Under the pieces are notes generated by a model. The model made no database searches. It had not been told where the DNA came from and saw nothing but the letters and a program-made list of their open reading frames with translations. The position numbers and the translations under genes are program-made. Positions 1 to 64,000 of a stretch of DNA of 64,000 bases are shown here, piece by piece (the stretch's first letter is position 1; the number at the start of each line of letters is the position of its first letter). Location: NCBI GenBank assembly GCA_030323885.1, contig CM059190.1, positions 89,867,989 through 89,931,988 of the forward strand, given 5' to 3'. Source of the DNA: Branchipolynoe longqiensis (Eukaryota; Annelida; Polychaeta; Phyllodocida; Polynoidae).

Positions 1-108
1 TGGCATTGCATTAAAGGTAATTGCGTTAAAGGGCATTGCGTTAAAGGGCACTGCATTAAAGGGCACTGCGCTAAAGAGGCATTGCGTTAAAGGGGCATTG
101 CAGACTGG
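1..108. repeat. 16-bp tandem repeat
   Basis: About seven units of a 16-base motif (consensus near GGGCATTGCGTTAAAG). The window opens inside the array, so its true start is not seen. Confidence 0.8.
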
Positions 109-559
109 GGCATTATGTTATGTGGCATTCCAGTAACATACCAGTAAAAAGTAATGTGTGGATTAATGTGTGCATAATTGAGAACAGATTAGTATTTTAA
201 TTTAGCTGTGATTCTTCTCTGCCTCTCGTCAATGCTATTTGGAGAAGGTACATTGAGATCAGATTAGTTGCATGATTTTATATCCATGAATATGAAACCC
301 GTGGTATTTGCTCCTTTTTTTATAACTCCCCTTCCTCTCTTCAGATGGTATGCTTATATTCCCATTTCTTCCCCCATTTGTGACGGCACAATTAGATTTA
401 GCGATATTAAATCTTGGACTTACGTACTTGTTACTTCTGTAAGTCTGATTTAATCCAGTGGTGGTGGTTCTTGTTAGTGTGTAATGTAGTAACCATTTCA
501 CTAATCTATCTTCATGCTTAAAGAAACTTATCGTATTTATCATATACACAAAAAAAAGT
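109..559. other. Intron sequence, nothing recognised
   Basis: AT-rich sequence. Short open frames exist on both strands, but none has coding character or a recognisable motif. Confidence 0.5.
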
Positions 560-800
560 AAAGCTTGTTTTATTTAGTGACACCTCTAGAGCACATTGAT
601 TTATTTTGTCATATCATCGGCTATTGGAGATCAAACATATGGTCATTCTGACAATATTTCTTTGGAGGAAATCCACTGTTGCCACATAGGCTACTCTTTC
701 TGATAAGCAGTACGGGGTCTTTTATATGCACTTTCCCACAGACAGGACAGCACATACCACAGCCTTTGATGAACCAGTTGTGGACCACTGGTTGTTTATC
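560..800 (-). mobile_element. SINE-D copy, antisense, 5'-truncated
   Basis: Reverse complement of the family copies at 6370, 8500, 43683 and 59555. It shows the tail (ttatttagtgacacctctag), the 'tataaaagacccc' segment and the 'ctgtcctgtctgtggg' block, all inverted. It is one of only two SINEs in the window that run against the ferlin gene. Confidence 0.8.
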
Positions 801-1193
801 ATATAAACAAATATTCACGCAATTAAAAAAACAAACTTATATTTAGGTTAAGCATTAACCCGCGTATTCCTAGGTGTTATATAATTATCTCTAGAGTAAC
901 TATGTTAAGGATGCACTGACTGAAATGTTTTGCTTGTTCTTCTTATTTGTTCTTAAATAAACTAATTCCTTTTAATCACCCTGATTAAATAATTATCTCT
1001 TCTCTTTTCCACTTGTTTAGCTACAATAAGTAAACATTAGAGAATTGAATCTCCGCATATTGAAATCAACCTACGATATTAGATCGTTACAAAATTAATA
1101 TATGTATATATGCATAAATTAATTCGTAATAAAAATACGCAAAAATTTACACACAAAACCAAATATTGGATTTACCACGCATCTGAAACTTAG
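801..1193. other. AT-rich intron sequence
   Basis: No gene, RNA or repeat family recognised. Confidence 0.5.
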
Positions 1194-1698
1194 TACAGTA
1201 TAACCCCGTTAAACCAAACTTGAAGGGACCCTAGAAATGTGTTTGGATTAACCGATCATTGGTTTAACCGAGCTTTGGCTTTGACTTTGAGTAAGCGTGT
1301 ATTGCACATGTAATATACAATATATGTGGACATTTTGATTATTGTTTTTTAATGTATATATAGTATAACCCCGTTAAACCAAGCTCAGTTAAACCAAACG
1401 ATCGGTTAATCCAAACTTTTTTCGGCGGCCAAGCAAAATACTACCATTTATCATATAAACAAGTCGGTGGGGTCTCAGATGACCTTATAACGAAATGAAA
1501 GTTTGGTTTAACCATACCGAAGTGGCCTGGGGTCCGACAATTTTGTTTGGATTAACCAATAATTTGGATTAACCGACATTGGTTTAAGGAACTTTTTTAT
1601 ATGATAAATGGTAGTATTTTGCCGGGCCGCCGAAAAAAAAGTTTGGATTAACCGATCGTTTGGTTTAACAGAGCTTGGTTTAACGGGGTTGTACTGTA
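1194..1698. mobile_element. pogo/Tc1-like MITE with duplicated left end
   Basis: Begins TACAGTATAACCCCGTTAAA and ends with the inverted complement closing in TACTGTA. A second left end starts at 1361, and about 100 bases from there (through the 'ttcggcggcc' and 'ctaccatttatcatataaa' blocks) pair with 1590-1698. It has TA-flanked CAGTA-type ends as in pogo/Tigger relatives. No transposase is present. Two left ends imply a nested or rearranged copy. Confidence 0.75.
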
Positions 1699-1853
1699 AA
1701 AGGATCCAATGATGAATTTCGACTTCATTATTATTCATGTAAGAACTCAATCGTGGCTCATTCAACAGTCAACACCCAAACAGATAATTATGAGAAAAAA
1801 TAAAGGCAAACTCAAATTGAAATGGTGGCTAACTTTTTCCCCATTTTTGCGCC

Positions 1854-1906
1854 GTCCTGATATGACCTTAGATGTTGCCAGGACGTAAAACTTCAACAAC
1901 CAACCA
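1854..1906 (+). mobile_element. Solo SINE 3' tail
   Basis: The 'cctgatatgaccttagatgt' segment plus 'aggacgtaaaac' and a CAAC-rich end, without the SINE body. It lies 37 bases upstream of ferlin exon 1. Confidence 0.75.
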
Positions 1907-1943
1907 ATCAATCCCATTTCGCTGGTTTCCACAATGCTTGCAG

Positions 1944-2043
1944 AAGTTCCAGCGCAGGCGGAAGTTCAAACTGCACGTGGCGTTCATGAACGCGACCATG
2001 ATAAGCGCTATCGACGCGCCCATTGAGTTTGAGGTCAGCATCG
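1944..2043 (+). CDS. DYSF/MYOF-like: Ferlin exon 1 (segment before FerA)
   Basis: Acceptor 'caatgcttgcag', donor 'gtgagtac'; 100 nt, ends in phase 1. It encodes [14 protein letters not shown]... ending PIEFEVSIG, a stretch conserved in dysferlin and myoferlin just before the FerA bundle. The split Gly codon is completed by exon 2. A truncated SINE body starts about 15 bases after the donor. Confidence 0.92.
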
Positions 2044-5000
2044 GTGAGTACTTCCGGTCTCGGCATTAATAGGATAGGGAGGGACTGGTTGGCTCAGTGT
2101 CAGGATAATGTGACTGAGTGGGATATCAGGTCAGGGTGCTGGCGGCACTATAAAGTCACCATGAGTGCGCACTGTCACAAGTCGGTACCCGTCCTGATAT
2201 CACCTTAGATGTTGCTAGGACATAAAACAACAAACAAACAAACTTCCGGTCTAGTTTCTGGATAGACCAGACGGGATGGCCAAATGAGTTGAGTGTCCGT
2301 CTCCTGTTTTGGGAGATCGGGGGATCCGAACCCATAGGGTTCGTTGATTCGAACCCTGGTCGGGTCAAACCACTGACTTAATAATTGATACTTGTCGCTT
2401 CCTAGCCAGGCGTTCAGCATTTATTAGGATAGGGCAAGGACTGGTTGGCTCAGTGTCAGGATGATGTGACTGAGTGGGATATCAGGTCATGATGCTGGAA
2501 GCCTGGTCTCCCAGTGGGGCAGCACTATATATAAGGTCGCCATGAGTGTGCACTGTGTAAAGTTAGCAAGATGTTAACTTATCGAGGTGTGGAGCATAAG
2601 TGATCCTTTTATTCCACGTACGTCACACTTTACAGGTTGGTCACATGACCCATAATAGTACACTGACCAGATCTGCGTGGTTTCAAACATAAATACATTA
2701 CACACTGTCACAAGTCAATAAATACCCATCCTGATATGACCTTAGATGTAAGCAAAACCACGGCCGCATTCAGGGTACGCCTCGAAGTCTACTCCGAGTT
2801 GGCTCTGCGACGTCTTTTTGGCCAATATGCGGGTGTGCCGCAGAGATGTCTTGCTTTTCATGTAGGAGGCAAAAAGCTTCTCGAAAATGGCCACCGGATT
2901 CAATGGTTTCAGCCAATCAGAGCTGTTCCTTTCAATTGCAAATGGCTGCCCCCTATGGGGGCCCCCATTTTCGAGGCGGCCAACAGCTATATACCGTTCA
3001 GACTAGTGTGACGTCCAAAATTTCTCCATGGCGCACCCTGAACGCGGTCCTGGATGTAAAACTCCCAACAACCAACCAACCATTCATCTTCCCAGGTAAC
3101 TATGGCAACAAGCTTGATGAGTCAATCAACCCGTGCGCGTCGACAACGCAGCCGACGAATGCCGTGTTCGACGGGTGCTACTACTACTTCCTGCCCTGGG
3201 GCGACAACAAGCCATGCGTGTCGGTCGACTGCCACTGGGAGGACATCAGCTTCCGGTTGGAGGCGTTGAACCTCATCTCGCACATCGTCGAGCACCTGGA
3301 GGCGAACGTGGAGCGCGTCAGGGTCGGACTTAAGGCCAACCTGCACACTGCGGAACTGGCGCAACTCATGATTTCACTGCTCGACCAGCTAGTCACTGAC
3401 TGCAAGTACGTCACACGTGTATAGTGTGTGTATGTTTGTATGTGTGGTTGTATGTGTGGTTGTATGTGTGGTTGTGTGGTTGTATGTGAGTAGTGTGTAT
3501 GTGTGTCTGTGTGTGTATGTTTGTCTGTATGTGTATCTGTGTTTGTAGGTTTCTGTGTATGTATGTTTATCTGTGCATATGTATATCTATGTTTGTATGT
3601 GTCTGTGTATGTATGTTTATCTGTGAGTATGTGTATCTGTGTTTGTAGGTGTTTGTGTATATATGTATGTTTGTCTCTGTGTATGTGTACCTGTGTGTGT
3701 AGGTGTCTGTATGTATGTTTAGCTGTGTGTATGTGTATCTGTTTGTAGGTGTCTCTGTATGTATATTTGTGTATGTGTGTGTTTGTATGTATGTTTGGAT
3801 GTGTATGTATGTGTATCTGTGTTTGTAGGTGTCTGTGTATGTATCTGTGTCTCTGTGTATGTGTATCTGTGTTTGTAGGTTTCTGTGTATGTATGTTTAT
3901 CTGTGCGTATGTATATCTATGTTTGTATGTGTCTGTGTATGTATGTTTATCGGTGAGTATGTGTATCTGTGTTTGTAGGTGTTTGTGTATATATGTATGT
4001 TTGTCTCTGTGTATGTGTACCTGTGTGTGTAGGTGTCTGTATGTATGTTTAGCTGTGTGTATGTGTATCTGTTTGTAGGTGACTGTGTATGTATATTTGT
4101 GTATGTGTGTGTTTGTATGTATGTTTGTATGTGTATGTATGCTTGTCTGTGTGGCCTGCTCTCCCAGTTGGGGGACAGCACTATAAAAGTCATCCTGAGT
4201 GCGCACTGTCACAATAAAGTTAGTGCCCGTCCTGTTATGACCTTAGATGTGTTGCTAGGACGTAAAACAACAAACAAACAACGGTAGAAGCATGTGAGAG
4301 ATGGGTGGATAGACATTGGAGAGGACACCGACAATGATATGACTTCAGGGCTCCATCTATCTCTGAGCTGCCATTAGCGGCTGAATAGGGCTTACGTCAG
4401 CTGGAAGAGGATCTATAAGTATAAGTTAATCTGTAAGTTAAAAACAACCCGCCCGTCCGCTCGCAGTGTAGTGTTATTAATGAGATGTGAACGCTGCGAG
4501 TCCTTTATGACGACGATACTGTACCACGTGACCTCGTCACGTGAACACCCGCCGCTGGGTCCGGCTTGTTATTTATCGCTATTACATACATTAGCACATA
4601 ATTTCGAATAGACGAGATCACCGTTCCGAGTGCGCATGCGCTGAAAATGGCGTTGGCAGCAAAGCAAGGGCGTACGGCCATTGAGTTTGCCGGTATGCCT
4701 AGAGCAAAACTTTGATTTTATTCAAAATTAATAAAAATGCATAACAATTTGGGACAATCATGGATGGATGGATGCAATATAATAATATAATGAATATTTT
4801 TAAGACACAACTCTCCATAATTAAGCATTTTGATCTAAGAAATATACAATTTCAGTCACTTTACAGGCTGATGTTTACATCACCATTCGGTCCATTGATT
4901 AGACATAAGTAATTCTTGTTCTAGATAATAAAATGTCAAATGTGTCAACAAAAACTTGTTTCAAAGAAATATATAACGAATGTCTAATTAATCCTACACA

Positions 5001-8000
5001 TTTCCTAGCCCAACACATGTTATTAACCATAGGATATAAATAAAAACATGAATAAAATGAGTCAAACTGACTCTGGCTATGGCTCTAACACTAGTCTGAG
5101 TGCATAGATTGTAGATGGTATAAGATTCTAGATGGTATAAGATGTGCCGATTAGATTGATCTAAATCCAATGCTAGATAAAAGATTAACATCTTAATTTA
5201 TTAAATGCATTTTTTTTGTTGGTATTCTATGTTTCAAACAGGGGCTGAGATGAGCTTAAACTAGCACATTTCATAGCTGCACCCAGTGTCTTAGCATTAG
5301 CCATGTGCTTCACGGAGGTTTGTTTATCTTCCACGCGGCTGGAATGGCAATGTAGTCTATTGTGGTTGATTCAGCAGCGGAAGCCTGGGAACCCGCCATG
5401 TTACCAAGCAGGCCCGACGGACCCTAAATCCTGCATCCCCCCCCACCTCCCTGTGACCCACATTCGGAGCTCTAAAACGGCGAGGATCACAGTATACCAT
5501 TCCCACCCACACTCTTTTTAAAGTGGTGTTCTCTGTGGCGGAAGTGTTAGAGTGTCCGACTTTTTTCTAGGTCAGACTCCTAATCTGAGGGTCGGCGGTT
5601 CGATTCCCCGTGCCCCCAGCTCTGCCAATTTGGATTTCCACCGCTGTGTATAACTTACAGCGTCATCAAAGGCCGGTTGCTCTCATACCATGTCTATGTT
5701 GTGTGGGAGGTTAAAAATCCCTTGGGTCAGTAAAAGTGTAGGCTCGGGCTTTCTATCGACCAGCACTGGAATGAGGAAGACCAGTCATCTATGACTGAAA
5801 TTTCCCCTGGTTAAACAACTAATGGACCCCCCAAAAAAAAAAAAAAAGGCCACTTTGTGGGGGTCGGCACGGGGGGCTGCCTCCTTGGGCTCCCAGGTCC
5901 TCCCACTCCCGGCTCCCCTTGATATAGACTTACTAAATTAAATTGTACCCGTTTAAAGTTGCGTAGTCCGATGGTTTTGAATTTCTCTCATTTTCTGAGA
6001 TAAACATATTAGGTTGTTCATTATAATCTACCTTACTTTAGTTTGAAGTAATTTTTATTTTAAATCGCTAACTTTTGAGATAGTTGAAATGGAAACATGC
6101 TTAATTAATTTTGGCAAGCTTGCCAAAACTCTTATCATCATAGGTTTCTGTAGTAACAGGTTCTATTAATTGACTCGGTATCCCCTTATGTGTGACGACA
6201 AATGTTTAATAAGTGCACCAGCATCTAAGTGAGCTATGTAGAATCAAATCTAGATAATTGGTTTGGTTTTGAAAATGTTATGTTTTCATTGGACTATGCA
6301 GCTTTAATTAAACTTAAATAAACTCTTTACTTCCCACCTATGTCTCAGGCTTCCTCTGTCCGAATCACTTGGGGGAGCGGGATGAAGCTCAGGCGATAGA
6401 GTATCCACCTGTGAAGGTGTCGGTCATCCGATCGATCCTACTCAGTGGACAATTTGCAGTTTGGGTTATTTTCCATTCCAACCAGTGGTCCACAATTGGT
6501 TCATCAAAGGCTGTGGTATGTGCTGTCCTGTCTGTGGGAAAGTGCGTATAAAAGACCCCTTGCTGTTTATCGGAAAGAGTAGCCTATGTGGCAGCAGCGG
6601 GTTTCCTCTAAAGAAATATGTCAGAATGACCCTATGTTTGACGTCCAATAGCCGATGTGCTCTAGAGGCGTCGTTAAATAAAGCTTTCCTGTCCAAATCG
6701 CACGCAGGAAGCCGCTACCACCAATCATCGAGGGTCAGCACGTGCAGAACGAGCTGGATCGCCAGCTGCGCTTTTACCGAGAGTCTGAGATGGAGTTCAT
6801 CCAGAAGGCGGCGACCAAGCTGCGCGAGTCGGCCACCGACGTCAGCGAGACGCTGGGCGAGGTCGATGGCTTCCTGGCGCAGCTCAACAACCTGTCTGTC
6901 GAGGTCAGTGTCGCCATGGAAACCGGCGTCCGCACATGGGGCGTGTCTTCGGGCACGTCCACATCAATCGCCGAAATGTTTTTATTAAAAAAATTTAATT
7001 TCTTTTTATTAAAAACAATTTTTTAATTAAAAAATCTTAGTACATTTTTTTTCAAATAATAAAATTTGTTGTTGTATTTAACATCTTTTGTCTAAACTAT
7101 TGTTTGTATTAAATCTTTTTTTTCTTTTAAATAAATATTTTTAGAGTTCTACAAAGATTACTTTTTCAGACAACACCCCTCATACTTCCGCCCTTTGTTT
7201 TGGGAGATCGGGGGATCCGAACCCATGGACTTGTGGGTTCAAACCCTGGTTGAGTCAAACCAATGACTTAAAGATTTATACTTGTCGCTTCCTAGTCTGG
7301 CAAGCCACATTAATAATATAATAATAGGATAGGGCAAGGAAGGACTGGTTAGCTCAGTGTCGGGATAATGTGACTGAGTGGGATATCTGGTCATGGTGCC
7401 AGCAGCCTGATTTCCCAGTGGGCAGCACTGTGAAGTCGCCATGAGTGTGCACCGTCACAAGTCGGTACCCGTCCTGATATGACCTTAGATGTTGCTAGGA
7501 TGTAATGCAACAACAAACAAAACAAACAAATCCTCGCACACACAAAGTATCACCCACCAACAGTTTGTGTCAACAGAACATGACAGTCACTTATATTATA
7601 TAACCCATCCTGATATGACCTTAGATGTTGCTAGGACGTAATGCAACAACAAACAAAACAAACAAATCCTCGCACACACAAAGTATCACCCACCAACAGT
7701 TTGTGTCAACAGAACATGACAGTCACTTATATTATATACCCCATCCTGATATGACCTTAGATGTTGCTAGGACGCAATGCAACAACAAACAAAACAAACA
7801 AATCCTCGCACACACAAAGTATCACCCACCAACAGTTTGTGTCAAAAGAACGTGACAGTCACTTATATTATATAACCCATCCTGATATGACCTTAGATGT
7901 TGCCAGGAAGTAAAACTCCCAACAACCAACCCACTTGCATACTTCTCCATCCTCCATCCTGCAGCCCCAGAACAGTATCCCGGATGCTATTATCTGGATG

Positions 8001-11000
8001 ATAAGCGGCCAGAAGCGAATTGCCTACTTCCGGGCCCCCGCCAACTGGGTGCTGTGGTCGCCAAACCCCGACTACCGGGGCAAGTACTGCGGGCAGCTGG
8101 TGACCATTCAACTCAAGGTAGGCGATCTTTATCACTAACCCCTACTGAATTAATATTATTAACCACAGTTTATATTGTTAAGAATAATTAAAGTTGCCTA
8201 GTCCGATGGTTTTGAGTTTCTGTCATTTTTTTCTGAGACCCTAACCTGATATGACCTTAGATGTTGCCAGGTTGTAAAACTCCAACAACTAACTAATTCT
8301 TCTGAGATATATATGTTATTTGATTGCTGTAATCTATGTTAGTTTAGTTTGAAGTAACTTTTATTTTAGATGGTTAAGTTTTGAGATATTTGAAGCGCAA
8401 ACATGTCAAATTAGTTTTGGCAAGCACGATAAAATAAACTCTGACACCATAGGCTTCTACAGTAACAGGTTCTATTAAATTGACTTAGTCTGACCTTGTG
8501 GGGGAGCGGGATGTACCTCAGGCACACATTTGCAGTTTGGGCTATTTTCTGTTCCAACCAGTGGTCCACAACTGGTTCATCAAAGGCTGTGGTATGTGCT
8601 GTCCTGTCTGTGGGCAAGTGCATATAAAAAAAAACCTTGCTGCTTATCGGAAAGAGTAGCCTATGTGGCGGCAGCTGGTTTTCTGTAAAGAAATATGTCA
8701 GAATGACCATATGTTTGATGTCCAATAGCCGATGATAAAAACCAATGTGCTCTAGAGGCGTCGTTAAATAAAACAAACTAAAAAGTAGCATGTCCTTAGA
8801 ATATATGTGGCAACAAATGTTTATTAAGTGCATCAATATCTAAGTTAGATATATAGAATCAAGTCCCGATAATTGGTTTGGTTTTGGAAACGTTGATGCT
8901 TCATCGGACTATGCAGCTTTAAGTACCGTGACTTTTAGTACTTGTACTACTTTAAATACTGTGTGTGTGTGTGTGTTGCCCTCTACAGACGCGGTTCTTT
9001 GGTGAATGAAAACGAGGCTTCCTTGCCCAGCCGTCAGCCTTCTCTATGCAAGATAGCCTCAGCGTATAATATTAATATGTGTGATGTGTTCTAAAATGTT
9101 TCTATATTTTGGTATATATCTGGGAATTTACGGGGACTGATACTGAGTGGGGATGTATTGTAGGATGAAATTGACAAAGGTTGGTGTAGTTTCCGTGTAT
9201 TATACATATAATATATATATGTATATTTACATATGCTTACATATTCACATACATACACATAATGAGGCTGTCTCAAAAGGTGCTAAGTGATTTGGGACAA
9301 AACTTTGTCCATTGTAACGATCAACATACTATCTGCTTATGCATTTTCTCAGGATAAACTGATTTGTTTTTTACATGGTGTTTCATAATCCCAATAGAAT
9401 ACATATTGATTTGAAGCAAATATCCTTGTGTTTTCAGTGTAATTGTTTCTGTGCGGACCAAAAAAAAAAGCGTTATCACTTTTTGAGACCGGCTCATATA
9501 CATATTCCGTCCGATATGACCTTAGATGTTACTAGGACAAACAGCAACAAACAAACATATATACATATGTATACACATACTTTATACCCAGCCCCATAAT
9601 ATAATGTGTGATCGGTCGCGGTGGCCGAATAGGTAGAGAGCTGGCTTCCTGTGCGCAAGGTCGGGAGTTCGATTCCCGGTCGAGTCAAACTGATGACGTA
9701 CAAAATTGGTACTTGTCATTTCCTAGCCTGGTGCTCGGCTAGGATAGCTTAGGATAAGGCAAGGACAGGTTAGCTTAGTATCAGGATAATGTGACTGAGT
9801 GAGATATCGGGTCATGGTGCCGGCGGCCTGATTTCCCAGTGGGGCAGCACTATGAAGTTGCCATGAGTGCGCACTGTCACAAGTCGGTACCCGTCCTGAT
9901 ATGACCTTAGATGTTGCCAGGACGTAAAACTCCAAAACTAACTAATACAATGTGTGTGCAGACATACCAACAATGGTCCTTTTTTTTCTTTTCTTCTTTG
10001 CCTGTCACATAGCAATATGTGACAATGTTCACATAGTCGCAGCAGTATGTGCTTATGTTTATTTACTTTTAACAGTGTTTGGTAATGTTTATATACTTAT
10101 AACAGTATGTGGTGAGTGTTTGTTTTCCTTAGCACATTTGAACAAGTCATGCACTGCTTGGTCTCAGTTTGCCTACCCTTGAATGCGACGCATCGATATA
10201 ACCTCATAAAACAGGACTTGCGATGATGTCAACTAATTCAGTTTAATTTTGTGTGTACCGCCCTCCACACTCACACTACCCCCCCCCCCCCCCATCCTCC
10301 CACTCCCGACTAATTCAACGTGTTGTTGTGTTGTATGCCCACATTCCCTGCTGGGTGAACCCTGAGATGATATAGCACGGTTTGGTTCCACTGTTCCGTG
10401 CCTTACTATCCTGTAGTGAATGCAGGTGGGGTGGTCAATGGCATAGACTGGTTGGTCATTTGGACTAAACAGACAGACACCATGGGCCGACATTGATTAA
10501 TCATCTCTGATCATCCCAACCATTTTTTAGCACATGTGCAGATCATACAAACTTGTGTTGGATAAATGAATGCGCTCAGGGTGGGGGGAAATTGGGATAT
10601 CCTATTCACAGTGTCAATTTTGGCTATTTTTTGGTACAAGCAGCCATTTGCAATTGAAACGGTGATGAAAGAACAGCTCTGAATGGCCTATTCTGAAAGA
10701 GTATATCTGATTGGGTCCAGGTATAAGCTGTGATGTCATTGCTCCTGACGCCCCAAGCCAAGATATGGGGCATTGGAGTCAGATCATTTTGCACACGGCC
10801 AATTTTTTTTACGTACACCTCGGGATGTTCTATTTGAAATTCTAATGACTGGGATGAATCGAATGGTCTGGACCATGATAATCGATGATGGCCCTAGCTA
10901 CAACTGAATGACCTTCACCTTATGGTGTAGACTGGTTGGTTATCTGGACTATACAGACAGGCACCTACCTACAACTGAATGATCTTCACCTTATTGATTA

Positions 11001-14000
11001 AAGTGGTTGACTATGTGGACTATACAGACAGGTATCTACCTACAACTGAATGAAATTCACCTTATTATGTCTTATGGCATACACTGGTTGACTATCTGTA
11101 CTATACAGTTGGCGCAGATGAGTTGTCGTGGTGATGAGTTGTTGTAGTGATGAGTTGTTGCGGTGATGAATTGTCACAGTGATGAGTTGTTGCGGTGATG
11201 AATTGTCACAGTGATGAGTTGTTGCGGTGATGAGTTGTCACAGTGATGAGTTGTCTCAGTGATGAGTTGTTGCGGTGATAAATTGTCACAGTGATGAGTT
11301 GTCGCAGTGAAGAGTTGTTGCGGTGATGAGTTGTCATGGTGATGAGTTGTGGTGGTTATGAGTTGTTGTGGTGATGAGTTGTCATGGCGAGGAGTTGTTG
11401 TGGTGATGAGTTGTCACGGTGATGAGTTGTCACGGTGATGAGTTGTTGCAGTGATGAGTTGTCACAGTGATGAGTTGTTGCGGTGATGAGTTGTCACAGT
11501 GATGAGTTGGCTCAGTGATGAGTTGTTGCGGTGATGAGTTGTCACGGTGATGAGTTGTTGTGGTGATGAGTTGTCACAGTGATGAGTTGTTGTGGTGATG
11601 AGTTGTTGCAGTGATGAGTTGTCACAGTGATGAGTTGTTGCGGTGATGAGTTGTCACAGTGATGACTTGTCACAGTGATGAGTTGTCACAGTGATGAGTT
11701 GTCACGGTGATGAGTTGTCATGGTGATGAGTTGTTGCGGTGATGAGTTGTCACAGTGATGAGTTGTTGCAGTGATGAGTTGTTACAGTGATGAGTTGTCT
11801 CAGTGATGAGTTGTTGCGGTGATGAGTTGTCATGGTGATGAGTTGTCACGGTGATGAGTTGTTGCGGTGATGAGTTGTCACAGTGATGAGTTGTTGCAGT
11901 GATGAGTTGTCACAGTGATGAGTTGTCTCAGTGATGAGTTGTTGCGGTGATGAATTGTCACAGTGATGAGTTGTCACAGTGATGAGTTGTTGCAGTGAAG
12001 AGTTGTTGCGGTGATGAGTTGTCATGGTGATGAGTTGTGGTGGTTATGAGTTGTTGTGGTGATGAGTTGTCATGGCGATGAGTTGTTGTGGTGATGAGTT
12101 GTCACGGTGATGAGTTGTCACAGTGATGAGTTGTCACAGTGATGAGTTGTCACAGTGATGAGTTGTTGCGGTGATGAGTTGTCACAGTGATGAGTTGTCT
12201 CAGTGATGAGTTGTTGCGGTGATGAGTTGTCACGGATGAGTTGTTGCGGTGATGAGTTGTCACAGTGATGAGTTGTTGTGGTGATGAGTTGTCGCAGTGA
12301 TGAGTTGTCACAGTGATGAGTTGTTGCGGTGATGAGTTGTCACAGTGATGAGTTGTCTCAGTGATGAGTTGTTGCGGTGATGAGTTGTCACGGTGATGAG
12401 TTGTTGCGGTGATGAGTTGTCACAGTGATGAGTTGTTGTGGTGATGAGTTGTCGCAGTGATGAGTTGTCACAGTGATGAGTTGTTGCGGTGATGAGTTGT
12501 CACAGTGATGAGTTGTTGCGGTGATGAGTTGTCGCAGTGATGAGTTGTCACAGTGATGAGTTGTTGCGGTGATGAGTTGTCACAGTGATGAGTTGTTGCG
12601 GTGATGAGTTGTCACAGTGATGAGTTGTCGCAGTGATGAGTTGTTGCAGTGATGAGTTGTTGCCATGATGAGTTGTCATGGTGATGAGTTGTCATGGTAA
12701 TGAGTTGTCTCAGTGATGAGTTGTCGTGATGAGTTGCCACAGTGATGAGTTGTTGCAGTGATGAGTTGTTGCGGTGATGAGTTGCCACAGTGATGAGTTG
12801 TTGCGGTGATGAGTTGTCGCGGTGATGAATTTGTCCTTAAAAGCCGTCACGGGTTGGGTCTAAGGTCGCCACTAGTTGTATGTTCAGGACACCATGAAAC
12901 AATACGTTGCAAGCGACGAATTTGTAGTGACTACTCGCCTTGTGTAGCCCTAACTTTAGCACCATTACTGCATTTTGATCCCATCTGAGTGTGTGTGTTG
13001 ATATTTCATCTACTTGTAGAGCTTTCCTTTACACATTTTTGCTCAGAGATGTCACTTTCACACTTAAGGTGGATATTTCACGCTATGCCATTCTCATTCT
13101 ATATCTTTCCCAAACTAAAAGACGCATAAATAGTTAAATTGACATATGGAAGCAGAGTTTATTTCCCATAAGGATCACCTCAAGTGAAGCGAGGTTTGTT
13201 ACCAAAGGGGTTGGGAAAATACATTGTAATTGGATAAGTAAGTGAGGGACCCCCAAAAAGGCATTAGGCTCCCATTACTTTTTACTTTTAACAAAAAGAA
13301 GTGATTAATCGATTGACAATCGATATTTTCAATTCGTCAAACACTTCATCATTACATAAAGGAAATACATTTATTGGGGTGTCAATATTTATAATCTGTC
13401 AAGCACTATATCATTACAAAACAAAATTAATCGATTGGCGTGTTGATATTGTCGTAGGGGTGATGAAAATGGGAAATATTGCACCTAGAGTGGGACTCAA
13501 ACCCTCATCTCTTTGCATTCTGGGCCAGTGTGCTAACCATTACACCACCTAGGCTCCCTGATATCACCATACTACCCACACCTACCAGGCTATGTGGTTA
13601 CTTGCCTGAGAGATCAGTGCAGACCACTACACTCATCCCCCTGGAATTGTAAGTCTTTTAATGCTTACAATTACATACATACAGGCAATGTACTTACATA
13701 TACACATACACAGGGTAGGTTCAACAACTATACAGCGTGTAGCTTGTACAGGATCATGGTCATGGCAACCAGTGTTGAGGGGGTGATGAAAATGGGAAAT
13801 ATTGTGCCTAGAGCAGGACTCGAACCCACATCTCTTTGCATTCCGGGCCAGTGTGCTAACCATTACACCACCTAGGCTCCCTAATATCACCATACTACCC
13901 ACGCCTACCTGTCTATGGGGCTCCTTGACTGAGAGGTCAGTGGAGACCACTACAGTATTTTGAATCTGTTAATATTAATCGATTGATCTTCTGAATCTGT

Positions 14001-17000
14001 CATTGCACACAAAAAACCTTCTAAAAACCCCACCAAATTGATCGATTATTTGTTAATCTGTCAAACAATTACTACACCACCTTCAGTAAATATTCAAAAG
14101 CTAATTGTTATGCCTTTTCGCCATAAAATGTATCGCTGGATCGAACTGGCGTGATGTGTCAATATTTTGATACCGTCATTGCGCACACAAAAAACACACC
14201 AAATTAATCAATTATTTAGTAATCTGTCAAACAATTACCTCACCACCTTCAATAAATATTTAAAAGCAAATTATTATGCATTTTCGCCTCAAAATGTCTT
14301 ACTTGATGGATGGAACTTGCGTTGTCCGATAACCTGTCACTGCAACACGTTGTGCCACTTGGCAACACTCATAAATTGGTTGCGGTGACGAATTGCTTTG
14401 AGTTGCCATGCCATGTTGTGACGTATTGCCCTCGCCTAGCCCTCACTTTAGCCTCTACCTAACTGTCGCTTTTGTTGTAGGACGTGAAACAACAACAAAC
14501 AACTGTCGCTTCAGATGACCTAGATAAGCTGCATGGTTGTTTGTGGTTCAAGCCTATTGAGGCTCAGGTCCACAGCTTCACACCTTGCAGAAAGAAGCAT
14601 TCACACCCCTTAGTGTAATAACCGTATAGCACCGTGTAGCCTAGTTAAAAGATTCACCCCGTACTGACAGTACAGGGGTGAAAACCAACCCATTAGAAAA
14701 GCTGGCGAAGAATTTTGACATGCTGGGGAAATTAATTGAGTGAATAATGTCTTAATTTAAGAAGAAAAATATATTCTTTATATATGTTTTTATATTTACC
14801 CGCTACCTTTGAGTTGAAAAATATAATAAAACATCTAGTTTAATCAGATTTGAAAGTGAAATCGACGGCCTTCTATGGCCGTCATCTTGTCATTTTGCAT
14901 TCTCTCCCATTTCACCAACTCTGTGCCTATATAAGTATCCATTTGATACTGGAGGCGGGCATTCTACTTCCTGTTCTATACTAAAGCTATTTTCGCCCGT
15001 ATTTACACTACGTTGTCGTTCACCCGTGTACCAAAAGTACCGGGTGAATCTTTTATCTACGTGTAGCCTAACACTGCATCCCAGGCAATATTCTACAAAG
15101 GAGTTAGATATTCACATTTATTTTTATATGTACCTACTATGGACCAATTTATGTAACTGCTGAGTATGAAATTAAAGTATTGAATTAAATTGAAATTGAA
15201 TATATGAAGACAGGGCCTGAGGCACATCCGGCGGGCTCGAGCTAGCAGGCACCACCTAGTGGGGGATGGAAGAACTAGACCTTTCTCAGCACCTATGACA
15301 TTTGCAGGCCCAAGGAGTGACCCGCAAAGAAGTGCATGTCACTCATCCTAGGCCTGCACATGCCTAAGGTCATCTGCAGGATCGTCCACTTCATATATAT
15401 ATATATGAAGAGTCCCCATAAATACTAATCTAAAAATTGAGAGAAACATCGGAATCAAGCCTTCAAAAGGTTTTTTACATTTCTATCTTTTTGTTCATTG
15501 CTACATAATCATTTCACAACAAGAAAGGTGGAATTAGTGAAAATTTAAATTACCTTCAGATAAAAATCTTGCATTTTGATAAAAAAAATTAGATTGGCGT
15601 TCACAGGGTTTTGCGCCTGAACTCTTCATATATAATTAAATTCACATGAATAATCTTTCAGCACTCTAGCATTGACTAGTCGTGCGGCCGTGATTTGTAG
15701 TTTTAAGTTGTAGACTGGGGTCTATGTCATGCGGCAGACGTTATACGTAACTATGTATGGACAGCAGTAAACGCCATAATACCATGTGCGTGCACTGAAA
15801 TTGATGTCTGTAATTCCATTGAAATCATGTAAAACAATTTTGTTTTTAAATACACCCGCCCGACCCTGATTTGTGTGATCAAAAGGACGATCACCAACTT
15901 GTAAAATTGTTTTGGCCTTATGGGGTGTGTGGGAGCGGGCTGTGTGGGTGGTGTGTAGGTGGATGGGGTGGTGTAGGGCGGGTGTGAGTAGGTGTGTGGG
16001 TGTGTGAGCTGTATTGGCGAGTGCCCTGTTCAGGTTGTGTGGGTGTAGGTGCATGTGTAGGTGTGTGGGTGTGTGAGCTGTATTGGCGAGTGCCCTGTTC
16101 AGGTTGTGTGGGTGTATGTGTATGTGTAGGTGTGTGGGTGTGTGAGCTGTATTGGCGAGTGCCCTGTTCAGGTTGTGTGGGTGTATGTGTATGTGTAGGT
16201 GGGTGGGTGTGGGTGGGTGTGTGAGCTGTATTGGCGAGTCTCCTCTGTCTGAGCCACTTGGTGGCATTGTGAGTGCTATGTGTCTTCACAATAACACTAA
16301 CAGTGTGTGCTCTCCTGCAGTATCCGGGCAACAAGTCTGACAAGGACAGTCACTGGGAGATCCCGGCCCTGCTTCAGATGAAGGTCTTCCTGGGGCTGGA
16401 GAAGGCCGACCACGAGTGGCACAAGATGCAGAAGGAGGGAGACCTGGCCGTCTACGCCGAGTCGGTAAAGTCACCACTCTACACTCGCCTCTCGTCTTAA
16501 TGGTGTTATTATTTGTTTTGTTTTATTATAGGCCTATCTGTTATATTATTATTGACATCGGCGGCAGTGGTGGTACCAGACGCGGTGGCCTAATCGGTAG
16601 AGCACGGGCCTCACATGCGGAATGTCGGGAGTTCGGTTCCGGTCGAGTCAAACCAATGGCTTATATAATTGATACTTATCGCTTCCTAGCCTGCCCGCTC
16701 GGCATTAATAGGATAGGGCAAGGACTGGTTAGCTCGGTGTCAGGATGTTACTGAGTGGGATATCGGGTCATTGTGCGGGTGGCCTGATTTCCCAGTGGGG
16801 CAGCACTAAAACGTTACCATGAGTGCACACTGTCACAAGTCGGTACCCATCCTGATATGACCTTAGATCTTGCTAGGACGTAAAACTTCAACAACCAACC
16901 AATCCACAATACATGCATTGGTGTCAGTTCATGTCCTGTGCCTGACCTTTTGGTGAGAGAGGCAGGGGGGTAAGGATAAAAGTCTGTACTGACTCCAGTA

Positions 17001-20000
17001 TTCGTATATATTTCTTTCCATCTTCACTTCCAAGGTTAGAGTAAGATAATTTATTGTAAATAACTGTATTGTCACATGGCTGGAAGACCAGTGCCATGGA
17101 GCAGACAAAAGACTTTATTCAATGAATAAATTATATTTACAAAAAAGAATAAAAATAGAACCAACGTCATCACACCATCAACTGATCAGTTTAAACTCCA
17201 CCCCCGCCCCCACCTCCCCCTCTGTCAGTATGAAAACGAGGTATCAATCCTGGGGAATTGGACAAACCGAGGTCCCACCATGTCCCGGGCCAAGTTCTCT
17301 GACATCACGGGCAAGTCGTCCCTGCCGAAGGAGGCCTTCGTCCCGCCGCCCGGCTGGCGCTGGGACTCGGAGTGGTACATCAGTCCCGAACTCAGGTAAG
17401 GAGCCTGGTGGCAGCTTTGTGGGGGGTAGAAACCAATGATTGTAAACCAGCTGTCACCGTGTGTATGAGTAGAAGTCCTATGTCTACATTAAAAATAACA
17501 AGTGACCAGACGGGATGGCCGAATGAGTTGAGCGTCCGTCTCTCGTTTCGGTAGGACCGTGGGATTCGAATTTGAAACCAATTAATTCGAACCTTGGTCG
17601 AGTCAAACCAATGACATAAAAATGTGCACTTGTCACGTCCTAGCCAGGCGCTCGGCATTATTAGGATAGGGCAAAGAGCAGTGGAATGAGGAAGACCAAT
17701 CATCCGCGATTGAAATTTCCCCTGCTTAATCAACTAATGTACACCCAAAAAACAGACGTAGCTCAGGCAGTAGAGTGTCCACCTGTGAAGGTGTAGGTCA
17801 TCCGATCGATCCTGCTTGTTCTAGCATGATGTTTGATTTAACCACCATGTGCTGCTTGTTCCAGCATGCTGTTTGATTTAATCATGGTGTGCTGCTTGTT
17901 CCAGCATGCTGTTTGATTTAATCATGGTGTGCTGCTTGTTCCAGCATGCTCTTTGATTTAACCACCATCTGCTGCTTGTTCCAGCATGCTGTCTGATTTA
18001 ACCACCATGTGCTGCTTGTTCCAGCACGCTGTCTGATTTAACCGCTGCTTGTTCCAGCATGGTGTTTGATTTAACCACAGTGTGCTGCTCGTTCCAGCAT
18101 TCTGTCTGATTTAACCGCTGCTTGTTCCAGCATGCTGTTTGATTTAACCACAGTGAGCTGCTCGTTCCAGCATTCTGTCTGATTTAACCGCTGCTTGTTC
18201 CAGCATGCTGTTTGATTTAACCACTGCTTGTTCCAGCATGCTGTCTGATTTAACCGCTGCTTGTTCCAGCATGCTGTTTGATTTAACCACAGTGAGCTGC
18301 TTGTTCCAGCATGCTGTTTGATTTAACCACAGTGAGCTGCTCGTTCCAGCATGCTGTCTGATTTAACCACAGTGAGCTGCTCGTTCCAGCATGCTGTCAG
18401 ATTTAACCGCTGCTTGTTCCAGCATGCTGTTCGACAAGGACGCCGGCCACACGACGTTCCTGGAGGACGTGTACGAGGCGCATGCCCGGATTCCTGGCGG
18501 GCGGTGGGGCGTGGCCAGCGTGCCCTACACCGACGTGGTAGGCACCTCCCACTTCCGGTGGCTCTTACAAACTACTGACTATCAATCATGGAATTTAACC
18601 TTCCTTCCGGTTTATCAATATCTTCATCTCTCTCTATATAATCTATACATATATATATACTATTTTACCTCGGTAAACAGCCTCAGGCTAGCCTCAGGCT
18701 AGGGAGAGAGGTAAGCACGTCCGGTACCAGCAATTAGCATATACAACTCACGACTGGATAACGTGTCGTTGGGTTGCTCCGGCAAAATTAGTCTACATAC
18801 AAGCAAATACGCAGTAAGTATAATAAAAACTGTGGTTAGCTTAATTATGATGCATTAGAGCATCAATATGGAAAGTTTAGACTTTCGTTGGTCCAATTTG
18901 GACGAGTTATTTGGTTATAAACAACCAAGGATAGAACACTCGAGTGGGTTTCGCGAAGGAACCAAACCGGTCATTAGCGGTTATGTCAACACCCGGGTCA
19001 CCGTGTGACTATGGGTAGAGATGTGGGTTTCGCCCTATCTCATGTGGAAATTCTCTCGTACTCTAATAGAGAGTAATGTTGGAGATGCTCCTGGGTTTCT
19101 TTTATAGACTCCCCTAGACAAAACTTTTTCAGGCGTTTCTCCGAGTTTCGTAGCATTTTCTCCAACTTGTTGACGTAGTAGTCACAGGTGGGAGAAGTGT
19201 GCGGAACAGAGGGATGGGCGGGCCGATACACTGGTCCCGACCCCGCGTAAGGTTTGGGCTTGACCCACAACCCACGCACAAATTTAGCTTATTACGCCTG
19301 TGTTATAACGGTATAAACACGTTCTTTAACACCAATAGATGTCCAAATGAGTTTGAAACAACCATATTGTGACATATATATATACCGGGACTGATCAAAA
19401 ATGTTTGTTTCAGTTCCCGATGGCCACGAAGCGGAGTAAGCGCGGTGCAGCAGCAGCCGAGGGGCGTGTTCCGAGTGGAGTGGACGAGGAGTACGACTCC
19501 TCACCCGTGTTGTCGGCAGGGCCGTCGACACAGCCCCGGGCGCATATCCTCTCCGACCCGGACGAGGACGCAGTGCCTGATGTGCCTGCGCCTCCAGATT
19601 GGGAGGCTCGCTTTGCAAGATTGGAAAGCCACATCTTGACTGCCAAATCGCCTGTGTCTCGGAAGCGGCGTAGGCCGAGTGTCCAAGAGGATTCATTTGA
19701 GGATTTCTTGGACACAGACTCGGCGGTGGAGCTTAAGGCTCCTCCTCCTCCTTCTCCTAAACGGAGGAAGAAGAAGAAACAGGTGATTTCTTCGGGTGAT
19801 GAATTCACCAAGGAGCGGGCAGAGTCTGGTTTGCGCAAAAAGCGGAAGACTAAGTCCAAAAAGAAGAAGAGGAAGAGGAAATATTCTTCTTCTGAGTCGT
19901 CCACTGAGTCTACTTCTACGGAATCAGACTCAGACACCGTATATGAAGGGGTCTATGCGGACATTGGCACTAAAGTGGCTAAGAAGGTGGAGAAGCCAAA

Positions 20001-23000
20001 GGCTAAGCGGGTTAAAACCACTACGCTTATGCGCGAGACCGTGAATGGTCATTTTCGCACGTTCAAACCGGCGGAGGTTATCTCCAAGTTAGGAGATGAG
20101 TTAACAGGCATAAAGGGTGTTCCCAACTCCATCATTAAAGAAATGGATCGGGATGTCAATATGACGGATGACCGTAAGAAGTTTGAGGATGTGTTGCACA
20201 CAGTGCATAAGGCAGTGTTGGCTACCCTAACAGCTATTGTTCCTGTGGCTAATAGGATGCAGAGTGAAAATAAGTTCTCGTCTTTGGCTAAGACAATGGA
20301 CAAAGGCATTGCAGTGCTAGCGGCGGCAGGTAATTACCTGTCGTTTCGAAGATATGAAAATGTCTTCAAGTCAGTTTGCACAGATGCTGGCAAAGAAGTG
20401 GCTCGCTCTAAGAAGGTTACCGATAATGAGGGGAAGGAGTTTACGCTCTATCTTGCTCCAGAGCCGATTAAAGGGAAACCTTTAGATAATACCAAGATGT
20501 TTGGCGGTCAACTACAATACCTCTATAAAGAGGTAGAGACTGCAGCCAAGAGTGGCAAAAACATGGATGGCAAGAAGAAACAGGAAGTTCCTCGTTTCAA
20601 AAAGTCACGAGGGGATTTTCGTCCACGACGGTTCACCAGAGGAACCAGACCGAGTTCAAACTTCGGTCAAGGGTTTCGGGGCCGGGGCGCTCGCCCAGGC
20701 TGGACCGACAACACCGCACGGCCAATAGGCCGAGGGTTCAACTCGTCGAGACCTTTCCCCAGGGGCGGGTCCAAGTAGAGGTCCAAACACAAACTTTACA
20801 AGTCCCTGCAGCCTCTAAAAACACACAAACTGTAAGCAACTTTGTGGCTGGTAATATTAGTAATCATATTTCTGAGTGGCACAAAATTACTAGTGACCAA
20901 GAAATTATAGAAATAGTTAGGGGTGTTCAAATTCCTTTTACACAAATTCCTGTACAAAGTATAATACCTTTTCCATATAACATTCAACCAGTTGAACGAG
21001 ACGCACTAACTAAACAGGTACATAAATTCTTTGAGAAAGGAATTATACAAAAAGTGACACACTGTTCAGGACAGTTTATTTCAAACATTTTCTCGAGACC
21101 GAAGCCTAATGGTGATGTTCGAATGATCCTGGATTTAACAATCCTTAATAAAAGGGTGGAATATCGACATTTTAAAATGTTCTCTCTAGATACGGCACGG
21201 GATCTGATTACACCAGATGCGTGGATGGCTAGTGTTGATTTACAGGATGCATATTATACGCTTCCCATAATGGAACAATACCGAAAATTTCTTCGATTTA
21301 TTTGGGATAACCAACTCTATGAGTTTACCTGTATGCCGAATGGCTTAGCTTGTGCGCCACGTTTATTTACTAAATTGCTTAAACCTGTTTTCTCGGTAAT
21401 GGCGAGGAAGGGTCACATAATGTTTCCATACATAGATGATTCTTTTATTATAGCATCAACACAAATTGGTTGTGTGAATGCAGTTTTGGATTTATGTGCA
21501 TTACTCACTAAATTGGGGTTTTATGTACATCAACAAAAGTCAGTGTTTAAACCAACAAAACAACTCAAATGTTTAGGGTTTATTCTGGATACACAGTCCC
21601 TTACAGTGTCGATAACAGAACAAAAACTAATTAAGTTTATGACTACAGCGACTCAGCTTATTAAGTTATCAAAGCCAAAAATTAGACAGGTTGCTGTTCT
21701 TATTGGCATAATGACCTCATATGCACCTGCTGTGTTATATGGGAAGGCCCATATTAAGTCGCTAGAAATAGATAAAAATTTAGCGTTAACACGAACTAAA
21801 GGCAATTTTGAGCGAAAGATGTTTATTTCGCAAGAAGGGTTACAGGATATTGGATGGTGGATGCAACATATAGCAAGTTCACCAAATCCAATCCGCATGG
21901 CGGAACCTAATACAGTAATTACTACTGATGCTTCGTTAGAAGGTTGGGGAGCTCATCGAGATGGGGTCACAACAGGAGGTAGATGGCTTGATGATGAAAA
22001 ATCAGACTATATTAATGCACTAGAATTGCGTGCTATTTATCTGGGCTTACGTAGTTTAGTAAAGATAAATAAATCACAGGTTAGAATACTAACTGATAAT
22101 ACTACTGCCATGGCATATATTCGTAACATGGGTGGAACCAAATCAAAGTCTTGCAATCAGTTATCTAAACTGATTTGGAACTGGGCACAGGCTCAACAAG
22201 TCTGGCTGACTGTAGCGCATATTCCAGGGTCACAAAATACACTTGCAGATTATAAAAGTAGAAATTTCCATGACCATTTAGAGTGGTCTCTCTCTACACA
22301 TTTGTTTAACTTCGTTTGTGAAAAATGGGGTACACCTGAAGTTGACTTATTTGCATCACGAAATAATAACAAGTTACCCTGTTATGTTTCTTGGCATCCT
22401 GAACCGGATGCTTGGAAAGTAGATGCGTTTGCTATTACCTGGGAAAATAATTATTTTTATATTTTCCCACCATTTAGCATTATCAGCCGAGTAGTGAGAA
22501 AAATCGGCTTGGAAGGGACACATGCGATACTGGTGGTGCCCGATTGGGACACGCAACCTTGGCTGCCAGCAGTTTCACAACTGGCAAAAGATCGTATACG
22601 ATTCCCAAGAAAACTCGGGAATCTGACGCACCACGGACCGCTAGTGGTTCACGGCGACGTGTCAACGACGCCCCTATTGGCATTCCTTTTCTAAGGAAGC
22701 AGCTACAGCAATTTGGATTGGACAGAATTACTGAGGATAGGATAGTATCGGATGCCTGGAGGCCAGGAACTGTCAAAATGTATACAACCTATTTAAAGAA
22801 ATGGGGTGTACATTGTTTGTTAATGAAAGTTAAGCCAACAAATCCAAAGATTTCACAAGTAGCTCGGTTTCTTCGTTCTCTAGAGGATGAAGGACTTTCC
22901 TTTGGATCGATTAATGCGGCGAGGTGTGCGTTATCAATTATATTACCTAGAATTGATGGCGAAACAGTTGGAAAACATCATGTTATTTGTTATTTACTTC

Positions 23001-26000
23001 GTTCAATTTATCAAAGGAATCCTCCAAAACCAAAGTATAGTCGGTTTTGGGATGTTTCTATAGTATTTAAGTTGTTTCAGGCTTGGCCTCACAACTCGTG
23101 GTTAGATATAAAACAGTTAGGTTTTAAGGTCGCGGTCCTGTTATTGTTAGTAACCGGACACAGAGGACAGACGATTGTTGCTTTATCCTTAACTGGATTA
23201 GAAATAGACAAGCAACAAGCTACGTTTGATTTAGAAAAATTGCTTAAATCGAACACGTTAGGTGACCCTTTATCAACGGTTCACTTAGACTGTTTTCCGA
23301 ATGATCGGAAATTATGTGTTGTGTCGGCCATACGGGCTTATATATACAAGACAAAGGATTTACGTGCATCACAACAACTATTAGTGAGCTTTATAAAGCC
23401 ACATAAGGCGATTTCACGAGACACACTTGCCAGATGGACAATTACGGTGTTGAAATTGGCTGGAGTGGATACGAGTAAATACTCTTCCCACTCAACTAGA
23501 GGAGCCATGGTCTCCAAGGCACGGGTGCTTGGTATTTCTGTGAAAAGAATACTAGCGCATGCAGGCTGGAAGACGGCTAAGTCGTTTGCAAAACATTATA
23601 ATAAACGACTAGAAAAGCCTACCGGCGTTGCAAAGCGTCTTCTCGCCAACTAACAAGAATAGGTGAGAACAAAAATTTAGAATGTTATAATAATAAGAAA
23701 GAATGATATTAAGGATAAAAATGAATTATGTAAAGGTCTCCCTAGCCTGAGGCTAGCCTGAGGCTGTTTACCGAGGTAAAATAGTATAGTTATACGAGTC
23801 TTACCTTGGTACAGATGATGGATAACTGTTGTTTTACCGAGGTATAAGCCTCGGATAGATGTGGGCTAGGGCCCTCCCGCCACACCCTGCCACATCTATT
23901 CCGTTGGTGTACCTTTTCGGTAAAGTAATAGTATCCATTGTTTGAAAGTCATTTTTATCCTCAATAAGTAGGTTAAGATTGCTGGTACCGGACGTGCTTA
24001 CCTCTCCCTAGCCCACATCTATCCGAGGCTTATACCTCGGTAAAACAACAGTTATCCATCATCTGTACCAAGGTAAGACTCGTATAACTATACTATATAT
24101 ATATATATGTGTTTATAATCTATTATGGGAGTTTAAACAAGGACACTATCATCTTCAGTTATATCTGTATTGTTATTTGCGAACCACAGCTAGTGTATGC
24201 CAGCGATTAGTTCCAGGTTTGGCCACAGCGGCGCCACCTGTCAGGGGCTCTGACCTATAAGCCAGCTGTGTCTGGTCGTTATCGCTTCCAGACCCACTCG
24301 GATATATATAGAGCATCCGGTCGTGGTGTCTGAATCGGTAGAGCGCAGGCCTCCGGTGCGGAAGGTTGCGTTCCACTCCCCGACGAGTAAAACCGATCAC
24401 TTACAAAATTGATACGTGTTGCTTCCTAGCCAAGCGCTCGGCATTAATATGATAGGGCAAGGACTGATTATCTCAGTATCAGGATAATGTGACTGGGTGG
24501 GATATCAGGTCATGCTGATAGCGGCCTGATTTCTCAGTGGCGCAGTACTAAGTCACCATGGGTGTGCACTGTCACAAGGCGGTACCTGTCCTGATATGAC
24601 CATATATGTTGCCAGGACGAAAAGCTCCAACAACTAATCGACCAACTTTTTGTCCTACTCTAAGGCGTCATTGAAGAGAATATTAAGTCAACTTAATAGA
24701 AGCTATTACTGCTTTTGATCCTATCATGTCAGAATTTGTACAGTCTATATACAGACAGGATCCGTATGGGCCAGGAAAGACATGAAAAGTCTTTAACTTC
24801 ATTTGCCCGATTTCAAAGCCTTGAAAAGCCTTGAATTTAACCTATTTTCAGTAAATAGTCTTAAAAAGCCTTAAATTCCATTAAACTGGCCCCACTAATC
24901 TAAATTAGTCTGAAATCGCCATTCACCATTTTTGTTTTTTTCCTGGAATCCAAATGAAAATGGTCTTGAATTCCTATCAAAAATCGTGAGGATATGACCT
25001 TAGATGTTGCCAGGCTGTAAACTCCAACAACCAATCAATTCTATCAAAAACAGCTTCGAAAAGTTTTGAATTCCATATCTTCACATGTGTACGGACCCTG
25101 AACAAAGAAACAAATAAAAACTTTCAGTTTAGTTCAAAATATTTCCTAAATCTAATCAATATCAGACCAGACGATATGGCCGAATGAGTTGAGCATCGGT
25201 CTCCTGTTTTGGGAGATCGGGGGATCTGAACCCATGGGTTTGTGCATTCGAACACTGGTCGAGTCAAACCAATGACTACAAATTTATACTTGTCACTTCA
25301 TAGCCTGCTGCTCGGCATTATTAGGATAGGGCAAGGACTGGTTGGCTCAGTGTCAGGATAATGTGAACTGAGTGGGATATTGGGTCATGGTGCTTGCTGG
25401 TGGTCTGGTCTGCCAGTGGGGAAGCAATATAAAAAGTTGCCATGAGTGCATACTGTGGTACCCGTCCTTATATGATGTTAGATGTTGCCAGGATGTTAAA
25501 TTCAAGCAAACAATCAAACAAACAGACCCAGTGAGGCAGCACTATAGAGTCGCCATGAGTGCACACTGTCACAAGTCGGTACCCGTCCTGATAAGATGTT
25601 GCAATCAATATCATCTGGTGTTCTCTGTGGCGGAGTGGTTTGAGTGTCTGACTTTTTTCTAGGTCGAACTCCTAATCTGACGGTCAGTGGTTCAATTCCC
25701 TGTGCCCCCACCTCCGCCAATTTAGATTTCCACTGCTGTGTATAACTTACAGCATCATCAAAGGCCAGTTGCTCTCATACCATGTCTATGTGGTGTGGGA
25801 GGTTAAAAATCCCTTGGGTCGGTAAAAGTGTAGCCTCGAGCTTTCTATCGGCAAACTGTCTAATGGTGAAAACAAGTCTATTCAGACTTATCCATGATAG
25901 GCAGTATAAATCTTCAAGAAAAAAACCAACACCCCTCTTGTGTTGCTGTCTTCAGAAAGGCGATGCGGCGATTGGGCGCGACGAGACAGAGCTGCCCAAC

Positions 26001-29000
26001 GGGTGGGAGTGGCAGCACGACTGGGACGTGGACCTGAACCGGGCTGTGGACGAGGAGGGCTGGGAGTACACCGTCGAGGCGACCCTGGGCGGCTATGGGC
26101 CCGTCGAGAAGACCTACCACATGTGCCGGCGTCGGCGCTGGTTGCGCCTGCGCAAACTGGTGAAGACTTCCGTTATGAAGGAAAAAGAGGTGAGTGCGTA
26201 TAAGCAAAGACAATGTACGACAAGATGCTCTGCGCCGCGACCCTCAGCGCTTTCATATAGGAATTTCTTAGATAATCATGCCGTGCTGCCACCCAACGAC
26301 AAACAAGGCAATTGGACAGGTCCCCTAGCCCCACTGTGACTGCTGTACCATCGAGACAAGGGGACATGTTCCCTAGCCCCACCCTGACTGCTGTACCATT
26401 GAGACAAGGGGACAGGTCCCCTAGCCCCACCCTGACTGCTGTACCATTGAGACAAGGGGACAGGTTCCCTAGTTCACCCTGACCACTCTACCATCAAAGA
26501 CCATGTATGGCAATTATAGTCAAGTATAGTCAATTATAGTCAATTATAGTCAATTATGGTCAATTATTATTCAATTATATAATATATAATTATTATTCAA
26601 TTATAGCAACAATTATAGTGGGAGATATACACTGTGTAAAAATAACATTTTAATTGGCATTTAATGCGCACCTTGCTTGCCGTGGGATGGCACGACGGCA
26701 TCTGTATTTCACGGGAAAGCGCTGAGTGGTGCATCTTGTCATACATTGTCTTTGGTATTTATAAAGAAACCCCCAGTCACACTACAGCTTGTGACCACTT
26801 TGTGACCACTTTGTGACCACTTTGTGACCACTTTGCGACCACTTTGGACCAAAGAACGCACAGTCACCGGCGACCTCCTTGCGACCAAAGCAATGATCGG
26901 GGACCTCTGGGTGAGAAAAATGGTTGCAAGGAGGTCGGTGACCACTTTGTGGCCTCTTTCAAATATCTCCAATGTTAGTCATTCTAGATCTAAGGTACTT
27001 CAAACTAACAGTAACACTAAGGTAGATTATTTTTATCGCAGAAAATAACAGAAGTAAACTCAAAATCAACGGACTGTGACACTTTAGTCAGTATATTGTA
27101 TTGAAATAGATGCACATTGTTCTTAGAGGGTAACCAAATTTCTTATGAACCTGACACCGGACTCGGTGGCCGAATTGGTAGAGCGCCGGCCTCGCATGCG
27201 GGAGATCGGGAGTTCCGTTCCCAGTCGACTCAAACCAATGACTTATAAAATTGATACTTGTCGCTTCCAGGCCTGGCATTTGGCATTAATAGGATAGAGA
27301 AAGGACTGGTTAGCTCAGTGTCAGGATAATGTGACCGAGTTGAATATCGGGTCATGGTGCTGGCATCCTGATTTCCTAGTGGGGCAACACTATAAAGTCG
27401 CCATGAGTGCGCACTGTCATAAGTCGTACCCGTCCTGGTATGACTTTAGATGTTGCCAGGATGTTAAACTCAGAACAAAGAAACAAACGAACCCAATGAG
27501 GCAGCACTATAAAGTCACCATGAGTGCACACTGTCATAAGTCAGTACCCATCCTTATATGACCTTAGATGTTGCCAGGACATAAAACTCCAACAAACAAC
27601 CAACCTTATATCATAATGGTGTATTTATTTAATGTCTTCGCATAGACTGAGAAGCAGACCGAGGCTGCGTTGGGATGGGAGTACGCGCCATTGTTCAACA
27701 TGAAGTTCCACCACAAGGAGCGGCGCATGGACCTGGTGCGTAGGCGCCGCTGGCACCGCAAGATGGTGGCCGACGACCCGCGGGCGCCATGCTTCTTCCA
27801 GATCGAGGACGGCGACTCGGTGAGTAGTAGGATGGTGGGGGACCAGGAGGGGCGGGGACGGCGACTCGGTGAGTAGTAGGTAGGATGCTATGGGACCAGG
27901 AGAGATGGGGATGGTGACTCGGTGAGTAGGATGGGACCAGGAGGGATGGGGATGGTGACTTGGTGAGTAGTAGGATGCTGGGGGAACAGGAGCGATGGGT
28001 ATGGTGACTCGGTGAGTAGTAGGACACTATGGGACCAGGAGGGATAGGTATGACTCAGCGAGTAGTAGGATGCTGGGGGACCAGGAGGGATGGGGACAGC
28101 GACTCGGTGAGTAGTAGGATGCTGGGGGACCAGGAGGGCTAGGGATAGCAACTTGTTGAATAGGATGCTATGGGACCAGGAGGGATGGGGATGGTGACTT
28201 AGTGAATAAGTGAAATAGTATGATGTTGGGGGACCAGGAGGGATGGGGACAGTGACTCAGTGAGTAGTAGGACGCTGGGGGACCAGGAGGGATGGGGATA
28301 GCGACTCGTTGAATAGGATGCTAGGGGACCAGGAGGGACGGGGATGGTGACTTAGGGGGCATTCGACTGGGCCTCTCTGCAAATATCAAAATATTTCCTA
28401 ACAAATTCCTATTCGACTGGGACCGGAAGTGGGTTACTATACGCATGATTCGGATGTGTGTTGTGGCTCAATCCAATCCATCCATAAATCTTGCGGATAG
28501 AAAGGGCCCAGTCGAATGCCTCCTTTGTGAATAAGTGAAATAGTAGGATGCTGGGGGACCAGGGAGGATGGGGACAGTGACTCGTTGAATAGGACGCTAG
28601 CGGACCAGGAGGGATGGCGATGGTGACTTAGTATCACTTAGTGAATAAGTAGGGTGCTAAGGGACCAGGAGGGATGTGGACAGTGTCTTGATGAGTAGGA
28701 CGCTGGGGGGGACCAGGAAGGATGGAGTAGTGGTTAGAACGTCCGCTTCAAGTGAAGCGAAGATCACCAGTAATACTCATTCCAGAAATCCATAGGGACT
28801 CAAACCCCATATTTGAGCGATACATGTGTATATTAAATTGCTTTTTTTAATCAAAAAAACTTAGCTGAAAGTGCAAGGTGTTTTGACTATATATAGGAGG
28901 TCATGTGTAAAATCTATACTAATTTATGTAATTTTCAATACCTGCCCACCCCGTGTTTATGTGTTTATACAGTAACACCTCTCTAAGTCTAACCGACCAC

Positions 29001-32000
29001 ATCCCCAGATAGACCACTCCCCTATATCGATTGCTTTATTTGGGTGCCAAATGATCTCCCATACAATACCATTGTAACGATTTTTATTGTTAACTCCCCC
29101 CCCCCCCCCAAACCATCCACCTCTCTAAATGGCCCATTTAAAGTCGGTCCCAATGTCTGTCGATTTAGAGGTGTTTTACTGTATGTTGTTTGTGTGTGCC
29201 TGTTTAATGGACCCGCTGTGTGCCTGTTTAATGGACCCGCTGTGTGTGTTTGTGTTAACGGTACACAGCAGACTCTGGGAGGCTTACCAATGCCTCCGCC
29301 TCTTCCCGGCAGGTGGAGAGTAAGTAGTACATACAGGCGGCACTGGCTCTTGTCTATTTTACTACTCGTTTTCACCTCCATCAATTAGTTTCAGTTAAAT
29401 CTGAACTGGCATAAATAAACTGTTAACTGTTAGCGGGTGATTGGTTGCAGTTGTACAACAAAAGGATGGTTTCAATTTGTATATCAATATTGGCTTTTCA
29501 TCATTATTATCATCATCGTCATCATTACCATCGTCATTATTATCATTATCGTCATTATCATCATCACCACCATCATCATCATTATCATCACCAGATGCGG
29601 TGGCCGAATAGGTAGAGCGCAGGCCTCCCGTCCGTGAGATCGGGAGTTCGATTCCCGGTCGAGTCAAACCAGTGACATGCAACATTGATACTTGTCACTA
29701 CCTGGTCTGGTGGCCAGTATTATTCGGACAGGGCAAGGAGTGGTTACTTCAGTGTCGGGATAATGTGACTGAGTGTTAAATCGGGTCATGGCACCGGCGG
29801 CCTGGTTTCCCAGTGGGGCAGCACTCTAAAAAGTTGCCATGAATGCAATGCGCACTGTCACAAGTCAGTACCCGTCCTGATATGACCTTAGATGTTGCCC
29901 AGACATAAGACTCCAAGAAACAAACAAAACTGTCATTATCATCATCATCATCATCATCATCACCACCATAATTTTAATCATCACCATCATCATAATCATC
30001 ACCATCATCATTATCGACATTAGCATTAATCACCATCTTTACCATTATCATCATTATTAGTACAATAAATATTGCTTATGTAATTATTATTTCAAACTGC
30101 CATGTTTGTTGATTTTGGGGTTTTCATTTTGTTAGTATTTTCCCAACTACCTTCTTTGTTGCGTCTGTGGTTTTTCATTTTTGTGCGGTGTCTTTTGGTC
30201 CAAGTTCTTGTGGATTAATTTGTCTACAAAAGACTATTCTGATTTTCAGCTATCTGATATCTGTAGGTCATACATAGGTCCATTTCCAGGTGTTTTTGGG
30301 TGCTTTTTACGTTGGTGATTAACCTGATGGATTCATTTCATACTTAGGTAACTTAGGTTCAATACATGATGTAGTTTCACAACAAATAGTTTAATGTAAA
30401 AACAAATGTTATATTGAAGTTGCATAGTCCGATTAAAACATCAAATTTTCAACCCCAAAACACTTATCTAGATTTGATTCTACATATTCAACTTAGACAC
30501 TGGTGCACTTATTAAGCATTTGTTGCTGCATAGAAGGGCAAAATAGGTCAATTAATAGAAACCTTTACTACTGAAGTCTATGGTGTCAGAGTTTTGGCGT
30601 GCTTGCCAAAATTATTTTGGCTTGTTTTGATGTCAAATATCTCCAAACTTAGCCATTTAAAATAAAGTTACTTCAAACTAAAGTAAAGTAGATTATAACG
30701 ATTATAACTTTAATTTTACTGGGATTATTTATTTAGGTACAACACCCCTGTGGCGGCCAATACCTTTTGTGTGTGTGGGACGGGGGGGGGGCGGAAATTC
30801 GACTCTGGACTGGTATTATATCCATATACATATATCGCATTAATGACCCCAGATGTTGCCAATCTTCCCTGGCTGCCATTAATTCAGGTGCCACAGATGG
30901 GAGAGTCAGATCCTCTGCTGAAGGTATTTTGTTACGGTTTTAATGGGTGATGTACTGGAGGAGGTAGCGGTATGTTTCCTAATAGTTGTAATAGTTAACA
31001 TGCCCCTGATGGAGGAGGTAGAGGGACAATTGATAATTATTTCTACTATCCAGAATGTAGTATTATATACTATAACGGAATGTGATCTGAGCTGAGATAG
31101 AAATAATAATGATCTCAACATATTATTCATGTTAATATCTCTTTCAAATCAATATAGGAATCTTCATATTATTTTGTGGTATTACACCAATTTATATCAA
31201 TCAGATTATAAAAGTGCTATCAAATTCCTGTTCCGAATGAGTTGAGCGTCCGTCCCCCGTGTTGGTTGATGGTGGGATTCGAACCCCCGGGTTCGAACTC
31301 TGGTCGAGTCAAACCAATGACTTACAAAATTGATACTTGTCACTACCTAGCTTGGTGCTAGGCATTATTAGGATAGGGAAAGGACTGGCTGGCTCAGTGT
31401 TAGGATAATGTAACTGGGTGGGATATCAGGTCATGGTGCTGCTGGCCTGGTCTCCCGATGGGGCAGCAGTATAAAGTTGCCATGAGTGTGCACTTTGACA
31501 AGTCGGTACCCATCCTGATATGATGACCATAGATGTTGCCAGGATGTAAAACTCCAACAACCAACTCAAAAAATGACGAGTTGTGGTGTTCTCTGTGGCG
31601 GAGTGGTTAGAGTGTCTGACTTTTTTCTAGGTCGGACTCCTAATCTGAAGGTTGGTGGTTCGATTCCCTGTGCCCCCCACCTCTGCCAATTTGGATTTCC
31701 ACCGCTGTGTATAACTTACAGTGACATCAAAGGCCAGTTGCTCTCATACCATGTCTAAATGGTGTGGGAGGTTAAAAATCCCTTGGGTCGGTAAAAGTGT
31801 TGACTCAGGCTTTCAATCGACAAAATGTTTAATAATGGTTACAAGTCTATTCAGACTTATCCGTGATAGGCAGTATAAATCTTCAAGAAAAAAAACTAAT
31901 CCTCCATAACCCCCCCCCCCCCTCTCCCCCATAACAAATATTCATTTAAAGTTTTTAAATACGCGCCTGAACACCCAAACCCACAGACCCACCTATCTCA

Positions 32001-35000
32001 GCTCAATGTGTATTCTGCTATTGTATTTACACATCACCACTATCTGTTGTTATATAGCATTATTCTTGGGGTAGTTTAGTGGATAGAATCCAATACATTT
32101 TATTTCCCATGAACATAATCAACAGTAGCTTTGGTAGACGGCGGGCCTCGCGTGTGGGAGATGTCCAGTCAAACCAATGACATATAAAATTGATACTTGT
32201 CACTTTCTAGCCTAGCGCTCGGCATTAATAGGATAGGACAAGGACTGGTTAGTTCAGTGTCAGGTAATGTCACTGAGTGGGATATCAGGTCATGGTACTG
32301 GCGGCCTGATTTCCCAGTGGGAAAGCACTAAAAAGTCGCCTTTCTTCCCCATTATTCCCCATTATTATCACAATTCTTTCTTGAAAATCCTCGATATAAT
32401 TATTGGTATTACCTTAAGATATAGTTTTTCTTTCTCTCTCTGGACTTAATTGTGATTCGCCTCGAGCTATTTTTTAAAATATCTTTAAAATATTTTTTTA
32501 TTTCGATTTTTTTTTGTGATCCAACATATCCCCTTGTCTGTTCTGCAGGACTCTGAAGATGACGAGAAACGGCATGCATCACTAACTGCGCCAAGGATGT
32601 TCCTTAACTGTACTGGTATGTACTACACCTTCAGGCTACTTGTATATTAAAACTGGACGAGATGGCCAAGTGGCTAGGGCACCCGCTTCCTGTTCGAAAG
32701 GTCAAAGGCTGAATCCTCGGTTGAGTCCAACTAAAGCTTTTGGTAATTGGCACATGTCGTTAACCTCGCTTGTGTTTTGTATTGCCAGGATAGGACAATG
32801 AGTGGTTTGGTGTCAGGATATTATGATGATATTCCAGTGGGTAGCATTATAAAGTCGCCATCAGTGTCACAAGTCGGTACCCGGCCTGATATTATCTTAG
32901 ATGTTACTAGAATTATGTTTGTTTGTTACTCTGCGGACGCGGTGGCTGAATCGGTAGAGCGCAGGCTTCCCGTGCGAAAGGTTGGACATTCCAATCCCGG
33001 TCAAGTTTAAGCGTGCATTCCTTACACGCGGTATGCGGTATGCGAATGCGAATGCGGCAAAAAATTGAAAAGCATCTAAATCAATGGGGGTGATTCCTTA
33101 CACGCGGTATGCCGCATGCGGCATGCAGCATGCGAATACTGAATCGGTCCATGTAGCGATCGGTGTGGCATGCGAATGCGAATGCTGCTGCGTTTGCCAT
33201 AGAGAACAGTAGTGAGGAAACCTGACACTGTGTGGGTGTGGGTGTGGGTGTGGGTGAAAGGACCCATCCCGTAAGCACGCCGCATGCCGCAAGCCGCATG
33301 CCACATGCTGCATACCGCATACCGCGTGTAAGGAATCCTAGCTTAAGGCAGTTTGACTTAGAAAATTGATACTTGTTGTTACCTAGCCTGGTGCTCGGCA
33401 TTAATAGGATAGACCAAGGACTGATTAGCTCAGTGTCAAGATAACTTAACTGAGTGAGAAATCAGGTCATGGTGCCGGAAGCCTGGTTTTCCAGTGGGGC
33501 AGCACTATGAAGTTGCCATGAGTGTGCACTGTCACAATTCGGTACCCGTCCTGATATGACCATAGATGGTTGGTTGTTGGGTTTTTACGTCCTTGCAACA
33601 TTTAAGGTCATATCAGGACAGATAGGCCTACTGACTTGTGACAGTACGCACTCATGGTGACTTCATAGTGCTGCCCACCTGGGAAATCAGGCCGCCAGCA
33701 CCATGACCCAATATTACACCCAGTCACATTATCCTGACAACCAGTCCTTGCCCTATCCTAATGATGCCGAGTGCCAGGCTAAGAAGTGTACAAGTATAAA
33801 TTGTTACGTCATTGGTTTGACTCGGCCAGCGTTCGAACTACGAGGATAAGAGCTTGATGCCTGTTGCGATATGAATATCTCAATATAATCAGACATTTTG
33901 TTTTTGTCCATCCATTCTTTACGGAGATATCCCATGCGAAATCACAGGCACTCAGGGAAAGTACCTGAATAGAGTTGTTTCAGATTCTGCCGATAGATGT
34001 CACTAGCTTAACTGACGGGGGAGGGGGGGGGGGGGGGTCTATTGTCGATGATTGGAATTTCCTCAGCTTAATCAACTGTACACATAAAACAACCTCTGCC
34101 TGCTGCAGTGAAACACCGGTACCAGCTGCGAACCTACATCTACCAAGCACGTGACCTGTTGGCTGCCGACAATAACGGACTGTCGGACCCGTTCACCAGA
34201 GTCGCCTTCCTCAACCAGAGTCAGGTGAGCACCTCATGGCAAGAATGAGTTGAAGTAACTTTTATTTGTAATGGCTAACTTTTGAGATATTGGAAGTGCA
34301 AGCGTACAAAATTAGTTTTGGCAAGCACGCCAAAACCCTTGACACAATAGGATTCTGCAGTAACAGGTTTAAAGTCGCCGGTTATACCTCACCCAGATAC
34401 AAATGAATCCAGCATCAAAAGCTCTCCAAACATACCTTGGCTTAGTTTGTTCAGTTCATGCCACTGAACATGTGGGAGGAGAGTTGAGGTCTGTGATGTA
34501 TGAAATACATCATAGGTGGGATTCCCTCATCACATGACCTAGAGGGGTTCCCCACACACAGGGGAAGCCATGGCAACCACCAACATGGCAGCCACAGAAC
34601 GCTCTCAATTCAACTTTTAAAGTCTATTAATCTACATGATTTAATCAATTATTCACACAAAAAGTAGCTGGTTATGATAAATACACATTTGAACTTTATA
34701 TTTGTCATTTTAGATTGCAATTTCTAACATTTCTTTCTCTATATGGTTGTCTAAAAGTGTCAGTGCTGCTGGACTAAATAAACTGAAAACTGGCAAACGT
34801 ATGTTGGAGAGCATTTGTCGGAGTGTGGGTAGTGTCTCAGCGACCTATATCTGTTCCCTATTTTATCAAAAACAAATTGGCTCTGTATTCTGTTGTATGT
34901 GGCGACAAAATGTTTAATAAGTATACCAATATCTAAGTTAGGTATGAAGAATAAAATCTAGATAATTGCTTTGGTTTGGAAAATTTGATGTTTTCATCAG

Positions 35001-38000
35001 ACTATGCAGCTTTAATCTCTTGTTGGTTGGCGGGTTGGGTGGGCGGTAAAATTAAAGCGGACAGCCTGGCCACGCGGCTTCGGGTCAGACGGCGAGTGGC
35101 AGATTGCCAGAGCGACAGCAGAAATGCAGTAAAAAAACGCTGCCTGAAAAGTGTGATAGCTAAAGTGCCTCCAGGTGGCGGCACGGTCGGTAGTTAACCG
35201 GGCTGAGTACAGGGGGCGCCAGGGGAATGTAACGTCTTTCCGCACTGGAATTCACACTCATCCAGTGTTTGTACGGGGCCTGGAAAGTCTTGACATGTCT
35301 TGAACTTCATTTTCCCCATTTCAAGGCCCTGAAAAGCCTTGAATCTAACCTATTTTGTGTAATTAGTCTTGATAAGCCTTGAATCTCATTAAACTCACCA
35401 CTAGTCGAAATTAGCCCGAAATTAACATTTGGCATATGCGAATCTAACATACCTACACACAATAAAACGCAAATACTCGCCTGAATTCCTATCAAAACCA
35501 GCATTGAAAGGCTTTTGAAATAACCTTGAATTCAATGTCTTTACGTGTGTATGGACCCTGCACATGTTATCGGGGCCGTCCTGATATGATGTTGCTAGGA
35601 TGTAAAACAACAGACAAATGCTACCGGGTAACACTAACATGTCCAATGTGCCAAATGTGAAATTTCCATGATGTAGGATCACTTTGTTTCGAACAAGTTA
35701 TGATTTGATGTGATTCTGCGCCCTGTTCACCGCGCCCCCTACAGGTGACGGAGAAGCTGGAGGCGACCTTGTGTCCCACGTGGGATCAGACGCTGATCTT
35801 CGAGCAGGTCACTATCCACGGAGACCCGAAGACAATCGCGCAAAAACCACCCGAGATTGTGCTGGAGCTGTTTGACTACGACACCTTTGTAAGTTCCCTT
35901 GTTAATTACTAAATTAGCTCACCATGCGGAGTCTGTTATAATGTATGTTTTAATATATGTATATATGTTTATGTATAATATACATGTAATATATTTGCAA
36001 TCTATATATAATCCCAACCGCTGGTTGTTTTATGGTCATTCTGAACACTACTCCTCTGCAAAGACCCTATAATACTAAGACTGCTCACTCCGCCTGTACT
36101 GTGTAATCAAAATGATCAAACCACCACTTGGTACGCTGGCTGTTCTCTTGGTTAAACATGTGATATATTATATGTATAAATGTATATATGAATGTAAAAG
36201 ATGTGTGATGATGGTGATGATGATGCTGATGATGGGTATTTGTTCATAGCAATTTCATATTGATGTGTATTCATACTTACCTATTCATGTATAATATAAT
36301 TGTATGCATTTACATGTGAAACACCAACACCACAAGGTGGCACTGCCAAATTTACATTACCATGGGAGAGATAGGGAGTGAGCCGTCTTTAGTATTATAG
36401 GGTCTTTGTCCTCTGTTAACGGTGCTGCCAATGTGCATCATCGTACTCCACTGATGCTTCGCCATGTACGGGTTGTTAATAGCAGTTTTTGTGTGCCTAC
36501 CATACACATTTCATATTAATTTTGATGGTTTAACAAAAATAATTTGGTCCCTTCAACCAGAATGCCATCCATGTTGAGTCATGGATTCTGCCAGATGGCA
36601 ACACTATATTGAAACGGGGCCGTGCACGAGTTCGGAATATAGCGGAGAACCTAGGTATATACATGGTCTCTGAATATAGTCAGAGACCGTGAGTATATTT
36701 AATAATGACAGCTGAACACAATGCGGAGCCAAACTTTAACCCAGGCACAACACGGGTTAAAGCTAGTATATATCTAATATATATATATAATATATCTTTA
36801 ATGAATATATAATACATATATATAATACATATATATATGTACATATGTAATATGTATATAGTTCTATGTGTCTATTATATATGTGCATATATCTAATATT
36901 TACAGTAATGTATACAGAAATCTATGTAATATATGTATATATGTAAAATATAGGTCATATATATGTCATATATATGTCATATATATGTAATATATATGTC
37001 TATATGTAATATATACAATAATATACGCAAATAAAGCGCAATACATACATCTACGAACTGGTTTTATTCATGAATAAACTGAGACTGCTTTCCCTACACA
37101 GGGTAGCGCCGAGTTTCTGGGCCGCTGCAAGGCTCACCCAATCGTCAAGCTCGACCCGACCGACATGCGCATGCCTGTCCTTCACTGGTACCAGATCACG
37201 AAGGGCTCACAAGATGGCGGAGAGATGCTCGCTGCTTTTGAGCTCCTGTTGGTACGTCACTTCCGGTTACCTTGTGTGCCATTTCCGGTACAAGCTACCT
37301 CATTTCTAGCCACTTTTCATTTGGGTCAGGTTATATGATTTGTGAACGGCATCATTTGTGGTGAATTGCGCCATTTGTGGTGAATTGTGTCATTTGTTTT
37401 GAATTGCGTCATTTGTTTTGAATTGCATCATTTGTGCCAAATTACGTAAGTTTCCATCAGTTGCCTGGAATTACATCCATTTATTTGCAATTTACGTCAT
37501 TTAAGACATATTATGTCACCTTCAATATTCTGAGCCCGTCCTGATATGACCTTAGATGTTGCCAGAACGTAAAACTCAAACAACCAAACACCATATTCTG
37601 CGCAATTATAAATTTTATTGTGTAAAGCATAATTTACAATTACAGCTTGGTAGCAGGTCCTGATTATATATAGCAGAAGCATGGCGCCATATTGTCATGT
37701 GTTATCGCATGGAGGTATTGTTTGGTCAGCTATTGTATGTAGTTACCCCCCCCCCCCCACTCCCCATCCCACCTCCTTGCCACTCATTGATATTTTGTAT
37801 CGTATGTAGAATGTTTCTTAAAGGGACCAGATATAGGTCGCTGAGACACTACCCGTACTCTGACAAATGGTCTCCAAGCATACATTTGCTAGTTTTCAGT
37901 TTATGCAACTACATATGTGGGGGGAGAGTGCTGACATTGGTTGCTTCTGTTGTGTTTTATTTAGTCCAGCAGCACTGACACTTTTAGACAACCATATAGA

Positions 38001-41000
38001 GAGAAAAATGTTAGAAATTGCAATCTAAAATGATAAATATAAAGTTCAAATGTTTATTTATCATAACCAGCTACTTTTTGTGTGAATAATTGATTAAATC
38101 ATGTAGATTAATAGACTTTAAAAGTTGAATTGAGAGCTTTCTGTGGCTGCCATCTTGGTGGTTGCCATGGCTTCCCCTGTGTGTGGGGAACCCCTCTAGG
38201 TCATGTGATGAGGGAATCCCACCTATGATGTCATTCATACATCACAGACCTCAACTCTCCTCCCACATGTTCAGTGGCATGAACTGAACAAACTAAGTAA
38301 AGGTATGTTTGGAGAGCTTTTGATGCTGGATTCGTTTGTACCTGGGTGAGGTATAGCCGGCGACTTTAATGGGGATATTTGCTTGTATTGGTTCCCTACC
38401 TGGTGGGGCATTTGTGTAGTGATTATGGGAGTTCAGGCAGTCAAATATTCAACGGCTATTCCCATTGAGAATAGTGGGGCAGGGTCTTCCTTATTCCATC
38501 CGTCCTGATATGACATTAAATGTTGCCAGGACGTAAAACTCCAACAAACCAACCTACCTTATTCCACTGCTTGACTTGAATATTTACCTGGATCTGGTCT
38601 TGGGTCTGGTCTTTGAACTGATCTTGAGATATAGTCTTGGGTCTGGTCTTGGATCTGGTCTTGGGTCTGGTCTTGGATCTGGGCTTGGATCTGGTCTTGG
38701 GTCTGGTCCTGGATCTGGTCTTGGAACTGGTCTTGGATCTGGTCTTGGATCTGGTCTTGGATCTGGGCTTGGATCTGGTCTTGGGTCTGGTCCTGGATCT
38801 GGTCTTGGAACTGGTCTTGGATCTGGTCTTGGATCTGGGCTTGGATCTGGGCTTGGATCTGGTCTTGGATCTGGTCTTGGATCTGGTCTTGGGTCTGGTC
38901 TTGGGTCTGGTCTTTGAACTGGTCTTTGAACTGGTCTTGGATCTGGTCTTGGGTCTGGTCTTGGGTCTGGTCTTGTTGGTTTGGGGATCTGCTCTTGGGT
39001 CTGGTCTTGGAACTGGTCTTGGATCTGGTCTTGGGTCTGGTCTTGGATCTGGTCTTGGATCTGGTCTTGGATCTGGTCTTGGATCTGGTCTTGGAACTGG
39101 TCTTGGATCTGGTCTTGGATCTGGTCTTGGATCTGGTCTTGGATCTGGTCTTGGATCTGGTCTTGGGTCTGGTCTTGGATCTGGTCTTGGATCTGGTCTT
39201 GGATCTGGTCTTGGGTCTGGTCTTGCATCTGGTCTTGGATCTGGTCTTGGAACTGATCTTGGATCTGGTCTTGGATCTGGTCTTGGATGTTTGGTTGGTT
39301 TGGTGGTTTGGTTGTTTGGTGTTTGGTGGTCTTAGATCTGGTCTTGGGTCTGGTCTTGGATCTGGTCTTGGATCTGGTCTTGGATCTGATCTTTGGTCTG
39401 GTCTTGGATCTGGTCTTGGAACTGGTCTTGGATCTGGTCTTGGATCTGGTCTTGGATCTGGTCTTGGAACTGGTCTTGGATCTGGTCTTGGATCTGGTCT
39501 TGGAACTGGTCTTGGAACTGGTCTTGGATCTGGTCTTGGATCTGGTCTTTACGATATTTGAGAGGTGGGTGGTAAATAAAACAAAGGCACAGCGTAACAT
39601 GTTGTTGTCAGCAGGTGTGAACCTAAGCTGGCGATATCACATAGCCATATTTTAGTTCCGTATTCGGCCAAGGGTGGCGCCAGTGCCACTTCCCACATGT
39701 TTCCCCAACAAGTGCCGCCAATAGACCATTTCCGTGGAGCATGCGCAGTGAGCTGCTACCCAATACACCGGGCCCGATGGCCTAATCGGTAGAGCGTGGA
39801 CCTCACATGCGGAAGGCTGGGAGTTTGTTTGCTGGTCGAGTCAAACCAATGACTTTAAAATTGATACTTGTCGCTTCCTAGGCTGGCGCTCGGCATTATT
39901 AGGGCAAGGACTGGTTAGCTCAGTGTCAGGATAATGTGACTGAGTGCTACCCAATACATTAGTTCTTGCCTCTGCCGTCAGAGGGTGGGTTGGTGAGAGG
40001 AGATCGTCTATTGTAGTATTATAGAATTTATACCAACATGCAAGTCGTGGGTCTTACATGTTCTGACCTTGGTGAAATGACCTTCAGCTGCTGACCTTTG
40101 ACCGCCCTTTACATTGCAAGCTGCATGGTGACTGGATTATAATTAATGTATTGCAAATGTAGTGCTTATAAAGTTATCAGTGATAGCTCTGCATCCTTCT
40201 AGCATAAGCGCATATTAGCCGTCCAGTCTATGTTAAGGGATAGAACTGTTATTTTGGAATGACCAGTGGCTAACATTGAACTGGCATGCCCTTGTTTAAA
40301 AACAGTCCATATGGTCCATTTTCAGAAATGTCGTCTATCGCTTAAAATGTATATAATTATGTATTATTTTGCAAATATCCTGGATTTTTTAAAGAAAAAA
40401 AGAAATGTTCTTCATTAATAAATATCCCGTTCTGAAAACAGGGATATGACCTTATATGTTGCCAAGATGTAAAACTCCAACAGCCAACCATTAATAAATA
40501 TCTGTGTAAGCTTCTAAAACACAATGTTATATATGGAATTAATCTCATACAGTAAGCACTGATGCAAAATAACATTTGGAAATTTCACAAATTCCACTAA
40601 TCCATCGTCACGTGACTAATACCGCTATTCCTTTCTGCACCTTCAGTTGACAAGTAGACAAATAGACAAATCTCTCCCTAATATATTCGCCACAATGGCC
40701 ATTCTTTCACAAACACTTCAAAGGTGTCACCGGCTTTCATTTTGTTATCCCAATTTTAAAGTGAAGAGAGACCACTCTATTGCTTTAAAGAGGCCCAATA
40801 ATTCTGCTGAAATTGACATTATCAACAACAACAATGACAACAAAGTCTCAGCTTTGAGCAATGTGGAGGGGAAGTAATCGGCACAAAAGTGACAGTAATC
40901 GATGACCTACATATCCTAGGAGCTTGGGTGGGTCGGAGGGTGGATTGGGAGTGAGGTCATTGGGGTCATCTGAGATTTCCAGATTGTTCAAAGAGCTCCC

Positions 41001-44000
41001 TTTCCGGAGTTCTCCTGATTCTCCCCCATTCTCTCCCATCCTCTCTCATTCTCTTCCAATCTCTTCCAATCTCCCCGATTCTCTACCAATCTCCCCGATT
41101 CTCTCCCAATCTCCCCCATTCTCTCCCAATCCCCCATTCTCTTCCAATCTCCCCCATTCTCTCCCAATCTCCCCCATTCTCTCCCAATCTCCCCTATTCT
41201 CAACCGATCTCCCCCCCCCCCCATTCTCTCCCGATTCTCACCCAATCTACCCCATTCTCTCCCAATCTCCCCCATTCTCTCCCAAGCTCCCCCATTCTCT
41301 CCCAATCTCCCCCATTCTCAACCAATCTCCCCCATTCTCAACCAATCTCCCCCATTCTCAACCAATCTCCCACATTCTCTCCCAAGCTATCCCATTCTCT
41401 CCAATCTCCCTCATTCTCTCCCAATCTCCCCATTATCTCCCAATCTATCCCACTCTCACCAAATCTCACCAAATCTCCCCGTTCTCTCACAATCTCCCCA
41501 TTCTCTCACAATCTCCCCCATTCTTACCTCAATTCGTTCATTCTTCCCATTCTCTCTTATTCTTTCCCATTCTTCCAGATTTTCCTGCCACTCTCTCTCA
41601 CAGATTCTCCTCCAATTTCTGCCATTCTCCCAAATTCTCTCTCATTCTTCCTCACCTCTCCCATTCTCTCCCTTTCCCTCCCATTCTCCCCCTTCCCTCT
41701 CATTCTCCCCCTTTCCCTCCCATTCTCCCCCTTTCCCTNNNNNNNNNNNNNNNNNNNNNNNNNNNNNNNNNNNNNNNNNNNNNNNNNNNNNNNNNNNNNN
41801 NNNNNNNNNNNNNNNNNNNNNNNNNNNNNNNNNNNNNNNNNNNNNNNNNNNNNNNNNNNNNNNNNNNNNNNNNNNNNNNNNNNNNNNNNNNNNNNNNNNN
41901 NNNNNNNNNNNNNNNNNNNNNNNNNNNNNNNNNNNNNNNNNNNNNNNNNNNNNNNNNNNNNNNNNNNNNNNNNNNNNNNNNNNNNNNNNNNNNNNNNNNN
42001 NNNNNNNNNNNNNNNNNNNNNNNNNNNNNNNNNNNNNNNNNNNNNNNNNNNNNNNNNNNNNNNNNNNNNNNNNNNNNNNNNNNNNNNNNNNNNNNNNNNN
42101 NNNNNNNNNNNNNNNNNNNNNNNNNNNNNNNNNNNNNNNNNNNNNNNNNNNNNNNNNNNNNNNNNNNNNNNNNNNNNNNNNNNNNNNNNNNNNNNNNNNN
42201 NNNNNNNNNNNNNNNNNNNNNNNNNNNNNNNNNNNNNTTCCCCCCTTTCCCTCCCATTCTCCCCCTTTTCCTCCCATTCTCCCACATTCTCTCCCAAGCT
42301 CTTCCATTCTCCCTAGACCAGACGGGATGGCCGAATGAGTTAGAGCGTCCGTCTCCCGTGTTGGTAGACCATGGGATCGTGGGTTCAAACCCTGGTCGAG
42401 TCACACCAATGACTTAAAAATTGATACTTGTCGCTTCCTAACCTGGTGCTCGGCATTATTAGGATAGGGCAAGGACTGGTTGGCTCAGTGTCAGGATAAT
42501 GTACTGAGTGGGATATCAGGTCATGGTGCTGGTGGCCTGGTCTCCCAGTGGGGCAGCACTATAAAGTTGCCATGAGTGTGCACTGTCACAAGTCGGTACC
42601 CGTCCTGATATGACCTTAAATGTGTGCTAGGAAGTAAAACAACAACAAACAAACATCCATTCTCCCGAATTCTACCCCCATTCTCTCCATTCTCCACATT
42701 CTCCCACATTCTCCCAAATTATCTCCCCATTCTCCCCGAATCTCCTCCGTTCTCTTACATTCTCCCCCATTCTCCCCGATTCTCTTCCATTCTCCCCGAT
42801 TCGCCCCGATTTCCCCAGGCTCGAGTTGCTCCCAGACTCTCAATATGTGCACTGTTTGTACCTAGATGAACCCTGTGAAACTTGCCGAGGGACTTTCTCC
42901 GACTGAATTGGTTTGTAGCTCTCCACGTGTGCGGATCCTATTCATCCTCTCACAACTGCATTCCCTTCATTTTATTCTGCATGGCTCTCTTGTCCACCAT
43001 TTTGCTCTCTCTTTTATATTTTTTTCCTTGTTGAGAAGCATCCTTCATTAGATTCACAGCCTTCAATTTAGATTCATAACCTCAATGTATGGCATCACTG
43101 CTAACATTTTCCTTCTTTTATATCGAGTCGTATTGCCCATTTACTCTGCTTAAGTCCGGTACACACCTCCCGTATATGATCTAAAACTGCCCGTTTCGCG
43201 CATAAGTTTGAGTTTTAGTCGTTAGGTGTGCGACCCCCTAGCACACCAGAGCCTTGCGATTCGCGACTTAAAACTCAGTTTTAGGGGTTAAAACTGAAAT
43301 CGCATTAGATTCGAAAAACGAATCGGGCAGTTTTATTCGCGAAACGGGACGGGTCGGGGTCGTGATGCGCAGTCAGTTTTAGTGCGTGAATCATAACCGG
43401 GAGGTGTGTGCCAGGCATTAGTCGTTGAAGCTATATCTGCATTTTTAATTTAATATTATTCCTATAATTGTCTCACTAAGCAAATCACTAATAACTTTCA
43501 TTAATTACTCATTGAAGATGCATGGTCCGATGGGAGCATAACATTACACGCAAAAAAAAACAGCAAAAATAAACCTGCCTATATTTTATCCTTCGTATTG
43601 AACTTAGATATGTGTGCACTACATAAGCATTTGTTGTTGTATTGAACTTAGAAAGCATACCAAGTCAGTTTAATAGAACGAGTAGCCTATGTGGCAGCAG
43701 TGGGTTTCCTCCAAAGAAATATGTCAGAATGACTGTATGTTTGACGTCCAATAGCCGATGATAAAAAATCAATGTGCTCTAGAGGCATCGTTCAATTAAA
43801 CAAACTTTCCTTTCCCTTATTTAATAGAACCTATTACTGTTGAAGCCTATGGTTTCCAAAATGTCAATGTGCGTGTCAACAATTAATTTGACATCTTTTT
43901 ATTTCACAATATCTCCGAAATTAGCCATATATATAAATACACAATTTTTCAAACTTGTATAATATGGATTTTAATGATCAACCTAATTTATTTATCTGAA

Positions 44001-47000
44001 AATATGGCAGAAATTCAAAACCATCAGACTATGCAACTTGAAAGCTCTGTTTCAGTAGGTGACCTGCTTCTGCTTCTTCATTTTCGCTTTGTGAGGCAGG
44101 AAGTCCGTCAATATAGAGGTTATAGATAACCAACTATTTGCTAAGGCTATTTATTATCTTATCTCTGCTTGTTCCCTTCGAATTTGGTATTGCTTTCATT
44201 CATCATGATTGTTTTCAATCAGAACCAAAGTTGGTGCCCTCCCCACTTCTGCCAATTTGGATTTCCACCGCTGTGTATAACATACAGCGTCATCAAAGGC
44301 CGGTTGCTCTCATACCATGTTTATGTGGTGTGGGAGGTTAAAAGTCCCTTGGGTCAATAAAAGTGTAGGCTCGGGCTTTCTGTTGACAAACTGTCTAATG
44401 GTGAAACAAGTCTATTCCGACTTATCCATGATAGGCAGTGTAAATCTTCAAGAAAAAAAAAGATTAGTAGGTTATCTCTCCATGTGGAAATAACTTTGAC
44501 TAATTTTGCTTGGTGGCTTAATATTTTTGGTAAAGAGAATGGAAAAAGGAAAACTAATCTTGTGTTTGAGAGTTGGGAATGAATAACTTTGACGGGATTT
44601 TATTTATTCTGTCAGACGGAATTCAATCCACGAATTCAGTTCATTTCCGTTCATGCAGTCTTAATTTGCTACTTTTCCATTCTTTTGCCTGACACTAGAC
44701 AAAAGGCTAGCTTGTTCAGTATCAGGATAACATGACTGAGTCGCATTATTCTAGTCCGATTCCAGTAGCATGGTATCCCAATTGAGCAACTGTAAAATGC
44801 CATGAAGAGTGTCCCATCAGGTGTTGCTGGGGTGTCAAACCCCCTAGTTACTCACTGTATGTACACAGTTTCTGGTGCAATCCTAACAATCCTTCAGTGT
44901 GCAGGCCTATGTCTGTTTGCTGAAGTGTGAGCTACTTGTCACCACTAACTCTACCTATGATGATAGTGCCTTCTTTTGTTCGGGACCAGACGGGATGGCA
45001 GAATGAGTTGAGCGTCTGTCTCCCATTTTGGTAGATCGTGGAATCAAAAACCCTGGTCGAGTGAAACCAATGACTTAAAAGTTGATACTTGTTGCTTCCT
45101 AGCAAGGCGCTTGGCATTATTAGGGTAGGGTAATGACGGGTTGGCTCAGTGTCAGGATAATGTGACTGAGTGGGATATCAGATCATGGTGCTGGTGGCCT
45201 GATTTCCAAGTGGGGCAGCACTATAAATCACCATGAGTGAACACTGTCACAAGGCAGTGCCTGTCCTGATATGACCTTAGATGTTGCTAGGACGTAAAAC
45301 AACAACAACCACCAAGCAAGTCGGTACCCGTCCTGATATGACCTCAGATGTTGTCAAGATGTAAAACTCCAACAACTAACCCACCTTCTTTTGTTTGGTT
45401 TCACGGCTCTGGCAATTTACACCCATGTATTAGATGTCTAAACGAAGCTAACACCCTTCTACTCACTTTCACATCGCTTCCGGCGTTTTTGTTGGCTTTC
45501 GTTTGTGAAATGTGGCATCTACTTATCCTAACCCACATTATTCGTCTGTGTAAGATCCATCATCTGATCATTGCAACATTGTGAAGAAGGCAAAGGAATG
45601 CTGGCCACCACACTTGGCACTGATAGCATAAGTAGCCTGTTGCACGTTCTCACTGTATGACTCTCAGGCATGTGAAATGAAAGTGAGGTTACTAGGCGGT
45701 TGTCCGACTAAGACCAAGTAAAGACAAAATCGTCCCCGCCCTTGCCTGAAAAATAGCACGCCCCTGAATTTCTTTTTGATTTTTTTGATTTTTTTGATTT
45801 TTTTTTGAAGCTGTTAAAAATGTGTCGGGCTAGCAGCAATTCAACTTTTATAAGTACACAATGTGTGCATGCAACATAGTAACTTTTGAGTCAGTTGTAA
45901 ATTTTTGTATTATCCATTATGAGTACATTTTGTTTTGATTATCCATTAGGAGTAAAGTTTGTTTTTATTATCTATTAGGATGCAGTGCACATGGAACTGT
46001 ATGCCTAGATCCAAGGACATCTTCAGCTATCTCTCTATGTTCAGTGCTGAGTCTCGGGGAAATTAACCAGATGACAGCTACCAATTATGTCTACGTAATA
46101 CGCCAGAAAAAAAGTAATACATAAAAATTTAAAAAACGCCTGCCCGACCCTGATTTGTGCGATCAAAAGGACGATCACCAACTTTTGGGGGGGGAGGGGG
46201 GGGGAGCCTAACGCTAACTTGTTGGCAGTGCTTGTTGCATCATCGAATCTTCTGACCATGTGGTGCAGTTGCATTCTGATATTGTCCATTAGGCGTGATT
46301 GCCAGCATATCCAATTACAAAATACACACACACATGTTTATTTTAAGCAGATTATAAACGAGCTACTACTTTTCGATATAAGCAATTGCTCAATTGTATA
46401 ACAGACATCACTAGTTCCCGAAATTCAGACAGTAAACTCATGATTGGAATTAAAGTTGCATAGTCCGATGGTTTTGATTGTCTGCCATTTTTCTGAGATA
46501 AATATATTAAATTAATTGCCATAGACTACCTTACTCTAGCTTGAAGTAACTTTTATTTTAAATGGCTAACTTTGGAGATATTTGAAGTGCAAATATGTCA
46601 AATTAGTTTTTGCAAGCTTGCAAAACACTGACACCATAGGCTTCAGTGGTAACCGGTTCTATTAAATTGACTCAGTATTCCCTTGTATGCAGAAACAAAT
46701 GTTTAATAAGTGAATCATTATCTAAGTTAGATATGTAGAATCAATTTGAGATAATTATTCTGGTTTTGAAAAGTTGATGCTTCATCGGACTAGGCAGCTT
46801 TAAGGTATAAGACCATTTAGGCATGCATCTTAACCAACCACCCCTCCTCACCCATCCACCCCAAAATATAAAGAAATCTCCAACAACAACAACAATCTAC
46901 AAAAAGAATCTACAAAAATAATACTGTTTTTTCTCTCTCCAAAAATATACTAAAAAATGAAGGAACTTTAAAAGGAATTTGTTTATGTCAATTTATGTTA

Positions 47001-50000
47001 TATTTTGCCATGTTTTATTGATTTAATCAACGTGTATAAGGGATGTCCTATTGTGCTAACCCTTGATTGTGTTTTATAACAGTTTTAAATTGAAACGCAT
47101 GGTCAGCAGAAAGAACCTAATACTATATAGCTCAGCTATTCAAACAACACTGTGGGAGTCTAACATTTACTGTATATTGGATACTGCCACAGTGCCACCT
47201 GCCGAGCCTTTAAGATACACCTTTAGCAGCTTGTAGTAGGGGGTCGTTCTCAGAAGTTGTGTACCACTTTTATTACATGGAAATCAAAAGTGAAAATATT
47301 CCAAATAGTAGCAGAAAATATTCCAAATAATAGCAGCATCCATATTCACATGAAGGTTTATATGTTGTGTGTATTGTCAGAGTTGACATTTAGTTTTTTT
47401 CACTTTTTGGTTTTGAATTTATATAAATTGAGAAAGTTGTTCAAATTAATTGTGTAACATCCATCCATAGCAAAATTTTAATACACATCCATAACATCAT
47501 TTTAACACACATATTGAAACAAGAATGTATTTATTAAACCATGTATAGATATGTATATAAATATATATATAATATGTGTGCATATATGTATATAAATATA
47601 TGCATTTATTAAACCATATATAGATATGTATATAAATATATATATATATAATATGTGTGCATATATGTATATAAATATATGCATTTATTAAACCATATAT
47701 ATATACATATCTATATATAGATATGTATATAAATATATATATATATCTGTACATATATGTATATAAATATATATATATATATATATATTTATTTATCATA
47801 TGTGTTGAAGCATAGTGAGCAGGGCGTAGTTGGCCCACCAGTACCAAGAACTGACAGTGGCGGCGCCACAGTAGCCCTAGAGTTCTGCAGCTTAACATAG
47901 TCGATAGCTGATTGGTTAATAATTAATACAATAATGATAGAATATTAGGACAAATAATAATACCTCCCGCCGAAGATTTATACCCGCATAATATTATGCT
48001 AACTATAATTATATATATATGTATAAATATATATATAAATATATATGTATATAATATGTATATAATATGTATATAATATGTATGTAATGAGTGTATATAC
48101 ATATAATGTAATGTGTGTATTTACATACATACCTGATCTACAACATGGTTCTTTTGATGGCCATCTTTCAGATGAATGGAAAGGACCTACCCTTCCTGCC
48201 GCCAAAGCGAGGCTCCCTCTACCTGGTACCTAATGGAATCCGTCCCGTCATGCAACGCACCGCCATTGAGGTATGTATGACCTTCAAAGACCACCGGATA
48301 TAGCAGCGTCTGAGCAGCCATAAGTACACGTGCACCTCCACATCCCACCACCGGGCGCCGTGGCCTAATCGGTAGAGCGCGGGCCTCGCGTGCGGGATAT
48401 CGAGAGTTTGGTTCCCGGTCGAGTCAAACCAATGACTTATCAAATTGATACTTATCGCTTCCTAGCCAGGTGTTCGGCATTATTAGGATAGGGCAAGGAC
48501 TGGTTGGCTCAGTGTCAGGATAATGTGTCTGAGTGGGATATTGGATCATGGTGCGGTCAGGCTGGTTTCCCAGTGGGGCAGCACTATAAAGTCACCATGG
48601 GTGTGCACTGTCACAAGTCAGTACCCATCCTGATATGACCTTAGATGTTGCCAGGACAAAAAACTCCCAACAACCAACCAACCAACCAACCATCCTTTCT
48701 TCCCCACGGATTAAGTGTAAAGTTTCATTTCAGGTTGTTGCTTGGGGCGTGAGAAACATGAGGAAATTCCAGCTGGCCAGTGTGACGTCACCAAGCGTCG
48801 AGTTGGAGGTCGGCGGTCACGTGATCCAGTCCAAGGTCATCAAGAACACCAACAAGAATCCTAACTTTGATAACCCAATGCTCTTCTTTGACATCGTGAG
48901 TGGTTGCTTCTTCTTCTTCTCCTCCTCTCCCCTATCCTGATATGACCTTAGATGTTGCCAGGATATAAAACTCCAACAACCAATTTTCTGCTCCTCCTTC
49001 TCCCGAAAACGTAATTTGAAGCTTGCGTCTTAAAAAAATGTGGTCAACGGATTTTCTCATGTAGTCCTTACATGAATATTCGGTAGAGCGTAGGCCTCCC
49101 ATTCGGGAGATAGGGAGTTCGATTCCAAGTCAAATCAATGACATACAAAATAGATGCTTGTCACTTCCTAGCTTGGCGCTTGACATCAATAGGATCAGAC
49201 AAGGACTGGTTAGCTCAGTGTCAGGATAATATGACTGTGTGGGATCTCACGTCATGGTGCTGGTGGCCTGGTCTCCCAGTGGGGCAGCATTAAAAAGTCA
49301 CCGTGAGTAAGAACTGTCACAAGTCGGTGCCTGTCCTGATATGACCTTAGATGTTGCCACGACGTAAAACTCCAACAACCAACCAAACAACCAACCAGCC
49401 AACATTGGTCCATAATTTAGCATTGTGGTTGATCCGGCGGAGGAAGCCCGGTGTAAAGATTTCAAATTCCCCCCATATTCAAGTTTTCAAATTCCCTCCC
49501 TCGTTTTAACTTTCCCTCCCCCCTCATTTTTGGGGAATTTTCTTTATTTTTTGTTATTTTTCATGACAAATATTATAATATGCGGCTTGGCCCGGGCCAC
49601 CGACACCAGCCAATCAGGGCCGGGGGCCCGGGTGAGGACTTCGGCGGCCGGTCGCTATCAGTATCCTTTCGGCCGCAATTTGATACAGAAAATAGCATAA
49701 TGGAAATTATTACTAGTACAATAAAACATATTTAACCACAAATGATACAAAAAGTCTCCAGGATGGTTAAGAAAAAAATATTATAGGTCTGAAATTTAAA
49801 ACGTTTTTTAAAGTTTTTTAAACAATTTTAAATTCCCGGAGGGGGAAATTTGAAAATAGGGGGGAGGGAAATCTGAAAACTGTTTTTAGGTTCCCCGGAG
49901 GGAAGTTAAAAACGTTTTCAGATTCCCGGGTGGGGGGGGGGGGGGACTTGGGAAGGGCGGAAGTTGAAATCGTTACACCGGGACGCTCACATCACTAAGC

Positions 50001-53000
50001 GGCGCATGCGCCCCCCCCCCTCCTCCTCCGCCTACACCGCTTGACCCTCATTCGGGCTCCAATTTCAAAGGCGGATTGTTTGACCAGGTGGACTGAACCC
50101 ACACCTCAAATGACATTTATTACCTAACCTTGAAATTAAACCTGTATACCATTTATTACAGTACCTGAATAAACCCTCCTTCTCCCACACCAGTCTCGAG
50201 CTTCCTCTGTCCGAATCGGTCGTAATGCGAAGCATTTCGTTTGATGCGAGGGAAGGAGAGCGCTCACCCCCCCCCCCCTCTACCCGGGCTTTCACCCAGC
50301 ATTCGCGCCTCGCGCGACGCCCGCTGCTCACCCTCGCCCTCCCCCGGCCCTGAGCGACTCACGCCTCTCCTGCCACTGCTCACTTTCCCCCTTATAAGGC
50401 CGCCCGGCCGCCTCCCTCAGGCACTCAGCCTCCAGCCGCCTTCCAGCTCTCTGCCCTTTTCTTCTCCACCCACCCACCCAACTTTCCCTCCTACCCTCCC
50501 CCCCTCTGCGGCGGAGGGCTCCTCGGCCCCCCCTCTACCAACTCTGACACTGCTCCTTCTGAGCCCCTCCTCTATTTATCCTCTGCTCCTCATGAGCCCC
50601 TTACTGTATTGCTCCTCACGAGCCTGTTGCTCCTCATGAGCCCCTCTTATTGCTCTCAGCCTGTGTTACCTCCTCTGTTGCCCTGCTTGTACCGTTTACC
50701 TTACATTTTTCTCATTGTTTGTGTTCTTCTCACTGTTCTCTGTATTTGCCCGAGGCGTCACAATAAACGCCTCAGTTTTCCCACATCCGCCTCTGTTCTT
50801 CCTTCTCGCGCATCAACAGTGGATACACAATGCCTCTCTTTCCTTCCTCCAGATGTTGCCGCGTGAAGAGCTCTACACGCCCCCCATGAACATCCGGGTG
50901 CGCGATAACCGCCAGTTTGGCCGGAAGCCGATGGTAGGCATCCACGTGCTGAAGACGCTCGAGCCGTTCAGGTGCGACCCGCTCTGCGACGACGGGGACG
51001 ACGGGCTCGACATCTCGGGTAAGGCAACTGGGCGGTGTGTGGGTGGTATCGGATAGTTCAGCTAAGCTTCGATATTTGTGGTATGCGGCATGCCATTTGC
51101 ATTCGCATTCGCATTCGTAAGCAGACATATGGAAGCACCACTGTGCGTTTACATGCTTTTCCATTTTTTGTCGCATTCGCATACTGCATACCGCATATCA
51201 GGGCCCGTATGCATGGGGCGGTGTTATCGAGTCAAAACTGGCTTTAGACGGGATTTCTAGTTTAGTGCCGAAAAGTCGCTATGCATGGAGCAGTGTTACA
51301 GAAACACCACGAGTTTAAGGTGGGCTACACTAACACCACTCCGTAGCAGGTTTAAGGGCGGTGTTAGGTACCGATTAGGCCCAAATCTATTCAATATGTT
51401 CATATTTAACAGAATAACCTAATCAAAAAGTGAAATTTGCTCAAATTAACCCCAAAATCGAAGCGATATTAACGCCGCCACTACACCGGCAGCGATATTC
51501 ATACTGTCAAATATAAACAAAACAAATTGCCGCCGCCGCCGAATCGGCAGCTATATTGGCAAATAGCAGTAAAGAACCAATTAAATTTGATCAAATTAAA
51601 TCAGAAATCGAACCGATATTAACGGCGCCGCCGAATTTTGGTCAAATTAAACCAATAATCGAAGCGATATTAACTCCGCCGCACAGCCATAGCGGTGCTC
51701 GCCGGGAACAGGCTCAGAGGGACTTTGCAAATCTATAAATAACTCATATGTTAGCTAACGCCACCATGCTTTGGCACCGTACATACCCCGTGACCCATTT
51801 CCCAACACTGAGGTTAGCAAACCCGAATGCCGCGGCACCCTTAACACCGGAGCCGATAAATACTTCTTCATACATATGGCCCATGGAATCTTAGCTTTAG
51901 GGTCATCCACGGTTTTCCACATTTTCACGGTCGTACAAAACTTATGACAGGAGGCAGTAGTGGAAGTAGAGGATGTAGAGGACGTCCGAACTACCCGAGA
52001 TCTGGTTGACAAGTCGTTTTATTATCGGTGACAACCACTCGCCTCAGTGGGCGTTTCCGCCGGTCTTTCCTTCGTGCGTATATCGATACCAATATATATG
52101 ACATCCCCCTTTCATGTACAATACGGACAGCGGTGATGACCATACGCATTTCATGTACATTTGTTACAGAGTGTTCAGGATGTTATATTTTACTGATAAC
52201 TCTTATTGCACTGTAATGTCCCCTCGCTATAATCTGTCTTTTCATGTTTTACCTTATGAACTTTCCCTCATCCCAATGTGGCTTGCCACATTGAGTGATC
52301 TACTTTTTTTTATATATATATATTTTTATATATATTTTTTTTATTTATTTGTTAGTGTTAGTATGACTTCATCATTTAATAAAATGACTTTATCATTTAA
52401 TAAAATGTTGATATTTTGTTGGTGAATTTTATGTCCTGTATTAAAATGTTGATGTGTACTAGTTTGACGGAGGGTTTGGGTTTGGGGGTGGGGGTCTGGA
52501 AAAGTAGTACCATTTGGACTAATTTGAAAATGTTGAAAACATTGGTTGACCCTTTAACTGATTAAAGCTGCACAGTCTGATGAAAGCAGCAAATTTCCCA
52601 AGCAAAAACACTTACCTACATCTGATCCTATGTATATAACTTAGATACTGGTCCACTCGTTAAACATTTATTGTCGTTTGGTGCTCCTGCACTACGCTGC
52701 TATACTCGAAAATGGGCAAACAAAATCCAGCATTTCGGTGTGCACACCAAAATTAAATTTGGCAAGTTTTCACTTCAAATATCACTAAAGTGAACCATTT
52801 TAAGATAAGTTACTTAAAACGCCCCCAAAGTCACCATATGATTTGAAACATCTAATTGCCCACGGTCTTTTAAATATCCTTCTGTTCTATTTCCTTCTTT
52901 AATCCTAATTTTTTTAAACAAATCAAGATGGCGTATCTTCCAGGAATACAATGGCAGTGCTTTGTCGTATAATACATCACTGTTATTAATTCCTTCAATA

Positions 53001-56000
53001 ACAAAATACGAGACAAGAGAGACATATTTGGATCGAGCCTAGAACTCTGGCTGACCCTAAAGCCCTAACATTACATTTTATTGAGCAAAATCGGCGGTGA
53101 AATGGGCAGATAGTACGCGGGTGAGGCGCCACCTGGAGGGCAGGAGGGGAGTAGGGAGCTGCTTGAAAGCAGACCTCCCGCCCTCCAGGCTGCACCCCAG
53201 CCTCCATTAACCCAATCATAAAGGAACATATCAAAGGAGGTTACAGGAGCAGTAGTTGAATAGAATAAGATAGCAAATAATAAACAGGAGAATTACACGT
53301 ATTAATAATATGTGTATAAGTACTTTATACCTCGACCAGACGGGTGGCCGAATGAGTAGTGCATCCGTCTCCTGTCTTGGGAGATCGGGAGATCCGAACC
53401 CATGAGTTTGTAGGTTCGAATCATGGTCGAGTCAAACCAATGACTTAAACATTGATACTTGTCGCTTCTTAGCCTGACGCTCGGCATTATGAGGATAGGG
53501 CAAGGACCGGTTGTCAGGATAATGTGACTAAGTAGGATATCAGGTCATGGTGTTCGTGGGCTGGTTTCCCAGTGGGGCAGCACTATAAAGTCACCATGAG
53601 TGCGCACTGTCACAAGTCGGTACCCGTCCTGATATGACCTTAGATGTGGCTAGGACGTTAAACAACAACAAACCTGTTTTGGGAGATCGGGAGATCCGAA
53701 CCCATGAGTTCGTGGGTTCGAATCCTGGTCGATTCATACCGTTGACTTAAACATTGATACTTGTCGCTTCTTAGCCTGGCGCCTGGCATTATTAGGATAG
53801 GCCAAGGACTGGTTGTCAGGATAATTTGACTGAGTGGGATATCAGGTCATGGTGCTGGCAGCCTAGTTTCCCAGTGGTGCAGCACTATAAAATCGTCATG
53901 AGTGCGCACTGTCAAAAGTCTGTACCCGTCCTGAGATGACCTTAGATGTGGCTAGGACGTAAACGTAAAACAACAAACAAACACACTTTGTACCTCACGT
54001 AATGTGCAACTGCAAGTGCCTTAGTCGGTTTGTAACCTCGCTTTTTGCACGACTACCACAAACCACTCACTCACTCTTCTCTCGCCAGGGGCCGCACTAG
54101 GGAACGGACAGCAGCTATCTCAGGGTGATCACGTCATGGACATGCCGAACGAGCAGGAGCCAATGGTAAGCTTCCTGTTCACCTATTTCCTTATATGGGT
54201 CTGCGGGGGGGGGGGGGTAATTGAAACACGTTGAATCTGTTGAACGCCTGAATTAAAATTGATATCTATTTTGGAGAAAAAAAAACGAATACCCCCACCC
54301 CTCCCGAGGTATTCCCTTACTGACTGAACTAGCATAGTTAAATTAACACGGACTCACACAGCTCTTGAACTGCTGAATTAGAATTGATATCTATTTAGAC
54401 AAAAATACCACCCCCCCAACCACCTTTTTCGACGGAGCTGTTCTCTTACTGACTGAACTAGCATAGTTAAATTAACACAGACTCACACAGCTCTTGAACT
54501 GCTGAATTAGAATTGATATCTATTTAGACAAAAATACCCACCCCCCCCCCCCCAACCCCCTTTTTCGACGGAGCTATTCTCTTACTGACTGAGCTAGCAT
54601 AGTTAAATTAACACAGACTCACACAGCTCTTGAACTCCTGAATTAGAATTGATATCTATTTAGAAAAAAAAAGACCCCCCCCCCCCCCCCGAACCTCCAA
54701 CCCCCTTTTTCGACGGAGCTATTCTCTTACTGACTGAATTATCCTAGTTCAATTAACATACACTCACAGCGCTGCCTGTTTCTGTTTGTCGTCGCTAACC
54801 TTAAATAAGTCGCCTCTATACAGTAGTTTATCTTACCTTTAATTGTGTGTCTTTAGCAATGTGTTGGTAACTGTGTGTAGACCCCCCTGAATTGCCTTGA
54901 TATCGCGAGAATCACTTGACAATCGCCTAACTAAAATACGGCCAAGTTAATAGTTATCCTATTGTTCAATGTTCGAATAATTAAATGCCGGATCAACTGA
55001 GGGAGAGATGTTGCCAGGACGTAAAACTCCAACAACCAACCATTAATTGAGGGAGAGAAAAGCTATCTAAAATAACTTTGTGATCAATGTGTATTGACAT
55101 TAGATAACAGGGCGTGGAAAGTTGGGGAACGATTATTAGGTACATTTTAAATATTTTCCATCAAATTACTGCCCATCAAACTATGAACGCTGACATATTT
55201 ACATATCCTATAGATATAGATTATCGTCCAATTGCACCACAAACTAATACAAGGCGTCTGACTTAGTAAATTAAAAAAGAAGAGAAAGGAAAAAGAGCAA
55301 AGTTATGAAGAGACACTCACATTTTATGGTGAAGAAGCCATGGTTGTTCACCCAGTCTGGTTCTATGCTGATGTGTGCCCCAGTAGTCTGTAGCCCCCCC
55401 CCCCCCCCCCACACACCCACACCTCCCACCCACCCCCCAATAGGTGGCACCACCAAAGGCTTAAGGAATAAGATTAAGGCAGTGCTGGATGTACGTCTTG
55501 TGTCAAAATGTAGCAAAACCTTGGTTAAGAAGGGTGGAGGGGTGGGGGTTAGGCCTAGTCAGGCTTAGTGTTAGTGCTTTGGGTGTCAGATTGACTACTG
55601 CCAAGGGACCACCAAATCATTTCACTTCTTGTCTCACTGGCACCAGATGGGATGGCCGAATGAGTTGAGCATCCATCTCCCATTTTGGTAGATCGTGGCG
55701 TTCGAACCCTGGTCGAGTCAAATCAATGACTTAAAAGTGGATACTTATTGCTTCCTAGCCAGGCGCTCGACATTATCAGGATAGGGCAAGGACTGGTTGG
55801 CTCAGTGCAGGATAATGTGACCACATGGGATATTAGGTCATGATGCTGGTGGCCTAGTCTCCCAATCAGGCAGAACTATAAAGTCACCATGCGTACACAC
55901 TGTCACAAGTCGGTGCCCATCCTAATATGACCTTAGATGTTACCAGGACATAATACTCCAACAAACAACAACCAAAGTCTCACTGGTAGTAAGAATCCGG

Positions 56001-59000
56001 TAGGGGCAAACGTCGACATCTGGACTGCTTTCCTTGCAGATTAAAAGATTAATTAATCCGCTGTTGTTAGAGAGAGATTGCTGAGGTAGAACTCGTGATT
56101 AAATAATTTAAGAAAAGTTGATGGTGGTTCGATGGCGATGGCTGCGGTAGTTGTGTCCTGGTTTGAACCGAAGGCGTTAGGGTTGTGGGGAAAAGTCCAG
56201 TCTCGCCTCCTGGTGTTAATCTCGCTTAAGTGCTTGTAGTTCGGGCGGGATCCGCAAGGTGGCGCCACCGCAGTTCAGTGGCCTCCTGTCTGGCCCAAGA
56301 ATTATCCAGGTTAACAATAACAAGTACAATTACACCGGTAGTTCCAGTCGTCCACCTTAGCAATTATAAGCAGTAATTAGCAATATAAACAATGATTCCG
56401 CTGGTAAACAATGATTCAGAGACAGAAATACCCCCCCCCCCCAGTGGTTTCAGTTTCATTCTCATGTTATCTCTTTCTTCTACTTTAAATAACCAACACA
56501 TGCCTGCTATTGCTGTATCAATTGACACATCAGACAGGCCAATGGGTAATTACAAGTTCACTATCACAAGAGTTAAAAACTCGGTTAAAAACTTGTTTTT
56601 ATTTAATAACATTCCTTACCCTGCTGTACTACCATTAAACAAGATAACCTACCCATGACACACAAACCACCGCAGATCAATCAGCGCTTAGATATTAACA
56701 GATCCAATCTAATCTGAGAATTTTAGTTATATAATTTCTAGTTTGTTGATTAAGCTAACAATGCTATTAATTAATCAATCGCTTACTAATTAGGGTAGGT
56801 TCATTGAGTACAGGTCACCTTGATGTGTGGAGGATCCCAGGTAGCACAGATAGGTAACACTAATAATGATGTTAATTAATCAATCAATCAATCAGTAGGG
56901 TACATTCATTGACTAAATGTGGGAGGATCCCAGGTAGCACAGAAAGTTTAAACTAATAATGCTATTAATTAATCAATTAATCAATCAGTAGGGTACATTC
57001 ATTAACTAAATGTCACCTTGATTTGTGGAGGATCCCAGCTAGCACAGAGAGGTTAAATTCATAATGCTATCAATTAATCAATTAATCAGTAATTAGGGTA
57101 CATCCATTGAATAAAGGTAACCTTAATTTGTGGAGGATGGCAGGTAGCACAGATAGGTTAAACTAAGTATGTTATTAATCAATCAATCAGTAATCAGGGT
57201 ATGCTCATTGGTAAACGCTCACCTTGATTTGTGGAATGTTAAGACTTAGAGTGGCACGGCCAAATGGAAACTTCTTTGACATCTGGTTTGCATCTATCTA
57301 TATCATCCTCACCAATTCACTGACTTCTGATTGAGTGTATCCACAAGCACCGTTGATGATGTGTTGTACACGATTACAACCCTGTCATATTAAGCATGTA
57401 TTGTCCGATATGATATCTGAGTCCGAGTATCGACTAAGGTAAAGCTGAGATCGATGCTTGTATCATCGTATCTTGAGACTCGAATCTCTGGGGGATAAGG
57501 TGTTTATTAAATAAATGCCTTTTAATGTTTTAACAAATATCAGCAATTTTCAGTTTTTTACCACATGAAATTGTCACGTGTTTTCTGACTTCCAGGCAAC
57601 CAATTTGGTCGCACGGAGATTGTTAGTGCAGTAACTGCAACCTCCTTGCGACCATTTTGGTCGCAAGGAGGTCGGCAGCCACCGAAGACCACTTTGAGAC
57701 CACTTGTGAGCTCTTTGCGATCAACACGTTTTAGTGATCGCAAAGTGGTCGCATCATTAGTATCAAGTTAAGAAACCTTTTCAAGTCCTGTTATTGGAAT
57801 CACCACCCCAAAGAAATATTTTTAAAAAGAATATCGGAATTAAATCGCCGAGACAAACATTGCGAGCTGGTAATAACAATAATAGCAATAATCATGACAC
57901 AAACAATCCCCTTAATTAGAAGGTCGGTGGTTCAATTCCCCATGCCATCACTTCTGCCAATTTGGATTTCCACCGCTGTGTATAACTAACAGTATCATCA
58001 AAGGCCAGTTGCTCTCATACCACGTCTATGTGGTGTGGGAGGTTAAAAATCCCTTAAATCGGCAAAAGTGTAGGCCCGGGCTTTCTATCAACCAACTGTC
58101 TAATGGTGAAAACACGACGATTCACATATCCATAATAGGCAACATAAATCTTCAAAAAAAAAAAGATTGACACTAATCAGAGGTCGCTGGTATTTTCATA
58201 TTTTTTTCATTGCTCAGCTGCCAATTGAAAGCCGTTCGGACTCGAGCCTGGGCGGAGGTGCTGGGAAAGCCGTTCTGCCGATGGTAGTGCCCCTTTGTTT
58301 CGCCCATCTTGGTGCCGCGTCTTGATGTCACATAGATAAAAGATTCACCCCTATGCAGAGTAGGGGGGAATGACAGCGTAGTCTAAATACGGGCGAAAGT
58401 AGCTTTAGTATGGAACAGGAAGTGGAATTCCTGGTTCCAGTATCTAATGGCTACTTGTATCGGCACAGAGTTGGTGAAATTGGAGAGAATGCAAAAAGAC
58501 AAGATGGCGACCACAGAATGCTGTCGATTTCACTTTTCAAATTCACTTTTAGACTTACATGTTTTATTATATTTTTCAAATCAAAGTAGCGGGTAGATGT
58601 GAAGATGTATGTGAACTATATATTTTGCTTCTTAAATTAAGAATTTATCTGCTCATTTCATTTACTCGGCCGTCCGCCATTTTTTGTAATGGGTTGTTCT
58701 TCACCTTTATTCAGGCTACTTTAGTATGGGGTGAATCTTTTATCTAGATGTCACAGTGTGGTCATCATCATTCAGCATTTAAAGAATGGCCTGTGTGTTT
58801 GTGTGTGTTTGTGTGTGTTGTGTGTGTTTGTCCAGACTCTAACACCAACTGACTCCTCAGCCCCACCATCCACACCTAGTGACCTACTTAGGCCCGAGTA
58901 GCCGCCAGCGGTGTACCTAGTGTATAGCGGGTATGGCACGTGCCCTGGGCGCCACTTGAATCTGAACGGTGGAGGAGGGGGAGTGGGGGGGGCCACTGAG

Positions 59001-61808: not shown

Positions 61809-62865
61809 GTTTGTAACCCCTTTGACCTTCACTCTGCAACACTCTCCTGGTTGGTGGCGCCAACACCGGCACGCCACCTAGTGAGAGCGGGTGGTACTAT
61901 TCGGGACCTACGGTGTTTATGTTTTTGGGTTTAGTTTTGTTTAGTTATTGAAGTGGCCTGCATGTGGCGCCACCACCTGTGATTTTTCACCACTTCCGGT
62001 TCTGTTGGACATGTATGGGTTTTTTATTTCCGGTTATGGAGTAGGTTAATTGTAAGTTTAATGTTTCATTATATTTGTTATCTGTGTTCATTTATTTTGG
62101 TTTTGATTCTATTTGATCTGTTTTTATCCATATCTGTATGTATGGCTTTGTTCATTTGGTTAACAATTCCCCCTATTTGTGTTCTCTTTTCTTTTTACTA
62201 AAAGTTTCATCCACCTAAATAGTCCCTTTCCAGTGCTGAGGTATCGACGCTGGACTTGGTTATGCATTTTTAATATCTGTTTTAAGAAATATTACAACTA
62301 TTTTGAAATCTTCGTGGGTTTTTAAAAACTCTTTTAGGTTATTCTACTTGACCTTATAATTCCTAAAGATACCACCTCTTGTTTCCTGGGCTGGTCCAAG
62401 TAAGATTCGTCTTAAGATGGGAACTTGTAGATTCTATTTCTTCATTCCCCTATTATTATTTTCTTCGTTTCCTTCGGGATTTTGCTTTGATATCAATATT
62501 GCATTCAGTTAGAATCAATTTGAGATTCTATTCCCGATAGAAGTAAGAGTCTGAATGGGGAATTTCCTAAATTGCTTTATTTGTGATGCAATGACTTGGA
62601 TTTTTAATTTGGAAGGGAAGTATGATCTGACGGGTTAATTTTTATTCCGCTGGACAGAGAACAACTTTCACACCTCCCCCTCTTTTTGTTGTTGGTAAAA
62701 CTAGATAGAGGTAAAAGATAGCACTATTATGTCATAAGGTTTCATGCTGTGGTCTATGTAGGCCTATTTAGAAATCTCTCAACTTGTTGTGTGTATACTG
62801 TTACCGATGTGGGTTTTGTTAAATTTGATCTGACTTCTCTGCAGAGGAATGAATAGTGCTACTTA
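61809..62865. other. Intron 18, nothing recognised
   Basis: No exon with suitable phase, no repeat family seen. Confidence 0.45.
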
Positions 62866-63222
62866 ATTAAAGCTGCATAGTCTGATGAAATATCAAATTT
62901 TCAAAACCAAACCAATTATCTAGATTTGATTTTACATATCTAACCTAGATACTGATGCACTTATTAAGCATTTGTTTTTGCATAGAAGCCAATACTGAGT
63001 CAATTTAACAGAACCTGTTACTACAGAAGTCTATGGTGTCAGAATTTTGGCAAACATGCCAAAACTAATTTTCTATATTTGCACTTAAAATATTTTTTAA
63101 GTTTACCATTTAAAATAAAAGTAAGTTTGAATTAATGTAAAGTAGATACTAGTGATCGATCTAATATATTTATCTCAGAAAAAATACAGAAATTCTAAAC
63201 CATCGGACTATGCAACTTTAAT
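62866..63222. mobile_element. MITE-1 copy, complete
   Basis: 'attaaagctgcatagtctga' to 'catcggactatgcaacttta'. Inverted relative to 5952. Confidence 0.85.
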
Positions 63223-63399
63223 GTTCACGAACTAATGACTAATTTGATTTCATAGCTCTACTGAGGAATGAAATATTGTAATCAAGTTTATGCAGTCCTG
63301 TTGTTGTTTTATGTTGGAGACTATCAGTGCAACTCTTCCTTAGCAGATTGAGTACTGCGAGACCACGGTGCTGCCCCCTACTGGTGACAATAGGGGTCA

Positions 63400-63770
63400 C
63401 ATTAGTTGCATAGTCCGATAAAAAAACATCAACTTTTCTAACGCAAAACACTCATATAGATTTGAACATACATATGCAACTTGGATGGTGTTGCATTTTT
63501 TAAGTGTTTGTTGCTCCATATAACTTATAAGGGAATATTACGTCAATTTAATAGAACATTTTACTGCTGAATCCTATGGAGTCAACATTTTGGAAAGCAC
63601 GCTAAAATTAATTTAGCATTTTTACACTTTAAATATCTGATAAGTTATTCATCTTAAAGCATCATGACTCCAAACTAAAGAAAGGTAGGTTATATCGATC
63701 AACCTAATAATATATTTAGCTCAGAATGACAAAAACTCAAAACCATCGGACTATGCAACTTTTAAATCTA
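63400..63770. mobile_element. MITE-1 copy, complete
   Basis: 'tagttgcatagtccgataaa' to 'catcggactatgcaactttt'. Same orientation as its neighbour at 62866. Confidence 0.83.
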
Positions 63771-64000
63771 CCTAGTCGAATCACTTTCTTGGTTAGAATG
63801 CCGGAATTTGACTTTCCTTTGGTTAGTCTTTGATGGACCACCCGTAGAAATGACTGTTACTACCTATATGAGGGCACGGTGTATCGTCAACTGTAATTGC
63901 TATGGACCTTTGGTACGCCATGCCATTGTACAGCTTCCCTTATACAGCTGCACTTATACACACGAGCACATGCTGGGTATATATATGTATACAGCAGGTA
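63771..64000. other. Intron 18, nothing recognised
   Basis: Unique sequence to the end of the window. Confidence 0.4.

Follow-up and report, generated by a model that had tools for sequence, protein, structure and literature searches.

Tandem copies of a splice acceptor at ferlin exon 7 in Branchipolynoe longqiensis have the anatomy of amphioxus 'mirages'

The exon 7 acceptor of a ferlin (muscle-repair) gene in Branchipolynoe longqiensis is the last in a row of 17 near-identical acceptors, which form a minisatellite at positions 17812–18431 on the plus strand of the window, i.e., the 64,000-nucleotide stretch of DNA analyzed here, to which all coordinates refer unless a contig is given. In its anatomy the array matches the mirages, a kind of repeat that has been described before but is not widely known. 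The explanation that we prefer, and consider probable, is that the minisatellite was born at the intron–exon border, that its exon-most copy is used under exon definition, and that the 16 upstream decoys are mostly silent. A second array, composed of donor copies, is present at exon 9 of the same gene, and in both arrays the tandem units span the exon–intron border.

The units of the exon 7 array are 33 or 40 bp long and repeated head to tail, and their alignment reveals a common plan consisting of TTTAAC, a short pyrimidine stretch, CAG, and about 12 nt of exon start. Together with the AG count, this confirms the proposal of the first-pass annotation that the units are 3′ splice-site modules and that about 16 of them are complete: there are 16 decoys plus the true site, all 17 of the form GTTC[C/T]AG|CA. 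The AGs of acceptors 1–8 end at 17824, 17864, 17904, 17944, 17984, 18024, 18057 and 18097, those of acceptors 9–16 at 18130, 18170, 18203, 18236, 18269, 18309, 18349 and 18389, and that of acceptor 17, the true one, at 18422. The decoys, delimited by pattern and frame check, cover 17818–18389 (plus strand), and the last module, assigned by protein alignment, covers 18390–18422 (plus strand). Successive AGs are separated by 40 or 33 bases, and by this spacing no unit is missing. The AG is present in 16/16 decoys, as scored with a unit pattern that includes the AG itself.

All 16 stretches between AGs, i.e., the approaches to acceptors 2–17, contain TTTAA, followed by C (14 stretches) or T (two), and further 3′ they have CTGCT[T/C]GTTCCAG in common; in the 40-base units, seven extra bases are inserted between these two elements. 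TTTAA precedes 15 of the 16 decoys, and the exception, acceptor 1, lacks the element because the head of a SINE adjoins the array there. Judged from its sequence, TTTAAC may act as the branch point of the units, and the distance between the putative branch-point A and the AG would then be 16 bases for short units, including the true exon 7 site, and 23 bases for long ones. The pyrimidine stretch is short and interrupted by two Gs. On the exon side, exon 7 begins CATGCTGTTCGACAAGG, and its first nine letters, CATGCTGTT, follow the AG exactly in six of the 16 decoys, while the other ten differ from CATGCTGTT by at least one letter. Units and exon 7 remain alike over roughly the first 12 nt of the exon (CATGCTGTTYGA), beyond which the sequences diverge.

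The gene was called a ferlin in the first-pass annotation, an assignment that stands because FerB (1e-25) and C2 (2.1e-14) score above the Pfam cut-offs elsewhere in the gene, and FerA is recovered there as two pieces, each below cut-off; alignments with dysferlin and myoferlin agree. Exons 6 and 7 together give a sub-threshold Pex24p match as their sole Pfam hit, and support for the DysF region comes only from the dysferlin and myoferlin sequences of the PDB sequence set; the FerA/FerB, C2 and DysF-region similarities follow one another in the proper order. Exon 6 (17229–17395, plus strand; protein alignment) ends in CTCAG|GTAAGG in phase 2, and exon 7 (18423–18537, plus strand; protein alignment joined to exon 6) ends at the donor GACGTG|GTAGGC; intron 6 measures 1,027 nt and intron 7 measures 7,418 nt. 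With exon 6 joined to exon 7 at the 17th AG, the junction is gapless against both dysferlin (E = 2.6e-27) and myoferlin (E = 7.1e-25) of the same sequence set, and the joined-exon alignment shows that splicing at 18422 yields a ferlin protein without insert. The true acceptor is accordingly located at 18422|18423 in the exon-most copy of the array, where the first-pass annotation had put it. Decoy 16 (18389) is the sole decoy that keeps the ferlin frame open, with an addition of 11 residues. The other 15 entail a frameshift, a stop codon, or both, and units 12–14 each meet a stop as had been predicted.

The donor array follows exon 9 (27646–27819, plus strand; protein evidence), whose border reads GACGGCGACTCG|GTGAGTAGTAGGATG at 27819|27820, the intron starting with GTGAGT. 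The array is defined by tandem repetition and border copies, and extends over 27806–28354 (plus strand) with a unit of about 49 bp that contains GACTCG|GTGAGTAGTAGGATG; downstream of the exon, the border recurs at spacings of mostly 41–53 bases. Among the 12 decoys listed, two of which are remnants beyond 28354 (at 28584 and 28690), GTGAGT is preserved in six, and in the remaining six its place is taken by TTGAAT (three), GCGAGT, GGGGGC or ATGAGT; one more unit, at 28201, reads GTGAAT. The exon 9 array is partly decayed, with a mean pairwise divergence of 0.175 (one unit left out) compared with 0.082 in the exon 7 array.

Mirages are described in amphioxus as tandem copies of intron–exon borders, derived from 5′ or 3′ boundaries, in Adh3, TnC and the globins BflGb6 and BflGb9, with similar repeats in PGBD5 (PMC3087553, PMC3902484; TnC and PGBD5 in PMC3902484), and the reported units are 10–72 bp long in Adh3 and about 150–160 bp in the globins (PMC3087553, PMC3902484). 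Adh3 data and globin RT-PCR in the same reports suggest that regular splicing is undisturbed. As far as these descriptions go, amphioxus mirages resemble the exon 7 and exon 9 arrays in being border copies, in having many units with AG or GT signals, and in keeping the true border, but length polymorphism and RT-PCR have been shown in amphioxus, and the ferlin arrays are described here from the assembled sequence. The exon 7 array differs further by its 16 decoys in a single acceptor array, 15 of which are preceded by a putative branch point, and by a donor array in the same gene; this combination is new, as is the initial estimate that arrays of this kind may affect a few percent of the splice borders in this genome. 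A phenomenon described from amphioxus is thereby extended to another animal genome, which bears on the origin of introns and of alternative acceptors. In human, Turri, Cuin and Porter reportedly described in 1995 a minisatellite with multiple splice donor sites in an interferon-induced transcript, said to be that of the gene 6-16 (G1P3/IFI6). Its units would likewise provide splice sites; these are donors, provided in the transcript according to the title, whereas the exon 7 array consists of acceptors seen in DNA. In open-access literature, searched mostly by title and abstract start, we found no report of such arrays outside amphioxus and this human transcript, and none of mirages in other invertebrates; passages of an earthworm metallothionein paper (PMC12783039) describe intronic minisatellites and no copied borders.

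To count such arrays, a 28-base border (18 bases of intron and 10 of exon) was scored as positive when at least three further copies were present in its flanks, which were 250–300 bp long for genes with an ABC membrane domain and 1.5 kb for the other families. Positive borders numbered 2/26 in ferlin, 3/90 in genes with a myosin head and 3/44 in the ABC sample, a total of 8/160, of which six are clear and two doubtful (about 4% clear). A simple score applied near domain ends served to choose the survey borders, and individual choices may be wrong. The 68 myosin matches were reduced to 50 loci (the best 30 and the next 20 without internal stops), 45 of which were used after omission of L040, L042, L047 and L069 (internal stops) and of L066 (a copy of L065); the ABC sample comprises 22 of 52 matches, taken first by rank among those without internal stops.

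Four of the six clear arrays come from the myosin and ABC genes. Locus L059 (G000:C10, match at 50460851–50461048, minus strand) has a myosin acceptor array built of 75-base units, with CTAAT and TAG in their consensus; TAG is intact in 18/18 decoys, counted by similarity with one more unit place below the cut and unscored, and CTAAT is not intact in all. Besides TAG, each unit at this locus contains an element resembling CTAAT and some 45 bases of myosin exon, and the unit length is a multiple of three. Locus L073 (G000:C11:5931935-5935060) has a myosin donor array with a 56-base unit and GTAAGT intact in 26/26 decoys; TRF reports about 25 repeats with 96% matches at 1587–2973 of this locus, which is well suited to studies of RNA and polymorphism. 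The two ABC arrays are donor arrays, at L091 with a 38-base unit and at least seven decoys in the flank examined (GT intact in seven), and at L100 with a 57-base unit and at least three decoys in the flank examined (GT intact in two). In all six clear arrays, the presumed true site is the copy nearest the exon, with the four survey sites picked by simple score. Three candidates were set aside: the L058 donor is doubtful with GT kept in one of five copies, the L098 acceptor is doubtful, with an uncertain true border and a position within a 16-bp repeat that lies 51 nt above the match, and the L097 donor, with one copy by the mechanical rule, was left uncounted. At each of G000:C12:33750455-33753217 (977 and 977) and G000:C3:35148929-35151109 (777 and 777), two myosin-head pieces separated by about 2 to 2.6 kb have equal open-frame lengths, which may indicate introns that are stop-free in one frame, perhaps through minisatellites that are multiples of a codon.

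The first-pass annotation regarded the amplification of an active splice site as unusual, a view that is not supported in light of the donor array in the same gene, the six clear cases among 160 borders, and the mirages of amphioxus. Nor do the counts show an attraction of arrays to splice borders: under the same rule, random 28-mers were positive in 88/540 cases in the myosin flanks and in 44/264 in the ABC flanks, compared with 8/160 borders, and a looser count in the window (3 kb on each side) gave 203/1500. Tandem arrays with a period of at least 20 and at least 2.5 copies account for 8.6% of the window; in the flanking sequences of 46 myosin loci they account for 13.5%. Since minisatellites are everywhere in this genome, border arrays are to be expected, and borders carry fewer of them than intron interiors do.

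At about 4% of the sampled borders (6/160), the splicing machinery must single out the copy nearest the exon from as many as about 27 near-identical sites, and nothing local to the exon 7 array, neither matrix score nor folding, explains this choice. With a small in-gene matrix, in which the reference acceptors range from −1.4 to 13.3, the true site reaches 7.3, within the span of 2.4 to 7.7 covered by the decoys; a value of 9.2, above those of all 17 acceptors, belongs to an additional out-of-frame AG in the last unit, at 18400. Because the sites are near-identical, stand in a row and have similar scores, local strength cannot decide between them. RNA structure that would hide the decoys was considered and rejected as a discriminator: predicted pairing is equal for decoy and true AGs, and the array folds no better than shuffled sequences (z = −1.38, with 3/20 shuffles as good). 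In the folding model, the acceptors tend toward a small GCUG...CAGC hairpin or toward longer stems, and 11 of the 17 lie within the palindrome CAGCATGCTG.

A rule that could decide is proximity. In minigenes with duplicated splice sites (Reed and Maniatis 1986; Carranza et al. 2022, PMC9225289), identical sites compete and proximity is described as decisive, which makes them similar to the exon 7 array, except that two sites compete in the minigenes and from at least four (L100) to about 27 (L073) stand in a row in the arrays sampled here. According to PMC9225289, the sites nearest across the exon are preferred for exons with large flanking introns and those nearest across the intron for short introns. 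The latter preference, for which Reed and Maniatis (1986) are cited there, would select the upstream acceptor and thus count against use of the last copy. As these rules differ by intron length, acceptor choice would depend on the mode of definition, and introns 6 and 7 are long (1,027 and 7,418 nt), so the cross-exon rule is expected to apply, in favor of the exon-most copy.

The border-born minisatellite that we favor would thus have the following history and behavior. A minisatellite would happen to arise across an intron–exon border, its units carrying the splice signals of that border, and would grow into the intron, the original border staying as the exon-most copy. The intron 6 pre-mRNA would then offer 17 near-identical acceptors, and exon 7 would normally be defined from the last, guided by the body of the exon and by the distance across it to the donor rather than by the local site. 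Decoys would be mostly silent, and their rare use would give mostly frameshifts and stops, or the one in-frame form with 11 additional residues. The same process may have produced the exon 9 donor array and the arrays in other genes, and border arrays would be tolerated because exon definition favors the exon-most copy. Such arrays provide many natural loci for testing exon content and cross-exon distance against local strength in site choice.

The intactness of the exon 7 decoys is unexpected if decoy use is costly and the array is old, and counts against this explanation. In a functional alternative, close to the suggestion of the first-pass annotation that the array could tune splicing or vary between individuals, the decoys would be used appreciably and the number of units would set the share of frame-breaking (or 11-residue longer) transcripts and tune ferlin output. 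The AG present in all 16 decoys, the TTTAA element before 15 of them and the open, in-frame decoy 16 are in line with such tuning, and splice-signal columns of the exon 7 array are less variable than others (2/18 versus 12/22, p = 0.007, with acceptors 2–17 as 16 rows, one being the true site), as are those of L073 (0/9 versus 26/47, p = 0.002) and of six arrays pooled (p = 0.001). However, the exon 7 test weakens to p = 0.047 when the columns of the 7-bp spacer are excluded, no difference is seen in L059 (13/18 versus 43/56, p = 0.76) or in the exon 9 array (5/9 versus 9/12, p = 0.40), and the pooled value becomes p = 0.45 once the exon 7 array and L073, the two arrays that suggested the pattern, are omitted. 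Selection keeping the decoys intact is for this reason not claimed. Moreover, the invariant Gs within the pyrimidine stretch are not what selection there would keep, six of the 12 listed exon 9 decoys have lost GTGAGT, and the amphioxus arrays, in the passages cited above, are described without disturbed or aberrant mRNA (PMC3087553, PMC3902484). We consider appreciable use of the decoys unlikely. A broader version, in which thousands of genes in this lineage permanently carry minisatellites at splice borders, decoys are kept working to help exon definition or tuning, perhaps as redundant branch-point/U2AF or U1 binding sites at the neighboring exon, and unit number acts as a heritable splicing dial, is in our judgment slightly less likely still.

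It is very unlikely that the main exon 7 acceptor is an upstream copy, above all decoy 16, and that the protein normally contains the 11 extra residues. Decoy 16 is open, in frame and scores 6.5, compared with 7.3 for the last site, but dysferlin and myoferlin align here without any insert. We would be just as surprised if the repeat number, or the array as a whole, were an assembly artefact absent from the animal. Tandem repeats are a usual source of assembly errors, but the units differ in an orderly fashion, by 33/40 alternation and private changes, the array is only about 600 bp long in an assembly with contigs of up to 189 Mb, and similar arrays occur in unrelated genes.

With respect to the origin of the units, the 33-bp form, searched as a pattern with up to three mismatches in the 1.85-Gb genome, has six matches, all inside the exon 7 array, i.e., none at other loci, and the reversed control pattern has none; a query with the whole locus returns a single place in the assembly. 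The array is joined at CTGCT by the tRNA-like head of a dispersed SINE (17754–17816, plus strand; defined by genomic copies), the body of which is missing. Scoring of 40 out of 1345 candidates places the SINE at no fewer than 39 further sites in the genome, and in 15 of 16 compared copies, those on the plus strand of their loci out of 29, the head is followed by a common body that is lacking beside the array. In one copy, L029, the SINE head is followed by other sequence and the common body is lacking, as at 17754–17816. That the array derives from this SINE or from another dispersed repeat, with a secondary likeness to the border, is suggested by the exact adjacency of the SINE head and is the remotest of the alternatives, given that the body of the compared copies is a different sequence, that the unit pattern is found nowhere else in the genome, that the shared exon letters sit where other ferlins align gaplessly, and that the junction fits a later event. 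With the common body absent and CTGCT shared by SINE head and array at their junction, the SINE is not taken as the source of the units, and a later microhomology deletion through the 5-base CTGCT match would be the simplest account of the junction. The approximately 12 copied bases of exon 7 encode positions aligned in other ferlins, which suggests that the border was copied into the array rather than the reverse.

Two further features of the locus lie in ferlin introns. Intron 7 contains an open frame of 473 residues at 19357–20775 of the window, with a first half rich in K, R and S and no Pfam match up to E = 0.01, which is possibly a mobile-element protein. Very long arrays of short units are present at 11117–12828 (16 bp × 107) and 38589–39549 (12 bp × 80).
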